NCBI RefSeq assembly: GCF_007990525.1 | Contig: NZ_AP019823.1 | Location: 868,001 to 932,000 of the forward strand | DNA length: 64,000 nt | Source: Leptotrichia hofstadii | Lineage (GTDB): Bacteria; Fusobacteriota; Fusobacteriia; Fusobacteriales; Leptotrichiaceae | Direction: 5' to 3' | Part shown: piece by piece, positions 1-64,000 of the stretch | Numbering within the stretch: the first letter of the stretch is position 1 | Layout: every line of letters starts with the position of its first letter | The notes under the pieces: model-generated | What the model saw: the letters and a program-made list of their open reading frames with translations, nothing else | Database searches by the model: none | What the model was told of the DNA's origin: nothing | Position numbers and translations under genes: made by a program

Positions 1-189
1 TTTTATTTAACCAATTAAACATAGAAAGTATGTAAAAATAACAACTTGCTTTTGATAAATATGTATAAAGATTATTTAATACAAGATTTGAAACTTTAAA
101 CGGGAAAATAGTATTGGTTATAAATAATAAATATAGAAGATGCAGGAGAAATATTAAGAAGATTATATGAATAAAAGAGGGAGAAGGAA

Positions 190-1104
190 ATGACATTACA
201 ACAACTAAAATATGTAGTAACAGTCGCTGAAAAAGGGACATTAAGTGAGGCTGCAAAAGAGCTGTTTGTTTCACAGCCAGCATTGACGAAAGCAATAAAA
301 GAGCTGGAAGATGAGATGAATATAACGATTTTTAACAGGACAAATAAAGGAGTAATTGTTTCACTTGAAGGAGATAGGTTTTTGGGGTATGCTAGACAAG
401 TTTTGGAACAGACGGATTTGTTGGAAGAAGAATATAAAAAAGGAAATAAGATAACTCGTAGGTTTTCGGTATCAACTCAGCACTACTCGTTTGCAGTGAA
501 TGCTTTTGTAGATGTGATTAAGAAATTTGGAGAGAATAAGTATGATTTTACACTTAGGGAAACACAGACTAATGAGATTATTGAGGATGTAAGCAAGAGA
601 AAAAGTGAAATTGGAATTTTATACACTTCGGGAGCAAATAAAACTGTAATTGAAAAAATGATAAAAAGAAATAACTTGAAATTTATTGAGCTATTTACTG
701 CAAAGCCACATGTTTTCATTAGTTTTAATCATCCTCTAGCAAAAAAGGAAAGCATCAGTCTTGAAGATTTGAAGGAATATCCGTATTTATCGTTTGAACA
801 AGGAGATTATAACTCTTTTTATTTTTCAGAAGAAATATTGAGTACACTTGACAGGGATAAAAATATAAAAGTGAGGGACAGGGCGACTTTATTTAATTTG
901 GCAGTTGGGCTTAACGGATACACGGTAAGTACGGGAATAATTAGTAAAGAGCTAAATGGAGAAAATATTATTGCAAAACCGCTGGAAGTGGATGAATATA
1001 TGAAAGTTGGAATTATAATGCAGAAAAATATTGAACTAAGTGTTTATGGGAAAGTTTATGTGGAGGCTTTGAAGGAACATTTGAAATATACAGAAATTCC
1101 ATAA
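190..1104 (+). CDS. LysR-family transcriptional regulator
   Basis: A 304-aa protein of normal LysR length. The N-terminal winged helix-turn-helix occupies about residues 1-60; the stretch SEAAKELFVSQPALTKAIKE is the recognition-helix pattern of the family. The rest is the periplasmic-binding-like effector domain (about 90-300). The ATG follows a GAGAAGGAA ribosome site. The next gene on the same strand, 120 bp downstream with its own promoter, is a MetE-like methyltransferase, so control of methionine metabolism is a reasonable inference (LysR proteins such as MtaR/MetR do this), but the effector cannot be read from the sequence. Family call is firm, target is not. Confidence 0.9.
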   Translation: MTLQQLKYVVTVAEKGTLSEAAKELFVSQPALTKAIKELEDEMNITIFNRTNKGVIVSLEGDRFLGYARQVLEQTDLLEEEYKKGNKITRRFSVSTQHYSFAVNAFVDVIKKFGENKYDFTLRETQTNEIIEDVSKRKSEIGILYTSGANKTVIEKMIKRNNLKFIELFTAKPHVFISFNHPLAKKESISLEDLKEYPYLSFEQGDYNSFYFSEEILSTLDRDKNIKVRDRATLFNLAVGLNGYTVSTGIISKELNGENIIAKPLEVDEYMKVGIIMQKNIELSVYGKVYVEALKEHLKYTEIP

Positions 1105-1159
1105 GATTAAAGAACATTGGCATAAACAAAAGTTATAACAAACTAAAAAATAAATGTAT

Positions 1160-1188
1160 TTTACAGAAAGCACATATTTGTATATAAT
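1160..1188 (+). promoter_or_regulatory. Sigma-70-type promoter of the MetE-like gene
   Basis: TTTACA (1160-1165) and TATAAT (1183-1188) are separated by 17 bp, ending about 39 bp before the start codon of the MetE-like gene. The spacing is ideal and the -10 is consensus. No SAM riboswitch or T-box fold is apparent in the short leader. Confidence 0.75.
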
Positions 1189-1226
1189 AACTTCATAAAA
1201 TAATAACAAATAAGGGAGTTGATAAT

Positions 1227-2372
1227 ATGTGTACAATAAATGCACCTCATAGACACGATACTGTAGGAAGTTTTTTGAGAACTGAGAAATTAAAAAAAGC
1301 TAGAAATGATTTTGAAAAGGGAAAAATTGACAAGAAAGAATTGGAAAAAGTTGAGGATGAAGAAATTAGAAAAATTGTAGATAAACAAATTGAATTAGGA
1401 TATACAAGTGTTACAGATGGGGAATTTAGACGTAGTTACTGGCATTTGGACTTTTTCTGGGGATTCAATGGAATTGGGCATGTGCATGCTGATAAAGGTT
1501 ATGAATTTAATGGTGTTGTTACCCGTGATGATACTGCGATTGTTACTGGAAAAATTAGTGGGGAAAATCATCCATTTGTGAAACATTATACATTTTTGCG
1601 AGATTTAGTAAAAGATAAAAAAGGTGTGGAAGCTAGATTTACGATACCTGCTCCAGCACAATTTTATGCAGAATTAGTAAGGGAAGATAAGCATGTGGCC
1701 GCACTTCTTAAAGTTTATCCTGATTTTATAGGATTGGAAGACGACATTGTCAGTGCCTACAAAACTGTTATAAATGACTTGTACAACGAAGGACTTAGAA
1801 CTTTGCAAATTGATGACTGTACTTGGGGTTGTCTTGTAGACGATGACTTTATTGCTTCATTTATTGAAAAAAGTGATAGGGATAAAGAAATTATCAGACA
1901 AGAATTTGCAGAAAAATTTCTAAATATAAATAACAGGGTATTTCAAAATAATCCAGAAGATTTGGTAATTAATACGCATGTTTGCCGTGGAAATTATGCT
2001 TCTACCTGGTTTGGGAAAGGTGGATATGACAAAATTGCAGATGAGCTTTTTGGGAAAGAAGATGTAAATGCCTATTATTTGGAATTTGATACAGAAAGAG
2101 CAGGTACTTTTGAATCACTTGCAAAAGTTTCCGGAGATAAAAAAGTTGTTTTGGGATTAATAACTTCTAAAAATCCAACATTGGAAGAAAAGGAAAGTGT
2201 AATTGCACGTATAAAAGAGGCTTCAAAATATGTGCCACTCGACAGGCTTTATTTGAGTCCGCAGTGTGGATTTGCTTCGACAGAAGAAGGAAATAGGCTT
2301 ACAGAAGAGGAGCAATGGGCAAAACTTAGATTTATTAAGGAAATTTCAGATGAAGTATGGGGAGAAAATTAA
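1227..2372 (+). CDS. MetE C-terminal-like methyltransferase (YxjG/YxjH type)
   Basis: This 381-aa protein resembles the stand-alone C-terminal catalytic half of cobalamin-independent methionine synthase, the YxjG/YxjH type. It opens with the family pattern RHDTVGSFLR. Candidate zinc ligands typical of MetE are visible: His and Cys in NTHVCRGNY (about 251 and 253), an acidic YLEFD segment (about 289), and Cys in LSPQCGFAS (about 347). The family transfers a methyl group to homocysteine or a related thiol; the methyl donor for YxjG-type proteins is uncertain because the folate-binding N-terminal half is absent. RBS AAGGGAG lies upstream. It is followed by a clear terminator, so it is probably monocistronic and possibly controlled by the adjacent LysR protein. 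Confidence 0.85.
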   Translation: MCTINAPHRHDTVGSFLRTEKLKKARNDFEKGKIDKKELEKVEDEEIRKIVDKQIELGYTSVTDGEFRRSYWHLDFFWGFNGIGHVHADKGYEFNGVVTRDDTAIVTGKISGENHPFVKHYTFLRDLVKDKKGVEARFTIPAPAQFYAELVREDKHVAALLKVYPDFIGLEDDIVSAYKTVINDLYNEGLRTLQIDDCTWGCLVDDDFIASFIEKSDRDKEIIRQEFAEKFLNINNRVFQNNPEDLVINTHVCRGNYASTWFGKGGYDKIADELFGKEDVNAYYLEFDTERAGTFESLAKVSGDKKVVLGLITSKNPTLEEKESVIARIKEASKYVPLDRLYLSPQCGFASTEEGNRLTEEEQWAKLRFIKEISDEVWGEN

Positions 2373-2450
2373 TAATAATTTGATTTATATTTTTTATAAG
2401 GAAATTAAATTCATATTTTTTAGGTCTTTAGTGATATATTTGATAATTTT

Positions 2451-2480
2451 AAAAGAGGCGTCAGCCTCTTTTACTCTTCT
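2451..2480 (+). terminator. Rho-independent terminator after the MetE-like gene
   Basis: A perfect 9-bp stem, AAAAGAGGC / GCCTCTTTT with a GTCA loop (2451-2472), followed by a T-rich tract. Confidence 0.85.
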
Positions 2481-2543
2481 TTTGCCAAATAAATATATAA
2501 ATGTCTACGACAAAATATCCAACCTAGTTGGATTAATAAAATA

Positions 2544-3179
2544 TTAATAGTATTTTTTGAGGGGCGGATATCTGTAATGATAAAATTCCCATACAATCAT
2601 TTTAACCTTGCATGCTGGACAGTAAAAAGGATTCATCCCGAAAGTCTTGTACATCTGCCTTTGATAAAATGAATATCTTGACACGGCAATGTTTTTCCTG
2701 AAAGCATCAATTGCCTCTTTAAGCCTTTCAGAAATATGCCTTGAATAAAATCCGTAACGGTTTACCATCTTAAAGTTTTTAGGGGGCAGATGAATTAAAA
2801 TATGGGAAACAAATCTCTCAGAAGGCATAGTAATGTAAGTTTCCTTTTTATCATTAGCCAGGTCGTTAAAAAAGAAAGTGACCTCCTTGTCAGTAATGTC
2901 AGTAATCTTGTATTCAGCAATGGGGGAACGCGCAAGGTATCGTCCAAGATATTTGATAATGCCTTCTGTGCTGTTAATATCGCCATTTCCAACGTTAAAG
3001 AAAAACCTTCTGTTTTCCTTGTAAAGCTTCGTAGCAGTATTTCTAGCGTCTTTCTCAATCTTCCTGCTGGGATAGCTTCCGTTTTCAATAATTTTAAGGA
3101 CATGGTACTTCCATTGCCCGGCAATAGTGTCAACGTTGAAGTATCTCATTTTCTTGTAAAGAAGGTAAGATTGTATTTT
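2544..3179 (-). pseudogene. Truncated IS91-type (Y2) transposase remnant
   Basis: The 201 residues after the first Met match the C-terminal half of IS91-family Y2 transposases. Visible are IIKYLGRYLARSPIAEYKI, a strand-rich segment with VTFFFND, the FVSHILIHLPPKNFKMV block, RYGFYS, and a terminal CPACK zinc-like pair. The N-terminal zinc finger and the HUH motif are missing. The frame stays open about 10 codons upstream of the Met (QSYLLYKK, which still looks like transposase) and then meets a stop, so this is a 5'-truncated gene. A small hairpin, ATCCAAC-CTA-GTTGGAT (2517-2533), lies just past its 3' end. It should be unable to transpose on its own. Confidence 0.75.
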
Positions 3180-3196
3180 TTATAGAAAAAATAAGG

Positions 3197-4183
3197 CTAG
3201 ACAGCCCTATTTAAATATTTCCTGCATAGATATTTATAAAATTTATTCTCCACGAGGTATTTTGTCAAATTTGACATTAGAAATACCATTAGGAAATAGA
3301 TTAGAAAATCTACATAACTTGTCATTTTTCCCATAAATTTTTCAAATACTATGTAGAGAGGTCTATGCAGTATGTATATTGAATAGCTGATTCCTCCCAG
3401 GTAGATAAAAAATTTGTTTCCTAGAAATTTACTGAAAAATCCGCTATCTAAATACAGAAATACGATTAAAGGGATGAAAGATAACGAAACAGCAGTGGAA
3501 TTATATGGGAAAAACTTGTTGTATGGAGCAAATAATAAGAAAATAATATAAATTATTGCAAGAAAGGAATATATATTTCTTTTTTTCATATTTTTTATTT
3601 TATCATAAAGGAGCATTCCGAATGTAAAGGTGCTGATGTACATAAGAGGATTATATTTTATAAATTCAAGAACTGTTCCACTGCTGGAGTTTAGCTTGAA
3701 AAGATAATTGAAAAAATAATAGACGTAAAAATTGATAATTAATACAAAATATGTAAAATATTTATTTTTTCTAAATTGCAGCAGCGCTGGAAATAGCAAA
3801 AGCAAAAAAGCCAGTACAGAAAGATACCATGCAGATGAATTGTAGCTTAGGGATCTGTTAAAAATCCATGACTGCACTAGAAGCATGTTATATATTATTG
3901 TACCTTTAAATTTTAATGTCAGTATGAGCGATAGGAAGTAGACAGGATAAAATTTAAAGAATCTTGTCTTATAAAAAATCCGGGTGTCAAGATTTTTGTT
4001 TGAATAAACATACGTTAAAAGAAATCCTGAAAGCAGAAAAAAGAAAAATACCCAGGCAATTCCATGTTCCAGAATAAAAGGAAGCTTTAAAGAAGAAAAC
4101 TGAGTATGTGTTACAGTATGATAGTAAAATACTGACAATGCTCCAATAAATCTAAAAATTTCAAACTGATTATATTTTTTCAT
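3197..4183 (-). CDS. Acyltransferase-3 family membrane protein
   Basis: About 328 aa and almost entirely hydrophobic, with roughly ten membrane segments. The N-terminus has the acyltransferase-3 (OafA/NodX) signature: IFRFIGALSVFYYHTVTHT, where the His in the first segment is the usual active-site candidate, followed by WVFFFFLLSGFLLTY. The C-terminal block YLGGISYSIYILHRPLY is also typical. These enzymes O-acetylate or otherwise acylate surface polysaccharide, LPS or peptidoglycan at the inner membrane. A GTG lies 6 nt upstream of the chosen ATG, but AAGGAG sits 7 nt before the ATG, which decides the start. It lies alone between a transposase remnant and recA, suggesting a variable surface-modification gene. 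Confidence 0.85.
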   Translation of the reverse strand: MKKYNQFEIFRFIGALSVFYYHTVTHTQFSSLKLPFILEHGIAWVFFFFLLSGFLLTYVYSNKNLDTRIFYKTRFFKFYPVYFLSLILTLKFKGTIIYNMLLVQSWIFNRSLSYNSSAWYLSVLAFLLLLFPALLQFRKNKYFTYFVLIINFYVYYFFNYLFKLNSSSGTVLEFIKYNPLMYISTFTFGMLLYDKIKNMKKRNIYSFLAIIYIIFLLFAPYNKFFPYNSTAVSLSFIPLIVFLYLDSGFFSKFLGNKFFIYLGGISYSIYILHRPLYIVFEKFMGKMTSYVDFLIYFLMVFLMSNLTKYLVENKFYKYLCRKYLNRAV

Positions 4184-4375
4184 AATCACGCTCCTTGCTT
4201 TTTTTGTATAGTAAGTCTATTATCAAAAGTATAATTACTACATTGTATCATATTATAGGAAAAAATTCAAAGAAATGGTAAAGTTTCTTTTTTTTATATA
4301 TAAAGCTGAAAAAATGTATTTTAAATAAAAAAGTAGGTGGAAGTATAATTTGCTATATAAAAAGAAATCAAATTG

Positions 4376-4384
4376 TGATATAAT
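4376..4384 (+). promoter_or_regulatory. Extended -10 promoter of recA
   Basis: TGATATAAT is an extended -10 (TGn plus consensus TATAAT at 4379-4384), 38 bp before the recA start. No good -35 is visible at the right spacing, as expected for an extended -10 promoter. No GAAC-N4-GTTC SOS box was found. Confidence 0.6.
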
Positions 4385-4422
4385 AATGTTTGGAATATAA
4401 CAATAAATAAGGAGAGGGTATA

Positions 4423-5541
4423 ATGGCTAGAAAAAAAGCTGAAGAAAAAGAAAAAGAAAAAGACGATAAAGGGTTAAGCGAAAAGGAGAAAATGCTTGAC
4501 TTGGCACTAAAGCAGATTCAGAAGGACTATGGCGACGGTGCTGTAATGAAACTTGGTGAAAATCAGAAAATGAATATAAGGGCTATTTCTACAGGGAGCT
4601 TGAATTTGGATATAGCACTTGGAATTGGAGGAGTGCCGAGAGGAAGAATTGTTGAGATTTATGGGGCGGAATCTTCTGGAAAAACAACGCTTGCACTTCA
4701 TATTATTGCGGAAGCTCAGAAGGCTGGGGGAACAGTGGCATTTATTGATGCGGAACATGCTTTAGATCCAGTTTATGCAAAGGCTCTTGGAGTAAATATC
4801 GACGAACTTTTAATTTCACAGCCTGATACAGGGGAGCAGGCACTTGAAATTTCAGATATGCTTGTAAGAAGCGGAGCAATGGATGTAATTGTTGTCGATT
4901 CAGTTGCAGCGCTTGTTCCAAAAGCTGAAATCGAAGGAGAAATGGGCGATCAGCAAATGGGACTTCAGGCAAGGCTTATGTCAAAAGCACTTAGAAAATT
5001 GACAGGAAGTATCTCAAAATCTGATACAGTTATGATTTTTATTAATCAAATAAGGGAAAAAATTGGTGGATTTTCATTTGTTCCAGGAGTGCAGACAACT
5101 ACTTCGGGAGGACGTGCTTTAAAATTCTTTTCAACTGTGAGGCTGGAAGTAAAAAGAGTAGGTTCTGTTAAACAGGGAGACGATGTTATTGGAAGCGAAG
5201 TTGTAGTCAAAGTCACAAAAAATAAAGTTGCGCCTCCATTTAAAGAGGCTAAATTCAACGTGATGTATGGAACTGGAATTTCAAGAATTGGAGAAGTTCT
5301 GGATGCGGCAATTAATCTTGGGATTGCTTCAAAAAGTGGAGCATGGTTCAGTTATGGCGATGAACGTCTAGGACAAGGGCGTGTAAATGTTGAAAATATG
5401 CTAAAGGAAAACAAGGAAGTATATGGAAGGCTTGAAAAGCAAGTACTGGAAGCTATTCGTCCAAAACAGGAAACAGAGCAGTTAAAAATCGTAGAAACTG
5501 CTGAAACTGAAAATAAAGAAGCAGGAAATAATGAAGATTAA
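4423..5541 (+). CDS. recA: RecA recombinase
   Basis: A 372-aa RecA with all core motifs: MAW-like N-terminus, Walker [10 protein letters not shown] (about 81-89), Walker [11 protein letters not shown] (about 155-164), loop L1/L2 region with [11 protein letters not shown] and [11 protein letters not shown], and a C-terminal domain ending in an acidic tail. It forms ATP-dependent filaments on single-stranded DNA for homologous recombination and the SOS response. The N-terminus carries a Lys/Glu-rich extension of about 20 residues before the conserved [13 protein letters not shown] helix. RBS GGAGAGGG precedes the ATG. It overlaps recX by 11 bp, so the two are probably translationally coupled. 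Confidence 0.98.
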
Positions 5542-6136
5542 TAGAATTTATCGAAATAAAATATATCTTGATACTGAGGAAATTATGGATATAAGTCCGC
5601 TTATCAGGCAAAAATATGATTTGAAGGTAAATGACAGTATTGAAAGGTTTTATGATGAGATTTCGTATGAAGCCTCTCTTGAAAAAGGTATTTTTCTGAT
5701 TTCATTAAAAGACAGGACAAAAAAGGAAGTACGGTTAAAGCTGGAAGAAAAATTTTGGAATAAGAACGCAGTTTTAAAGGCAATAGAAAAGCTGGAGGAA
5801 TTTGGGTATCTGAATGACCTGAACTATGCGATTTCATACATTGAAAGCAAAACTTATGGAAAAAATCGTATTTCTTACAATCTTTTTCAAAAGGGAATTG
5901 ACAGAAGTACAGTTGAAAAAGCGTATTTGACTTTGGATGAGGAAAAAGAAGAAAATATTGATGATGTAAAACTGGAAAAATTAATTGATAAAAATAGTAG
6001 GAAAATTAATTCAAGCAACAGTCGGGATGAAAAGAAACTGAAGGAAGAGCAGAAACTTATACAATATTTGGCAAGGCAAGGTTTTTCTCTTGATAAAATC
6101 TTTAAAAAGTTAAAAGAATACAAGGAAAATTACTAA
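5531..6136 (+). CDS. recX: RecX regulatory protein
   Basis: A 201-aa RecX-family protein, the usual modulator that binds in the groove of RecA filaments. It is three-helix-repeat-like throughout; recognisable blocks are [35 protein letters not shown] and, near the C-terminus, [19 protein letters not shown]. The N-terminal ~50 residues precede the first repeat, as in longer RecX proteins. The start lies inside the recA 3' end, an arrangement common for recA-recX. Confidence 0.88.
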
Positions 6137-6160
6137 TAAACAGTAAGGGAGGAAAAGAAC

Positions 6161-6907
6161 ATGAGAACAATATTTTACCATCTTGTATTAGTGGGAACTT
6201 TTATTTATGGAAGTTTTGTTCATATATGGTATCTAATATTCAATAAAGGCGAAAAAAGATATAGATATGTATGCCGAGTAGCCAAAAATTGGGGGAAAAA
6301 TCTAATCTGGGGAGCTGGAAGTAAAGTAAAAGTTATTTACAAGAATGGCAGTGAAGAAGAAATAAAAAAAATACGAGACACAAAAGAAGCAGTTATATTA
6401 ATCTCAAATCATCAGAGTAATGTAGATATTCCTGCATTATTAGGATATTTGCCACTTGATTTTTCTTTCATTGCAAAAAAGGAAATGAAAAGATGGCCTG
6501 CAATTGGACGTTGGATGCGTTCCTTTGACTGTATATTTCTGGATAGAAAAAATGCAAGACAGGGAATGAAGGATATGAAGGATGCCATCAGTAAAATAAA
6601 AAAAGGACATTCTTATGTAATTTTCCCTGAAGGAAGCAGAAGTGAGGATGGTACAATTGGTGAATTTAAAAAAGGAAGCTTCAAACTTGCAACAGATACA
6701 GATGCTAGAATTTTGCCGATCACAATTATTGGAACTTATGAAGTGCAAAGTCGTAAAAGTTTAAAGGTAACGCCAAATAAAAATATAAAAATTGTTGTGG
6801 ATAAGCCAGTAGATTTGAAGGCTATGTCAAGAGAAGAAAAAAAGGAAGTTCACAATATTGTAAATAAAATTATAAAAGATAATTATACAGAAGAAAAAAA
6901 TCTTTAG
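6161..6907 (+). CDS. plsC: 1-acyl-sn-glycerol-3-phosphate acyltransferase
   Basis: A 248-aa PlsC/LPLAT-family enzyme of normal length. The N-terminal membrane segment (about 4-26) is followed by the catalytic H(X4)D box NHQSNVD (about 83-89), the AKKEM block, and the glycerol-phosphate-binding motif FPEGSRS (about 156-162). It acylates lysophosphatidic acid to phosphatidic acid in the inner leaflet. RBS GGGAGGAAAAG lies before the ATG. It follows recX by 24 bp and runs directly toward rdgB, so these four genes may form one transcription unit. Confidence 0.92.
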   Translation: MRTIFYHLVLVGTFIYGSFVHIWYLIFNKGEKRYRYVCRVAKNWGKNLIWGAGSKVKVIYKNGSEEEIKKIRDTKEAVILISNHQSNVDIPALLGYLPLDFSFIAKKEMKRWPAIGRWMRSFDCIFLDRKNARQGMKDMKDAISKIKKGHSYVIFPEGSRSEDGTIGEFKKGSFKLATDTDARILPITIIGTYEVQSRKSLKVTPNKNIKIVVDKPVDLKAMSREEKKEVHNIVNKIIKDNYTEEKNL

Positions 6908-6910
6908 GTG

Positions 6911-6930
6911 GGGGTAAGCATACCCCTATT
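6911..6930 (+). terminator. Weak hairpin between plsC and rdgB
   Basis: GGGGTA-AGCA-TACCCC (6911-6926) followed by TATTTT. The 6-bp stem is short, so this may be only a partial terminator or an RNA-stability hairpin. Confidence 0.4.
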
Positions 6931-6955
6931 TTGCGTAAGAAAGGAAAGTGATACA

Positions 6956-7549
6956 ATGAAAGTATTTTTAGCGACGAAAAATAAGGGGAAAATAAAAGAT
7001 TTTGAAAAACTGACAGAAGGGATGGATTTGGAAGTTGTAACGATTTTAGATGGGCTTGATATTCCTGATGTTGTGGAGGATGGAGAAACTTTTGAGGAAA
7101 ATTCACGAAAAAAGGCAAAGGAAATTGCAGATTATACAAATATTGTAACAATTTCAGATGATTCAGGACTTTGCGTAGATGCTTTGGATGGAGGGCCTGG
7201 AGTTTATTCGGCAAGATTTGGAGGAGAAAATACGACTGACAGCGAAAAGAACCAAAAAATGCTGGAACTTCTAAAGGATGTGAAAAAAGAAAATAGAAAA
7301 GCACATTTTGTATCTGTTGTAAGTATTGCCTTTCCAAATGGGGAAATTCATTCATTTCGTGGAGAAATAGAAGGAGAGATTTTGTTTGAAGCAAGAGGTA
7401 ACAATGGATTTGGCTACAATCCAATTTTTTATTCGTATGAACTGGGAAAATCATTTGGAGAAGCAGATGACGAAGAAAGAAAAAGTGTGAGCCATCGGGC
7501 AAGAGCGTTCAGAAAACTTATTGCATCAGGACTTTTGGAAGAAAAGTAA
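6956..7549 (+). CDS. rdgB: RdgB/HAM1 non-canonical purine NTP pyrophosphatase
   Basis: A 197-aa ITPase. The N-terminal MKVFLATKNKGKIKDFEKL is the family nucleotide-binding start; SDDSGLCVDAL (catalytic Asp pair), GPGVYSARFGG, NNGFGYNPIF and SHRARAFRKL follow in the family order. It hydrolyses dITP/XTP to monophosphates, cleaning the nucleotide pool. An in-frame ATG 48 bp upstream exists, but this start has the AAGGAAAG site 7 nt before it and matches the conserved N-terminus exactly. Confidence 0.93.
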   Translation: MKVFLATKNKGKIKDFEKLTEGMDLEVVTILDGLDIPDVVEDGETFEENSRKKAKEIADYTNIVTISDDSGLCVDALDGGPGVYSARFGGENTTDSEKNQKMLELLKDVKKENRKAHFVSVVSIAFPNGEIHSFRGEIEGEILFEARGNNGFGYNPIFYSYELGKSFGEADDEERKSVSHRARAFRKLIASGLLEEK

Positions 7550-7662
7550 ATATTAATTGTTTTTCAGACTAAAAAATAGATTTAGGTAAATTATAAATTT
7601 TGATTTCAGTTTTTAGTATTGTTTGTTAAATTAAAAAAAAGGCTGGAAGGGAGCTGTTTATT

Positions 7663-8184
7663 ATGGAAATTACTAATGAAAAAATTGAACTTAATGGATT
7701 AATTCACAAGGGAGTGGATAAAATTCTGATATTAATGGCGATATTGTCTATTGTTTATGGAATAGCATTTACTTTGCTGGAAAAAATTCCAGTTGCAAGG
7801 ATAATTTCAGCTTTTTTGCCAGTTGCTGCCATTGTTGTCTGGATTTTGTTTATTTTTTTGAGAATTGACAAGTTAAAAGTTGAAAATGGGGTGGTTTCAT
7901 TAAATGGAAAAAAATTGGATAGTAAAAATACGACAGGATACATGGATAAATATGTGGGAACACCAAGAATACATTTGACAGTGAATGAAGAAAAAATATT
8001 ATTCGAACCATACGTAAACCGTTACAGCAGAAGCGACACTTCTAATAAAATCACAGCAATCGGATTTTCACTAAAAGAAAAAGGAATACCCGAAATACAG
8101 TATCAAAAAATTTATCGTAAAATCCTGCTTTTGAGATTAGTTATCCTTTTAGGAATAATGGCTCCATTAATAATAACAGTTTAG
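7663..8184 (+). CDS. Small membrane protein, unknown function
   Basis: A 173-aa protein not recognised as a named family. Two adjacent membrane segments (about 21-39 and 45-67) are followed by a ~80-residue soluble stretch with beta-strand character (KLKVENGVVSLNGKKL) and a third membrane segment at the C-terminus (about 150-170). The layout resembles small bacterial proteins with a PH-like or YcxB-like cytosolic domain, but that is only a resemblance. RBS AAGGGAG precedes the ATG. It sits 30 bp before alr with the same orientation. Confidence 0.6.
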   Translation: MEITNEKIELNGLIHKGVDKILILMAILSIVYGIAFTLLEKIPVARIISAFLPVAAIVVWILFIFLRIDKLKVENGVVSLNGKKLDSKNTTGYMDKYVGTPRIHLTVNEEKILFEPYVNRYSRSDTSNKITAIGFSLKEKGIPEIQYQKIYRKILLLRLVILLGIMAPLIITV

Positions 8185-8213
8185 GAATTTGTTAAGGAGA
8201 GAAAAAATAAAAA

Positions 8214-9386
8214 ATGTTAGTAAATTTGGAAATAAATAGGGAAAATCTAAAAAGGAACTTAGAAAAAATACGTTCTATAAATAAAAATATCATTTGTGTA
8301 ATTAAAGACAATGCCTATGGGCTGGGAATTGAAAATATTTTTCCTATATTGTTAGAAAATAATTGTAATTACTTTGCAGTGGCGTATATTGAGGAAGCAA
8401 TAAAAATTGGTGAAATTCTAAAAAATTTTGAAAAAGAAAAAAAATTAAACTTTTTGGAAAATAGAAAAATAAAGATAATGGCACTTAATTATATTGAGCC
8501 TAAAAATTTGAAATATGTGATAGAAAATAATGTTGAACTTACAATTTTTAATTTTTCACAATTATCCGATTACTTAAAAATTTTGGATAAATCCTTTGAA
8601 AATACAGTTTTGAAAATCCATATAAAAGTAAACAGCGGAATGAACAGGCTTGGATTTGATGAAAATGAGATTTTGGAATTAATTGAAAAAATAAAAAAAT
8701 ACGAAATAAATTCTAAAAATAACAAACTGGAAATAATCTCGATTTTTTCTCATATTTCAGATGCAGAAAATCAAATTGAAACAGAAAAGCAAGTTGAAAA
8801 ATATGAAAACATTTTAAAAATAGTTGATAAAAATGATGTAAAATACCAGTACAAACATTTGCAGGCAAGTCCGTTGCTTTTTAAATACGGAGAAAAATAC
8901 AATTATGATTTCGCACGTGTGGGAATGGCGCTTTATGGAATGGAGCCTTTATCTTATGATGTGGGATTATTAGACGTTATAACAGTAAAATCACAAATTA
9001 TAAACGTAAGAAACGTGAAGAAAAACGATAAAATTTCCTATGGAAGTAAAGGCATTGTAAACAGAGATTCTAAAATAGGCATTGTATCAATAGGCTATGC
9101 ACACGGATTTCAAAAACAAATTGAAAATTCAGAAGAAGCGTATGTCTTAGTAAATGGTAAAAAGGTAAAAATTGTTGGAGAAATTTGTATGGATATGATT
9201 TTTATTGATTTAACGGATATAGAAAATGTGGAAGTGAATGATGAAGTTGTAATTGTTGGAAGTCAGAAGAATATTGAAAATGGAATTACCGAAAAAATAA
9301 CGTTGAGGCAAGTAGCAAAGTGGGCTGGAACGATACAGGATGATGTGCTGACTAAGTTTTCGGGAATAAAAAAAACAGTAGATTGA
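8214..9386 (+). CDS. alr: Alanine racemase
   Basis: A 390-aa fold-type III PLP enzyme that makes D-alanine for peptidoglycan. The PLP-binding Lys is K31 in VIKDNAYGLG; the second catalytic base is Tyr in KISYGSKGIV (about 277), and VGEICMDMIFIDL is the conserved C-terminal beta-domain block. The active-site motif reads KDNAYG rather than the common KANAYG, a tolerated variant. The SD (AAGGAGAG) is 13 nt from the ATG, longer than usual. Confidence 0.93.
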   Translation: MLVNLEINRENLKRNLEKIRSINKNIICVIKDNAYGLGIENIFPILLENNCNYFAVAYIEEAIKIGEILKNFEKEKKLNFLENRKIKIMALNYIEPKNLKYVIENNVELTIFNFSQLSDYLKILDKSFENTVLKIHIKVNSGMNRLGFDENEILELIEKIKKYEINSKNNKLEIISIFSHISDAENQIETEKQVEKYENILKIVDKNDVKYQYKHLQASPLLFKYGEKYNYDFARVGMALYGMEPLSYDVGLLDVITVKSQIINVRNVKKNDKISYGSKGIVNRDSKIGIVSIGYAHGFQKQIENSEEAYVLVNGKKVKIVGEICMDMIFIDLTDIENVEVNDEVVIVGSQKNIENGITEKITLRQVAKWAGTIQDDVLTKFSGIKKTVD

Positions 9387-9446
9387 TTTGGATTTGAATT
9401 TTTTTATATTTATGTCACACGAATTATTAATGAAAAGAGGTGTTAG

Positions 9447-10169
9447 ATGCCAAGTGAAAATGTGAAATGGAAACGGGAAAGCATTATAATGAAATGGACT
9501 GAAGTCGGATTTTTTCATGAAGATTTAGGCGATTGGATTTATAATGACAGGTATGAAAAAGAGATGATTCAAATTATGAAAAAAGATAAGGCTGTATTTT
9601 GGGGTAAAGAATATAATTTAAAGTGGAGAAATTATTATGGAGAAAACAAAAACGAGGAGAAATACAACTGGGAACTCGGTAATTGTGAGAATGTTTACTT
9701 ACGTAGATTTGGAAATATGATTTATACTGTTCCAAATTATCTTGAGGCACACGAGAAACATTATTTTTTCACATCTATGGGATTTACTGTGGAAAATATG
9801 AAACTGATTTACTCTAATAAGGAAATATTGGAAATGGAAATTTTGACACTAAAGGATGTTATTTATCAATGGTTATTTACGAGTCATTACAGTGATGATT
9901 TTATAAATAACTTGAAAGAATATGCAAGTGCATTAATAAATCAGATTTATTTTGTTGACGATGAAAGAATAGATGAGAATATTGACAAAAATTTCAGGAA
10001 AATAGTTAATTTGAAAGAAAATGAAGTAAAACTTGAAAGAATAGATATTTCTAAATTTGAAACGGTTGATGTATATTTAGAAAATGGAACAGTTTGGCAG
10101 GCGTTTTTACGAAAGAATGAAAAGTTATATTTAAATACGGATGTTGATGTCAGCATTCGAATATTGTAG
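9447..10169 (+). CDS. Unknown soluble protein
   Basis: A 240-aa acidic, aromatic-rich protein with no signal peptide or membrane segment and no family I can name. It contains many Trp/Tyr (KWTEVGFFHEDLGDWIYNDRY) and a C-terminal segment that alternates like beta strands (VDVYLENGTVWQAFLRKNEKLYL). Size and composition would fit an orphan immunity protein of a polymorphic-toxin system, but nothing nearby supports that. SD AGAGG is 6 nt before the ATG; a second ATG at 9490 is possible. It is followed by a terminator. Confidence 0.6.
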   Translation: MPSENVKWKRESIIMKWTEVGFFHEDLGDWIYNDRYEKEMIQIMKKDKAVFWGKEYNLKWRNYYGENKNEEKYNWELGNCENVYLRRFGNMIYTVPNYLEAHEKHYFFTSMGFTVENMKLIYSNKEILEMEILTLKDVIYQWLFTSHYSDDFINNLKEYASALINQIYFVDDERIDENIDKNFRKIVNLKENEVKLERIDISKFETVDVYLENGTVWQAFLRKNEKLYLNTDVDVSIRIL

Positions 10170-10219
10170 AGAATTTTGAAACAAAATTTAAAGAGAAAAC
10201 TTTATTAGAAAAATAATAG

Positions 10220-10248
10220 AATCACGGTTTGAGTAACTGTGATTTTTT
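10220..10248 (+). terminator. Rho-independent terminator
   Basis: AATCACGG / CTGTGATT stem (8 bp with one G-U pair), loop TTTGAGTAA, then a run of seven T. Confidence 0.8.
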
Positions 10249-10407
10249 TATAATTTGATAATTTTATTAAAAAAATTAAATTTAATTCTTAAGTATCTAT
10301 CTTAAAGATTTTTGTAATTTTATTTATAAATATTATGATTAATAAATGTTTTTTCTTATTTCATTTATATGTTTTTTTAACGTAAGGGCAACAGACACCA
10401 TGCCCTT

Positions 10408-10468
10408 TTTCGCAATAACAGTTATTTTAACATATTTAACTGACTGCTACTTAAAAATAATGGCGAAA
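10408..10468 (+). repeat. 61-bp unit with TTTCGC/GCGAAA ends, copy 1
   Basis: It begins TTTCGCAATAAC and ends AATGGCGAAA. Its first 31 bp match the reverse-oriented copy at 10969-11029 at 29 positions; the middle is divergent. Confidence 0.65.
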
Positions 10469-10548
10469 CGTTCTACGAACTATCCCACTTTACGCAAAAC
10501 TTTCTTATAAAGAAAAAATAAAACTCGCTTCGTAAAAACTATGCTCAT

Positions 10549-10610
10549 TTTCGCAAACAAGAGTTATTTTAACATAAATAAGTTTTATCATTATAAAAAT
10601 TATGGCGAAA
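10549..10610 (+). repeat. 62-bp unit with TTTCGC/GCGAAA ends, copy 2
   Basis: It begins TTTCGCAAACAAGAG, shares GAGTTATTTTAACATA-like sequence with copy 1, and ends TATGGCGAAA. The left flank AAACTCGCT...GCTCATT is shared with the copy at 10773-10834. Confidence 0.65.
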
Positions 10611-10772
10611 GAAATACCTTTGTATTTAGTTATTTTTACTTTAACGAAATTTTGCTTATTTAATATTCCCAATTGCAAAAGCCTAAAATTTAAATATAAT
10701 AATTTTTATAATTTAATATAGAATGTCGTGATTTTTTTGGAATGAAAACGACTAAACACATTTATGTGTTTC

Positions 10773-10834
10773 TTTCGCCAAAAGCTTTATAACAAATGTA
10801 TTTTATAGAGTTTTTCTAATATTTATTTGCGAAA
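10773..10834 (-). repeat. 62-bp unit with TTTCGC/GCGAAA ends, copy 3
   Basis: Reverse orientation: read on the minus strand it begins TTTCGCAAATAAATATT and ends TTTTGGCGAAA. It is the most divergent copy internally, but has the same length and ends. A hairpin AAACACA-TTTA-TGTGTTT (10754-10771) abuts it. Confidence 0.55.
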
Positions 10835-10968
10835 GTGAGCGTCAGCGAGTTTCATTTTCGTAGTAATCAAGGTTTATCCAAATAACAAATGTTTAGACTA
10901 CTTTCCCAAATAAAATTTGGGAATATTTCAAAAAAATGCTTAGACAAGCCAGGGTTAGTGTGTAGCAC

Positions 10969-11029
10969 TTTCGCCATTCTCTTTAATATGCCATTATTTA
11001 AATATATTAAAATAACTTTTATTGCGAAA
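10969..11029 (-). repeat. 61-bp unit with TTTCGC/GCGAAA ends, copy 4
   Basis: Reverse orientation: read on the minus strand it begins TTTCGCAATAAAAGTTA and ends AGAATGGCGAAA. It is the mirror partner of copy 1. Confidence 0.65.
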
Positions 11030-11412
11030 TGAGGGGAAATGGCGATTGATTTCCCTTGCTTATATAAAAAGAAAAAACATGGAATTATGAAAAAATATTT
11101 ATTAATAATAAGCAGTTTTTCAAAACTTAAACAAAAATACCTTATATAGATACTTAATGATTAAATTTAACTAAAGGATATTTTATATATAATATATATA
11201 GGTTGCATAATAGAAAAAACGACTTTAATTTCATAATTTTTTTGATTTCTGCTCTTTAAATGGTAAGATGTGAAATAGTATTAATAAAAGTATTATTCTA
11301 CATCTATATAGTTTATATTTTTTATAAAATTATTTGATTAGCATTGAAAAAAACTGTAAAAAATTGTAAAATAGGTTATAATTATAAAATATGGAGAAAG
11401 TAGGGAAAATAA

Positions 11413-12654
11413 ATGGATTTGAACAAATATGAAACATTAAAGGATAGATTTTTGAAATATGTAAAGATTGAGACTAGGTCAGATGAGAAAAGTGAGAGTA
11501 TTCCATCAACACCAGCACAGCTTGAATTTGCTAAAATGCTTGTAAAAGAGCTGGAAGAAATTGGGATGGAAGATGTGTATGTGAATGAAAATTGCTTTGT
11601 TAATGCAACTTTGAAAAGTAATGTTGATAAAGATGTGAAAACTGTTGGATTTATTGCACATATGGATACTGCTGATTTTAATGCAGTTAATGTAAATCCA
11701 CAGATTGTGGAAAACTATGATGGGAAAGATATTATTTTGAATAGGGAGCAAAATACTGTGCTTTCTGTGGACGAATTTCCTAATTTAAAGGATTATGTCG
11801 GTAAAACTGTAATTACTACTGATGGAACAACTCTTTTGGGGGCTGACGACAAGGCTGGAGTTGTGGAAATTATTGAGGCTATGAAATATTTGATTAACCA
11901 TCCAGAAATTAAGCATGGGACAGTAAAAATAGCGTTTGGGCCTGATGAAGAAATTGGGCGTGGAGCGGATAACTTTAATGTAGATGAATTTGGAGCGGAT
12001 TTTGCTTATACAATGGATGGCGGACCCGTAGGAGAACTTGAATACGAAAGTTTTAATGCGGCTGGAGCTGTATTTAAAATAAAAGGAAAAAGCGTTCATC
12101 CAGGAACAGCCAAAGGAAAAATGATAAACGCAAGTTTAATAGCCGCAGAAATTATAAATAGCTTTCCAGCAGATGAAGTACCTGAAAAGACAGAAGGATA
12201 TGAAGGATTTTATTTTCTTGAAAAAATCCGTGCAAATTGTGAGGATGCTGAATTATCATACATTTTGAGAGACCACGACAGACAGAAGTTTGAAGAAAAA
12301 AAGAAATTTGCTGAAAATGTTACAAAAAAAATTAATGAAAAATACAAAAAGGAATTAGTAACAGTTGAAATAAAAGACCAATACTACAATATGGGAGAAA
12401 TTATAAAAGATCACATGGAAATCGTAGAAATAGCTAAAAAAGCAATGGAAAACCTTGAAATAGAACCAATAATCAAGCCAATCCGTGGAGGAACAGACGG
12501 CTCAAAAATCTCATTCATGGGACTTCCTACGCCAAATATTTTTGCAGGTGGGGAAAATTTTCATGGGAAATACGAATTTGTAGCACTTGAGAGTATGATT
12601 CTAGCAACTGATGTGATTGTGGAGATTGTAAGATTGAATGCTGAAGGAGAGTAA
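11413..12654 (+). CDS. pepT: Tripeptide aminopeptidase (peptidase T)
   Basis: A 413-aa M20-family di-zinc peptidase of normal PepT length. The zinc ligand and catalytic motifs run in order: GFIAHMDTAD (His about 83), LLGADDKAGVVEI (bridging Asp), GPDEEIGRGAD (catalytic Glu and ligand Glu), TMDGGPVGELEYE, and the C-terminal His in IFAGGENFHGKYE. It removes the N-terminal residue from tripeptides in the cytoplasm. RBS TAGGGA lies before the ATG. A TPR gene starts 4 bp after its stop, so they are probably co-transcribed. Confidence 0.95.
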   Translation: MDLNKYETLKDRFLKYVKIETRSDEKSESIPSTPAQLEFAKMLVKELEEIGMEDVYVNENCFVNATLKSNVDKDVKTVGFIAHMDTADFNAVNVNPQIVENYDGKDIILNREQNTVLSVDEFPNLKDYVGKTVITTDGTTLLGADDKAGVVEIIEAMKYLINHPEIKHGTVKIAFGPDEEIGRGADNFNVDEFGADFAYTMDGGPVGELEYESFNAAGAVFKIKGKSVHPGTAKGKMINASLIAAEIINSFPADEVPEKTEGYEGFYFLEKIRANCEDAELSYILRDHDRQKFEEKKKFAENVTKKINEKYKKELVTVEIKDQYYNMGEIIKDHMEIVEIAKKAMENLEIEPIIKPIRGGTDGSKISFMGLPTPNIFAGGENFHGKYEFVALESMILATDVIVEIVRLNAEGE

Positions 12655-12657
12655 GAA

Positions 12658-13380
12658 ATGCGAAAGGCGGCATTAAAAACTTATCTGTATGAAATAATTT
12701 TTATATTAGTTTATAAATTAAGCATGGACATATTTTTGAGAGTGTCTTATTTTGTATATTTTTTATTATGGATATTGTCAGTAATAATAATGATATATTT
12801 ATTTCCGTATTTAATAATATTTTTGATAGGAAATCATTATTTATTTGTTAAATTAGATCCTGAAAAATATATTTTAATAGTAGAAAAAAAGTATAAAATT
12901 TTTAAAATTAATATTATGAAAGATTTTAACAGAATTAATTTATCAGTTTGTTATTGGCTGCTAAACGAGAAAGAAAAAGCGTTAAAGTATTTAAATGAAA
13001 TAAAAATAACTAGATTAACGTTGCCAATAATAAAATATTGCTACTATAGAAATTTAATGGAATATAAATATTTTATGGGAGAAAAAGAGGAAGCAAGAAA
13101 AATATTTGATGAAAATTTTAGAAAAAGTGGAGAAAAACTTGAAATAGGGATTATGCTGGATTATGAAAAAAATCTGCAACAGAAAATTATTGAATTTGAA
13201 AAACTATTGAAGGGGAAAAGAAAATTGTATCAAATAGAGATAAAGTTCAATTTAGCTAAAACATACGAAGAAATTGGAAATTTTGAAAAAGCAATAGAAT
13301 TTTATAAGGAAGTGGCTGAAAAAGGGAATAAACTTTATATGGGTAAAGTTGCACAGAAAAAAATTTTGGAACTAAGTTAA
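12658..13380 (+). CDS. Membrane-anchored TPR protein
   Basis: A 240-aa protein. Two or three membrane segments fill the N-terminal ~65 residues (YEIIFILVYKLSM and YFVYFLLWILSVIIMIYLF), and the rest is helical with at least one clear tetratricopeptide unit near the C-terminus (AKTYEEIGNFEKAIEFYKEV). TPRs mediate protein-protein contact; the partner is unknown. Its SD lies inside the end of pepT, and an exported TPR gene follows 15 bp downstream. Confidence 0.65.
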   Translation: MRKAALKTYLYEIIFILVYKLSMDIFLRVSYFVYFLLWILSVIIMIYLFPYLIIFLIGNHYLFVKLDPEKYILIVEKKYKIFKINIMKDFNRINLSVCYWLLNEKEKALKYLNEIKITRLTLPIIKYCYYRNLMEYKYFMGEKEEARKIFDENFRKSGEKLEIGIMLDYEKNLQQKIIEFEKLLKGKRKLYQIEIKFNLAKTYEEIGNFEKAIEFYKEVAEKGNKLYMGKVAQKKILELS

Positions 13381-13395
13381 GAAGGAATAAAAAAG

Positions 13396-14421
13396 ATGAA
13401 AAAATTTTTATTGGTTAGTTTTATTTTATGCAGTTTTTATGGATTTTCGACAAAGGCAAATACATCGAAAAATAATACTTCGGTAACTGAAAATAAAACT
13501 AAAAATATTGGTGAAATGACTATAAAAGAAACAATTGAGAAACTTAGCGAAAGTGATAAGAAAAAATTTAAAGAGATAGACCTGGAAAAAAAGGAACAGA
13601 AGGAAGTAGAAGATTTGACTAGAAAAGAGTTAAATGAACTTGGTATTAATAAAAAGTCTATTGAAACTACATTTAAGGCTATTGAGATACAGGATGACTA
13701 TGAAGAAGCGAAAAAATTGTTTTTACAGGCAATAGAGGAGGACAAGAAAAATTATTTACCATATTATTATTTGGGAATATTAGTTTATCAGCAAGAAAAT
13801 AATATTAAACGTTCAATGGAGTACTTTGAGAAAGCGATAGAGGCTAATCCCAAAAATCCGATGGCATATAATAATCTTGCAGTAAGATACGGACAAGTGA
13901 ATATGGAGAAAGAACAGTTGGCTCTTGTTAAAAAAATGATAAAATTATTTCCTGATTTTCCAGAAGGATATTTTTCGCTAGCTGCAATACATTTTCGGAA
14001 TAAAAATTATTTAGATTCGATAAAATATGTAAAATTAGCAATAGAAAAGTATAAAAAAATGAATAAGCTTGATTACTCTTATATAACAGAATCATTAAAA
14101 AATAAATATGAAGCAGATGCTTATTATCTTTTATTTTTAAATTATATTGGGATGGAAAAATATGACGAGGCATTTGAAAATTCTAAAGAGGCTTATATAT
14201 TTATGGCACAGAAGGATAATGAATTGAGATACACTATGTATGATACGCTTGTTGATATTGCACAAGAGATAAAAAAAACAAATAAAATAAAATATAAGGA
14301 ATACAGTGCTGTTTTAAACAGTTTACAATTTGCAGAGCAACTAGTAAAGGCAAATAAAGATTTGCAAGAAAGGAAGAGTGGAGATAAAACAATAAACTCT
14401 AATCCTTTGAAAATTGATTAA
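13396..14421 (+). CDS. Exported TPR protein
   Basis: A 341-aa protein with a cleavable-looking signal peptide (MKKFLLVSFILCSFYGFSTKA). A charged linker rich in Lys/Glu (about 25-85) precedes several tetratricopeptide repeats (YYLGILVYQQENNIKRSMEY, KNPMAYNNLAVRYGQVNMEK, FPEGYFSLAAIHFRNKNYLD). It is probably periplasmic. RBS GAAGGA precedes the ATG. It appears to form an operon with the preceding membrane TPR gene and pepT. Confidence 0.7.
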   Translation: MKKFLLVSFILCSFYGFSTKANTSKNNTSVTENKTKNIGEMTIKETIEKLSESDKKKFKEIDLEKKEQKEVEDLTRKELNELGINKKSIETTFKAIEIQDDYEEAKKLFLQAIEEDKKNYLPYYYLGILVYQQENNIKRSMEYFEKAIEANPKNPMAYNNLAVRYGQVNMEKEQLALVKKMIKLFPDFPEGYFSLAAIHFRNKNYLDSIKYVKLAIEKYKKMNKLDYSYITESLKNKYEADAYYLLFLNYIGMEKYDEAFENSKEAYIFMAQKDNELRYTMYDTLVDIAQEIKKTNKIKYKEYSAVLNSLQFAEQLVKANKDLQERKSGDKTINSNPLKID

Positions 14422-14467
14422 ATTCAAAAATTTTAATTGAAAATATAAAATGAAAGGTGTGATTTGA

Positions 14468-15226
14468 ATGTTTGATTTGGCTGGGGAAGTTGCTCTTGTC
14501 ACGGGTGGATCAAAAGGTATAGGAAAAGGGATTGCAAAAGCATTGAAGCAAGCTAGGGCAAAAATCATTATAGGAGATATTGATAAAGAAAAAGGCAAGG
14601 AAACAGCAAATGAGCTGGATGGGGAATTTTATTATCTTGATGTTACAGATAAAGAACAAGTTGAGTATGTTGTTCAGAGTATTTACGAAAAATATGGTAA
14701 ATTAAGCATCCTATGTTCAAATGCGGGAATTTTTCCACAAGTAAGCATTGAAAATATGACAGAAAAAGATTGGGATAAAGTTCAAGATATAAATGTAAAG
14801 GGAACTTTTTTTGTGTCACAGGCAGTACTAAAATATATGAAAAAACAAAGCTATGGGCGAGTAATACTGACTTCTTCGATTACAGGGCCTATTACAGGAC
14901 TATCGGGATGGGCACATTATGGAGCTAGCAAATCCGCTCAACTTGGATTTATGCGAAGTGCAGCTATAGAATATGCAAAATATGGAATTACAGTAAATGC
15001 GATTCAACCAGGAAATGTTATAAGCGATGGACTTTTAAGCATGGAAAATTCTAAAAGCTATATGAATCAAATAAAAGAAATAATACCAGTATACACATTG
15101 GGAAAACCTGAAGATATAGGATATACAGCAGTTTTTCTAGCAAGCCGGGAAGCTGGATTTATTACAGGGCAAACAATAGTAGTAGATGGCGGACAAGTTC
15201 TTTTAGAAACTCTGACTTTTATTTAG
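14468..15226 (+). CDS. Short-chain dehydrogenase/reductase (FabG-like)
   Basis: A 252-aa classical SDR. The Rossmann dinucleotide motif is TGGSKGIG (about 13-20), followed by the NAG motif (SNAGIF), catalytic Ser in LTSSITGP, and the Tyr-Lys pair in HYGASKSAQ (about 151 and 155). The C-terminal ITGQTIVVDGGQ is the FabG-type ending. The best guess is a 3-oxoacyl-ACP reductase or related NAD(P)H oxidoreductase. It stands alone rather than in a fab cluster, so the substrate is uncertain. Confidence 0.85.
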   Translation: MFDLAGEVALVTGGSKGIGKGIAKALKQARAKIIIGDIDKEKGKETANELDGEFYYLDVTDKEQVEYVVQSIYEKYGKLSILCSNAGIFPQVSIENMTEKDWDKVQDINVKGTFFVSQAVLKYMKKQSYGRVILTSSITGPITGLSGWAHYGASKSAQLGFMRSAAIEYAKYGITVNAIQPGNVISDGLLSMENSKSYMNQIKEIIPVYTLGKPEDIGYTAVFLASREAGFITGQTIVVDGGQVLLETLTFI

Positions 15227-15275
15227 TATCTAAATTAATAAAATAGAAAATCTTTTGAAAAAAGTATTGAAATTA

Positions 15276-15304
15276 TGACTTATTTTGTGCTAAAATGGTA
15301 TAAT
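15276..15304 (+). promoter_or_regulatory. Extended -10 promoter of guaB
   Basis: TGGTATAAT (15296-15304) is an extended -10 with consensus TATAAT. A weak ATGACT lies about 18 bp upstream of the -10. The transcript would have a leader of about 90 nt; no purine-riboswitch fold was recognised in it. Confidence 0.55.
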
Positions 15305-15398
15305 TTAAAAAAGAGTTTTTGTAAAATTTCACTTGGTTTACTAAACTTGCAGGATAAATAATTAAAATTTTAAAAATAAAACGAGGAGGATATTTAAA

Positions 15399-16874
15399 AT
15401 GAGTCAAAAAGATAAAATTGTAATTTCTGAAGGATTAACGTTTGATGATGTACTGTTAATTCCACAAGCGTCAAGCGTAGTACCGCATGAAGTTTCTTTA
15501 AAAACTAATTTAACTAAAAAATTGGTGTTAAATATTCCAATATTAAGTGCCGCAATGGATACTGTTACAGAATCAAAACTTGCAATTGCACTTGCAAGAG
15601 AAGGTGGAATAGGCTTCATTCATAAGAATATGACGATTGAAAGACAGGCTGAAGAAGTGTCGAAGGTAAAAAGATATGAAAGCGGTATGATTACAAATCC
15701 AATTACATTGAAGGAAGATGCTATTTTAAAAGATGCAAATGACTTGATGAAAAATTATAAAGTTTCGGGACTTCCTGTGGTTGATGCTGAAGGAAATTTA
15801 AAGGGAATTATTACTAACCGTGACTTGAAATATAGAGAAGATTTATCATTAAAAGTTGTAGATATTATGACTAAAGATAACTTGGTAACTGCACCTGTTG
15901 GAACGACTCTTGAAGGTGCCAAATCAATTCTTCTGGAAAATAGAATTGAAAAATTGCCAATCGTTGAAGGTACAAAATTAAAAGGATTAATTACAATTAA
16001 AGATATTGACAATGTTATAAACTATCCTAATGCTGCAAAAGATAAGCAAGGTAGACTTAGAGTTGGGGCAGGAGTTGGAGTTGGAACTGATACAGTGAGA
16101 AGAGTCGCAGCTTTAGTAGAAGCTGGGGTTGATATTATTGCTGTTGATTCAGCACATGGACATTCAATAGGAGTTATTAACAAAATAAAGGAAATTAGAG
16201 CGGCTTTTCCTGATTTAGACATTATCGGAGGAAATATTGTAACTCCAGAAGCAGCGCTTGATTTGATAGAAGCAGGAGTAAATGCTGTGAAAGTAGGAGT
16301 TGGACCAGGGTCAATCTGTACAACTAGAGTTGTGTCAGGAGTTGGAGTTCCACAAATTTCGGCTGTAATGAATATTGCGGAAGTTTGTAAAGACAAAGGA
16401 ATCGGACTTATTGCCGATGGTGGAATAAAATTATCTGGAGATGTTGTAAAAGCCATTGCGGCTGGAGCAGACTGTGTTATGCTTGGAGGAATGCTGGCAG
16501 GAACTGATGAAGCGCCAGGAGAAGAAATTTTATATAATGGAAGAAAATTTAAGACTTATGCAGGAATGGGATCACTTGCGGCAATGAAGAGAGGAAGCAG
16601 TGACAGATACTTTCAGCTTGAAGCGGCAACAGAAAAATTAGTTCCAGAAGGAATCGAATCAATGGTTCCATATAAAGGTGCATTAAAAGATACAGTTTAT
16701 CAAATTTGTGGTGGACTCCGTTCTGGAATGGGATACTGTGGAACAGCTACAATTGAAGATTTAAAAGAAAATGGAAAATTTGTAAAAATAACAGGAGCAG
16801 GACTGAAGGAAAGCCACCCGCATGATGTTATAATTACGAAGGAAGCACCTAATTATAATAATTCAAATAATTAA
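15399..16874 (+). CDS. guaB: Inosine-5'-monophosphate dehydrogenase
   Basis: A 491-aa IMPDH, full length. The TIM barrel (LTFDDVLLIPQ at the N-terminus) is interrupted by a tandem CBS pair at about 95-215. The catalytic Cys is in GPGSICTTR (about 307) and the mobile-flap region has KRGSSDRYFQ. It oxidises IMP to XMP, the committed step to guanine nucleotides. RBS GAGGAGG precedes the ATG. Confidence 0.97.
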   Translation: MSQKDKIVISEGLTFDDVLLIPQASSVVPHEVSLKTNLTKKLVLNIPILSAAMDTVTESKLAIALAREGGIGFIHKNMTIERQAEEVSKVKRYESGMITNPITLKEDAILKDANDLMKNYKVSGLPVVDAEGNLKGIITNRDLKYREDLSLKVVDIMTKDNLVTAPVGTTLEGAKSILLENRIEKLPIVEGTKLKGLITIKDIDNVINYPNAAKDKQGRLRVGAGVGVGTDTVRRVAALVEAGVDIIAVDSAHGHSIGVINKIKEIRAAFPDLDIIGGNIVTPEAALDLIEAGVNAVKVGVGPGSICTTRVVSGVGVPQISAVMNIAEVCKDKGIGLIADGGIKLSGDVVKAIAAGADCVMLGGMLAGTDEAPGEEILYNGRKFKTYAGMGSLAAMKRGSSDRYFQLEAATEKLVPEGIESMVPYKGALKDTVYQICGGLRSGMGYCGTATIEDLKENGKFVKITGAGLKESHPHDVIITKEAPNYNNSNN

Positions 16875-16902
16875 AACTAAAGGAATTTGTGAAAGGATGA
16901 GA

Positions 16903-17490
16903 ATGAATAAAGTAAAAAAAATAGCACTTTTATCAGTATTGGTATTTGGAATAAGTGTTTTGTCTTATTCCTATGAAGATTACTATCAAAAAATTTATAC
17001 AGTGAAAATTTCTAAAAATGATTTGTTTAAAATCGTAAATGCAACTAAAAATCAGCAAAAAAAATTGTCAAAAATATTTGATGAATATCAGAAAAAGGCT
17101 GAGGGAGTAGAAAAGGATTTAGTCCAGTTTGATGGAAAAAAAGCTAAAATTGGTAAAATAGAAGAAGACAGATACAGAGCAATTGCAAGAGTTTTGTCAA
17201 ATGAACAGCTGGAAGCCTATAATTCCTACATAAATTCCCAAAAGAATTTGTTTAACGAAAAAAATGATAAAGTTAAAAACTTTATTGACAGTATGGATTT
17301 ATCAAATGAGCAAAAAGCACGTATTTTGAAATATGAGCGGGATTTTAAACGAGAAGTCGGTAAATTAAAGAATCAAAGGTTGACAGAAGAGAATTTTATT
17401 GAAAAATATAAGGAATTAAAACAGGAAAGAAACGAGAAAATGCGTACAGTTTTACTGGATGACCAGGTAAAATTGATAGAAAATTTTTAA
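16903..17490 (+). CDS. Exported helical protein, Spy/LTXXQ-like
   Basis: A 195-aa protein with a signal peptide (MNKVKKIALLSVLVFGISVLSY) and an otherwise charged, helical mature region. Two copies of an LSNEQ motif (RVLSNEQLEAYNSY and DLSNEQKARILKYE) resemble the LTxxQ motif of Spy/CpxP-type periplasmic chaperones, but the match is weak. An upstream ATG (16897) lies inside the SD AAAGG, so the second ATG, 6 nt after it, is taken as the start. Confidence 0.6.
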   Translation: MNKVKKIALLSVLVFGISVLSYSYEDYYQKIYTVKISKNDLFKIVNATKNQQKKLSKIFDEYQKKAEGVEKDLVQFDGKKAKIGKIEEDRYRAIARVLSNEQLEAYNSYINSQKNLFNEKNDKVKNFIDSMDLSNEQKARILKYERDFKREVGKLKNQRLTEENFIEKYKELKQERNEKMRTVLLDDQVKLIENF

Positions 17491-17494
17491 AGTA

Positions 17495-17524
17495 TTGACA
17501 AAAGTTATAAAAAAATGTTAAAAT
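17495..17524 (+). promoter_or_regulatory. Promoter of rpsB
   Basis: Consensus TTGACA (17495-17500), 18-bp spacer, TAAAAT (17519-17524) preceded by TGT (extended -10). It starts right after the preceding stop codon. The implied leader is about 175 nt, long enough for S2 autoregulation as known in other bacteria; no conserved rpsB-leader fold could be confirmed by eye. Confidence 0.7.
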
Positions 17525-17705
17525 ACAACGATTAATCACACTTTGTACTATTTAGAGATAGGGTGTTGCAATTTTATAGTTTATTTTTTAAAAATTTTTA
17601 ATTTGTAAACATTAAAAAAATTGATTAAAATAAAAAATGGAAATTACAATCTGTCTTTTAAAGAAAAGTGGGAGAAAAACCAAAAAAATTAGGAGGAAAA
17701 ACGTA

Positions 17706-18491
17706 ATGGCAGTAATTACAATGAAACAATTATTAGAAGTAGGAGCACATTTTGGACATCAGGCAAAAAGATGGAACCCTAAAATGAAACCTTATATTTT
17801 TACAGAAAGAAATGGAATCCACATTTTGGATTTACACCAAACTTTAGGAGCAACTGAAGCGGCTTACGAATTTGTAAGACAAATCTCTGAAGAAGGTGGA
17901 AAAGTATTATTCGTAGGAACTAAAAAACAAGCTCAGGAAGCTATTAAGGAAGAAGCGGAAAGAGCTGGAGGATTCTATGTAAACCACAGATGGCTAGGTG
18001 GACTTTTAACTAACCTGGAAACAATCAAAAAAAGAGTAAAAAGATTAAAAGAACTTGAAGAAATGGATGCAGATGGAACTTTAGACGAAGCATACACTAA
18101 AAAAGAAGCAGGATTATTAAGAAAAGAAATGGCAAAACTTTCTAAAAATATTGGTGGAATCAAAGAAATGAACACATTGCCAGCCGCATTGTTTGTAGTT
18201 GACATCAAAAAAGAATTTTTGGCATTAGAAGAAGCTAAAAAATTGGGAATCCCTGTAATCGCATTAATCGATACAAACGTAGATCCTGATTTAGTAACTT
18301 ACAAAATCCCAGCAAATGATGATGCTATAAGATCAGTAAAATTATTTGCACAAGTTATTGCAAATGCAGCAATCGAAGGAAACGGTGGAATTGAAAACGT
18401 TGTTGAAGGAGCAGAAGTAGAAGTTCCTGCAAACGAAGAAATCGTTGAGGAAGTAGTAGAAGAAGTTGTTGAAGAAACTACAGAAGCATAG
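17706..18491 (+). CDS. rpsB: 30S ribosomal protein S2
   Basis: A 261-aa S2. The N-terminus [44 protein letters not shown] and [13 protein letters not shown] are diagnostic. The open frame extends 23 codons upstream, but AGGAGGAAAA sits 5 nt before this ATG and the protein starts as all S2 proteins do. The C-terminus has an acidic Glu/Val-rich tail. Unusually, tsf does not follow directly: a terminator-like hairpin and two TPR genes lie between. Confidence 0.97.
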
Positions 18492-18527
18492 TTAAAACAT
18501 GATCCAAAAAAATTAAATAAAAATAAT

Positions 18528-18549
18528 AGGGGAATAAAGCCATTCCCCT
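18528..18549 (+). terminator. Terminator or attenuator hairpin after rpsB
   Basis: AGGGGAAT / ATTCCCCT, 8-bp stem with a 6-nt loop, followed by GTTCTCG rather than a clean T run, so termination may be partial. Confidence 0.6.
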
Positions 18550-18639
18550 GTTCTCGTAAAAATAGTAATTAAAAAATTAAAAGAATAAACTCACATTTCT
18601 TCTATTGGTCAAGAAATAAAAAGGAAAGGATGAGAAAGT

Positions 18640-19542
18640 GTGAAAAAAGTTTTAATTGGTTTATTTTTAATAGCAAGTTTAAGTGTTTTGGGTGTGAATA
18701 AAGGAAAACTCCCAATGCAACGCGATATAGATTATGTGTGGTATCATTATGAATTAGATCCTAAGTATGAAAACCTATTTTCAAAACAAAAAAAGGAATT
18801 TAAGGATAAGTGGGATATTTACCAAGATAAGAATGATTATAAAAATTTTATTGTGCTACTAAAAAAATATATTGAGAAATATCCAAATGATGCTTATGCC
18901 TATGAAGCTCTGGGTACAATGTATATGGCAACGAATAATTTTAAGGAAGCAGAAAAAAATTATTTAAAAGCTATGGAGCTGGGAGACAATGATACGGCGA
19001 AATTTTCTTTAGTTGTTCTGTATAGCAAGAAAGAGTTAAACAATGATAAAGAAAAAACAAAACTTGGTGAGAAATATTATGAAGAACTGAAAAAAGAAGG
19101 ATTCAAGTCATACGACAGCCTTGAAATTCTTAGAGGTTCTAAAACTGGGGCATTACTAGGAAGTGCTAAGGCGATATTTGGATTAGCGGCTTATTATGAT
19201 AATTATGAAAATTATAAAATATCAGAAAAATATGCTACGGAATTTTTAGAATTTGATAAGGAAAATTTAGATAATTTAACGTTTTTAAGCAACGCATACA
19301 TTGCTCAAAAAAAATATGCAGAATCAGAAAAATTATTTTTGCCACTTGCTCAAAAAGGGATGATGCAGGCACAATATCTTTTAGCACTTGGATATTATCA
19401 CGCTGGAAATCTTAAGGAAGCAGAAAAATGGGCTAAAAAGACGCTGGAAAAACCTGAAAGAAAACAGTCAGATGATATTGAAGCAGCGAAAGAATTGCTG
19501 AATCGAATAAATTCAAAATTAAAAGAATTAAATAAAAAATAA
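18640..19542 (+). CDS. Exported TPR protein, copy A of tandem pair
   Basis: A 300-aa protein starting at GTG after AAGGAAAGGA. The signal peptide MKKVLIGLFLIASLSVLG is nearly identical to that of the next gene. TPR units include YAYEALGTMYMATNNFKEAEK, a central AAYYDNYENYKISEKYA and C-terminal Sel1-like KGMMQAQYLLALGYYHAGNLKEAE. It shares the blocks VLLKKYIEKYPNDAYAYE and AMELGDNDT with its neighbour, so the two are recent duplicates. It is probably periplasmic, function unknown. Confidence 0.75.
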   Translation: MKKVLIGLFLIASLSVLGVNKGKLPMQRDIDYVWYHYELDPKYENLFSKQKKEFKDKWDIYQDKNDYKNFIVLLKKYIEKYPNDAYAYEALGTMYMATNNFKEAEKNYLKAMELGDNDTAKFSLVVLYSKKELNNDKEKTKLGEKYYEELKKEGFKSYDSLEILRGSKTGALLGSAKAIFGLAAYYDNYENYKISEKYATEFLEFDKENLDNLTFLSNAYIAQKKYAESEKLFLPLAQKGMMQAQYLLALGYYHAGNLKEAEKWAKKTLEKPERKQSDDIEAAKELLNRINSKLKELNKK

Positions 19543-19559
19543 AGGGAATGGTGAAAATT

Positions 19560-20255
19560 ATGAAAAAAGTTTTAATTGGATTATTTTTGGTAGCAAGTTT
19601 AAGTGTTTTAGGTGCGAAAAATACAAAAAAAGCAGCAAGGACCCAAAATTATACTAAAAATGTAAATAATCAGTATTCTGTAGTAGACGGAAACCTTATG
19701 AATATGTATTCAAAAGAAAAAACAGAATTTAAGAATAAATATATTGCTTTATCTGAAAAAAATGACAAGAAAAATTTAATTGCATTACTGAAAAAATATG
19801 TTGAAAAATATCCAAATGATGCTTATGCTTATGAGGAAATAGGAACTGATTATGCGATATTAGATAATCCAAAAGAGGCAGAAAAGTACTATTTAAAAGC
19901 AATTGAATTAGGAGATAACGACACAGGAGCGTACTCACTGGCTTTATTATACAGTGATGAAGATTCTTTAAAATCATTAAATTTAACTGCTAAAGAGAAA
20001 AATGAAAAAAAGAGCATACTAGACAAATATGAAAACCAACTATCAGATGCTGGTTTTACACATGACAAACTTAAACAACTTAGAGAGCATAAACAGATGG
20101 CATTAGTTGGTAATGCCTATTCAATATACCGATTAGCAGTCCAATATTATGGTGCTAAAAATTATAAGATGGCAGAAAAATATGCGAAGGACTTTTTAGA
20201 ATTTGATAACGAAAATCCAGAAATTTTAAATATGCTAAAAAACATTTCAAAATAA
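19560..20255 (+). CDS. Exported TPR protein, copy B of tandem pair
   Basis: A 231-aa paralogue of the preceding gene, shorter because it lacks the C-terminal Sel1-like repeats. The signal peptide is MKKVLIGLFLVASLSVLGA; the shared core is LLKKYVEKYPNDAYAYE and AIELGDNDTG, and the final YKMAEKYAKDFLEFDNENPE matches the middle of copy A. An in-frame ATG 12 bp upstream is too close to AAGGGA to be the start. The pair splits rpsB from tsf. Confidence 0.75.
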   Translation: MKKVLIGLFLVASLSVLGAKNTKKAARTQNYTKNVNNQYSVVDGNLMNMYSKEKTEFKNKYIALSEKNDKKNLIALLKKYVEKYPNDAYAYEEIGTDYAILDNPKEAEKYYLKAIELGDNDTGAYSLALLYSDEDSLKSLNLTAKEKNEKKSILDKYENQLSDAGFTHDKLKQLREHKQMALVGNAYSIYRLAVQYYGAKNYKMAEKYAKDFLEFDNENPEILNMLKNISK

Positions 20256-20324
20256 TTTTTTGAATGCTAAATTAATCATTAAGTAAAATAAATAAAAAAA
20301 TTAAAAATATAGGAGGAAAATAAA

Positions 20325-21209
20325 GTGGCAATTACAACAGCGCTTATTAAAGAATTAAGAGAAAGAACAGGAGCAGGAATGCTTGACTGTAAAAAAGCTT
20401 TACAAGAAAATGACGGAGATATTGAAAAAGCAATTGACTGGTTAAGAGAAAAAGGGATTGCTAAGGCAGCTAAAAAATCTGGAAGAGTTGCAGCAGAAGG
20501 ATTGGTATTTGCAGCGATTTCTGAAGATAGAAAAAAAGGTGCTATCTTAGAATTCAACTCTGAAACTGACTTCGTTGCTAAAAATGATGAATTCAAATCT
20601 TTTGGAGAAAAATTGGTAGGATTAACTTTAAGCCATGACTTGACAAGCGAAGACGAATTAAAAGCATTTGAACTTGAAGGAAAAACTGTTGAAACTCATT
20701 TGACAGAATTAATCGCTAAAATTGGTGAAAACATGAATATTAGAAGATTAAAAGTCGTTTCAACTGACGGATTCATCGAAACTTATATTCACTTAGGCGG
20801 AAAAATCGGTGTATTATTAAATGTTAATGGAGAAGCTACTTCTGAAAACATTGAAAAAGCAAAAGGTGTTGCAATGCATATCGCGGCAATGGATCCAAAA
20901 TATTTGGATAAATCACAAGTTACAGCTGATGATTTAGAAAGAGAAAAAGAAATCGCAAGACATCAATTAGAATCAGAAGGAAAACCAGCTAATATTATTG
21001 AAAAAATATTAGAAGGAAAAATGAGAAAATTCTACGAAGAAAACTGTTTAGTGCAACAAAAATATGTTAGAGATGACAGCGTTACTATCGAACAATTTAT
21101 TGCCCCAAGTACAATAAATTCATTTGACAGATTTAAAGTTGGAGAAGGAATCGAAAGAGAAGAAGTAGATTTTGCTGCTGAAGTAGCTGCACAAATTTCT
21201 GGAAATTAG
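20325..21209 (+). CDS. tsf: Elongation factor Ts
   Basis: A 294-aa EF-Ts, the nucleotide exchange factor for EF-Tu. The N-terminal UBA-like module contains [15 protein letters not shown]; the TDFVA motif is in [13 protein letters not shown] (about 77-89), the two core subdomains and the C-terminal module follow. The start is GTG after AGGAGG. A strong terminator follows, so pyrH-frr are probably transcribed separately. Confidence 0.97.
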
Positions 21210-21217
21210 TTTTACTA

Positions 21218-21246
21218 TAAGGGGAATAATCCCCTTATTTTTTCGC
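21218..21246 (+). terminator. Rho-independent terminator after tsf
   Basis: ATAAGGGGA-ATAA-TCCCCTTAT, 9-bp perfect stem, then a T run. The ~240 bp from here to pyrH hold a TTTCGCAAAT...ACGAAA stretch reminiscent of the repeat units at 10.4-11.0 kb but shorter (about 40 bp), and no gene. Confidence 0.9.
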
Positions 21247-21498
21247 AAATTTTTAAATAATTACTTTTATTTAATACGAAACCCTGTTTAAATAACGAAT
21301 TTATTACAAACTTTTTAATGAGGATATAAACCTTTACTGCAAGATAAGGATTTGCGGCAATGAGCAATCCTACGAAAATAAAAAAGAAAAAAGTTGAATG
21401 AATTATGAATTAGCTATTGAACAATTCTATTATAAAAATTTATTCTGATTTTTAAACGGTGTTTAGTGTAACTTATAAAATTTATGGAGGTTCCTATA

Positions 21499-22209
21499 AT
21501 GCTTAAATATAAAAGAATATTATTAAAACTGAGTGGAGAGGCGCTTGCAGGGAACAAGGAATTTGGTTTTTCAAATGAAGTGCTTGAAAGTTTTGCAAAA
21601 CAGATAAAGGATGTACATGAAAAAGGTGTACAAATTGCTATTGTTATCGGCGGTGGAAATATTTTCCGTGGGATAAGCGGGATGGAAAAAGGCTTTGACA
21701 GAGTGACTGGAGATACGATGGGAATGCTTGCAACAATTATGAATGGACTTGCATTGCAAAATGCAATTGAAAGCATAGGAGTACCAACGAGAGTTATGAC
21801 AGCACTTCAAATGCCGCAGGTAGCTGAACTTTATATCAGACGTAAAGCAATAAGACATCTGGAGAAAGGAAGAGTTGTTATTTTTGCAGGTGGAACAAGC
21901 AATCCTTATTTTACTACAGATTCTTCAGGAGCGCTAAGAGCTGTGGAAATTCAGGCAGATGTACTTGCGAAAGGTACAAAGGTTGATGGAATTTATGATA
22001 AAGATCCGATGAAATTTGATGATGCTGTAAGATACGATACAGTAACTTTTGATGAAGCTATTTCAAAAAATCTTGGAGTAATGGATACAGCGGCACTTTC
22101 ACTATGTAGGGAAAATCATATGCCGATAGTGGTGTTTAACGCTTTGGAAGAAGGAAATATATTAAAAATGGCTCAAGGCGATAATATAGGAACAACTGTA
22201 AAAAAATAA
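21499..22209 (+). CDS. pyrH: Uridylate kinase
   Basis: A 236-aa UMP kinase of the amino-acid-kinase fold. Start motif YKRILLKLSGEAL, GGGNIFRG, the allosteric and UMP region DRVTGDTMGMLATIMN, and FTTDSSGALRAVE are diagnostic. An in-frame ATG 15 bp upstream is part of the SD (GGAGG), so the second ATG is the start. It phosphorylates UMP to UDP. It is linked to frr, as usual. Confidence 0.96.
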   Translation: MLKYKRILLKLSGEALAGNKEFGFSNEVLESFAKQIKDVHEKGVQIAIVIGGGNIFRGISGMEKGFDRVTGDTMGMLATIMNGLALQNAIESIGVPTRVMTALQMPQVAELYIRRKAIRHLEKGRVVIFAGGTSNPYFTTDSSGALRAVEIQADVLAKGTKVDGIYDKDPMKFDDAVRYDTVTFDEAISKNLGVMDTAALSLCRENHMPIVVFNALEEGNILKMAQGDNIGTTVKK

Positions 22210-22268
22210 TTGACGGAAAATATAATTTGATATAAAATATTTTAATAAAAAATAAAAAGGTGGTAAAA

Positions 22269-22826
22269 ATGTTAGACGCAATTTTAAAAGAAGCTGAAGA
22301 AAAAATGCAAAAATCTGTAGAAAATACAAAAACAAAATTTTCTCATGTAAGAGCTGGACGTGCGAGCGTTTCAATGCTTGATGGAGTAACTGTGGAGGCT
22401 TATGGTTCTGCTACCCCACTTAATCAAGTTGGAACAGTTTCAGCTCCAGAAGCTAGATTATTGGTAATTGATCCTTGGGACAAATCATTAATTCCAGCAA
22501 TTGAAAAAACGATTTTACAGGCAAACTTAGGATTTAATCCGTCAAATGATGGGAAAATCATTAGACTTGTAGTACCAGAACTTACAGAAGACCGTAGAAA
22601 AGAATATGTAAAAATGGTAAAGAAAGAAGCTGAAGAAGGAAAAGTCGCAATTAGAAACGTGAGAAAAGAAGTAAATAATAAATTAAGAAAGCTTGAAAAA
22701 GACAGTGAAATCACAGAAGATGAATTGAAATCAAGTGAAGAAAAAGTACAAAAATCAACTGATAAATTTATCGCACAAGTTGACGATGCCTTGAGTAAAA
22801 AAGAAAAAGAATTGTTGACAGTTTAA
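22269..22826 (+). CDS. frr: Ribosome recycling factor
   Basis: A 185-aa RRF. The N-terminal three-helix segment has KFSHVRAGRASVSMLDGV; the beta domain has YGSATPLNQVGTVSAPEAR and the C-terminal helices have RKEYVKMVKKEAEEGKVAIRN. It splits post-termination ribosomes with EF-G. AGGTGG lies 5 nt before this ATG; the GTG 9 bp earlier lies within the SD. Confidence 0.97.
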   Translation: MLDAILKEAEEKMQKSVENTKTKFSHVRAGRASVSMLDGVTVEAYGSATPLNQVGTVSAPEARLLVIDPWDKSLIPAIEKTILQANLGFNPSNDGKIIRLVVPELTEDRRKEYVKMVKKEAEEGKVAIRNVRKEVNNKLRKLEKDSEITEDELKSSEEKVQKSTDKFIAQVDDALSKKEKELLTV

Positions 22827-22860
22827 TTTTTAGAAAAGAATTTATGAAGGCAATAAAAAT

Positions 22861-22908
22861 AGGGAATTATGTCTAATTTTGTTAGAATTAGAACAGTTCC
22901 CTTTTTAC
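22861..22908 (+). terminator. Terminator after frr
   Basis: AGGGAA...TTCCCT outer stem with an inner TCTAATT / AATTAGA stem, followed by TTTTT. It closes the rpsB-frr region. Confidence 0.8.
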
Positions 22909-23078
22909 ATTTTTTATGCTTTAATTAATACTTGATATTTATCTTCATTTAATACTATTTCCCATTTAAATAGCAGAAATCAGAAAATTCATGGAATTAA
23001 AGATTTTTTTTATAAGGATCAAATCAATTATTCTAGAATTTTATTGCTATTTTTTTAATGGTGTTTAGTAGAAAAATA

Positions 23079-23741
23079 TTATTTCCAAAATAATTTATCA
23101 AATAATGTTTTTCGAGGTGGTATTCCATCAAGTTTAGCTCCATTCCTAATCCAGTATGTTTTTTTGGAAATATCATAAAGAGGCTTGTCTGCTAGACTGT
23201 CAGAGTAAAATTTTATGATTTCGTACTCAAAATCATTTTGTTTTGCCCATTCATTCAATTTTTTTACTTTTTCATCGCCTTTATTATTTTCTCCATCAAT
23301 TTTGGCAATGAAAGTTTCCTTGTTGTCGTTTACAAAATTTGTGCCAAAGACTTTGTCGTAGCCAAGTGACAATAAAAATTTTTCTATTAGGAATAATGGG
23401 CTTGCTGAAGACACAATAACCATTTCGCATTCTTTTTTGTTTTTTTCCAGCTCATCTTTTATCCACGGATAAATTTTATGTTTTTTTGTTTCCCAGAAAT
23501 CTGCAACTAATTTTTCAATTTCTTCTGTTGAATGACTTTCTAAAAATTCAAAATATCTTTCTTTTAATGTAGTCAAATTTATTATCTTTATTAGATAAAA
23601 AAGTAAATCCTTTGAATATTTTATCAAAAATAAAATAGATTTTAGTGGATATTTTTTTAAATAAAATGTGGAAAAATTAACACCAGTTTCTCCATCGTAG
23701 ATTGTCTTGTCAAAATCATAAACTATAATTTTTTTTTTCAT
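23079..23741 (-). CDS. HAD-family phosphatase (PSPase-like)
   Basis: A 220-aa HAD hydrolase. The nucleophile motif I is YDFDKTIYDG at the N-terminus, motif II is IVSSASPLFL, and the C-terminal acidic motif is around FYSDSLADKPLYD. A helical cap lies between motifs I and II (about 20-90), as in the HAD-IB group that includes phosphoserine phosphatase. It is third in a minus-strand set with phosphomevalonate kinase and IPP isomerase, 75 bp after the isomerase, so it might dephosphorylate an isoprenoid or lipid intermediate; that is inference only. Confidence 0.8.
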   Translation of the reverse strand: MKKKIIVYDFDKTIYDGETGVNFSTFYLKKYPLKSILFLIKYSKDLLFYLIKIINLTTLKERYFEFLESHSTEEIEKLVADFWETKKHKIYPWIKDELEKNKKECEMVIVSSASPLFLIEKFLLSLGYDKVFGTNFVNDNKETFIAKIDGENNKGDEKVKKLNEWAKQNDFEYEIIKFYSDSLADKPLYDISKKTYWIRNGAKLDGIPPRKTLFDKLFWK

Positions 23742-23815
23742 TAATTAACTCTCTTTCTCTGATTATATTCATTTAAAATCAATGTTTGATATACAGTTAA
23801 GTTTCAGCAGATTTA

Positions 23816-25884
<2,069 letters not shown>

Positions 25885-25899
25885 TTTTTTCTCTTTCAT

Positions 25900-26269
25900 A
25901 TTTTTACAGGTTTAAGCAGCTGAGTTTATTTCCTAGCTTTTATAAGGAGATTATATCATAAAAAATCAGTATAGTAAAACCATTTGATGTACAGTAAATT
26001 TTAAATCATATTTATAAATTTTTAACGGAAGATTTCTTGCTTTTTTTTGCTGATTTTAGTATAATTTTAAAGAGTTGCATATATGACTTTGAAATTTGTT
26101 AAATGGAAAATCTTAAAAAATAGATTACATTTTGGGAGCAAAGTCGGAAGTTAGATTTGGAAGATTAGAAATAGAAAATAATTTAATTTCAAATATACTC
26201 TAAAGAAAAATTAAAAAAGCTGTGTTATAATAAAAATAAATTATTTTATAGAAGAAAAAGGTATGATGA
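25900..26269. other. Divergent intergenic region between mvaK2 and pheA
   Basis: About 370 bp without a credible ORF. It must hold the promoters of both flanking units. On the plus strand, TGTTATAAT (26223-26231) is an extended -10 about 39 bp before pheA. No riboswitch, T-box or repeat was recognised. Confidence 0.6.
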
Positions 26270-27445
26270 ATGGATATAAATAAAAATTTGGATTTAGGGG
26301 AAATTCGAGAAAGAATAGACAAACTGGATAGACAGCTTGTAGAATTGCTTGAGGAAAGGCTGTATATTGTACAGGAAGTGGCACAATTTAAAAAAAATAC
26401 TGGAAAGAAAATTTTTGATGAGGAAAGGGAAAAGGAAGTTGTTAAAAAGAATCTGGAAAGAGTTAAAAATAAAGAGCTAAATCATTATATTGAACTTATT
26501 TTAAAAGATATTATGAATTCCAGCAAAGAGTACCAAAAGTTTAAAATTGGGATTTCGACTAAATATGTGAATGATTTGGAATTGGAAAATAAAAAACTGG
26601 GATATACCGGAGTACCAGGTTCTTATGCTTACGAAGTGCTTATGAACTTGCTCAAAAATAACAAAAATTCAAATTTTTCCAATATTGAAGAAAATAAAAA
26701 TATCTTTCATTTTAATTCACACAAGGATTTAGTAGAAGCCGTGCATACTAATCAAATTGATCTTGCAATATTGCCGATAGAAAATTCTATCGTTGGAGAA
26801 GTGCGGGACAGCATTGACTTGATAAATACAAAAAATATCCACATAATCGGAGAAGTCAGACATAAGATTTCACACAACTTGCTTGGTGTAAAAGGAAGCA
26901 AAATCGAAGATATAAAGAATGTTTATTCTCATGATCAGGCTTTTATGCAATGTTCAGAATTTTTGTCAAAATACGAATGGCATCTTAATCGAATGACAAA
27001 TACTGCAATTAGCGGAAAATATATTGCCTCAAAAAACCAAAAGGAAAATGCCTGTATTGCAAATATGAAAACAAAAGAAATGTACGATTTAGAACTATTG
27101 AAACAAAATATCAATAACGAAGAGGAAAATTATACAAGATTTTTTGTGATTTCAAATGAGAGCATTGTAATTGACGGAAGCGATAAAATTAGCATTGTAA
27201 CGAGTGCAAAGAATGAATCAGGGGCCTTGATAGAGTTACTGCAGATATTTTATAAATATGGGCTGAATATGGTAAATCTAAAATCACGTCCGAGGGTAAA
27301 TAAACCTTGGGAATATTATTTTTATATTGATTTTGAAGGTAATATGGCTGATGAAAAGGTAAAAATGGCACTTGAGGAAATGAGAGAAAAATCAAATTAC
27401 TTACAAATTTTGGGAAATTACAAATTATATAATTTGAAAATATAA
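26270..27445 (+). CDS. pheA: Chorismate mutase / prephenate dehydratase
   Basis: A 391-aa bifunctional P-protein. The AroQ-type mutase helix bundle is at about 8-95 (IRERIDKLDRQLVELLEER and KNTGKKIFDEERE). The prephenate dehydratase domain (about 107-295) starts at LGYTGVPGSYAYE, contains LPIENSIVGEV and the catalytic Thr-Arg-Phe in NYTRFFVIS. A C-terminal ACT domain (about 300-385) is the likely Phe sensor; its usual ESRP motif reads KSRP. It leads chorismate to phenylpyruvate and starts a long plus-strand run that also holds aroE, aroK and aroQ. Confidence 0.94.
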   Translation: MDINKNLDLGEIRERIDKLDRQLVELLEERLYIVQEVAQFKKNTGKKIFDEEREKEVVKKNLERVKNKELNHYIELILKDIMNSSKEYQKFKIGISTKYVNDLELENKKLGYTGVPGSYAYEVLMNLLKNNKNSNFSNIEENKNIFHFNSHKDLVEAVHTNQIDLAILPIENSIVGEVRDSIDLINTKNIHIIGEVRHKISHNLLGVKGSKIEDIKNVYSHDQAFMQCSEFLSKYEWHLNRMTNTAISGKYIASKNQKENACIANMKTKEMYDLELLKQNINNEEENYTRFFVISNESIVIDGSDKISIVTSAKNESGALIELLQIFYKYGLNMVNLKSRPRVNKPWEYYFYIDFEGNMADEKVKMALEEMREKSNYLQILGNYKLYNLKI

Positions 27446-27557
27446 AAAAACGCGATAAATTAAGATTAAACGCAAAAGTTGTATTATTTGTTTCAAAATA
27501 TGTGTTTATTTACATTTTGAGGTAATAAGATTAATTTTGAAGGAGTCTGAGTGCGAA

Positions 27558-28274
27558 ATGAGATTGGATAAATTTTTGGCAAATTCAGGAATTGGAACAA
27601 GGAAAGAAGTCAAGGAAATACTGAAAAATAAGAAAATAAGTGTTAATGATGCTTTTGTAAAAGATGGAAAAATTCAGATTGATGAAGAAAAAGATATTGT
27701 AAAATATGAAGATAAAATTATTTATTACAAGCCATTTGTCTACATTATGATGAATAAGCCTGCTGGAGTGATTTCCGCAACGGAAGACAATCATCACAAA
27801 ACTGTTATTGACTTGTTAAACAATGAGTACAGAACTTACGATATTTTTCCAGTCGGACGGCTGGATATTGATACAGAAGGTTTGATGTTACTTACAAATG
27901 ATGGAATTTTGTCGCATAATTTACTTTCTCCAAAAAAGCATGTAGATAAAAAATATTATGTAAAAATTGCCAATCCTCTTACTGAAGAGGACATAAAAAC
28001 GCTTGAAAATGGAATAAAATTGGAAGAAAACTTTGTAACAAAAAAGGCAAAAGTCGAAATAATTTGTAATAATGGTGAAAACAATGAATATTTTGCATAT
28101 ATAACAATTTCTGAAGGGAAGTTTCATCAGGTAAAGAAAATGTTTAAAGCTGTTAATAATGAAGTTCTTTATTTGAAACGGGTGAAAATGGGAAATCTTT
28201 TGCTAGATGAAAATTTAAAATTGGGGGAATATCGGGAATTAACAGTAGAAGAATTGGATAGTTTGAAAGTTTAA
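27558..28274 (+). CDS. Pseudouridine synthase, RsuA/RluB/E/F family
   Basis: A 238-aa protein with an N-terminal S4 RNA-binding domain (MRLDKFLANSGIGTRKEVKE, about 1-60) and the catalytic domain with MMNKPAGVISA and PVGRLDIDTEGLMLLTNDG, where the Asp of RLD is catalytic. The C-terminal EGKFHQVKKMFKAVNN is family-typical. It isomerises uridine in rRNA (16S or 23S; which site cannot be read from sequence). The open frame extends 7 codons upstream from a TTG, but S4 domains start at MRLDKF. Confidence 0.9.
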   Translation: MRLDKFLANSGIGTRKEVKEILKNKKISVNDAFVKDGKIQIDEEKDIVKYEDKIIYYKPFVYIMMNKPAGVISATEDNHHKTVIDLLNNEYRTYDIFPVGRLDIDTEGLMLLTNDGILSHNLLSPKKHVDKKYYVKIANPLTEEDIKTLENGIKLEENFVTKKAKVEIICNNGENNEYFAYITISEGKFHQVKKMFKAVNNEVLYLKRVKMGNLLLDENLKLGEYRELTVEELDSLKV

Positions 28275-28295
28275 TTATGTGGAAAAGAGGAAAAT

Positions 28296-29111
28296 ATGGA
28301 AAAATATGGATTATTAGGTGAAAAATTGGGACATAGCTATTCAAAAGAAATTCATGAAATTTTTTTTGAGCTGACTGGGAAAAAAGCAAGCTATAAGATG
28401 ATTGAAAAGGAGATTGGCGAAATTGGGGAATTGATGGAAAGCATAAGAAATGGCGAATTTAACGGGATTAATGTTACAATTCCTTACAAGTTGGAAGTTA
28501 TTAAATATTTGGATGAAGTATCAGAAACTGCTAAGAAGATTGGGGCAGTGAATACGATAACATTAAGGGATGGAAAACTGATTGGAGATAACTCTGATTA
28601 CTTTGGATTTTTGAAAACGCTAGAATTAAATGACATTGATGTGAATGGTAAAAAAGTGCTTGTTTTAGGGACTGGTGGAGCTTCAAAAGCTATTTACAAT
28701 GCTTTGGTTGATAAGGGGGCGGAAAATATTTATCTTGCTACAATTATAGAAAATGATCCCTTTGATGTAAGGACACAGGACAGGCTGATTCACTATTCGG
28801 CGATTGCTGGACTTAGGAATATCGAGCTGATTGTGAACTGCACTCCAGTCGGAATGTACCCAGCGGTTGACAATTGCCCGCTCGAAGGAAAAAATTTGAT
28901 TAATGCGAATGCAGTTGTGGATATTGTTTACAATCCCGAAGAAACGGTTCTTATGGCCAAATACAAGTTAAGAGGCGTAAAAGTGGCTAATGGACTTACA
29001 ATGCTTATTTCACAGGCAATAAAGTCTGAAGAAATTTGGCATAATGAAGAATATGGATCAGAAATTTTAAAAGAAATTCATAAAAGATTGGCAGAAAAAT
29101 TATATAAATAA
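28296..29111 (+). CDS. aroE: Shikimate dehydrogenase
   Basis: A 271-aa AroE. The shikimate-binding EKLGHSYSKEIHE, NVTIPYKLEV with the catalytic Lys, GAVNTI, GDNSDYFGF with the partner Asp, and the dinucleotide loop VLGTGGASKAIYNAL occur in the family order. The C-terminal NGLTMLISQA is also conserved. It reduces 3-dehydroshikimate with NADPH. It sits 21 bp after the pseudouridine synthase gene. Confidence 0.95.
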   Translation: MEKYGLLGEKLGHSYSKEIHEIFFELTGKKASYKMIEKEIGEIGELMESIRNGEFNGINVTIPYKLEVIKYLDEVSETAKKIGAVNTITLRDGKLIGDNSDYFGFLKTLELNDIDVNGKKVLVLGTGGASKAIYNALVDKGAENIYLATIIENDPFDVRTQDRLIHYSAIAGLRNIELIVNCTPVGMYPAVDNCPLEGKNLINANAVVDIVYNPEETVLMAKYKLRGVKVANGLTMLISQAIKSEEIWHNEEYGSEILKEIHKRLAEKLYK

Positions 29112-29146
29112 AAATAAAAAAAGAGTTGAGAAGAAAGGAAAATTTG

Positions 29147-29965
29147 ATGTTAAAAAAGACAGTAATAGGAATATTTATTCTTGCGGCAGTTGGTTTTGCA
29201 AGAACAAATCAGGAAATTATAGATGCGGGAAATGAAAAGCAGAAGGCAATTTTTGACAAACATTTTAATTCATCGGCGAAATCTGGAACTATTGCCAATG
29301 CCGCTTATTCAGAAACAATGGCTAGCCTGTATGGAGAAAACCGTTCATATTTTGACAGGGAATTTGCAAGGCTTTCTGGAAATAGGAAATCTAATTTCAG
29401 GACAATGTACGCATATTACAGCGACTATGTGGTGGAGTATCCAAAATTCTTGAAAAATGCGTTTGGAAGCTTTCTTGCAGAAGCAGGAGAATTTCAATCC
29501 TATTCATATACAAACACTTATCTTGTGCTGGAAACATTTAACTTGAATATGAATACTTACCTTGAAGCTGAAAAGGATGCTAAAACTGTGGATGCAAATA
29601 TTAATGCCATCTATGACTATCTGTACAGCGTAGGCGATAAAGTCTCGAAGGAAGATTATAAAAAAATGTCATCTGCCCAGATGAAAGCGCTTGTAAACGA
29701 AGAGTATGATAAGCTTGAAAGATTGCTGGATGTGAGGGGAAATGAAGGAAAGGACAAGAAAAAGGCCGCGGCCGCGGCAAAGTCAAGCCTGAAAAAACTT
29801 AGAAAATCCTACGGAAATTACGATAAATGGTTTGATGACTATGTGGACACATCATCATTGTCTTACGAAAACAAAGAAAAATTAAAAAAACTAGCAAAAT
29901 TTGAAAATATTTCAAATATCAAATTTATAATTCAATCAATTAGTAAAAAGACAGAAAATAAATAA
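29147..29965 (+). CDS. Exported helical protein, unknown
   Basis: A 272-aa protein with a signal peptide (MLKKTVIGIFILAAVGFA). The mature part is helical and Lys/Tyr/Ser-rich, without a family I recognise. A run of five Ala (KKKAAAAAKSS) is encoded by a GC-rich palindrome (CCGCGGCCGCGG, about 29765-29776) that stands out in this AT-rich DNA. The start is the second in-frame ATG, after AAAGGAAAA. Confidence 0.6.
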   Translation: MLKKTVIGIFILAAVGFARTNQEIIDAGNEKQKAIFDKHFNSSAKSGTIANAAYSETMASLYGENRSYFDREFARLSGNRKSNFRTMYAYYSDYVVEYPKFLKNAFGSFLAEAGEFQSYSYTNTYLVLETFNLNMNTYLEAEKDAKTVDANINAIYDYLYSVGDKVSKEDYKKMSSAQMKALVNEEYDKLERLLDVRGNEGKDKKKAAAAAKSSLKKLRKSYGNYDKWFDDYVDTSSLSYENKEKLKKLAKFENISNIKFIIQSISKKTENK

Positions 29966-30103
29966 TGATTCAATTTCAAAATTGAACGGCTAAAAATTAT
30001 ATAAATTAGGATTTGAGCAAGATAGTCATAGGTTTTGAGTTTGATTTTAAACAAGCTTTACTATAAGCTATAAATAAAAATTTTAAAGACGAAAGGAGTC
30101 AAA

Positions 30104-30925
30104 ATGAGCGAAAAAAATATAGGTGGCAATGAAGGGATTGAAAATACAAAAGAAGGAAAAAATAATGATTCAAAGGATAAAAAGAATGCCAGCAACAGGA
30201 TGAGACATCTTGATCTTACAATTTATAATGAACTTGATGATTTTGCTTCGGAAGTGCTGGATGGAGATAAATTTATAAAGTATGTGGGAGCTAGAAGAGA
30301 ATATCTGTTTGAGCCTGAAGAAACCATAAAAAAATATCTGGGCGAAGAATTTCTGGATGGGAAAAATGAGGATGAAAGAATAGAAACTTTTTCAGATTTT
30401 TATTATCAATACATGATAAAGTATTCAGATTGCTATCTTTATGAATTTATGGGAAAAGGCTACACTGACGGATTTAGGGAATTGCTTGAAAAAAAGGGTA
30501 TAGATCTTGACAGCCTTAATGTAAATTGGGAAAGCATCCGTTCCAAAGAGCTTGAATATGATGAATCGCTTGTGGATATTTTATATTCAATTGTGAATTA
30601 CGAGCTTGAACACCGTGGATACTCTATTTTTGGAATAAATATGGGATATGAGTCAACATTGTATTTTGTTGTTACGCAAGAGGCATTTTCAAGAATTGAC
30701 AACGAGCCTGAATTATTTACTATTTTTGACATTGGATTTTTAGAAACGATTTATAACGAAATTTATGAAGTGGCAGGAAATCTTGGAGCTGAAAATGTTA
30801 GAATTGGAGATTTCCTGGAAAAACGTGGAAATGAGTATTATACTTTATTTGCTGACGCAAGTAAAAATGTCATAATTGAAAATATTGATGAAAATGATGA
30901 GTCGAAAGTGAAAATAATTTTGTAA
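30104..30925 (+). CDS. Acidic soluble protein, unknown
   Basis: A 273-aa acidic protein with no signal peptide or membrane segment. A ~35-residue low-complexity N-terminal segment (Asn/Lys/Glu-rich) precedes a globular region beginning near RMRHLDLTIYNELDDF. I do not recognise the family. RBS AAAGGAG precedes the ATG. It is followed by the DUF4250 gene 15 bp downstream and the aroK-aroQ pair, so it is probably within their operon. Confidence 0.6.
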   Translation: MSEKNIGGNEGIENTKEGKNNDSKDKKNASNRMRHLDLTIYNELDDFASEVLDGDKFIKYVGARREYLFEPEETIKKYLGEEFLDGKNEDERIETFSDFYYQYMIKYSDCYLYEFMGKGYTDGFRELLEKKGIDLDSLNVNWESIRSKELEYDESLVDILYSIVNYELEHRGYSIFGINMGYESTLYFVVTQEAFSRIDNEPELFTIFDIGFLETIYNEIYEVAGNLGAENVRIGDFLEKRGNEYYTLFADASKNVIIENIDENDESKVKIIL

Positions 30926-30940
30926 AAAAGGGAGCAAAGA

Positions 30941-31129
30941 ATGATAAATTTTGAAACTAAAGATACAATGCTGCTTTATAGTCTTGTAAATATGAAGTTA
31001 CGTGATGAATTTTTAGATTTAGATGATCTTGTAAATTATTATGGTGTTGATAAAAAAGAACTTTTAGATAGATTTTCAAATGATGGATATGAATATGTGG
31101 AAGGGGAAAATCAATTTAAGAAAATATAA
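30941..31129 (+). CDS. DUF4250-like small protein
   Basis: A 62-aa protein. The pattern DTMLLYSLVNMKLRDEF...LDDLVNYYGVDKKELLDRFSNDGYEYVEGENQF matches the DUF4250 family of small bacterial proteins, which look like a helix-turn-helix of about 60 residues and have no known function. RBS AAGGGAG precedes the ATG. Confidence 0.75.
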   Translation: MINFETKDTMLLYSLVNMKLRDEFLDLDDLVNYYGVDKKELLDRFSNDGYEYVEGENQFKKI

Positions 31130-31177
31130 CTTTGGAAAGTAAAAATTAAAAATTCTATGAAAAAAGGTAGATAATAT

Positions 31178-31675
31178 ATGAAAAATATAGTATTGATTGG
31201 AATGCCTGCCTGTGGAAAAAGTACGATTGGGTACTGGCTGTCAAAAAAAATTAATTTCCCTGTTATAGATGCAGATAAATATTTGGAAGAAAAGGAAAAT
31301 AGAGTTATTTCAGATATTTTTTCAAATGAAGGGGAAAAGTATTTTAGAGAGCTTGAAACAAAATATTTGAAGGAATTATCGGAAAAAGAGGGAATTATTA
31401 TTTCGACAGGCGGTGGAGCTGTTAAAAATAAGGAAAACATTGATATTTTGAAAGAAAATGGAATTATTGTATTTATTAACAGAACAATTGATGACATTTC
31501 AAGGGAAAACCATAGGAATAGACCCCTTTTGCAGAATCCTGATAATATTCGGAAACTGTATGATGAAAGAATAAAGCTGTATAGACGATATGCTGATATT
31601 ATTATAAAAAACGACGATAGTATAGATGTAATTGTAGACAGGATAATTACTTCATTGAAGGGGAAAATTTTATAA
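31178..31675 (+). CDS. aroK: Shikimate kinase
   Basis: A 165-aa AroK. The P-loop is GMPACGKST (7-15), the shikimate-binding Asp pair is in DADKYLEEKE, the GGGAV motif binds shikimate, and the lid has ENHRNRPLL. It makes shikimate 3-phosphate. aroQ follows 21 bp downstream. Confidence 0.94.
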   Translation: MKNIVLIGMPACGKSTIGYWLSKKINFPVIDADKYLEEKENRVISDIFSNEGEKYFRELETKYLKELSEKEGIIISTGGGAVKNKENIDILKENGIIVFINRTIDDISRENHRNRPLLQNPDNIRKLYDERIKLYRRYADIIIKNDDSIDVIVDRIITSLKGKIL

Positions 31676-31696
31676 AAAGACGGATGGGGAAAAACA

Positions 31697-32128
31697 ATGA
31701 AAAAAATATTAATTATAAATGGCCCTAATCTAAATTTTCTCGGAATTAGGGAAAAGGGAATTTATGGAAATGATGATTATAACAGCGTTTGTAAATACAT
31801 AAAAGAAAAATTTGAAAATGAAGATGTAAAAATCGAGATTTTACAGTCAAATTCAGAGGGGAAAATTATAGATTTTTTGCAGTCGGCATATTTTAATAAA
31901 GTTGACGGAATTGTAATAAATCCTGGAGCGTATACGCATTACAGCTATGCAATTCTTGATGCGATAAAATCTGTATCTATTCCGACTGTGGAGGTGCATT
32001 TGAGCAATATTCACGAAAGAGAGGAATTTAGAAAAATTTCGGTTACAGCTCCTGCCTGCATTGACCAGATTTATGGAAAAGGCAAAGAGGGGTATGTGGA
32101 AGCTGTGGAAATTCTTTTAAAAAGATAA
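31697..32128 (+). CDS. aroQ: Type II 3-dehydroquinate dehydratase
   Basis: A 143-aa dodecameric-type dehydroquinase. NGPNLNFLGIRE at the N-terminus, the catalytic loop Tyr (GIYG), NPGAYTHYSYAILDAI and the catalytic His in EVHLSNIHERE are all present. It dehydrates 3-dehydroquinate to 3-dehydroshikimate. Confidence 0.95.
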   Translation: MKKILIINGPNLNFLGIREKGIYGNDDYNSVCKYIKEKFENEDVKIEILQSNSEGKIIDFLQSAYFNKVDGIVINPGAYTHYSYAILDAIKSVSIPTVEVHLSNIHEREEFRKISVTAPACIDQIYGKGKEGYVEAVEILLKR

Positions 32129-32149
32129 AAAATTAAAAAGGATAGAAAA

Positions 32150-32584
32150 ATGGAAGAAAATAATAAAAGCGTCGAAATATGCAGAATAGCATTGAAAATG
32201 TCAATTTCTTCGCGTGATGAGGAAAAAAAATTGATGCAGGACTATAAAAAAGTTGGTATAAAGACAGCTGCAGTAAATGTGGGCGGTGCAATGCCTCAGT
32301 CCCGTTTCAAATTTATAGAAAGCGCATTAATGGCGGCAAAACGAAATAATCTGATTCAGGATGTGCATGCTCATGATGGTGCAGTAATCGGTGCAATGCG
32401 GGAAGCAATGAGCCAAATTGAAGCAATTATAAATGGACTTAGTGTCGGAGGGAAAATTGGGCTGGCAAGAGAGGGAGAACATCTGGCTGTGGCTATATTT
32501 TTAAGTGTTGGAATATTGCAATTTAATGAAGTGATAACTTCTGTTGCACATCGTTCAGTTTCAATACTTGAAAATGAAAAATAA
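32150..32584 (+). CDS. HutP-family protein
   Basis: A 144-aa protein resembling HutP, the RNA-binding antiterminator that responds to L-histidine and Mg2+ in Bacillus. Family-like features are the conserved blocks KTAAVNVGGAM, IQDVHAHDGAVIGAMREAM (a His-rich metal or ligand region) and the C-terminal VAHRSVS. No hut genes are near. Its place between aroQ and a HAD gene suggests it acts on another target, perhaps this transcript. Family call is moderately firm; function is open. Confidence 0.7.
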   Translation: MEENNKSVEICRIALKMSISSRDEEKKLMQDYKKVGIKTAAVNVGGAMPQSRFKFIESALMAAKRNNLIQDVHAHDGAVIGAMREAMSQIEAIINGLSVGGKIGLAREGEHLAVAIFLSVGILQFNEVITSVAHRSVSILENEK

Positions 32585-32604
32585 AATTAAGGAGAAGGCT
32601 TATT

Positions 32605-33276
32605 ATGGGAAAGAAATTTTTTGATGAAATACAATTATTTTTGTTTGATATGGATGGTTTGCTGTTTGATACTGAAACTATTTATGTGGAATATGGACGT
32701 GAAATTGCAGAAAAAATGGGATATACAATTACAAAAGATGTTGTAGAAAAAACAACGGGCGTTACAAATGATAAGGCAAGAATATTGTTTAAAGAAGCCT
32801 TGGGACAAGATTTTCCGTATGATGAAATGATGGGAACAGTTAAGGATCATATAATGGAAAAAGCTGAAAAAGGCGAAGTTTCATTAAAACTTGGCGCATT
32901 GGAATTGCTTGAATTTTTGAAAAAAAATAATAAGCAGATGATTTTGGCAACTTCATCGGACTTGGATATGGCTGAAACTTTGACTAAAGGAAAGGATATA
33001 AAAAAATATTTTTCCCATTTTGTGACGGCAGAAGATGTAACTCATGGAAAGCCAGATCCTGAAGTTTTTCTTATAGGAGCAGAAAAGGCTGGAACATCTC
33101 CTGAAAAAACAGTTGTATTTGAAGATTCATTCAATGGAATAAGGGCAGCTCACGCGGCGAAAACTTTTCCAGTTATGATTCCAGATAAATTGAAACCGAC
33201 AGAAGAAATTGAAAAATTAGTTTATAAAAAATTTGATAATTTGCTGGAAGTGCTTGATTACTTTGAGGGAAAGTAA
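32605..33276 (+). CDS. HAD-family hydrolase, beta-phosphoglucomutase-like
   Basis: A 223-aa HAD of subfamily IA. Motif I FDMDGLLFDTE (nucleophile Asp and acid/base Asp), a helical cap (about 20-85), motif II LATSSDLDMA, Lys in THGKPDPEVF, and motif IV FEDSFNGIRAA are all visible. The substrate is likely a small sugar phosphate or similar. RBS AAGGAG precedes the ATG; a terminator follows. Confidence 0.88.
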   Translation: MGKKFFDEIQLFLFDMDGLLFDTETIYVEYGREIAEKMGYTITKDVVEKTTGVTNDKARILFKEALGQDFPYDEMMGTVKDHIMEKAEKGEVSLKLGALELLEFLKKNNKQMILATSSDLDMAETLTKGKDIKKYFSHFVTAEDVTHGKPDPEVFLIGAEKAGTSPEKTVVFEDSFNGIRAAHAAKTFPVMIPDKLKPTEEIEKLVYKKFDNLLEVLDYFEGK

Positions 33277-33304
33277 ATTACTAAAAATAAAATAGAAATT
33301 GATT

Positions 33305-33348
33305 AATAGGAGTTATTTGTGGCAAATAAGATAACTTCTATTTTTTTT
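33305..33348 (+). terminator. Terminator at the end of the aro run
   Basis: A 12-bp stem AATAGGAGTTAT / ATAACTTCTATT (one G-U pair), with a 14-nt loop, followed by eight T. Confidence 0.88.
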
Positions 33349-33379
33349 GAAAATTATTTTATCAAAAGATTTAAATCAA

Positions 33380-33408
33380 TTGAAAAAAAATAGCAAATAT
33401 AGTAAAAT
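33380..33408 (+). promoter_or_regulatory. Promoter of purA
   Basis: TTGAAA (33380-33385), 17-bp spacer, TAAAAT (33403-33408). The leader before purA would be about 95 nt. Confidence 0.6.
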
Positions 33409-33507
33409 AAATAGTAAAAAGATAAAATTTTAGTAAGTTAGATTTTTTAGTTTTTACGGTTCAGTTTTTAAAAAAGTAAGAAAATTCTAAAAATTTGGGA
33501 GGAATGA

Positions 33508-34809
<1,302 letters not shown>

Positions 34810-34985
34810 TTTTTGAAAGCTGGAGGAAATTATTTAGGAAATGAAGTAAATTCAAAAGATAAGATTTTGGAATTTAGGAAAAGACTTTTGGATAGGAATT
34901 AAGAATTTTATAAAAGAAAAGCAAAATATTGAATTTGAGAAAAATTACAAAATAAAAAATTTGAATAATGAAATGGAGAGATAAA

Positions 34986-35423
34986 ATGAAAATAAGAAAA
35001 ATAATGTTGATGACAATGATTGGAGTATTTTCTGTGTTTGGATTTTCTTGTAGTAAAACAGGAAACGAAAAACAGAATTTAACAATGTCAAAAGAAGCGA
35101 AAGCTGGGAAAAAAGCAGAATATAAAAAAATAACTTCAGATGAAGCTAAAAAGATGATGGAAACTCAAAAAGTTATAGTTGTAGATGTTAGAACTTTGGA
35201 AGAATATAACGAAGGGCATATTCCAAATGCGATTTCTGTTCCATTGGAAACTATTGAAAATGAAGCAGAAGCAAAATTGAAAAATAAAGATGCTTTAATT
35301 TTAGTGTATTGCAGAAGTGGAAGACGAAGCAGGGAAGCAGCATTAAAATTGATTGAAAAAGGTTATACAAACGTGATTGATTTTGGTGGAATAAAAGATT
35401 GGAATGGGGAAGTAGTGAAATAA
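34986..35423 (+). CDS. Rhodanese-domain lipoprotein
   Basis: A 145-aa protein. A short hydrophobic leader ends in a lipobox-like FGFSC (Cys about 22), so the mature protein is probably lipid-anchored in the periplasm. The single rhodanese domain (about 48-142) has VVDVRTLEEYNEGHIPNAI and the active-site loop VYCRSGRRSRE with the catalytic Cys. It probably carries persulfide sulfur or acts as a redox/phosphatase-like module. GGAGAG lies 6 nt before this ATG, favouring it over one 18 bp upstream. Confidence 0.85.
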   Translation: MKIRKIMLMTMIGVFSVFGFSCSKTGNEKQNLTMSKEAKAGKKAEYKKITSDEAKKMMETQKVIVVDVRTLEEYNEGHIPNAISVPLETIENEAEAKLKNKDALILVYCRSGRRSREAALKLIEKGYTNVIDFGGIKDWNGEVVK

Positions 35424-35499
35424 TGCAAGCAGGGAAGAGGGCGTTATTGGTAAACTGTAAAATATAAAAAGATTATTTGAAAAAAGAAAGGAATGAGTA

Positions 35500-35976
35500 A
35501 TGAAAAAAATATTAGTAGTGTTGATGTTGGCTGCAGGAGCAATTTCATTTTCAGCTCCAGCACAAAATGTAAAAAAATCTAGGGCTGATAAGTCTGTGAA
35601 TGAAAATGCTGTACAAAATCTGTCTTTTGGTACAATTACGGTAAAATTGAAAGGTACTAAGCTTTCAAAAACTGATAAAAATAAAATAGAATTGGAATAT
35701 GAAAATTTTAAGGCAACTGGAAATAATAAAAAAGTTTATACAGAAAAAGACTTTCAAGTAAATGGAAAAAATCCAAAAATTATTATAAATAAAACAATTT
35801 CAACTGCAATGATGGAAAATTTTGTTAATAGTGATGAAGAAATAGTTGTAACAGGGTTTTATGAAAATAATGAAGGAATTAAGTATAAACCATTTAATTT
35901 TAGTTTTAGTGTAAATAAAGATGAAGTGAAAAAGATTTACTTTAAGGATGGGGCAATTTACATTTGGGATAATTAA
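35500..35976 (+). CDS. Exported small protein, unknown
   Basis: A 158-aa protein with a signal peptide (MKKILVVLMLAAGAISFSAPA). The mature region is beta-rich (TITVKLKGTKLSKTDKNKIEL, EEIVVTGFYENNEGIKYKPF) and might be an Ig-like or lipocalin-like fold; no family recognised. RBS GAAAGGAATG precedes the ATG. Confidence 0.6.
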   Translation: MKKILVVLMLAAGAISFSAPAQNVKKSRADKSVNENAVQNLSFGTITVKLKGTKLSKTDKNKIELEYENFKATGNNKKVYTEKDFQVNGKNPKIIINKTISTAMMENFVNSDEEIVVTGFYENNEGIKYKPFNFSFSVNKDEVKKIYFKDGAIYIWDN

Positions 35977-35998
35977 ATTAACTGGAAGGAAAGACAGT

Positions 35999-36276
35999 AT
36001 GGAATCTTTTTTTGAAAGACAAAGTTAAGGGAATAAAGAAAAATATATTAAGCTGCTGAAAATAACAGGTTCTTTGTCAAATTTATTTTCAGAAAGTGAA
36101 AATCCGTTTGATTATTTTTTGAATATAATACAGAAAATAACAAAACAGACTCTTTTGATGTGAAATTACCAAATGGAAAAATTTTGAGCATGAAAATTGC
36201 ATAGCAAAATGGGAAATATATGTTAGATTTTTGTAAGTTAGCAACTTATGAAGATTTTTTTGAAAAAAACAACTGA
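35999..36276 (+). pseudogene. Remnant of a type II restriction endonuclease gene
   Basis: The frame opens with an SD (GGAAGG) and ATG, reads MESFFERQS, hits a stop, then in the same frame continues EKYIKLLKITGSLSNLFSESENPF. After a frame change it gives SFDVKLPNGKILSMKIA, a stop, QNGKYML, and TYEDFFEKNN. From memory these blocks resemble the N- and C-terminal ends of PLD-type (NgoFVII-like) restriction endonucleases, with several hundred codons missing between. It lies 27 bp upstream of an intact C5-cytosine methyltransferase, the expected partner. The enzyme family is tentative; the gene's brokenness is clear. Confidence 0.55.
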
Positions 36277-36303
36277 AATAAAGAAGAAAAAGAGGAAACT
36301 GAA

Positions 36304-37266
36304 ATGAAAGTAGCAGGTTTTTTTAGTGGAGTTGGTGGAATAGAATTGGGATTTGAGCAAGTCGGATTTAATGTGATTTATTCCAATGAAATTGATAAAA
36401 ATGCCGCAAAAACCTTTTTAAAGAATAATAATTCAAAACTGGCTGTAGATGATATACATAATGTGAAAAGTACTGATGTACCTGATACAGATGTTATTGT
36501 TGGCGGTTTTCCGTGTCAAGCATTTTCAATAGCTGGATATAGAAAGGGTTTTGAAGATGAGAGAGGAGAAATATTTTTTCAGCTGGCTAAAATTATAAAG
36601 GACAAAAAACCAAGAGTAATTTTTATAGAAAATGTAAAAAATTTAGCAACGCATGATAAAGGCAATACATTTAAAGTTATAAAAGAAACTTTGGAAAGTT
36701 ATGGTTATCAGTTAAAAAAATTAATTCTAAACGCAAGTGAGTATGGAAATGTTCCACAAAACAGGGAGAGGATATATATTATAGGTTTTCGTAAAAAAGA
36801 AGATTATGATAATTTTGAAGATATAAAGCCATTGAAATTAGAGAAAAAAATAGGCGATATTATTGATTTTGATAAAAAAGTTGATGAAAAATATTATTAT
36901 AGAAAAGAAAAAAATATTTTTTATGACGAGCTGGAAAAAGAAATAACTAAAAAAGATACTATTTATCAATGGAGAAGAAAATATGTAAGAGAAAACAAAT
37001 CCAATTTATGCCCCACATTAACGGCAAATATGGGGACTGGTGGACATAACGTTCCGTTAGTTTTAACAAAATACGGAATTAGGAAATTAACTCCGAAAGA
37101 ATGTTTTTTATTCCAGGGTTATCCAGAAGATTTTGAATTGCCAGAAAATTTGGCACAGAGCCATTTATACAAGCAGGCTGGTAATTCGGTAGTTGTGCCA
37201 GTAATAAGACGATTAGCTAAAAATATAAAAAAAGCAATAGAAAAAACAGATAATAAAATTAAGTAG
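36304..37266 (+). CDS. DNA (cytosine-5-)-methyltransferase, orphan
   Basis: A 320-aa C5 MTase with motif I GFFSGVGGIELGFEQ, motif IV GGFPCQAFS (catalytic C71), motif VI FIENVKN, motif VIII PQNRERIYIIG, a short target-recognition region (about 175-255) and motifs IX/X ending QAGNSVVVPVIRRL. It transfers methyl from SAM to a cytosine in a short site that cannot be deduced here. The upstream endonuclease gene is wrecked, while a Vsr repair endonuclease survives 3.5 kb downstream, fitting a decayed restriction-modification locus with a retained methyltransferase. Confidence 0.93.
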   Translation: MKVAGFFSGVGGIELGFEQVGFNVIYSNEIDKNAAKTFLKNNNSKLAVDDIHNVKSTDVPDTDVIVGGFPCQAFSIAGYRKGFEDERGEIFFQLAKIIKDKKPRVIFIENVKNLATHDKGNTFKVIKETLESYGYQLKKLILNASEYGNVPQNRERIYIIGFRKKEDYDNFEDIKPLKLEKKIGDIIDFDKKVDEKYYYRKEKNIFYDELEKEITKKDTIYQWRRKYVRENKSNLCPTLTANMGTGGHNVPLVLTKYGIRKLTPKECFLFQGYPEDFELPENLAQSHLYKQAGNSVVVPVIRRLAKNIKKAIEKTDNKIK

Positions 37267-37280
37267 GAGGAAATGGAAAA

Positions 37281-38723
37281 ATGGAAAATATGAGTATATA
37301 TTCAAATCCGTTGGCGGAAAGATATTCTAGTAAGGAAATGTTACATATTTTTTCACCTGAGTTTAAATTTAGAACTTGGAGAAAGTTGTGGATAAATTTG
37401 GCTGAGGCTGAGAAAGAACTTGGGCTTGATTTTATTACGGATGAGCAGATTGCAGAACTTAAAAAATTTAAGGATGATGTGGATTTTGAAGTTGCGGCAG
37501 AATTTGAGAAAAAATTGAGACACGATGTGATGGCTCACGTTCATACTTATGGAGAACAGGCGAAAAATGCAAGAAAAATCATTCACTTGGGAGCTACGAG
37601 CGCGTATGTTGGGGATAATACTGATTTGATTCAAATTAAGGAAGGATTATTTATTGTTAAAAGAAGAATGCTTACTTTGATTGAAAAAATGAGAGATTTC
37701 GCATTGGAATACAAAGACTTGCCTACTTTAGGATTTACTCATTTTCAAGCGGCACAGCTTACAACGGTTGGAAAAAGAGCGACATTGTGGCTTCATTCGT
37801 TACTTCTTGATTTTGAAGAATTGGAATTTAGATTAGAAAACTTAAGATTTAGAGGAGTCAAAGGAACTACTGGTACACAGGCTAGTTTTAAAGAATTGTT
37901 TGAAGGAGATTTTGAAAAAGTAAAGCAGTTGGATGAACTGGTTACGGAAAAAGCTGGATTTAGTAAGAAACAAGGTGTTTCGGGGCAAACTTACGATAGA
38001 AAAGTAGATGCACAAATTTTGAATTTATTGTCGAATATTGCTCAATCTTCTCATAAATTTACGAACGATTTTAGACTATTGCAGCATTTGAAGGAATTAG
38101 AAGAGCCATTTGAAAAAAATCAGATTGGTTCAAGTGCGATGGCCTACAAGAGAAATCCGATGAGAAGTGAAAGAATTTCATCACTTGCCAAATATGTAAT
38201 TTCAAGCTCGCAAACAGGAGCATTAGTTTTTGCAACACAATGGTTTGAAAGAACATTGGACGATTCGGCAAGTAAAAGACTTTCGATTCCGCAAGCATTT
38301 TTAGCAGTGGACGCAATTTTGATTATTTGGCTTAACATTATGGATGGAGTTGTCGTTTATCCAAAAGTAATTGAAGCAAATATTCAAAAGGAATTACCAT
38401 TTATGGCAACCGAAAATATCATTATGGAATCAGTTAAAAAAGGAATGGACAGACAAGAAGTTCACGAAATCATAAGAGAACTTTCGATGGAAGAAACAAA
38501 GGAAATTAAATTGAATGGAAATCCTAACAGACTAATTGACAGAATTATAAAAGACGGAAGATTAGGACTTAAAGCGGAAGATATGGAAGGAATCTTGGTT
38601 TCAGCTAATTACACTGGATTTGCTGGGCAGCAGACTGAGGATTTTGTGAAGAATGAGATTAATCCGATTTTGGATAAATATAAAGATGAGATTGTGGAGG
38701 ATAGGGAGGAATTGAGGGTTTAA
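37281..38723 (+). CDS. purB: Adenylosuccinate lyase
   Basis: A 480-aa member of the fumarase/aspartase superfamily. Conserved region 1 is GATSAYVGDNTDL, region 2 TLGFTHFQAAQLTTVGKR and the signature loop is GSSAMAYKRNPMRSE. It acts twice in purine synthesis (SAICAR and adenylosuccinate cleavage). RBS TAGGAGG precedes the ATG. Its stop overlaps the next start by one base (TAATG). Confidence 0.96.
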   Translation: MENMSIYSNPLAERYSSKEMLHIFSPEFKFRTWRKLWINLAEAEKELGLDFITDEQIAELKKFKDDVDFEVAAEFEKKLRHDVMAHVHTYGEQAKNARKIIHLGATSAYVGDNTDLIQIKEGLFIVKRRMLTLIEKMRDFALEYKDLPTLGFTHFQAAQLTTVGKRATLWLHSLLLDFEELEFRLENLRFRGVKGTTGTQASFKELFEGDFEKVKQLDELVTEKAGFSKKQGVSGQTYDRKVDAQILNLLSNIAQSSHKFTNDFRLLQHLKELEEPFEKNQIGSSAMAYKRNPMRSERISSLAKYVISSSQTGALVFATQWFERTLDDSASKRLSIPQAFLAVDAILIIWLNIMDGVVVYPKVIEANIQKELPFMATENIIMESVKKGMDRQEVHEIIRELSMEETKEIKLNGNPNRLIDRIIKDGRLGLKAEDMEGILVSANYTGFAGQQTEDFVKNEINPILDKYKDEIVEDREELRV

Positions 38724-39277
38724 TGAAAAATAATATAATTGATTATGAAAATTCTTGGAAAAGGAAAAATGAAGAAAGAGAATATTTTAATTCAGAATTT
38801 TTGAATAAAATAAATATTAAAAAATATAAAGATGAAATTGAAAAATTTGATGCTTTAGCTATAAAAAATCGTGCAAAATATAAAATTTCTAAAAAAACAA
38901 TTGACGAAATAAAGGATTACTGTTTTTCATATTTGCCAATGCTTACAGGAATGGAAAAGGAAGCAGTTGGCGAACTGTTAAATGAAAAATATAATATTGA
39001 TGAAATGGAAATAGACATTCCAAATAAATTATTTTTTGAAGATGAAGAAGTAAAAAATGAGCAGAAACATTGGTTTCAAATGTATAAAATGTTATTTGGA
39101 GAAACAGAAATTGAAGAGTTTAAAAAAGAAGATTTGATTCCAATTGCGGAAGATGATGAATTTATGTTATTCATTGAAAGAAGGACTGGAGAAGTGTATA
39201 TTAATATTTATGAATTATTCTTTTTTTGTGCAATTTCTGATAGTTTTGATGAGTTTTTAGATGCGATTAAAAAATAA
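38723..39277 (+). CDS. Unknown protein, possibly SUKH (SMI1/KNR4)-like
   Basis: A 184-aa acidic soluble protein. The C-terminal half has LIPIAEDDEFMLFIERRTGE, VYINIYELFFFCAISDSFDEFLDAI, a pattern like the ending of SMI1/KNR4-type SUKH domains (an 'iPiA-dd' strand and a 'SFeeFL' helix). SUKH proteins are often immunity proteins against nuclease toxins; no toxin is nearby. It is translationally coupled to purB by a 1-bp overlap. Confidence 0.6.
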   Translation: MKNNIIDYENSWKRKNEEREYFNSEFLNKINIKKYKDEIEKFDALAIKNRAKYKISKKTIDEIKDYCFSYLPMLTGMEKEAVGELLNEKYNIDEMEIDIPNKLFFEDEEVKNEQKHWFQMYKMLFGETEIEEFKKEDLIPIAEDDEFMLFIERRTGEVYINIYELFFFCAISDSFDEFLDAIKK

Positions 39278-39292
39278 GCAAAAGGTGATTTT

Positions 39293-39445
39293 ATGAAATT
39301 TATGAAAAAATGGAAATTACTATTTTTATTGGTGTTTTGCATTACAATGTTAAATTCCTGTGCAGTGGTACTGGGAACAGCAATATTGGCACCGACAGCA
39401 CTAATAGGAGGAGCATGTATAGTTGATCCGGGAAAATGTCCGTAA
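39293..39445 (+). CDS. Small 50-aa putative lipoprotein
   Basis: MKFMKKWKLLFLLVFCITM is followed by a lipobox LNSC (Cys 23) and a short hydrophobic Gly/Ala-rich tail with two more Cys (GGACIVDPGKCP). RBS AAAGGTG is 5 nt from the ATG. It is too short for most gene finders. Its stop codon shares a base with the vsr-tail duplicate that follows. Confidence 0.6.
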   Translation: MKFMKKWKLLFLLVFCITMLNSCAVVLGTAILAPTALIGGACIVDPGKCP

Positions 39446-39585
39446 GGATGTGGAAAAATGAAGAACACAAAGAAAAATATCTGAAAATTTTGAAAGATAG
39501 GATTGAGAGGTTTTTTAATTATGAAGAAAAAAATATTTCAGTGCAGATGGAAGTTGCAGAGAAAAATAAAAAATATATGAAATAA
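39445..39585 (+). pseudogene. Duplicated C-terminal fragment of vsr
   Basis: The frame from 39445 translates to R then MWKNEEHKEKYLKILKDRIE, RFFNYEEKNISVQMEVAEKN and a stop. This matches the last ~40 residues of the intact Vsr protein encoded at 40737-41228 (RMRKNEEYKEKYLRVLRDRI, ERVFNYEEEDISVQMEIAEE) at about three-quarters of positions. Nothing else of vsr is present, so it is a diverged second copy truncated at its 5' end. Confidence 0.85.
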
Positions 39586-39597
39586 GGAGATGATGCA

Positions 39598-40404
39598 GTG
39601 AAAAGCAAGTTATTATTAATTTTTTTAGTCTTGATATTGTCTTTTAACATTTTTTCAAATACAAATTCTAAAGAAAAGTTTAAATTGGCAAAAACATATT
39701 TAGATCAGAAAAATTATAGAGAAGCTGAAAAAATATACTTGGAATTGGCTAAGGAAAAAGATATTCATGCGATGTATAATTTAGGTTATCTTTATATGGA
39801 GCAAGGAAAAATAGTGGAAGGTGAAAAATATTATAAAATGGCTGCTGATATGGGGTATGATGATGCGATGTATAATCTAGCGATGTTTTATGATAGACAA
39901 AAAGATTTTGTTAAAGAAAAATTATATCTAGAAAAATTGGCTGTGAAAAATCAAAATGATGCAATATTCCAATTGGCTATAATTTACAGGCAGGAAGGAA
40001 ACTATCAGAAGGCAGATGAACTTTATAAAAAATTATTAAAAGCAAAATATCAAGAAAGTGAAGTTTTTTATAATTTAGGGGTTTCTTGTTATTATCAAAA
40101 AAAATACGATGAAGCAGAAAAATATTTTTTAAAAGCAATAGAATTAGGTAATAATGATGATCCAAAATATAATTTAGGTATCTTATATAAAGTTCAAGGG
40201 AAATTTACACAAGCTAAAAAATATTTAATACCACTTGCTCAAAAAGGAAAAATAGATGCAATGATAAATACGGGAGCAATTTATCGAGATGAAAAAGATT
40301 ATAAGAATGCTAAAAAATATTATAAAATGGCGATGGATAAAGGTTCACGAGAAGCAGAGGCGGAATACAGCACTATATTGATAATGGAAGAACACGGATT
40401 ATAA
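39598..40404 (+). CDS. Exported Sel1/TPR-repeat protein
   Basis: A 268-aa protein starting at GTG after AAGGAG. The signal peptide MKSKLLLIFLVLILSFNIFS is followed by six or seven ~35-residue Sel1/TPR-like units (AMYNLGYLYMEQGKIVEGEK, AMYNLAMFYDRQKDFVKE, VFYNLGVSCYYQKKYDEAEK, AMINTGAIYRDEKDYKNAKK). It is probably periplasmic and a protein-interaction scaffold. It resembles the TPR pair at 18.6-20.3 kb. A terminator follows. Confidence 0.75.
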   Translation: MKSKLLLIFLVLILSFNIFSNTNSKEKFKLAKTYLDQKNYREAEKIYLELAKEKDIHAMYNLGYLYMEQGKIVEGEKYYKMAADMGYDDAMYNLAMFYDRQKDFVKEKLYLEKLAVKNQNDAIFQLAIIYRQEGNYQKADELYKKLLKAKYQESEVFYNLGVSCYYQKKYDEAEKYFLKAIELGNNDDPKYNLGILYKVQGKFTQAKKYLIPLAQKGKIDAMINTGAIYRDEKDYKNAKKYYKMAMDKGSREAEAEYSTILIMEEHGL

Positions 40405-40460
40405 TATTTTATAAATTGCAATATTAATTGCGACATTTTACCAATTTTTTATATTCTTTA

Positions 40461-40485
40461 ACAAGGGGAAATCCCCTTGTCTTTT
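40461..40485 (+). terminator. Rho-independent terminator
   Basis: ACAAGGGG-AAAT-CCCCTTGT, 8-bp perfect stem, followed by CTTTTA. Confidence 0.8.
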
Positions 40486-40630
40486 ATGTTAAACCAAAAT
40501 TTTGAACATCTAAAATTTTATAAAAGACAGTATATTCTAATTTTTGTAGACTTTCAATAATAGTTTTAAAAGTTTTTTCATCATCAATGGTTACTAATTC
40601 CTTTAAAAATGCTTTAGGTAGTTTTTTTCA
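40484..40630 (-). pseudogene. Possible fragment of a second C5-cytosine methyltransferase
   Basis: A 48-codon open stretch on the minus strand without a start codon: LPKAFLKELVTIDDEKTFKT, IIESLQKLEYTVFYKILDVQ, NFGLT, stop. It resembles the segment between motifs VI and VIII of C5 methyltransferases (compare ENVKNLATHDKGNTFKVIKE, TLESYGYQLKKLILNASEYG in the intact enzyme at 36304). It ends where motif VIII would begin. It lies between the Sel1 gene and vsr, in debris about 330 bp long that holds no intact gene. Confidence 0.45.
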
Positions 40631-40736
40631 TAAAATTAACCGATAAATGATTCTTCTTTACAGAAAAATAGTTTCATGTTATTATTTATTACATAATCTA
40701 TTATTTAAAATATCTAAGAAAGTACTTATAGTAAAA

Positions 40737-41228
40737 ATGAAAAAGAAAAAACCTCTCACAAGAAGCCAGAACATGGCAAGAATAAAATCTAAAAACACTA
40801 AGCCTGAGATTCATATTCGGAAATTGCTTTATAAAATGGGATATAGATACAGGGTTAATTATTCGGAGCTTCCAGGAACACCTGATATTTTTATTTTGAA
40901 ATACAATACTGCGATATTTGTGAACGGATGCTTCTGGCATAGGCATGAAAATTGTAAAATTGCAACTTTTCCTAAGACACATGCTGAATATTGGGAAAAG
41001 AAGTTTAGGAGAAATGTAGAGAGGGATATTGAGGTTCGTGAGAAGCTTTTTGAAATGGATATTAGTGTTATTACGATTTGGGAATGTGAAATTAACAGGA
41101 TGAGAAAAAATGAAGAATACAAAGAAAAATATCTGAGAGTTTTAAGGGACAGGATTGAAAGAGTCTTTAATTATGAAGAAGAGGATATTTCAGTGCAGAT
41201 GGAGATTGCAGAAGAAAGCATGCAATAA
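40737..41228 (+). CDS. vsr: Vsr very-short-patch mismatch endonuclease
   Basis: A 163-aa Vsr. The N-terminal RSQNMARIKSKNTKPEIHIR is the family start; catalytic Asp is D50 in PGTPDIFI, and NGCFWHRHENC carries the active-site His (H68) and zinc-binding Cys. It nicks next to T:G mismatches arising from deamination of methylated C, so it normally accompanies a C5 MTase. The frame opens 30 codons earlier, but the conserved N-terminus begins here; the SD is weak. The partner is probably the MTase at 36304 or the one represented by the fragment just upstream. Confidence 0.92.
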   Translation: MKKKKPLTRSQNMARIKSKNTKPEIHIRKLLYKMGYRYRVNYSELPGTPDIFILKYNTAIFVNGCFWHRHENCKIATFPKTHAEYWEKKFRRNVERDIEVREKLFEMDISVITIWECEINRMRKNEEYKEKYLRVLRDRIERVFNYEEEDISVQMEIAEESMQ

Positions 41229-41301
41229 AATAATTGAAATTTGGTTAATTTGTACTGAAATGGCTTTGAAATAATTTGACAAAAACTAGGAGGAATTTTT
41301 T

Positions 41302-42591
41302 GTGAATAAGAATTTAAGCGAGTTTGAAAACAAATTGCCTAGTGTATTAGAATACGATACACAGCAGCTTTTGGATTATTATTATGAAAGTCCAGAAAAA
41401 ATGAAGATTGCAGAAGTATTTTCTGAATTTCTGACGGAAAAAGGAATAAAAGTGGAATTGAAGGAAATAGGAGAATATCAGTATATTTATGAGATTGAAA
41501 CTAGATATTACTTATTGCCTTTATTTGTCGGAGGTGGAACCACTGATAAAAGAATGTCAGTGAGCATTAATGTTCATCTTTTTCACGAAAAATATTTTCC
41601 TGAAGGAATGAAAAATTGGAATGGATCTCAAATGAACCTTAATTATAAAGATTCCTTGGTACAGGCTTTTGAAAATTGGTTCAATTATGACAGGCTGAAT
41701 TATTTAAAATTAGTAAATCCTGATAAAACAGATTTGAGAAGAATAAAAATTAATGGAAAGAAAAAAATCATTGTTTCTGGAAATGTAAAAACAATATATA
41801 ACTATGATGAAGAAAAATATCAAGAAAAAGAAAGTGAAGAAAATTTTTTATCAAATATATTTTCACTTATTAAAGAAAAAATTTCATTAAAAGATTCTAA
41901 GATTGATATTTCTCTTTTAAAATATCCATATAATAATTATGGCAGCTATCTTGAAGAATTTGATAAAGGTGATTTTTATGTAGATTGCCGTATAGATGAT
42001 AATCGTTTATCCGGTAATGAATTAAATCCAGAAGGAAATACTGAACTTTATTACAGAGAAATTCTGAAAAACTGGAAGGATTATGAATATAGTAAAAGTC
42101 AAACATTTTTCGTACTTGACAATAAATTCGAGAAAAGTGAGTGGTTAAAAATAACGGAATTTGAATTTTTACCTAAAATTAAGCTAAAATATGTTGAAAA
42201 ACCTTCTTGGAAAAAACTGGAAGAAAATTTTGGTAATTTGAAGGAAATGGATAGAGGACATGAGGGAGATTTTGCCTTTACGATGGCTGAAGTTTTGTTT
42301 GATAAAATGATACATTGTGGTTATAATGTCAAATTAATGGATGATTGGGTGTATGATTTTGATAATGAGTGCTATTTACTTCCTTTGCTGTCAACGAAAG
42401 ACTATAAAACTATTCCGCACGATGATATTTATCAGGTTGTTACTACGATACAAGTCCATAATAAAAAATATTTTCCAGAAGGGAAATTATATATTCAAAA
42501 ATTGATAGGCGAACCGCTTTATGATGCAATTTGGATAAATTATAGAAACTGGATAAATAATGACTACAAAAAGTTGTGTGAAAATATTTAA
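41302..42591 (+). CDS. Unknown protein with an internal duplication
   Basis: A 429-aa soluble protein starting at GTG after AGGAGG. The N- and C-terminal parts are related: YYLLPLFVGGG...INVHLFHEKYFPEG...FENWFNYD (about 70-140) and CYLLPLLSTKD...TIQVHNKKYFPEG...YRNWINND (about 355-425), each preceded by an AEVxF/AEVLF helix. The middle 200 residues are unrelated. The repeated unit vaguely recalls DUF6348-type domains, but I do not assign it. It lies between vsr and the Hsp70 locus. Confidence 0.6.
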   Translation: MNKNLSEFENKLPSVLEYDTQQLLDYYYESPEKMKIAEVFSEFLTEKGIKVELKEIGEYQYIYEIETRYYLLPLFVGGGTTDKRMSVSINVHLFHEKYFPEGMKNWNGSQMNLNYKDSLVQAFENWFNYDRLNYLKLVNPDKTDLRRIKINGKKKIIVSGNVKTIYNYDEEKYQEKESEENFLSNIFSLIKEKISLKDSKIDISLLKYPYNNYGSYLEEFDKGDFYVDCRIDDNRLSGNELNPEGNTELYYREILKNWKDYEYSKSQTFFVLDNKFEKSEWLKITEFEFLPKIKLKYVEKPSWKKLEENFGNLKEMDRGHEGDFAFTMAEVLFDKMIHCGYNVKLMDDWVYDFDNECYLLPLLSTKDYKTIPHDDIYQVVTTIQVHNKKYFPEGKLYIQKLIGEPLYDAIWINYRNWINNDYKKLCENI

Positions 42592-42674
42592 ATAGAAATA
42601 AACTTTTAAAGTACTAGTAACATAAGAATCATTGAAAAAGATAAATAATCAGAATAAGAAAGAAGGAGGGTTTA

Positions 42675-42833
42675 ATGGCAATTAAAGGGAAAGAGGAATT
42701 AAAAAAACTGAATACTTTGCAAGTAAAGTTACAAAGTGAAATTGAAGCTATATATTTTTTCTATTTGCAATGGAGAAAGTGTATAGTTTTTTATTTTAAT
42801 AAAATATGTTATAATTTTAAAAATAAAAATTAA
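42675..42833 (+). CDS. Small ORF or truncated gene start
   Basis: A 52-codon frame with a very good SD (AGAAGGAGGG) 4 nt before the ATG. It begins with a plausible helical protein start, MAIKGKEELKKLNTLQVKLQ, then turns into aromatic/hydrophobic sequence (IYFFYLQWRKCIVFYFNKIC) that looks like random AT-rich translation. It is most likely the 5' end of a gene whose body was deleted, less likely a genuine small protein. Confidence 0.4.
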   Translation: MAIKGKEELKKLNTLQVKLQSEIEAIYFFYLQWRKCIVFYFNKICYNFKNKN

Positions 42834-42852
42834 ACGAAAAGGAATGATAAAT

Positions 42853-43521
42853 ATGAATAAAAAATTTAATTACAAGCCATTAATTGAATATACAGATTAT
42901 GCTGGGAGAAAATATATTAAACCTGAAAAAGCTGGGAATTTAAAGGAAGATATGGAGCTTTTTAGGAAAAATGGACAGGCTGCACGAAAGATTTTTACAG
43001 AAATTGCCAAGTCTGTGGAGGAAAATGTGGAAGGATTTCATTTGCAGAAAGTTAGCAGCTGGATGAATCAAGGACAGGTTGCAAGACCTTATCTTTGGGT
43101 GTTTTTGAAGCAGGATGGAGATACTGAAAATGAATCTGGAATTGCACTTAGAGTCTTTAAAAATGAGAAAACTAAAAAAGTTGGAATTTCGATGGAAGTG
43201 AGTTTTGTTGAACGTAAAATTGGGGAAAATACGCTTGAAAGACAAAATAAGGTTTTGGAATTACCTATTAAAAATCCACTTTATTATTTTGTGCAATTTT
43301 CAAAAAGTAAGGAAAACTGTATGCTGGATAGAATTGAAGGAAGTGAGAAAAATAGGAAAAAGTTAATTGAAGATATGAAAGAAGGGAACATCAGAAAAGT
43401 GCTTGTCAAATTTAATGTTGAAGAAATTGAAAAATTTGGAAATCTTGAAGATTTGACAAAGGAATTTTTAAAAGGCTTTAAATTGCTGATGCCATTTTAT
43501 TTGAAAACTAAGGAAATTTAG
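42853..43521 (+). CDS. Unknown protein at the head of the Hsp70 cluster
   Basis: A 222-aa soluble, mixed alpha/beta protein; family not recognised. Distinctive segments are YTDYAGRKYIKPEKAGN, SSWMNQGQVARPYLWVFLKQ and GIALRVF...GISMEVSFVERKIGE. AAAAGGA overlaps the ATG at 42844 and is correctly spaced for the ATG at 42853. The first J-domain gene begins 6-12 bp after its stop, so it is probably part of the same operon and may be a client or accessory factor. Confidence 0.6.
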   Translation: MNKKFNYKPLIEYTDYAGRKYIKPEKAGNLKEDMELFRKNGQAARKIFTEIAKSVEENVEGFHLQKVSSWMNQGQVARPYLWVFLKQDGDTENESGIALRVFKNEKTKKVGISMEVSFVERKIGENTLERQNKVLELPIKNPLYYFVQFSKSKENCMLDRIEGSEKNRKKLIEDMKEGNIRKVLVKFNVEEIEKFGNLEDLTKEFLKGFKLLMPFYLKTKEI

Positions 43522-43533
43522 GAGGTAATGATT

Positions 43534-45228
43534 TTGAATTTTGCAGAAGCATTTAAAATACTGGAAATAGAGCCGATGAGTGATAAAAAGAAAATAAAAG
43601 TTGCTTATTCCAAGATGTTGAAAAAGTATCATCCTGAAGATTTTCCTGAGATGTTTATGAAAATTAATGAGGCTTATGAAAAAGCTTTGAGATATGCAGA
43701 AAATAATTTTTCTGAAAATTTGTATGAAAATACTCAAAATTTTAGAAAAACGGAAAAAATGAAAGAGAGTGATTTTTCGGATATTTTTAATTCAAAAAAA
43801 TTTGAGAAAAAAGAATATAGATTTACTGAAAAATCTGAAGAAAGACAGTCAAAGGAAAAGTTTTTTGAAAAAAAAGATAATAAAAATAAATATGAAAAAC
43901 TTAATATTTTTGAATACTTAAAAAATTCTATGCGAACAGAGGATAGATTTACAGAAGCGTTTAAAATACTAGAAATGGAACCTACAACTGATAAAGAAAA
44001 AATAAAAAAGAAATATAAAGAGCTATTAAAGAAGTATCATCGCAACAATCCTGAAAGTTATGATGAAATATTTAGTAAAATTAACGAAGCTTACGGAATT
44101 GCTTTGGGATTTGAGCAATCGAATTTTAATGAATATGAAGGAGATTCTATTGAGGATATATTTGATAATTTTTTTAATTCTGGCAATAATTCAAGCTATA
44201 AAAGTTTTTTTGAAAAAACACAAGATTTTTCAAATGTTTTTGATCAAAATGAAATAACAAACAAATCAATATCTGCGTGGCTAGGACGACTTAAAAATCT
44301 TCTTTTATCTGAAAAACGTCCATTAACAGAATATCGAGAAATTTTACGTGATTTTCATTTTAATTTTGATGTTTCGGAAAAAAATCAAATTAGAGAAATT
44401 TTACAAAAAAATGGATTGCGTGATTATGCTTGGAGAAATATAACGAGAATTGAAATGGAACTTTTGATTTATAATCTAAATAATTCTAATATGAATGCAG
44501 ATATTTTAGGAGAAACTTGGGTAGATACTGGTAAAAGTGAAAATATAAGTTTGGATGAAATTGTAAAAAATATTATAAGTGAAAATTTTTCGGAAAATGA
44601 AAAAGGATATGAAAAATTTATTAAGGATTATTTTAATATTAAAATTTTTAGATTATTTGGAAAGAATATTGCGTTATACCCTTACAGAGACATAGAGCAA
44701 GTAGGTGCAACTTTTAAATTTATAACTTATAAAATACGAAATGAATATGTTGATGTTAATAAGTATATAGAAATTTTTGATAGAGAACAAAAAAATAAAA
44801 AAATCGGAATAAGTTTACGCATAACGTCTTATTTATGGAGTATTTTTGGTGCGATAGTTTTATTTTTGTTCTTTTTAAATCCTATTGTTGACTGGTATAT
44901 AGCGATTTTGGGGACTATTTTTTTCATAATTTTAGACTGGGTTAATATAGCTAGAGAAAAAAATTTTGAGTGGAGTATGCGATATGGATATTCAAGTTAT
45001 TTGTCAATTTTAATGAGTATAATGTTTGTTGTAAATCTTATTGTTATTGGCAATGCCGAATATGAATCCTCAATTATATCATTTTTACTATATTCACAGT
45101 TAATATTTCAATTTGTATTTTTTAATATCATTTTGTTTGTAAAAATGGTAGTAACTACAAATATAAGATACAAACGATTAAGAGAATTTTCAAAAAAAGT
45201 TTTAGATGTGTTTGTCTTAAAAAAGTAA
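43534..45228 (+). CDS. Membrane J-domain protein with two J domains (DjlB/DjlC-like)
   Basis: About 564 aa. The first J domain (about 1-60: FAEAFKILEIEP..., SKMLKKYHPEDFPEMFMKIN) and a second (about 138-200: FTEAFKILEMEP..., KELLKKYHRNNPESYDEIFS) are followed by a ~220-residue helical region and four membrane segments (about 425-545; GAIVLFLFFLNPIVDWYIAI etc.). The Hsp70-stimulating HPD reads HPE in the first and HRN in the second. E. coli DjlB and DjlC, linked to hscC, have the same N-terminal J plus C-terminal membrane layout. AGGAGG lies 8 nt before TTG and only 2 nt before an upstream ATG (43528), favouring TTG, as in the paralogue that follows. Confidence 0.82.
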   Translation: MNFAEAFKILEIEPMSDKKKIKVAYSKMLKKYHPEDFPEMFMKINEAYEKALRYAENNFSENLYENTQNFRKTEKMKESDFSDIFNSKKFEKKEYRFTEKSEERQSKEKFFEKKDNKNKYEKLNIFEYLKNSMRTEDRFTEAFKILEMEPTTDKEKIKKKYKELLKKYHRNNPESYDEIFSKINEAYGIALGFEQSNFNEYEGDSIEDIFDNFFNSGNNSSYKSFFEKTQDFSNVFDQNEITNKSISAWLGRLKNLLLSEKRPLTEYREILRDFHFNFDVSEKNQIREILQKNGLRDYAWRNITRIEMELLIYNLNNSNMNADILGETWVDTGKSENISLDEIVKNIISENFSENEKGYEKFIKDYFNIKIFRLFGKNIALYPYRDIEQVGATFKFITYKIRNEYVDVNKYIEIFDREQKNKKIGISLRITSYLWSIFGAIVLFLFFLNPIVDWYIAILGTIFFIILDWVNIAREKNFEWSMRYGYSSYLSILMSIMFVVNLIVIGNAEYESSIISFLLYSQLIFQFVFFNIILFVKMVVTTNIRYKRLREFSKKVLDVFVLKK

Positions 45229-45240
45229 GGAGTGATAATT

Positions 45241-46509
45241 TTGGATTTTAAGGAAGCATTTAAAATATTAGAAATAGAGCCGACAGATGATAAGAAGAAA
45301 ATAAAAGTTGCGTATTCCAAGATGCTGAAAAAGTATCATCCTGAAGATTTTCCTGAGATGTTTATGAGAATTAATGAGGCTTATGAGAAAGCATTAGAGT
45401 ATGGAGTAGAGGATTTTCAGGAAGAGTTTTTTGGAAATGAAGAAGAATTTGAAGAATATGAATATGAAGGATTTTCTAATGAATATAATATAGAAATAAC
45501 TAACGATGAAGATGAGGAGTTTTCTAATATTTTTAGCGGGGAATTGGAGAAAGTTGAGAAGAATGTAGATAATTGGATAGAGGCATTTGGGAAATTGTTG
45601 AATGGGGAGAAAATGTTTTTTGGAAGTTTGAGATTTTTGATGGAGGAGTTTGATAGCTTTGGTAAAGAAGAGAAAAGAAGAATTAAGGAAATTTTGAATT
45701 TGGAAAATGACAATTATGAGAATAATGTGATTTTACAGTCTAAAAATATTACTAAATTTGAGAAAGATTATATTTTTCTGCACTTGATAAAAGATAAAAC
45801 AAAATTTCAGAAAATAGAGGAACTTTATAGAAGTAATGAGAAATCTGAAAGAAATAAGGCAGTTGAAATTTTTGTAGAAAATTATTTCAATGTAAAAAAA
45901 TGGGGAATATTTGGGTTTTTTATATTTTGGAACATTTATCCTAAAAGCTGCAAGAACGGGAAATTGCATCATTTACTGTTTTTCTTAAAAAATAACGTGC
46001 CTTTTAAGAGAATTGCCTATCATTATGAAAAAATAAAGGAAATGCTTCATCGGATGGAAATTTTTCAGGATGATGAGATACAAAATCAGGAAACTGGGTT
46101 GTTTGGAATTGTATTTATTCTTAGCAGTTTAATGGTAGTTTTTATATGGATTTTTAGCCTGCCTGTAATAACGGATATGATGCCTGCTGAATATGAAGAT
46201 GTTTTGACGACTTTTGGAATAGTGAAAACTTTTTCAATTATACTGGCAGTTGCTAGAAGTTATTATGATATTATGCTTGCAAAACGTGGAAACAGCATAA
46301 ATATAGCGAGCATGCTTTATATTCAGATTCTGCTGCTAGGGATCTACCTTTTTAAAATTTATTTAAAATATGAAATAATTGATTTTACACTAAATGGAAC
46401 ACTCGTATTCTTGTTTGCAAAATTACTGATTGTAAATAGAATAAAATACAACAGGATAAGAAATTATGCAAAAGATATATTGGATAGTGTTTCTTTTGAT
46501 ATTTTATAA
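45241..46509 (+). CDS. Membrane J-domain protein (DjlB/DjlC-like), paralogue
   Basis: About 422 aa. One J domain (about 1-60; YSKMLKKYHPEDFPEMFMRI) almost identical to the first J domain of the preceding gene, an acidic linker, a helical middle, and four C-terminal membrane segments (LFGIVFILSSLMVVFIWIFS and three more). The HPD motif again reads HPE. It ends IRNYAKDILDS, comparable to LREFSKKVLDV in its paralogue. The SD AAGGAG is 8 nt before TTG; a GTG 9 bp earlier overlaps the SD. It is very likely a co-chaperone for the HscC-type Hsp70 encoded next. Confidence 0.82.
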   Translation: MDFKEAFKILEIEPTDDKKKIKVAYSKMLKKYHPEDFPEMFMRINEAYEKALEYGVEDFQEEFFGNEEEFEEYEYEGFSNEYNIEITNDEDEEFSNIFSGELEKVEKNVDNWIEAFGKLLNGEKMFFGSLRFLMEEFDSFGKEEKRRIKEILNLENDNYENNVILQSKNITKFEKDYIFLHLIKDKTKFQKIEELYRSNEKSERNKAVEIFVENYFNVKKWGIFGFFIFWNIYPKSCKNGKLHHLLFFLKNNVPFKRIAYHYEKIKEMLHRMEIFQDDEIQNQETGLFGIVFILSSLMVVFIWIFSLPVITDMMPAEYEDVLTTFGIVKTFSIILAVARSYYDIMLAKRGNSINIASMLYIQILLLGIYLFKIYLKYEIIDFTLNGTLVFLFAKLLIVNRIKYNRIRNYAKDILDSVSFDIL

Positions 46510-46545
46510 AAAACTTAAAAAATTTATTGTTGAAGGAGAATAAAA

Positions 46546-48360
46546 ATGGGAAGAATGATTGGAATTGATTTGGGGACAACAAATAGTTTGGCGACATATA
46601 TTGATGATAATGGGGAAATACAGTTTGTAAAAAATGAATATGGGAATATTTTGATTCCGTCTGTTGTGGGAATTGATGAAAATGATGGAATAATAGTGGG
46701 AGAACTGGCGAAGGAAAGAAGAATGATGAACGCTGGGGAAACTGCGAGCAATTTTAAAAGAAGGATGGGAACGGAAGCAAAAATTAAAGTAAAGAATAGA
46801 ACTTTTGATGCACAGATGCTTTCTTCGTTTGTACTGAAACATTTAAAGGAAAGCGCTGAAAAGCAGCTGAATGAAAAGATAGACAGGGCAATAATAAGCG
46901 TGCCTGCATATTTTAATGATAAACAGAGAAAAGATACTAAAATAGCGGCAGAACTGGCAGGACTTACAGTGGAAAGGCTTATAAATGAGCCAACAGCTGC
47001 GGCATTGTCACTTGGAAGCCATATTTTAGATCAGAATTTGAAGTTTATCGTGCTTGACTTGGGTGGAGGGACATTTGATGTTACTTTGCTTGAAACATTT
47101 GAGGATATTATGGAAGTAATTTCGATAAGTGGGGATACGATGCTTGGTGGAGAGGATTTTACTACCAAAATATGTGAAATTTTCTTGAAAAATATAGGAT
47201 TATCAATATCTGACTTGAGCCGTGATGAAAGAACAAATTTGTACACAAAGGCAGACAGGGCAAAAAAACTGATAAGTTTAAAAGATGTGGAAATTGAACT
47301 GGAAATTAAAGGAAAAGACTATAAAGCAGAAATTACACAGGCAGATTTCAGGGTGGCTGTAAAACCATTGCTTGTAAAAATAAAAGTTGCGATTGACAAG
47401 GCTTTGCAAGATGGAAATACAGATGCAAGAGAAATTGAGAAAGTTGTGCTAGTCGGAGGGGCTGTAAAATTAGGAATTGTGGAAGAATTTGTGGAAAAGT
47501 ATTTTAATAAAATGCGTGGAGAAAAAACTTATTTTGACAATACTGATTTTATTGAAGGTAACAAACTCGTGTCAATAGCTCAAAATCCTGATACTGTAGT
47601 AGCTTACGGCGTTGGTGTAACTGTGGGAATGAAGGAGAGAAACAAGGCATTTAAGGAAAGAATTTTGACAGATGTGTGTCCATTTACACTCGGAATTGAA
47701 GTAATTGGACAGAGATTTGCACCGATTATTCCAAGGAATACAACGGTTCCTACAAGTAAGTCTGAATATTTTTCAACAGTAGAAGACAATCAGACAATAA
47801 TAAGAATCGCAATTTATCAAGGAGAAAGCTTAAATATAAACGATAATCTATTTTTAGGGGAATTTGAAATAAATGTGCCAAGAAATAATGCAGGAAATGA
47901 AAAAGTGAACGTAAGATTTACTTATGATATAAATGGAATTTTAGAAGCAGAAGCAACTGCAATGAGTACGGGAGAAAAGAGAAATAAATTAATTATAAAC
48001 GGCGATTTGTCCGAAGAAGAAAAAAACGAAAGAATTAAAACTTTGGAAGAAATAAAAATCCAGTCAGAAAATCAAAACAAAGATAAATTGCTGATTGAAA
48101 GGGCAAACCGAATTTATGCAGAAATAGTAAATACAGAAATTAGAAACTACGTTTCAGAATATTTGGAAAATTATCAGATGATTGTAAGAACTGGTGATAG
48201 AATCCGTATTCAAAAAGTAAAAAAAGAATTTTCAGCTTTTCTTGATAAAATAGATCCAGAACTGAACGACTTGAGTGTTGATGATATTTTGAGAGATATT
48301 GATGAAAAGGAAGAAGATGGGGCTGTGGAAGAGGAAGACGAACTGGAGTTTTGGAATTAG
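46546..48360 (+). CDS. hscC: HscC-type Hsp70 chaperone
   Basis: A 604-aa Hsp70. Nucleotide-binding domain motifs: phosphate-1 GIDLGTTNSLATY, connect-1 NEPTAAALSLG, phosphate-2 VLDLGGGTFDVTLLE and adenosine VLVGGAVKLGI. The substrate-binding domain follows (ILTDVCPFTLGIEVIGQRFA, IIPRNTTVP, YDINGILEAEA), with a short helical lid and acidic C-terminus. It resembles E. coli HscC more than DnaK (for example FKRRMGT, SSFVLKHLKESAEKQL, ILTDVCPFTLGIEV). The two membrane J proteins just upstream reproduce the hscC-djlB-djlC association known in E. coli. The housekeeping dnaK must be elsewhere. RBS GAAGGAG precedes the ATG. Confidence 0.85.
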   Translation: MGRMIGIDLGTTNSLATYIDDNGEIQFVKNEYGNILIPSVVGIDENDGIIVGELAKERRMMNAGETASNFKRRMGTEAKIKVKNRTFDAQMLSSFVLKHLKESAEKQLNEKIDRAIISVPAYFNDKQRKDTKIAAELAGLTVERLINEPTAAALSLGSHILDQNLKFIVLDLGGGTFDVTLLETFEDIMEVISISGDTMLGGEDFTTKICEIFLKNIGLSISDLSRDERTNLYTKADRAKKLISLKDVEIELEIKGKDYKAEITQADFRVAVKPLLVKIKVAIDKALQDGNTDAREIEKVVLVGGAVKLGIVEEFVEKYFNKMRGEKTYFDNTDFIEGNKLVSIAQNPDTVVAYGVGVTVGMKERNKAFKERILTDVCPFTLGIEVIGQRFAPIIPRNTTVPTSKSEYFSTVEDNQTIIRIAIYQGESLNINDNLFLGEFEINVPRNNAGNEKVNVRFTYDINGILEAEATAMSTGEKRNKLIINGDLSEEEKNERIKTLEEIKIQSENQNKDKLLIERANRIYAEIVNTEIRNYVSEYLENYQMIVRTGDRIRIQKVKKEFSAFLDKIDPELNDLSVDDILRDIDEKEEDGAVEEEDELEFWN

Positions 48361-48446
48361 AAAAATGAATTTTAAAATATTGTGTTTATTGAGATTTGTG
48401 GACTTTTATAAATAATAAGCGTAACTTTAATAAGGAGAAAATGATT

Positions 48447-49520
48447 ATGAAAATAAAAAAATTGTTAAAAATATTTGGGTTATTAATTTTGACAGGAAAT
48501 ATTGTGAATGCAGAATATATAAAAAGAAATGGAGAAATTTATTATCGGGAATGGATGTAACAAAAGCCAAAATTATTAAAAAATATAGATAAAAAATCAT
48601 TTGAAATATTGGAAAATGATTTTGCAAAAGATAAGAATAATATTTATTATCAAGGGGAAAAGATTGAAAAAATAGATCCTAAAAGTGCTAAAATATTTGG
48701 AAGTCATTTTGTGAAGGATGAGAAAATTGTTTTTGATGCTTATGAAAAAAAGGAATTGAAAGAGGTAGATACAAAAACACTTAAATCGGTTGGAGATTAT
48801 TATTTTAAAGATAAGAACAATGCTTATTTTGATATGAAAAAAATTGATGAAAAAGTTGATTTAGAGACATTTGTTTATTTGGACTTTTTTTATGCTAAAG
48901 ATAAGAATAATCTGTATTTTTATGGACAAAAAGTGAAAGGTGTAAGTCCGAATAATTTTGAGTTTTGGACTTCGTTAAGCAGTGTTCCTGACAATATCAT
49001 TAAAAGCGGGAATGATTTTTATCTTGTTTATGAAAATAATTCGAATGAAAAAATGTATGCCAAAAAAATGGATTTCACAATTGACAAGGATACTTTTGAA
49101 AGTTTTTCCATGAGAGTTTATAAAGATAAAAATAATTTTTATTATTATGACGAAACTGATGATATAAAAAAAGGAAAAACGCTTATTAAATTTAAAAATG
49201 AAGCTGATATAAAAATACTTAAATTTTTGAAAGAAAAAAATGGCGAAAGAAGTAATGAATATATAAAAGATGAAAAGAATGTCTATTATGTGGATGAAGA
49301 AAATGTAGAGATAAAAAAGATAGAAAATGCTGATTACAAAACGTTTCAAGTTATTGAATACTTATATGCAAAGGATAAAAACAATGTTTATTATAAAGGG
49401 AAAAAGTTAAATAATATTAATCCAAACCATTTTAAAATTGTAGACAATGAGATAAAATATAATAATGAGTTTTATAAAATTGATGACAATATGAATCTCA
49501 TAAAAATAGAAAGAGAATAA
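48447..49520 (+). pseudogene. DKNYY-repeat exported protein broken by one in-frame stop
   Basis: The gene starts with a good SD (AAGGAG) and a signal peptide like those of its two neighbours (LLKIFGLLILTGNIVNAEYI). It reads GEIYYREWM, then a TAA at 48558-48560, and continues in the same frame into about 320 codons of intact DKNYY repeats (FAKDKNNIYYQGEKI, YAKDKNNVYYKGKKL) to 49520. Only one base separates it from a full gene. The downstream part has no SD of its own. It may be a recent null mutation, a reversible switch, or a sequence error. Confidence 0.8.
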
Positions 49521-49588
49521 AAAGTTGAAAAGTTAAAAAAGTATTTTATTTACTAAAAATTAAAACTTATAAAATAAGGAGTAAGTGT

Positions 49589-52500
49589 ATGAAAAGAAAA
49601 AATTTATTAAAAATATTAATTTTATTTATCCTAGCAGGAAGCATTGCAAATGCCGAATATTTTAAGGAAAATGGTGAAATTTATTATAAAATGCCATATT
49701 ATGAGATTAAGTCGAAAGTAAAAGATGTAGATATTGAAAGTTTTGAACCTTTAAAGGAAGATAGAGGGCTTATTGGCGATTATTATGCAAAAGATAATAA
49801 ATATGTTTATTTTTATGGTAAGAAACTTAAAGATGTTTTGCCTGAAGGATTTGAAACAGTAAAAGAAAATTATGTGAAAGATAGTAAAAATGTATATAAA
49901 ATTGAAGCTGATATTACAGATAGTATACCAGTATCTTCGGATAATAAAATAAATACGAAAAAAATATCTTTAGATGAACTTGATGTTAAAACTTTTAGAG
50001 CTTTAGAAAATGGCAAAGATGTTACGAGCATAGATTATTTTGTTGATAAAAATAATATTTACTATGCCTATGAGAATTTGGAAAAAATACAAGGAGCAGA
50101 TAAAAATTCTTTTGAGGTTTTGAGTTATTATATCGCAAAAGATAAAAATAATGTTTATTATAACGGTAAAAAGATGGAAAATGTGGATTCTAAGAGTTTT
50201 AAAAATTTTGGTGATTTTATAGGAAAAGATAAAAATAGAGTTTTTTACATTACAGGAAATGAGGATATTAAAGATGCTGATGCAAAAAGTTTTGAGATAA
50301 TGGGAGATACTTATTATTTTAGAGATAAAAATAATATTTTTGTTATTAAATACAGTAATGATTTTCCTGATGGAGAAGGTTTTATAAAATTACCAAATAT
50401 TGATAGGAACAGCTTTATTACTTTGAGCGAGGAATTTGGAAAAGATAAAAATGGAATTTATTATATTGGTGAAAAAATAAACGGAATTAATCCGAATAAT
50501 GTTAGAGTTATTGAAGAAATGGGACAGGATAATTATATTCTTCAAAGCGAAAATAATTACTATTTGACATTTAATAGCAATAGCGATTTGTATGACAGAA
50601 AAAACGATAAAATTGAAGCAAAAAAAATAAATAATTTGAACATTGATTTTAGTACATTTAAGTATTTTGGAATTTTGAACTACTATAAAGATAAAAACAG
50701 TTTTTATTATCGTTCAGATAATGATTTAAAAAAAATCAAAAGCGGAATTGATGTTGGAAGTGCTGATAAAGTGCTTGAATTGAATGATTTTGTAAAAGAT
50801 AAAAATAATCTTTATTATTTTTCTAATGGAAAAATTGAGAAAATAGATTTGAATATTGATGTAAAAAGTTTAGAATTTTTTGATGACATTGATTCTTCTT
50901 ATAGCAATTATATAAAAGATAGAAATAACGTATATTTTGTAGATAATAAAAACGGGAAAGTAAAAATAGTAAAAAATGCTGATAAAAATACATTTCAAAT
51001 TGTAAATGGAAATTATGGGGTAGATAGAAAAAATGTTTATTATGATGGAGAAAAGCTAGATTCTGTTGGTATTGAAGGGCTTAAAATTTTTGATGATAGT
51101 TACTTAAAGGATAATAAAAATGTTTATGAGATTTATACGACAGATGATGGAAAAACTAAAATAAGAGCAATAAAAAATTTGAACATTGATGTGGCAAGTT
51201 TTGAGGATATTTTTAAAGAAGCATTTTATAAAGATAAAAATTCGGTTTATTATGTCGATATGACTGAAGATAAACAGGAATTAAAAAAACTGGAAGGAGC
51301 AGATGCTGATACATTTGAGCTGGGAATTTTTTCAAAAGATAAAAATAACGTATATGTTGATAAACAGAGATTGGAAGGTGTTAGTCCAAAAGGATTTGAA
51401 ATATTAGACAATGATTTAAATTTTATAAAAGATTATAAAAATGTTTTTTATTTGGATAGAGCAGAGGATGGTATAACTTTCATACCAAGAGTGCAAAATA
51501 CAGAAGGGGTAGATGTTGCAACTTTAGAATCTGTTGGAAAATCTTTTTTTAAAGATTATTTCAAGGATAAAAATAATGTTTATATTGTAGCAAGTGAAAG
51601 ACCCGTATCAACTGATTCTATCAATACAAAATTGAATTTTTATAAATTAATCGGTGCAAATCCTAAGACTTTTGAATTGATTGACAATTTTGGAAGAGAT
51701 GACAAGAATGTCTATTTTCTTGATAAAAAGTTAAAAGGGATTGATGCCAAAACTTTTGAAGAAATAAGTTTTAGTATTGTAAAGGATAAGAATGGTTTAC
51801 ATATTTTGTTAAATTCTGATGATTTTGGAATAAAGACACGAAACTTGAAAATAAGTGGACTTGATTTGAAAACGTTTAAAAAATTGGAGAATGGTTACTA
51901 TAAAGATAAAAATAATGTTTATTATGATTTGGATAATAACCTTTATACAATAAAAAATGCTGATTTGGCGACATTTGAAGTTTTAAATTCACCTTACAGC
52001 AGTTCTATTTACTTTGCAAAGGATAAAAATAATGTTTATTATCAAAATAAAAAAATAAATGGGATTGTCGCTGACGGTTTTGAACAAATACAAAGTAATT
52101 TTATAAAAGATAAGAACGGAATTTACAAATTTGAGGAAAATGAAAATGAAAAAAGTTTAAAAATAACTCCAATTAATGCAAAAATCGATTTTGAAAATCT
52201 TAAGGAATTAGATTGGAAATATTTTGGCGATGATAAAAATATTTATTATTTTGACGAAAGTGATTTCAAAAAATTAGATAGAGCAGATATAAATTCATTT
52301 GAACGAATAGAGTATACTGGATTTTTTAAAGATAAAAATAACGTTTATTATGATGGAGAAAAAGTAGAAGGAATAGATATGAACAGTATCGAAGTAATAA
52401 ATGGAATGTGTATAAAAGATAAAAATAGTGTCTTTTATGAAGGAAAAAAATTAAGAAATATCAGTCCTGACAATTTTAATATTTTTGATGGTGGATTATC

Positions 52501-52849
52501 ATATGATAAAATTTTAGTTGATAAAAACGGAATTTATAAATTTATTGAAACTGAAGATAACAAAAAAACAATAGAAATAACTCGACTGGATAGTAAGGGC
52601 ATTGATTTAGAAACTCTTGAAAGAATTACTTCTCCAATGGACAGTTCCAATTATTTCAAAGATAAGAATGGCGTTTATTTTATAGATGGAAATAAATTTG
52701 TGAAAATAAATGGAGCGGATAAAGATAGTTTTAGAGTAACAATGAGCGGGAAATATGGGAAAGATAAAAATAACGTTTATTTCGATGGGAAGAAAATGGA
52801 AGGGAAAAATCCAGTTGACTTTGAGGAGGAAATGGAGATTAAACAATAG
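49589..52849 (+). CDS. Large DKNYY-repeat exported protein
   Basis: 1086 aa, with signal peptide MKRKNLLKILILFILAGSIA. The entire mature region is built from tandem units of about 30-45 residues of the form 'aD..tFe.l...y.KDKNNVYY.gkkl.gv', i.e. DKNYY-family repeats (over twenty visible). It has no membrane segment after the signal, so it is periplasmic or exported further. Function of the family is unknown; the rigid array suggests a binding or structural role. RBS AAGGAG precedes the ATG. It is the middle of three tandem paralogues following hscC. Confidence 0.85.
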   Translation: MKRKNLLKILILFILAGSIANAEYFKENGEIYYKMPYYEIKSKVKDVDIESFEPLKEDRGLIGDYYAKDNKYVYFYGKKLKDVLPEGFETVKENYVKDSKNVYKIEADITDSIPVSSDNKINTKKISLDELDVKTFRALENGKDVTSIDYFVDKNNIYYAYENLEKIQGADKNSFEVLSYYIAKDKNNVYYNGKKMENVDSKSFKNFGDFIGKDKNRVFYITGNEDIKDADAKSFEIMGDTYYFRDKNNIFVIKYSNDFPDGEGFIKLPNIDRNSFITLSEEFGKDKNGIYYIGEKINGINPNNVRVIEEMGQDNYILQSENNYYLTFNSNSDLYDRKNDKIEAKKINNLNIDFSTFKYFGILNYYKDKNSFYYRSDNDLKKIKSGIDVGSADKVLELNDFVKDKNNLYYFSNGKIEKIDLNIDVKSLEFFDDIDSSYSNYIKDRNNVYFVDNKNGKVKIVKNADKNTFQIVNGNYGVDRKNVYYDGEKLDSVGIEGLKIFDDSYLKDNKNVYEIYTTDDGKTKIRAIKNLNIDVASFEDIFKEAFYKDKNSVYYVDMTEDKQELKKLEGADADTFELGIFSKDKNNVYVDKQRLEGVSPKGFEILDNDLNFIKDYKNVFYLDRAEDGITFIPRVQNTEGVDVATLESVGKSFFKDYFKDKNNVYIVASERPVSTDSINTKLNFYKLIGANPKTFELIDNFGRDDKNVYFLDKKLKGIDAKTFEEISFSIVKDKNGLHILLNSDDFGIKTRNLKISGLDLKTFKKLENGYYKDKNNVYYDLDNNLYTIKNADLATFEVLNSPYSSSIYFAKDKNNVYYQNKKINGIVADGFEQIQSNFIKDKNGIYKFEENENEKSLKITPINAKIDFENLKELDWKYFGDDKNIYYFDESDFKKLDRADINSFERIEYTGFFKDKNNVYYDGEKVEGIDMNSIEVINGMCIKDKNSVFYEGKKLRNISPDNFNIFDGGLSYDKILVDKNGIYKFIETEDNKKTIEITRLDSKGIDLETLERITSPMDSSNYFKDKNGVYFIDGNKFVKINGADKDSFRVTMSGKYGKDKNNVYFDGKKMEGKNPVDFEEEMEIKQ

Positions 52850-52910
52850 AAATTATTTTATTTAAATTGTTAATAAATCAAAAACTTGAGAATAAAAAAG
52901 GAGAGTTGTT

Positions 52911-54743
52911 GTGAACATTAAAGGACATTTTTTAAAAATTCTACTTTTGTTTATTTTGGTAGGGAGTGTTGTAAATGCAGGGTATTTTAAAGAGAAAAAT
53001 AAAATTTATTTTATTGACACAGTGGAAGATTCTGAGAAAAAAGAAGTTGTGAAAAATATTGATTTTAGGACTTTTAAAATTTTTGAAGAGAATGATAATT
53101 TTGCGAAAGACAAGGATAATGTTTACTATAAGAATAAAAAGCTGGAAAATATAGATGTGAATTCTTTTCAGATAGAAAATTCTTTTATTGCAAAAGATAA
53201 AGATAATGTTTTTTATATTGCAAATAATGAGATTATAAAAATTAAAGGCTTTAGTCCAGAAAAAAGCAAGGTTATTGTTCAGTTTTACGTACCAACTATA
53301 CTAATTAATAAAGATGGTATTTATACTTTTGATAAATATGAAAATGGAGAAATTACGATAAAGTCAATAAAACCTGCGGGAATAGATATGAATACTCTAG
53401 AAGTCGTGGACGGAGAAAACATGACGATGCTTTTGTACTTAAAAGATAAAAATAACGTTTATTTTATTAATTATAAAGAAAGTGAACAGAAAATTTCAGA
53501 TATTGATGTAGAAAATGCAGAGGATGTGGGAAATGATAACTATAATATCGATATTGAAATAAAAAAATTAGAGAGTGCAGATAGCGGCAGTTTTAAAATA
53601 GATTCTATATACGGGAAAGATAAAAATAACTTATACTTTTTAAATAAAAAAATAACAGGTGTAAATCCTAAAACTTTTAAAGTTATTGGCTCAAATAAAC
53701 TTATTATCAAAGATGATAAAGGGGTTTATTATCTTGGAAGAGAAGAAGTGAAAAAAATCCAAAATGCTGATTTAAATACTTTTGAAGAAGTATCGAAAGA
53801 ATATTATCGAGATAAAAATAATGTTTATTATTATGATAATTATGATGGCGATGTAAAAAGAGTTAAAGGAGTAGATGCAAAAACTTTTGAAGCAATAGAA
53901 GGCTATGCATTGGGAAGAGATAAAAATGCTGTTTATGACAAAGGGAAGATGATAAAGGGCTTAGACCCTGTGACATTTGAAGATTTAAACGGAAATTTTT
54001 ACAAAGATAAGAATGGAGTTTACTACGAAGGAATGTTAATGAAAGGAATTGATTCAAAATCTTTTGAGCCATTCGTAAATTATACACATGTAAAAGATAA
54101 AAATGGAATATATTCCTTTTATCAAAAAGAAAATGAAGTTGTTGTTGAAAAAGTTGAAATTTCTCCAGAAATTGATTTAAAAACTTTACAACCTATCGAA
54201 AATTATTCTGAATATTCAAAAGATAAAAATAACGTTTATTATCATTTCAAAAAAATAGAAGGTGCTGATATAAAAACTTTTGAACCTGAAGGGTATTCTA
54301 TTGGAAAAGATAAAATGGGAGTATATTATGAAACTCGTAAAGTAAATGGAGTGGATGTAAATAGCTTTGAAGTTTTGAAAAATGATTTTTTTAAGGATAA
54401 AAATAATGTTTATTATAAAAATAAAAAGTTAGAAATATTCAAACCTAAAAACTTTGAAGTAATAGACTATTCTTTAGTAAAGCAAAATGAAGATTTGTAC
54501 TATTTTACTGAAGATGAAAATAATAACACAAAATTTGTTCCATTAGAAAGTAAAAATGTCGATATTGATACTTTTCAAATTCTTGATGAAGATTATGCAA
54601 AAGATAAGAATAATACCTATTACAAAGGTAAAATTTTTAAGGAAGCAGACGTAAAAACTCTTGATAAACATTATAATGAAAATGATAACGGGTACAAAAT
54701 AAGGGATAAGAAGAAAGTGTATAAAATAAAAGAATTAGACTAA
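52911..54743 (+). CDS. DKNYY-repeat exported protein
   Basis: 610 aa starting at GTG after AAAAGGAGAG. Signal peptide KGHFLKILLLFILVGSVVNA, then tandem DKNYY units (NFAKDKDNVYYKNKKLENID, YYRDKNNVYYYDNYDG, EYSKDKNNVYYHFKKIEGAD). About half the length of its upstream paralogue, with similar repeats, so array length varies by duplication or loss of units. The last unit degenerates (KIRDKKKVYKIKELD). Confidence 0.85.
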   Translation: MNIKGHFLKILLLFILVGSVVNAGYFKEKNKIYFIDTVEDSEKKEVVKNIDFRTFKIFEENDNFAKDKDNVYYKNKKLENIDVNSFQIENSFIAKDKDNVFYIANNEIIKIKGFSPEKSKVIVQFYVPTILINKDGIYTFDKYENGEITIKSIKPAGIDMNTLEVVDGENMTMLLYLKDKNNVYFINYKESEQKISDIDVENAEDVGNDNYNIDIEIKKLESADSGSFKIDSIYGKDKNNLYFLNKKITGVNPKTFKVIGSNKLIIKDDKGVYYLGREEVKKIQNADLNTFEEVSKEYYRDKNNVYYYDNYDGDVKRVKGVDAKTFEAIEGYALGRDKNAVYDKGKMIKGLDPVTFEDLNGNFYKDKNGVYYEGMLMKGIDSKSFEPFVNYTHVKDKNGIYSFYQKENEVVVEKVEISPEIDLKTLQPIENYSEYSKDKNNVYYHFKKIEGADIKTFEPEGYSIGKDKMGVYYETRKVNGVDVNSFEVLKNDFFKDKNNVYYKNKKLEIFKPKNFEVIDYSLVKQNEDLYYFTEDENNNTKFVPLESKNVDIDTFQILDEDYAKDKNNTYYKGKIFKEADVKTLDKHYNENDNGYKIRDKKKVYKIKELD

Positions 54744-54775
54744 ATAAAATAGTTATTTTATAAAAATGATAATAA

Positions 54776-54850
54776 TTCAAATATAAAATATTAAAAAAAT
54801 TTGCTAAAAAGATTCTGGATGTATTTACAGTTTATAAATTGTGTTATTGA
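54776..54850 (+). pseudogene. C-terminal fossil of a Djl-like J-domain protein
   Basis: Translates as FKYKILKKFAKKILDVFTVY, KLCY, stop. This aligns with the C-terminal tails of the two membrane J proteins upstream (IRYKRLREFSKKVLDVFVLK and IKYNRIRNYAKDILDSVSFD). Nothing further upstream of this block is recognisable. It shows that a further djl-type gene once ended here, beyond the DKNYY genes. Confidence 0.65.
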
Positions 54851-54866
54851 TGCATCCAGCTTTTTC
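54815..54866 (+). terminator. Possible terminator
   Basis: CTGGATGT / GCATCCAG (8 bp with one G-U pair) around a 29-nt loop, followed by CTTTTTC. The left arm lies inside the Djl-tail fossil. Confidence 0.45.
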
Positions 54867-55103
54867 ATTGTAGTTGACACTTTTGTTAACACTTTTGTTA
54901 CTAATGTTCGGATAAATGATGATATTATGAAGTAAATTTTAACTTTTTCATTTATTCTCCTTATGTTCTTTATATTTATCATTATTTTTATTGAAAATAA
55001 TTTCCTCTTAACTTCTCCTATTTTTATTCTGAAATATAGTATAGCCATTATATTAGTTCTATCTTAATTTTGTAGTAAAAAATTCATATTATCGCTATTA
55101 TTA

Positions 55104-56117
55104 TTAATCTTTAATTTTTACTAATTTTTCGGAATTTCTGAGAATTAAGGTAGGAGAAACGATAACTATTTTCTTACTTCTGCTACTATTTTTCATCTCT
55201 TCAAGTAAAAGTTTCGCTATTTCCATTCCTGTTTCTTCTATGTCTCTATTTATTGCACTTATATTTATTCCTAATATTTCAAAATATTTATGATTGTCAT
55301 AGGATACTATCGCTATATCATCGGGTATTTTTAGATTTTTTTCTCTTATTGCCTGTAATGCTCCTAAAGTCATTTCATTATTGCATATAAAGATTGCAGT
55401 TGTTTTCTTATTTTTTTCAAGAATTTTTTTTGTGTTTTCATATCCGCTATCAAAGTGAAAATTCCCTTCATATATATTTTCTTCAGATATTTTTTTGTTT
55501 TTTTCCAACATTGCTTTTTTGTATCCTTCTAACCTATTTAATCCATTTGTTGTAGAAAAAGGGCCTGTAATTATCGCAATATTTTCATGTCCTGAATTAA
55601 TCAATGCTTCTGTTGCTAAATAACCACCTTTTATATCATCAAAAAATACTCCCGTGAAAGTTTCATCAAAAATTTGTCTGTCGAATAAAACAAAAGGAAT
55701 ACCTGAATCAAGCAATACTTTTATATCCTTTTTTTTGTGATACTGAAGAGATATCGAAAGGATAATACCACTTGGTCTTTGTTCAATTACATTTTGAAAT
55801 ACTTTTTTTTCTTTTTTTATATTTTCATCAGTACTGTAAACAAGCATATGTAAATTATTTTTATCCATTATGTTAGAAATTCCCTTTATTATATCTCCAA
55901 AATATGAATTTTGAATATCTGGTATAATTACAGCTACTGTATTTGACTTATTGCTAGATAAGGAACGGGCGATTCCATTTGGTATATAATTTACCTCTTC
56001 AATAATTTTTAATATTTTTTCTTTTGTTTCTTTACTAACATAACCATTATTTGAAATCACACGAGATACTGTTGATTTTGAAAATCCTGATAATTTAGCT
56101 ATTTCTTCTATTTTCAT
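55104..56117 (-). CDS. LacI-family transcriptional regulator
   Basis: A 337-aa LacI/GalR regulator. The N-terminal HTH and hinge read IEEIAKLSGFSKSTVSRVIS and YIPNGIARSLSSNKSNTVAV; the sugar-binding domain has PDIQNSYFGDIIKGI, GFDRQ-like FVLFDRQIFDE, and ICNNEMTLGALQAI. It lies at the downstream end of the fucose operon on the same strand, separated by a terminator and a MITE-like element, with its own SD (AAGGAAG). It is probably the L-fucose-responsive regulator of the operon (inference from position). Confidence 0.9.
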   Translation of the reverse strand: MKIEEIAKLSGFSKSTVSRVISNNGYVSKETKEKILKIIEEVNYIPNGIARSLSSNKSNTVAVIIPDIQNSYFGDIIKGISNIMDKNNLHMLVYSTDENIKKEKKVFQNVIEQRPSGIILSISLQYHKKKDIKVLLDSGIPFVLFDRQIFDETFTGVFFDDIKGGYLATEALINSGHENIAIITGPFSTTNGLNRLEGYKKAMLEKNKKISEENIYEGNFHFDSGYENTKKILEKNKKTTAIFICNNEMTLGALQAIREKNLKIPDDIAIVSYDNHKYFEILGINISAINRDIEETGMEIAKLLLEEMKNSSRSKKIVIVSPTLILRNSEKLVKIKD

Positions 56118-56267
56118 TATATTACTTCCTTAAATCATAAATATTATTTTTTTTATTTCAATCATTAATAAATGTTATATCATATTTTACCATTTAAATA
56201 TTAAATATCAGTTTAGAATTTTTTATTTTTTGAATATAATAAAATTATTTTTTCAGTTTGTCGCAAT

Positions 56268-56387
56268 ATATTAGACCTGTTCGATAACTATATATATTTA
56301 GAATTTAATAAAACAAATATTCTAAAGCAAGGGGTCTTGACCCCTTGTGAAAATAAAAAAACTTAGGTTATCGAATACATCTATTAT
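56268..56387. mobile_element. 120-bp MITE-like element
   Basis: Terminal inverted repeats of 21 bp match at 17 positions (56268-56288 and 56367-56387, with perfect inner core TTCGATAAC / GTTATCGAA). The centre holds a strong hairpin, CAAGGGGTC-TT-GACCCCTTG (56328-56347). The ends resemble those of IS5/IS1182-type elements (CCTGTTCGATAAC). There is no coding capacity. A target-site duplication could not be fixed by eye. Confidence 0.6.
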
Positions 56388-56427
56388 ACAATCTATGATT
56401 AAAAAATATTTAATAATTGTAATCTAT

Positions 56428-56486
56428 AAAAAGAACACGATTTAAAGATTAAAATTTAAAGCTTAAAAATCTATAAAATCGTGTTC
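56428..56486 (-). terminator. Terminator of the fucose operon
   Basis: GAACACGATTT (56433-56443) and AAATCGTGTTC (56476-56486) form an 11-bp perfect stem around a 32-nt spacer. On the minus strand it is followed by TTTTTATAG, so it terminates transcription coming from fucU. Confidence 0.8.
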
Positions 56487-56514
56487 CCTTATTTTGATAT
56501 TTGTTATTTATACG

Positions 56515-56940
56515 TTATTTTATAATTCCTTTCTTTAAAATAACATTTGCATAGATAGCTTCTTCAGATGTAGCAATTATGGCGTATGCCTTTTTTGCTC
56601 TTTCATAAAATTCAAATCTTTCTACAAATTCAAAGTCTTTAAATTCTTCATGTTTTTCTAAAGTTTTTCTATAAACACTCCATACTTCAGGTTCTCCTAC
56701 ATACTCGTTTCCTGTTTTCATTAATGAAACTGCACTTTCTACATACGTATCAAGGGGGAATATTTCTAGTATTGATTCTAGAAGCTCTGCTACACCGCTT
56801 GCATCTGATCTGACAAGTCTTTGTGCATGACTTGCAACGGGAAAGTTTCCATCTCCTATCACAATTTCATCTCCGTGTCCCATTTCACATAATATTTTCA
56901 GTAATTCTGGACTTAAATTTTTAGGTATATTTTTAAGCAT
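56515..56940 (-). CDS. fucU: L-fucose mutarotase
   Basis: A 141-aa RbsD/FucU-family protein. The conserved start LSPELLKILCEMGHGDEIVI with the catalytic His, GDGNFPVASHA, and the C-terminal FYERAKKAYAIIATSE, YANVILKKG are present. It interconverts alpha and beta L-fucopyranose to feed the isomerase. Last gene of the operon, 28 bp after fucI, SD GAAGGAG. Confidence 0.93.
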   Translation of the reverse strand: MLKNIPKNLSPELLKILCEMGHGDEIVIGDGNFPVASHAQRLVRSDASGVAELLESILEIFPLDTYVESAVSLMKTGNEYVGEPEVWSVYRKTLEKHEEFKDFEFVERFEFYERAKKAYAIIATSEEAIYANVILKKGIIK

Positions 56941-56967
56941 TTTTTTACTCCTTCATTTAGATATTTT

Positions 56968-58752
56968 CTATTTACCTATTTTTTTATAAATTGGTCCAAA
57001 ATTTTCACACGCTCTGTAATCAGCACCTTCTTCATTCATGTCTCCAAAACTTGCCCAAACTTTAGGACGGAATATTCTGTCAGGATTTACATTGTGCATA
57101 CATACTGGAATTCTAAGCATAGATGCTAATGTTATAAGTTCATCACCTATATGTCCATAAGATATTGCTCCATGATTTGCTCCCCAGTTATTCATTACAG
57201 AATAAACATCTTTAAATGCTCCTTTACCAGTAAGTATAGGTGCAAACCAAGTTGTAGGCCAAGTTGGATTTGTTCTGCTGTCAAGTGATTCATGAATATC
57301 TTTGTCTATGTCAATTGCATATCCTTCAGCAATTTGAAGTACAGGCCCTTGCCCTTTAACAAGATTTATTCTGCACATTGTAACAGGCATTTCCCCTTTT
57401 GTAAGGAAACATGAAGAGAATCCTCCACCTCTGAAATAATCATAATCTGCTGCAGGCCAGCTTGTAGATTTTAAGGCATTGTTAACTTCTTCTTCTGTAA
57501 CTTCCCAGTATGGTTTCATAACTCGTTTACCGTCTCTTATTTGATCTCCAGTTGCATCTAACGTAGCTGATCCTGAGTTAATTAAGTGGATTATTCCATT
57601 TTCAGCTTTTCCTGTCAATTTTTTACCTGTAACTCTTTCTACAGCTTCTGGACTCCAGTAAGTTCTAACATCTGCAAATATTTGCGCAGTTCCAGTCAAA
57701 AGATGTCCAAACAGCATAGATATTCCATTTAAAGCATCATTTTCAGTTGCAACTGTAAAAGCCTGTCTTATTCCATTCCAGTCAAAAGATGAATTTAATA
57801 TAGCCTCAGAAAAGTCACCATTAGGCATAAAATCTGTCCATTGTCTTTGTCCTTGGAAACCTGACACTATTGCATTATTTCCTTCAGATTCTTCAACAAA
57901 TCCCATTTCAGCTAATTTAGGATTTCCAATCATCATGTCTCTTATTATAAGAGTCATTTTCACAACTGTTTCCCATTCTTTATTTTTAACTTCCTCTGTT
58001 CTAGAAACTTTATTTATATCTAATCCTTCTTTACAATGTTCTTTGACCCATTTCAATGCTTTTTCATATTCTTCCTTATCGTAAATCTCATTTTGTATTC
58101 TTCTAGTAATTTCACTCATATCTTTAAATTCAGGACGAATTCCCAAATAATCTAGAAGGAATTCGTTGTTGACCATAGATCCTGCTATACCCATGGAAAC
58201 TCCACCCACAGATAAATAAGATTTGTCCTTCATTGTTGCAACAGCTAATCCAGCTTTTGTGAATTTCAGTAGTTTTTCTTTTACATCATCAGGAATGGAA
58301 TCATCAGATAAATCCTGTACATCATGTCCATAAATTCCGAATGCAGGAAATCCTAGCTGTGCATGTCCTGCCAATGCCGCTGCAAGATAAACAGCTCCTG
58401 GTCTTTCTGTTCCATTAAATCCCCAGATTGCTTTTGGAATGTCAGGTGTCATATCAATTGTTTCACTTCCATAGCACCAGCAAGGTGTTACAGTTATTGA
58501 CAATCCTACATTCTGATCTTTAAATTTCTGATTACATTTTGCCGCTTCAGAAAATCCTCCAATTGTTGTATCAGAAATCACACATTCTACTGCTTCTCCA
58601 CTAGGATGTCTTAATGTGGAAGAAATTAGCTCTGCAAGTTTTTGTGCCATCCCCATTGTTTTTTCTTCTAAAGATTCTCTAACTCCATTTCTTCTTCCAT
58701 CAATGACAGGTCGAATTCCTACTTTAGGAAGTTCTCCTCTTAATCTGTTCAT
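56968..58752 (-). CDS. fucI: L-fucose isomerase
   Basis: A 594-aa FucI of standard length. [20 protein letters not shown] at the N-terminus, [27 protein letters not shown], the active-site Glu/Asp region [20 protein letters not shown], and the C-terminal metal-binding His in [19 protein letters not shown] are all diagnostic. It converts L-fucose to L-fuculose using Mn2+. The frame opens at a GTG 9 bp upstream, but AAGGAG is 8 nt before this ATG. Confidence 0.96.
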
Positions 58753-58780
58753 TAGTCTCACTCCTTAAATTTTTGTTTAT

Positions 58781-59767
58781 TTATTTTCTTCCAAAAGGAA
58801 ACATCTTTTTAGTAATATCTGGATTGTTTATATTTTCTTTAGTTACAAGAATTGCTCCTGTGTCTATTCTTTTTTCAACTTTTTCACCTTTTGAAAGTTT
58901 ATATAATTGTTGTACTGTTTGATATCCCATATTGTAAGGATCTTGTATAACTAATCCTGAAATAACACCTTTTTCAAGGAATTTAGCTAAATCTTCAGAT
59001 GAATCTATTCCTACTAGAACTACTTTACCAGTTAACCCTTTTTCTTCTACTCCTTTAGCAATACCGAAAATAGAAGGTTCATTTGTTCCATAAATTCCTG
59101 CAATATCTGGATTTGCATTGATAATATCAAGAGTTATTGCCAATGCTTTTGATTTATCTCCATCACTAAATTGTGTATTTAATATTTTAATATCTGGATA
59201 TTTTGCCAACGCTTCCCTAAATCCAGCTTCTCTTTCTATAGCTGTTGTTGTTCCAGGGTTATGAGATACTATTGCCACTTTACCTTTTCCGTTTATAAGT
59301 TTTGCTAGTTGTTCTCCAGCCATTGCTCCTGCAACTTTATTATCTGTCGCAATAAAACTTGATGTAATGTCACCTTTTACATTTGAATCAAATGTTACAA
59401 CTGGTATTTTTGCATCCATAGCTTTTTTCGCTACTACTGCCAATGCGTCCGGGTCAAGAGCTGCAATTCCTAATGCAGATACTTTTTTGTTAATTGCGTT
59501 TTCAACCATACCTACTTGTTTACCGATTTCAGTTTCTTTTTCAGGCCCAATAAAGTTTACTTCTACTCCTAATTCTTCTCCAGCTTTTTTAGCTCCTGCT
59601 TCTACTGATCTCCAAAATTCATGCTGGTAACCTTTACTTACCAATTCAATTTTAATTTTGTCTCCAGAATTTGCTGATTTTCCTGCTCCAGCATCTTTTT
59701 TGTCTTCACTTTTTCCACAGCTAAGAACCGCTGCAAATACTACTAAAAATAATAATAACTTTTTCAT
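58781..59767 (-). CDS. Sugar ABC transporter substrate-binding lipoprotein (RbsB-like)
   Basis: A 328-aa type-I periplasmic binding protein. The leader MKKLLLFLVVFAAVLSC has a lipobox (AVLSC, Cys 17), then a Lys/Asp/Ser-rich linker, then the binding fold (VSKGYQHEFWRSVEAGAKKA, PVVTFDSNV, FIATDNKVAGAMAGEQLAKL, AGIYGTNEPSIFGIAKG, VGIDSSEDLAKFLEKG). It is probably the L-fucose receptor of the importer encoded upstream; the sugar is inferred from the operon. Confidence 0.9.
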   Translation of the reverse strand: MKKLLLFLVVFAAVLSCGKSEDKKDAGAGKSANSGDKIKIELVSKGYQHEFWRSVEAGAKKAGEELGVEVNFIGPEKETEIGKQVGMVENAINKKVSALGIAALDPDALAVVAKKAMDAKIPVVTFDSNVKGDITSSFIATDNKVAGAMAGEQLAKLINGKGKVAIVSHNPGTTTAIEREAGFREALAKYPDIKILNTQFSDGDKSKALAITLDIINANPDIAGIYGTNEPSIFGIAKGVEEKGLTGKVVLVGIDSSEDLAKFLEKGVISGLVIQDPYNMGYQTVQQLYKLSKGEKVEKRIDTGAILVTKENINNPDITKKMFPFGRK

Positions 59768-59792
59768 AAGAAATCTCTCCTTTAAATTAAAT

Positions 59793-60722
59793 TTATTTTT
59801 TATTTTTTAAACTGTCTATATATACTGCTACAAGCACTACTACTCCTATGGCAAATTGTTGCCAGAATCCTGATACATTAAGCATATTGAGTCCATTTTT
59901 CAATGTACTCATTATAAAGGCTCCTAATATTGTTCCTAAAATTGATCCAGAACCTCCCATAAGACTTGCACCACCAATTACTACTGCAGCAACGGCATCC
60001 ATTTCATATCCTGTTCCTTCAGTAGGCTGTGCTGAAATTAGCCTTGATGCAAGAAGAATTCCTGAAATTGCACATAGAAAACCACTTAATCCATACACAA
60101 ATAATTTTACTTTATCTACATTTACTCCTGAAAGTTTTGAAGCGGCTTCGTTACTTCCAACTGCATAAGTATATTTTCCAATGACTGTTTTTTTAAGTAC
60201 AAAAGAAAATATTGCTGTTATTATAATTAGATAAATTACTGGATTTGGAATACCTAATACTGTTCCACCTGATAATTTATCAAAACCATCATTTAATCCT
60301 GAAACTGGGATTCCGTTTGTTATTGCCAATACAAGTCCTCTAGTAATCATCATTAATCCCAAAGTAGTTATAAATGGAGGCAGATTAGCTTTAGATACTA
60401 ATAGTCCATTTATTATTCCACATGCTATACCACTTATTAATCCTAAAATTATTGCTAGAATTGTAGGAATTCCAGCTTTCATTGCCATTCCCATTATAAC
60501 TCCTGAAAAGGCTACAATGGAACCAACTGATAAATCAATACCTCCTGTTATTATTACAAATGTCATTCCTATAGCTATGATCCCAATGATAGCAGTCTGT
60601 AAAGCGATTGTCATAAAATTTGTTATTGAAAAAAACTGACTGGATGTTATTGAGAAAAATATTATCATTATTATTAAACTGGCAAATGTAACTAATTGCT
60701 GCATTATTTTATTCTTTTTCAT
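59793..60722 (-). CDS. Sugar ABC transporter permease (RbsC-like)
   Basis: A 309-aa permease with about eight to ten membrane segments. The family motif ITGGIDLSVGSIVAFSGVIM is near the N-terminal third, and the EAA-like region with GGASLMGGSGSILGTILGAF is near the C-terminus. A single RbsC homolog suggests a homodimeric channel. The start overlaps the ATPase gene by 14 bp (SD AGGAGG inside it), indicating coupled translation. Confidence 0.92.
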   Translation of the reverse strand: MKKNKIMQQLVTFASLIIMIIFFSITSSQFFSITNFMTIALQTAIIGIIAIGMTFVIITGGIDLSVGSIVAFSGVIMGMAMKAGIPTILAIILGLISGIACGIINGLLVSKANLPPFITTLGLMMITRGLVLAITNGIPVSGLNDGFDKLSGGTVLGIPNPVIYLIIITAIFSFVLKKTVIGKYTYAVGSNEAASKLSGVNVDKVKLFVYGLSGFLCAISGILLASRLISAQPTEGTGYEMDAVAAVVIGGASLMGGSGSILGTILGAFIMSTLKNGLNMLNVSGFWQQFAIGVVVLVAVYIDSLKNKK

Positions 60723-62217
60723 ATTTATTTATTCCTCCTGTCGCGAAATATAGTATTCTTTCTTCTGTGGCATCTTTTATATCTATTATATTACCTATTT
60801 TTCCTTCATGCATTATCATTACTCTGTCACTCATTCCAAGTATTTCAGGTAATTCAGATGAAATCATTATAATCCCTGCTCCTGTTTCGACCAGTTCATT
60901 CATAAGATTGTAAACTTCTCTTTTTGCTCCTACATCTATTCCTCTAGTAGGCTCATCAAATATTACTATTTTCTTATTTTGACAAAGCCATCTTGCCAAT
61001 ATAACCTTCTGCTGGTTTCCTCCACTCAGATTTTTTGTAAGCTGTTCTTTTGATGGAGTTTTTATTTTCATTTTTTCTATGTATTTCTTCGTTATATTTT
61101 CAGATTTACCTTTATTTAATACTGATTTATCTGATATTAAATTTAAATTAGCAATCATAATATTGTCTTCTATTGACAAATTAAGAAAAAGTCCATCTTT
61201 TTTTCTATCTTCTGTCAAGTATGCGATACCTAATTTTATCGCTTCTTTAGGATTTTTTACATGTACTTCTTTCCCCTCCATGAAGACTTTTCCACCTGAT
61301 TTTTCATAAGCTCCAAAAATAACTTTTGCCATTTCTGTTCTTCCAGATCCCATTAATCCTGCAACACCTAAGATCTCTCCTTTTTTTACAGAAAAGTTTA
61401 TTGCTTTTACATGTTTTTTATAAGACAAATCTTCAACTTCTAGTAAAGCTTCACCAATTTCAACATTTCTTGGCGGATATTGTTCAGTTATATCTCTACC
61501 TACCATCAGCTTTATTAAATCGTCATTTGTTGTATCTTTATAATTTAGAGTGTCTATATATTTACCATCTCTCATTACTGTTGCTCTATCTGCAATTATT
61601 TTAAGTTCTTCCATTCTATGTGAAATATAAATTATACCTACACCATTCTTTTTAAGGTTTTCAATGACTTCAAAAAGTTTTTCAATTTCCCTGTCTGTAA
61701 GAGCTGCAGTTGGTTCATCCATAATCAATATTTTTGCATTTGTTGAAAGTGCTTTTGCTATTTCCACCATTTGCTGTTCTGCTACACTTAAATTCATTAC
61801 CTTTTCCTCAGGTGATATTTTTAATCCTAGTTGATTCAGGATTTTTTGGGCTTCTTCATTTTGTTTACTTTCATTTACAATCCCCTTCATCCCTTGAAAT
61901 TCTCTTGTAATAAATATATTGTCTGCAACTGAAAGATGAGGCAGCAGGTTAAATTCCTGATAAATTATACTTATTCCATTTTCCTGCGCTTCTTTAGGAT
62001 TTTTAAAATTTACATTTTTTCCATTGTAAATTATCTCACCTTCATCCTTTTGATATACTCCAGTAAGAACCTTCATTAATGTTGACTTTCCAGCACCGTT
62101 TTCTCCTAGAAAAGCATTTACTTCTCCAGCATACAAATCAATGTAAGCATGATCCAGAGCTTTTACTCCTGGAAAAGTTTTTACTATATTTTTCATTTCC
62201 AGTATTTTTTCAGCCAT
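60709..62217 (-). CDS. Sugar ABC transporter ATP-binding protein (RbsA-like)
   Basis: A 502-aa tandem ABC protein. First half: Walker A GENGAGKST, a signature replaced by LSVAEQQMVEIAKAL, Walker B ILIMDEPTAAL. Second half: a degenerate Walker A GLMGSGRTE, signature LSGGNQQKVILARWL, Walker B KIVIFDEPTRGIDVGAK. This asymmetric pattern is typical of RbsA/MglA/AraG. It powers the importer. The start follows the kinase stop directly, with SD AAAGGAGG. Confidence 0.94.
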   Translation of the reverse strand: MAEKILEMKNIVKTFPGVKALDHAYIDLYAGEVNAFLGENGAGKSTLMKVLTGVYQKDEGEIIYNGKNVNFKNPKEAQENGISIIYQEFNLLPHLSVADNIFITREFQGMKGIVNESKQNEEAQKILNQLGLKISPEEKVMNLSVAEQQMVEIAKALSTNAKILIMDEPTAALTDREIEKLFEVIENLKKNGVGIIYISHRMEELKIIADRATVMRDGKYIDTLNYKDTTNDDLIKLMVGRDITEQYPPRNVEIGEALLEVEDLSYKKHVKAINFSVKKGEILGVAGLMGSGRTEMAKVIFGAYEKSGGKVFMEGKEVHVKNPKEAIKLGIAYLTEDRKKDGLFLNLSIEDNIMIANLNLISDKSVLNKGKSENITKKYIEKMKIKTPSKEQLTKNLSGGNQQKVILARWLCQNKKIVIFDEPTRGIDVGAKREVYNLMNELVETGAGIIMISSELPEILGMSDRVMIMHEGKIGNIIDIKDATEERILYFATGGINKYEKE

Positions 62218-63675
62218 TTATTTTTCCTCCTTTCTTTTAGATTTATATTCTATTATTTCTACAGAATTTTTTACAATTTCTCTTCCTTCTTCTAAATTTT
62301 TAACAAGTCCAAGAGCAATAAACTGTGTTATTATATTTCCAAACGCTGACGCTTCTATTGGCCCTGCCTTAATTACTCTATTTGTTTCATCTGAAATTTC
62401 CTGACATAGGAATTTATCCTGTATTCCTCCTCCAATTGCTATAATCGAAGTGAATTCATTTCCAACCAGTTTTTCTAGTTCCTTTATACTCTTATTGTAC
62501 TGTTTCTTTAAGCTGTTGTATGCTACTCTTAGTAAATCTTCATCTGTCTCTGGAACTTCTTGCCCAGTTTCCCTGCAATATTCTTTTATTTCCATGTCCA
62601 TCTTTTCAGCGTGTAAAAATCTTTCATTTTCTAAATCGACAAATGAAATCAAGTTTGATTTCTTAGCCATATTTCCAAAATCTGAATAATCTATATCAAG
62701 ATTTTTTTCATTAAATATTTTTTTCAGCTGCTGCAGTATCCACAAACCTGGTATCATTTTGAGCACTCTTGCTTTTTTTTCTATTCCGCCTTCATTTACA
62801 ATATTATTTTTAAAAGCTTCTTCATTTACAACGGAAACATCTGATTCAAAGCCAATTATTGACCATGTTCCGTTTATTACATATAAAGAATTTTCTACTA
62901 ACGGTGCTCCTGCTATTGCCGCCGCTGAGTCATGAGATGCAGTCAAGATTACATTCAAAGGTTTTATTCCCAGTTCCTTCTGAATAGTTTCCTTCAATGG
63001 TGCAAGGACTTGACCTCCATGTTCTATATCTCCAACAATGCTTTCAGGAATATCTAACTTTTCAAATATTTTTTTGCTCCATTTCTTATTATCAATATTT
63101 ACCATTCCGCTAGTAGAACTGATTGTATATTCCCACGATTTTTTTCCTGTAAGAAAATATGCAAATAAATTTGGCATAAATTGAAGCTGTTTTGCTCCTT
63201 TTTCAAGAACTTTTCTTTTATGTATATCATAAAATATTTGATAAACTGAATTAAAAGAATAAAACTGAACTCCTGTTTCATTAAATATTTCTTCAAGAGA
63301 AACTTTACTGTGAACTTCTTCAAAAACTTCTTCCGTTCTTGTGTCTCTATAGCATATAGGAAGCGACAATAGTTCTCCTCTTTCATCAATCCATCCGTAA
63401 TCTACTCCCCAAGTATCTACACCTAATCCCAGAACCTCAATATTTTCACTAGTAACAACACTTTCCTTTGAAAAAACTTTTTTTAATCCTTCTTTTAATT
63501 CATTGTATAAATAAGGGAAATCCCAATATTCATATTGATTTAGTTTAACAGAGCAATTTTTAAATCTGTGCATTTCCTTCAATTCTATTTTTTTTGTATC
63601 TTCATTTAAGATACCCAAAACTAATCTACCTGATGAAGCTCCGTAATCAAATGCCAGAACTGCTTTTTTTCCCAA
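62218..63675 (-). CDS. RhaB-like sugar kinase, probable L-fuculokinase
   Basis: An FGGY-family kinase of about 485 aa. The N-terminal FDYGASSGRLVLG is the rhamnulokinase-type phosphate loop, followed by GVDTWGVDYGWIDE, YRDTRTEEV, TGVQFYSFNSVYQ, the HDSAAAIAGAP and INGTWSIIG blocks and the ATP-site GGGIQDKFLCQ. By sequence it is RhaB-like, but its place between fuculose aldolase, fucose isomerase and mutarotase makes L-fuculose the likely substrate. GTG at 63684 overlaps the SD (AGGTG); TTG at 63675 has proper spacing, so TTG is preferred. Confidence 0.88.
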   Translation of the reverse strand: MGKKAVLAFDYGASSGRLVLGILNEDTKKIELKEMHRFKNCSVKLNQYEYWDFPYLYNELKEGLKKVFSKESVVTSENIEVLGLGVDTWGVDYGWIDERGELLSLPICYRDTRTEEVFEEVHSKVSLEEIFNETGVQFYSFNSVYQIFYDIHKRKVLEKGAKQLQFMPNLFAYFLTGKKSWEYTISSTSGMVNIDNKKWSKKIFEKLDIPESIVGDIEHGGQVLAPLKETIQKELGIKPLNVILTASHDSAAAIAGAPLVENSLYVINGTWSIIGFESDVSVVNEEAFKNNIVNEGGIEKKARVLKMIPGLWILQQLKKIFNEKNLDIDYSDFGNMAKKSNLISFVDLENERFLHAEKMDMEIKEYCRETGQEVPETDEDLLRVAYNSLKKQYNKSIKELEKLVGNEFTSIIAIGGGIQDKFLCQEISDETNRVIKAGPIEASAFGNIITQFIALGLVKNLEEGREIVKNSVEIIEYKSKRKEEK

Positions 63676-63684
63676 TGCAATCAC

Positions 63685-64000
63685 CTACTTTATAGATTTT
63701 ATTTGTCCGTATGTTTTAAATCTCTCAAGCATGCTGTTCATTTCATTGTCAGGTAATATAATAGGTTCTCCTATATTTCTCGCCTTTATATATAAATTAG
63801 AGATATACTCTACCTGAACTGTTATATTGAAAGCATTTGCTATATCCTTTCCAGCTGTTGTCAATCCATGGTTTGCCAGTATTACTGCAAGACTGCTTCC
63901 CATCGCCTTATAGGCATTTTCAGCCAGTTCCTTTGTTCCATACGAAGCATATTCAGCGCATCTTACTTTTGTTGCTCCTGTAACAGCAATCATATAATCA
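63685..64000 (-). CDS. fucA: L-fuculose-phosphate aldolase, C-terminal part (runs off the window)
   Basis: Class II aldolase/adducin family; only the last ~105 residues are inside the window and the frame stays open to the edge. MIAVTGATKVRCAEYASYGT, LAVILANHGLTTAGKDI with the zinc-ligand His, VEYISNLYIKARNIGEPI, and LERFKTYGQI parallel the E. coli FucA C-terminus. It cleaves L-fuculose-1-phosphate to DHAP and L-lactaldehyde. It is upstream of the kinase in the same operon; the operon promoter must lie beyond the window. Confidence 0.9.
   Translation of the reverse strand, partial: DYMIAVTGATKVRCAEYASYGTKELAENAYKAMGSSLAVILANHGLTTAGKDIANAFNITVQVEYISNLYIKARNIGEPIILPDNEMNSMLERFKTYGQIKSIK

Follow-up and report, generated by a model that had tools for sequence, protein, structure and literature searches.

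Among bacterial MITEs, which are usually viewed as inert insertion-sequence debris, RUP of Streptococcus pneumoniae is a short non-coding repeat with IS630-type TIRs and a TA target that is presumed to be mobilised in trans. BOX elements of S. pneumoniae are modular intergenic repeats with variable internal units. RUP is listed in PMC10969869, where inversion of the Correia repeat enclosed elements of Neisseria is also reported, from Elbeyioglu et al. (2017). Invertons undergo conservative site-specific inversion, as at fimS and the RecV switches of Clostridioides difficile (PMC5903667, PMC11892184).

The window analysed here, a stretch of 64,000 nucleotides from Leptotrichia hofstadii (contig NZ_AP019823.1, positions 868,001 to 932,000), carries at 10276–11170 an inverted repeat that is far beyond chance. 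As the original prediction had it, the 25-bp ends (TTAAATTTAATTCTTAAGTATCTAT at 10276–10300 and the reverse complement of 11146–11170, TTAAATTTAATCATTAAGTATCTAT) are identical at 23 of 25 positions, patches further inward can be aligned toward the centre (I1, 61 nt, 82%; I2, 56 nt, 73%; I3, 47 nt, 77%; I4, 40 nt, 83%), and each arm holds two nested TTTCGC...GCGAAA units in mirror order (10408–10468 and 10548–10611, and inverted at 10774–10833 and 10970–11028). The segment is gene-free in that it contains no ORF of at least 80 aa. The arm-versus-arm local score is 151, compared with a mean of 27.5 (sd 3.5) and a maximum of 46 in 500 dinucleotide shuffles, and other 895-bp stretches of the window away from the element never scored above 35. 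Folded as single-stranded DNA the repeat reaches −140.4 kcal/mol, whereas its shuffles average −78.0 (z = −10, from 20 shuffles only). The 25-bp repeats recur at other loci and in most of the genus; that they are the ends of the element, as had been proposed, is incorrect, as conserved arms extend outward from them, on the right to about 11280.

The window's own genome (G000, 2.6 Mb) was compared with those of 12 congeners (G001–G012). BLAST found 107 matches in it, spread over more than 50 places and representing full or partial copies; all 12 of the congeners examined had matches, and those outside the genus were only marginal (E 1e-4 to 2e-6). Many family copies are fragments. A complete copy is 30 to 1064 bp long and is bounded at each end by a TIR (TACTAWWYCCCATTTAAAWAG) and, outside it, TA. 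A scripted search gave 41 TIR-to-TIR pairs, duplicate loci among them, and in most of these TA was present at both ends. Beyond the 25-bp repeats the two outer arms differ (A, about 87 bp; B, about 130 bp), with the ends TACTAAACCCCATTTAAA and TACTATTTCCCATTTAAATAG. The shortest form observed, at two loci (L302, 1492–1521, and L311), is a 30-bp palindrome of two TIRs alone, TACTATTTCCCATTTAAATAGGGTTTAGTA, flanked by TA. An IS630-family IS of 1111–1113 bp with the TIR TACTAAACCCCGTTTAAATAG and TA ends is found in congeners G002 and G005, its transposase being encoded in two frames with HTH domains followed by DDE_3, and the TIRs of the MITE are up to 19/21 identical to those of this IS. Given the TIR match, the TA ends and the lack of genes, the family is an IS630-type MITE, which would have been mobilised in trans by an IS630-family transposase. 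No autonomous partner was found near exact TIRs in G000, G008 and G010, the IS of G002 and G005 being identified through DDE_3. Genes of the IS630 type (DDE_3) are absent from the genome that the window comes from, so that transposition there may be extinct. In G001 a different IS630-family element (L353, 1138–2380; G001:C1 near 199439–200159) adjoins or lies inside a family member, and no MITE-type TIR pair was found around it. Elsewhere in the window's own genome three tandem toxin–antitoxin pairs of the RelB/YafQ type (L022, 253–2641; G000:C1:1254000–1257000) have partial element copies between them.

Positions 10250–11280 of the window are thus assigned to an end-truncated member of this MITE family, in which the segment at 10276–11170 corresponds to the interior between inverted 12-bp cores (TTAAGTATCYAT). 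Its features, and those of a second family member in the window, are as follows.

10250–10288, no strand assigned: remnant of the outer A arm, left limit approximate, from an alignment with 38 A arms of other copies.
10289–10300, plus strand: putative left recombination core, TTAAGTATCTAT; in the G011 orthologue the orientation switches within these 12 bp.
10301–11145, no strand assigned: putative invertible interior, 845 bp, gene-free and quasi-palindromic; flipped between collinear flanks in G011.
10382–10408, plus strand: left subterminal hairpin, family form GTAAGGGCAT-CARACGCC-ATGCCCTTAC, with matching stem changes across copies.
10408–10483, plus strand: optional module 1 (unit 10408–10468), a block present or absent among copies.
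10548–10627, plus strand: optional module 2 (unit 10548–10611), likewise present or absent.
10754–10923, minus strand: optional segment with module 3 (unit 10774–10833, inverted), likewise present or absent.
10957–11033, minus strand: optional module 4 (unit 10970–11028, inverted), likewise present or absent.
11033–11059, minus strand: right subterminal hairpin, inverted counterpart of 10382–10408, from sequence and alignment.
11146–11157, minus strand: putative right recombination core, ATAGATACTTAA (TTAAGTATCTAT inverted), 12/12 identical to the left core and likewise a switch point.
11158–11280, no strand assigned: outer B arm with a B-type TIR (TACTATTTC...) at its end, TA at 11279–11280, aligned with 38 other B arms.
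22953–23070, no strand assigned: second family member, a MITE of 118 bp that lacks the invertible interior and consists of B and A arm ends, TIRs at 22953 (plus) and 23050 (minus), TA at the ends.

The A arm of the window copy lacks its terminal 50 bp or so, with the A-end TIR, and has the 3' region of the upstream gene in their place; the same truncation is present in the G011 orthologue. Only the B-side TIR is kept, and this is disrupted by a short insertion that lowers the TIR comparison to 10–12/21. The decayed foldback transposon named among the possibilities in the original prediction comes close, this being a MITE copy without its left TIR. The foldback class itself was rejected, because the element's own termini are not long inverted repeats but short IS630-type TIRs lying outside the 25-bp repeats. 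An empty site in a related genome, which had been put forward as a check, was found for one member of 115 bp, although the junction differs there by 4 bp, and none was obtained for an interior-bearing copy. Upstream of the element, 9447–10169 encodes a 240-aa protein with no Pfam match that is found at that position only in G000 and G011; relatives with 31–38% identity occur elsewhere in most congeners.

The orientation of the interior was followed by comparison with G011, which pepT (98% identity) marks as the nearest of the congeners. Between the two genomes the sequence on either side of the window element is collinear and 95–98% identical, and all that lies between the cores is reversed. 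At the junction the two bases just outside the core follow the flank and the first base inside it follows the interior, which places the exchange within TTAAGTATCTAT; the G011 element has an internal assembly gap but both junctions lie in continuous sequence. Several G011 copies (L177, L182, L205 and L215) contain 100-N assembly gaps, indicating that draft assemblies break at this family. When the interior was oriented relative to the outer arms in 40 complete copies from ten genomes, 25 were parallel, 14 inverted and one rearranged with two A arms. In each of the 39 testable copies the internal markers match the inner ends. Orientation thus changes at the core only, and no chimera produced by exchange inside the long arms was found among these 39. 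The copy with A-type arms on both sides, from G008 (L248, 595–1185), fits recombination of two different elements via their cores.

Ten loci could be matched across species by both flanks, and at seven of these, including the window locus, both orientations were found with the flanks unchanged. Several of the mixed-orientation loci involve genomes in one or two contigs (G001, G002, G004, G005 and G007), and the two orientations are thus not an effect of draft assembly. Same-locus interiors include a pair at 93.7–98% identity at each of five mixed loci, the usual identity between loci being 90–93%; by score, though, an orthologous interior does not always come out as the top match at these mixed loci, which is attributed to differing module content. 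That the interior has been inverted in place between related species is well supported by the sequence comparison, and the inversion may be reversible within a population. The same data bear on whether the interior could be a separate mobile element inserted independently in either orientation at a fixed MITE target. Short MITEs without an interior do exist, as this would require, but they also lack the arm parts next to the cores and are not simple empty sites, and same-locus interiors of opposite orientation are close relatives; we regard independent insertion as highly improbable.

In the interpretation that we consider probable, the window element is an end-truncated IS630-type MITE of a family spread in trans by an IS630-family transposase. 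Some members carry a quasi-palindromic, gene-free interior of 0.3–0.85 kb between two inverted 12-bp cores, and recombination inside the cores would flip this interior relative to the outer arms, each locus alternating between two states over evolution. The flip would be performed by a site-specific recombinase, probably of the tyrosine type. The two cores of a copy are identical at 12/12 positions in 21 of 37 copies and at 11/12 or more in 35 of 37, and the L-side core (TTAAG-TATCYAT-CTTAA) resembles a tyrosine-recombinase site; conservation at both sites together with this form favours a site-specific enzyme, and site-specific recombination is accordingly the cause of inversion that we would infer. 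Usually, however, no other stretch of identity between the arms is as long as the core, an identical tract of at least 12 bp being found elsewhere in only 2 of 37 copies, and enzyme-free exchange could therefore pick the same place. Such exchange, by template switching or short-homology recombination between quasi-palindromic arms that can pair over about 200 bp at about 75% identity, would be in keeping with the finding of no recombinase gene beside a core (and of no good core match near xerD). On the other hand 12 bp is short for RecA recombination, the long arms have yielded no chimeras, and conservation across copies and species is much stronger in the core than in the sequence beside it, a pattern that an inert stretch of homology would not explain. 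We think inversion without an enzyme rather unlikely.

One form of the preferred explanation, in which the enzyme is named, is inversion by XerC/XerD at Xer-like sites (TTAAG-N7-CTTAA) carried by the MITE. All 13 genomes have a XerC that keeps its C-terminal catalytic motifs. XerD (G000:C1:652295–653311, L402; orthologues L408–L412 and L419) has stayed intact in seven of them, and in the remaining six it is either truncated or catalytically degenerate: catalytic residues are altered in G001, G003 and G004, the catalytic part is mostly missing in G012 and the frames are short in G005 and G006, while the C-terminal tail KSKLKxIYNNIKLGDD is largely retained where seen. The seven genomes with intact XerD have 35, 7, 13, 43, 17, 29 and 12 core sites and the six others 10, 1, 6, 5, 0 and 0, counts that include chance matches (0–5 per strand in controls). 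In 41 of 42 pairwise comparisons the genome with intact XerD has more core sites, although the genomes are related and the correlation is confounded by kinship. XerD was also chosen from among the tyrosine recombinases retrieved after the data had been viewed, as it had visibly lost catalytic residues, and was the sole family followed up. An inverted copy is present in G004 despite its degenerate XerD. A dif-like candidate, ATAACTTCTATTATGTAAAAT, lies near the chromosome midpoint (G000:C1:1278651–1278671) and occurs also in G001 and G007; it is not clearly similar to the core, which speaks against XerC/XerD here and leaves the idea that the cores are canonical dif sites unsupported. XerD is thus a correlative candidate only, and we hold action of XerC/XerD at the cores to be possible but unlikely. 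Still more doubtful is the wider proposal that a selfish MITE recruits host XerC/XerD to give dozens of reversible loci per genome, its abundance tracking the loss or retention of active XerD across the genus.

Within the probable scheme of a MITE with a flipping interior, the interior itself varies among copies. The copies are mosaics of four blocks with one unit each, every block being wholly present or wholly absent; all four are missing from compact copies, which measure about 520 bp. The subterminal hairpins show 18 stem sequences among 132 hairpins, near-perfect stems being kept by changes on both sides. In 75 distinct hairpins 677 of 750 stem positions are Watson–Crick, a percentage biased upward by preselection at 7/10 pairs or more, and for this reason it is the variety of stems that is taken as evidence for conservation of the hairpin. 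These matching changes, along with the strong fold, would suit a functional structured RNA or a cis-regulatory switch kept by the host, the former having been raised in the original prediction. The structured RNA idea gained no direct support, as an Rfam search of the inverted repeat returned no family at the gathering threshold and mispairs in the hairpin stems (17 G–T versus 11 A–C plus C–A) are not clearly unequal and indicate no clear strand; a tRNA search also gave no match. Of 25 copies with classified neighbouring genes, 12 lie between convergent, 11 between tandem and only 2 between divergent genes, so that promoters are mostly avoided, which argues against a promoter-switch role for the interior as judged from its gene context. 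With many copies being fragments as well, a role as host-kept RNA or switch is improbable, and the element is treated as selfish unless shown otherwise.

If the preferred reading of recombination within the cores holds, this family would have a second layer of mobility, flipping at many loci genus-wide, and reversible structural variants that are broken or overlooked in short-read assemblies may be numerous in the neglected oral genus Leptotrichia. The copies would be a ready natural set of inversion sites for finding the recombinase, and the family may be linked to the puzzling decay that XerD shows in roughly half of the species. No description of a Leptotrichia repeat or invertible MITE of such kind was found in the literature covered by our search, outside which most subscription papers lie, Correia inversion being the sole precedent. 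The two-layer design, in which a modular, quasi-palindromic and invertible interior is nested between IS630-type arms that stay in place, and which is common to the genus, therefore appears to be new. The family resembles RUP and other IS630-type MITEs in being made of short non-coding repeats with IS630-type TIRs, a TA target and presumed mobilisation in trans, but differs from RUP in that some members carry a putatively invertible quasi-palindromic interior with its own recombination cores. Like BOX elements it consists of modular intergenic repeats with variable internal units, although here the modules are in mirror arrangement within the invertible interior. With invertons it shares a segment between short inverted sites, the finding of both orientations and a crossover that maps inside the site, whereas here there are dozens of unlinked, related, MITE-borne copies, mostly at gene 3' ends, with no invertase or controlled gene identified for the interior. 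Correia elements are alike in being bacterial MITEs that are dispersed and for which in-place inversion has been reported, but they have different TIRs and a different host, and promoters, which are not evident in our family, are not suggested by its gene context; in the Leptotrichia family the flip appears to involve only what lies between the internal 12-bp cores, and the outer arms keep their orientation.
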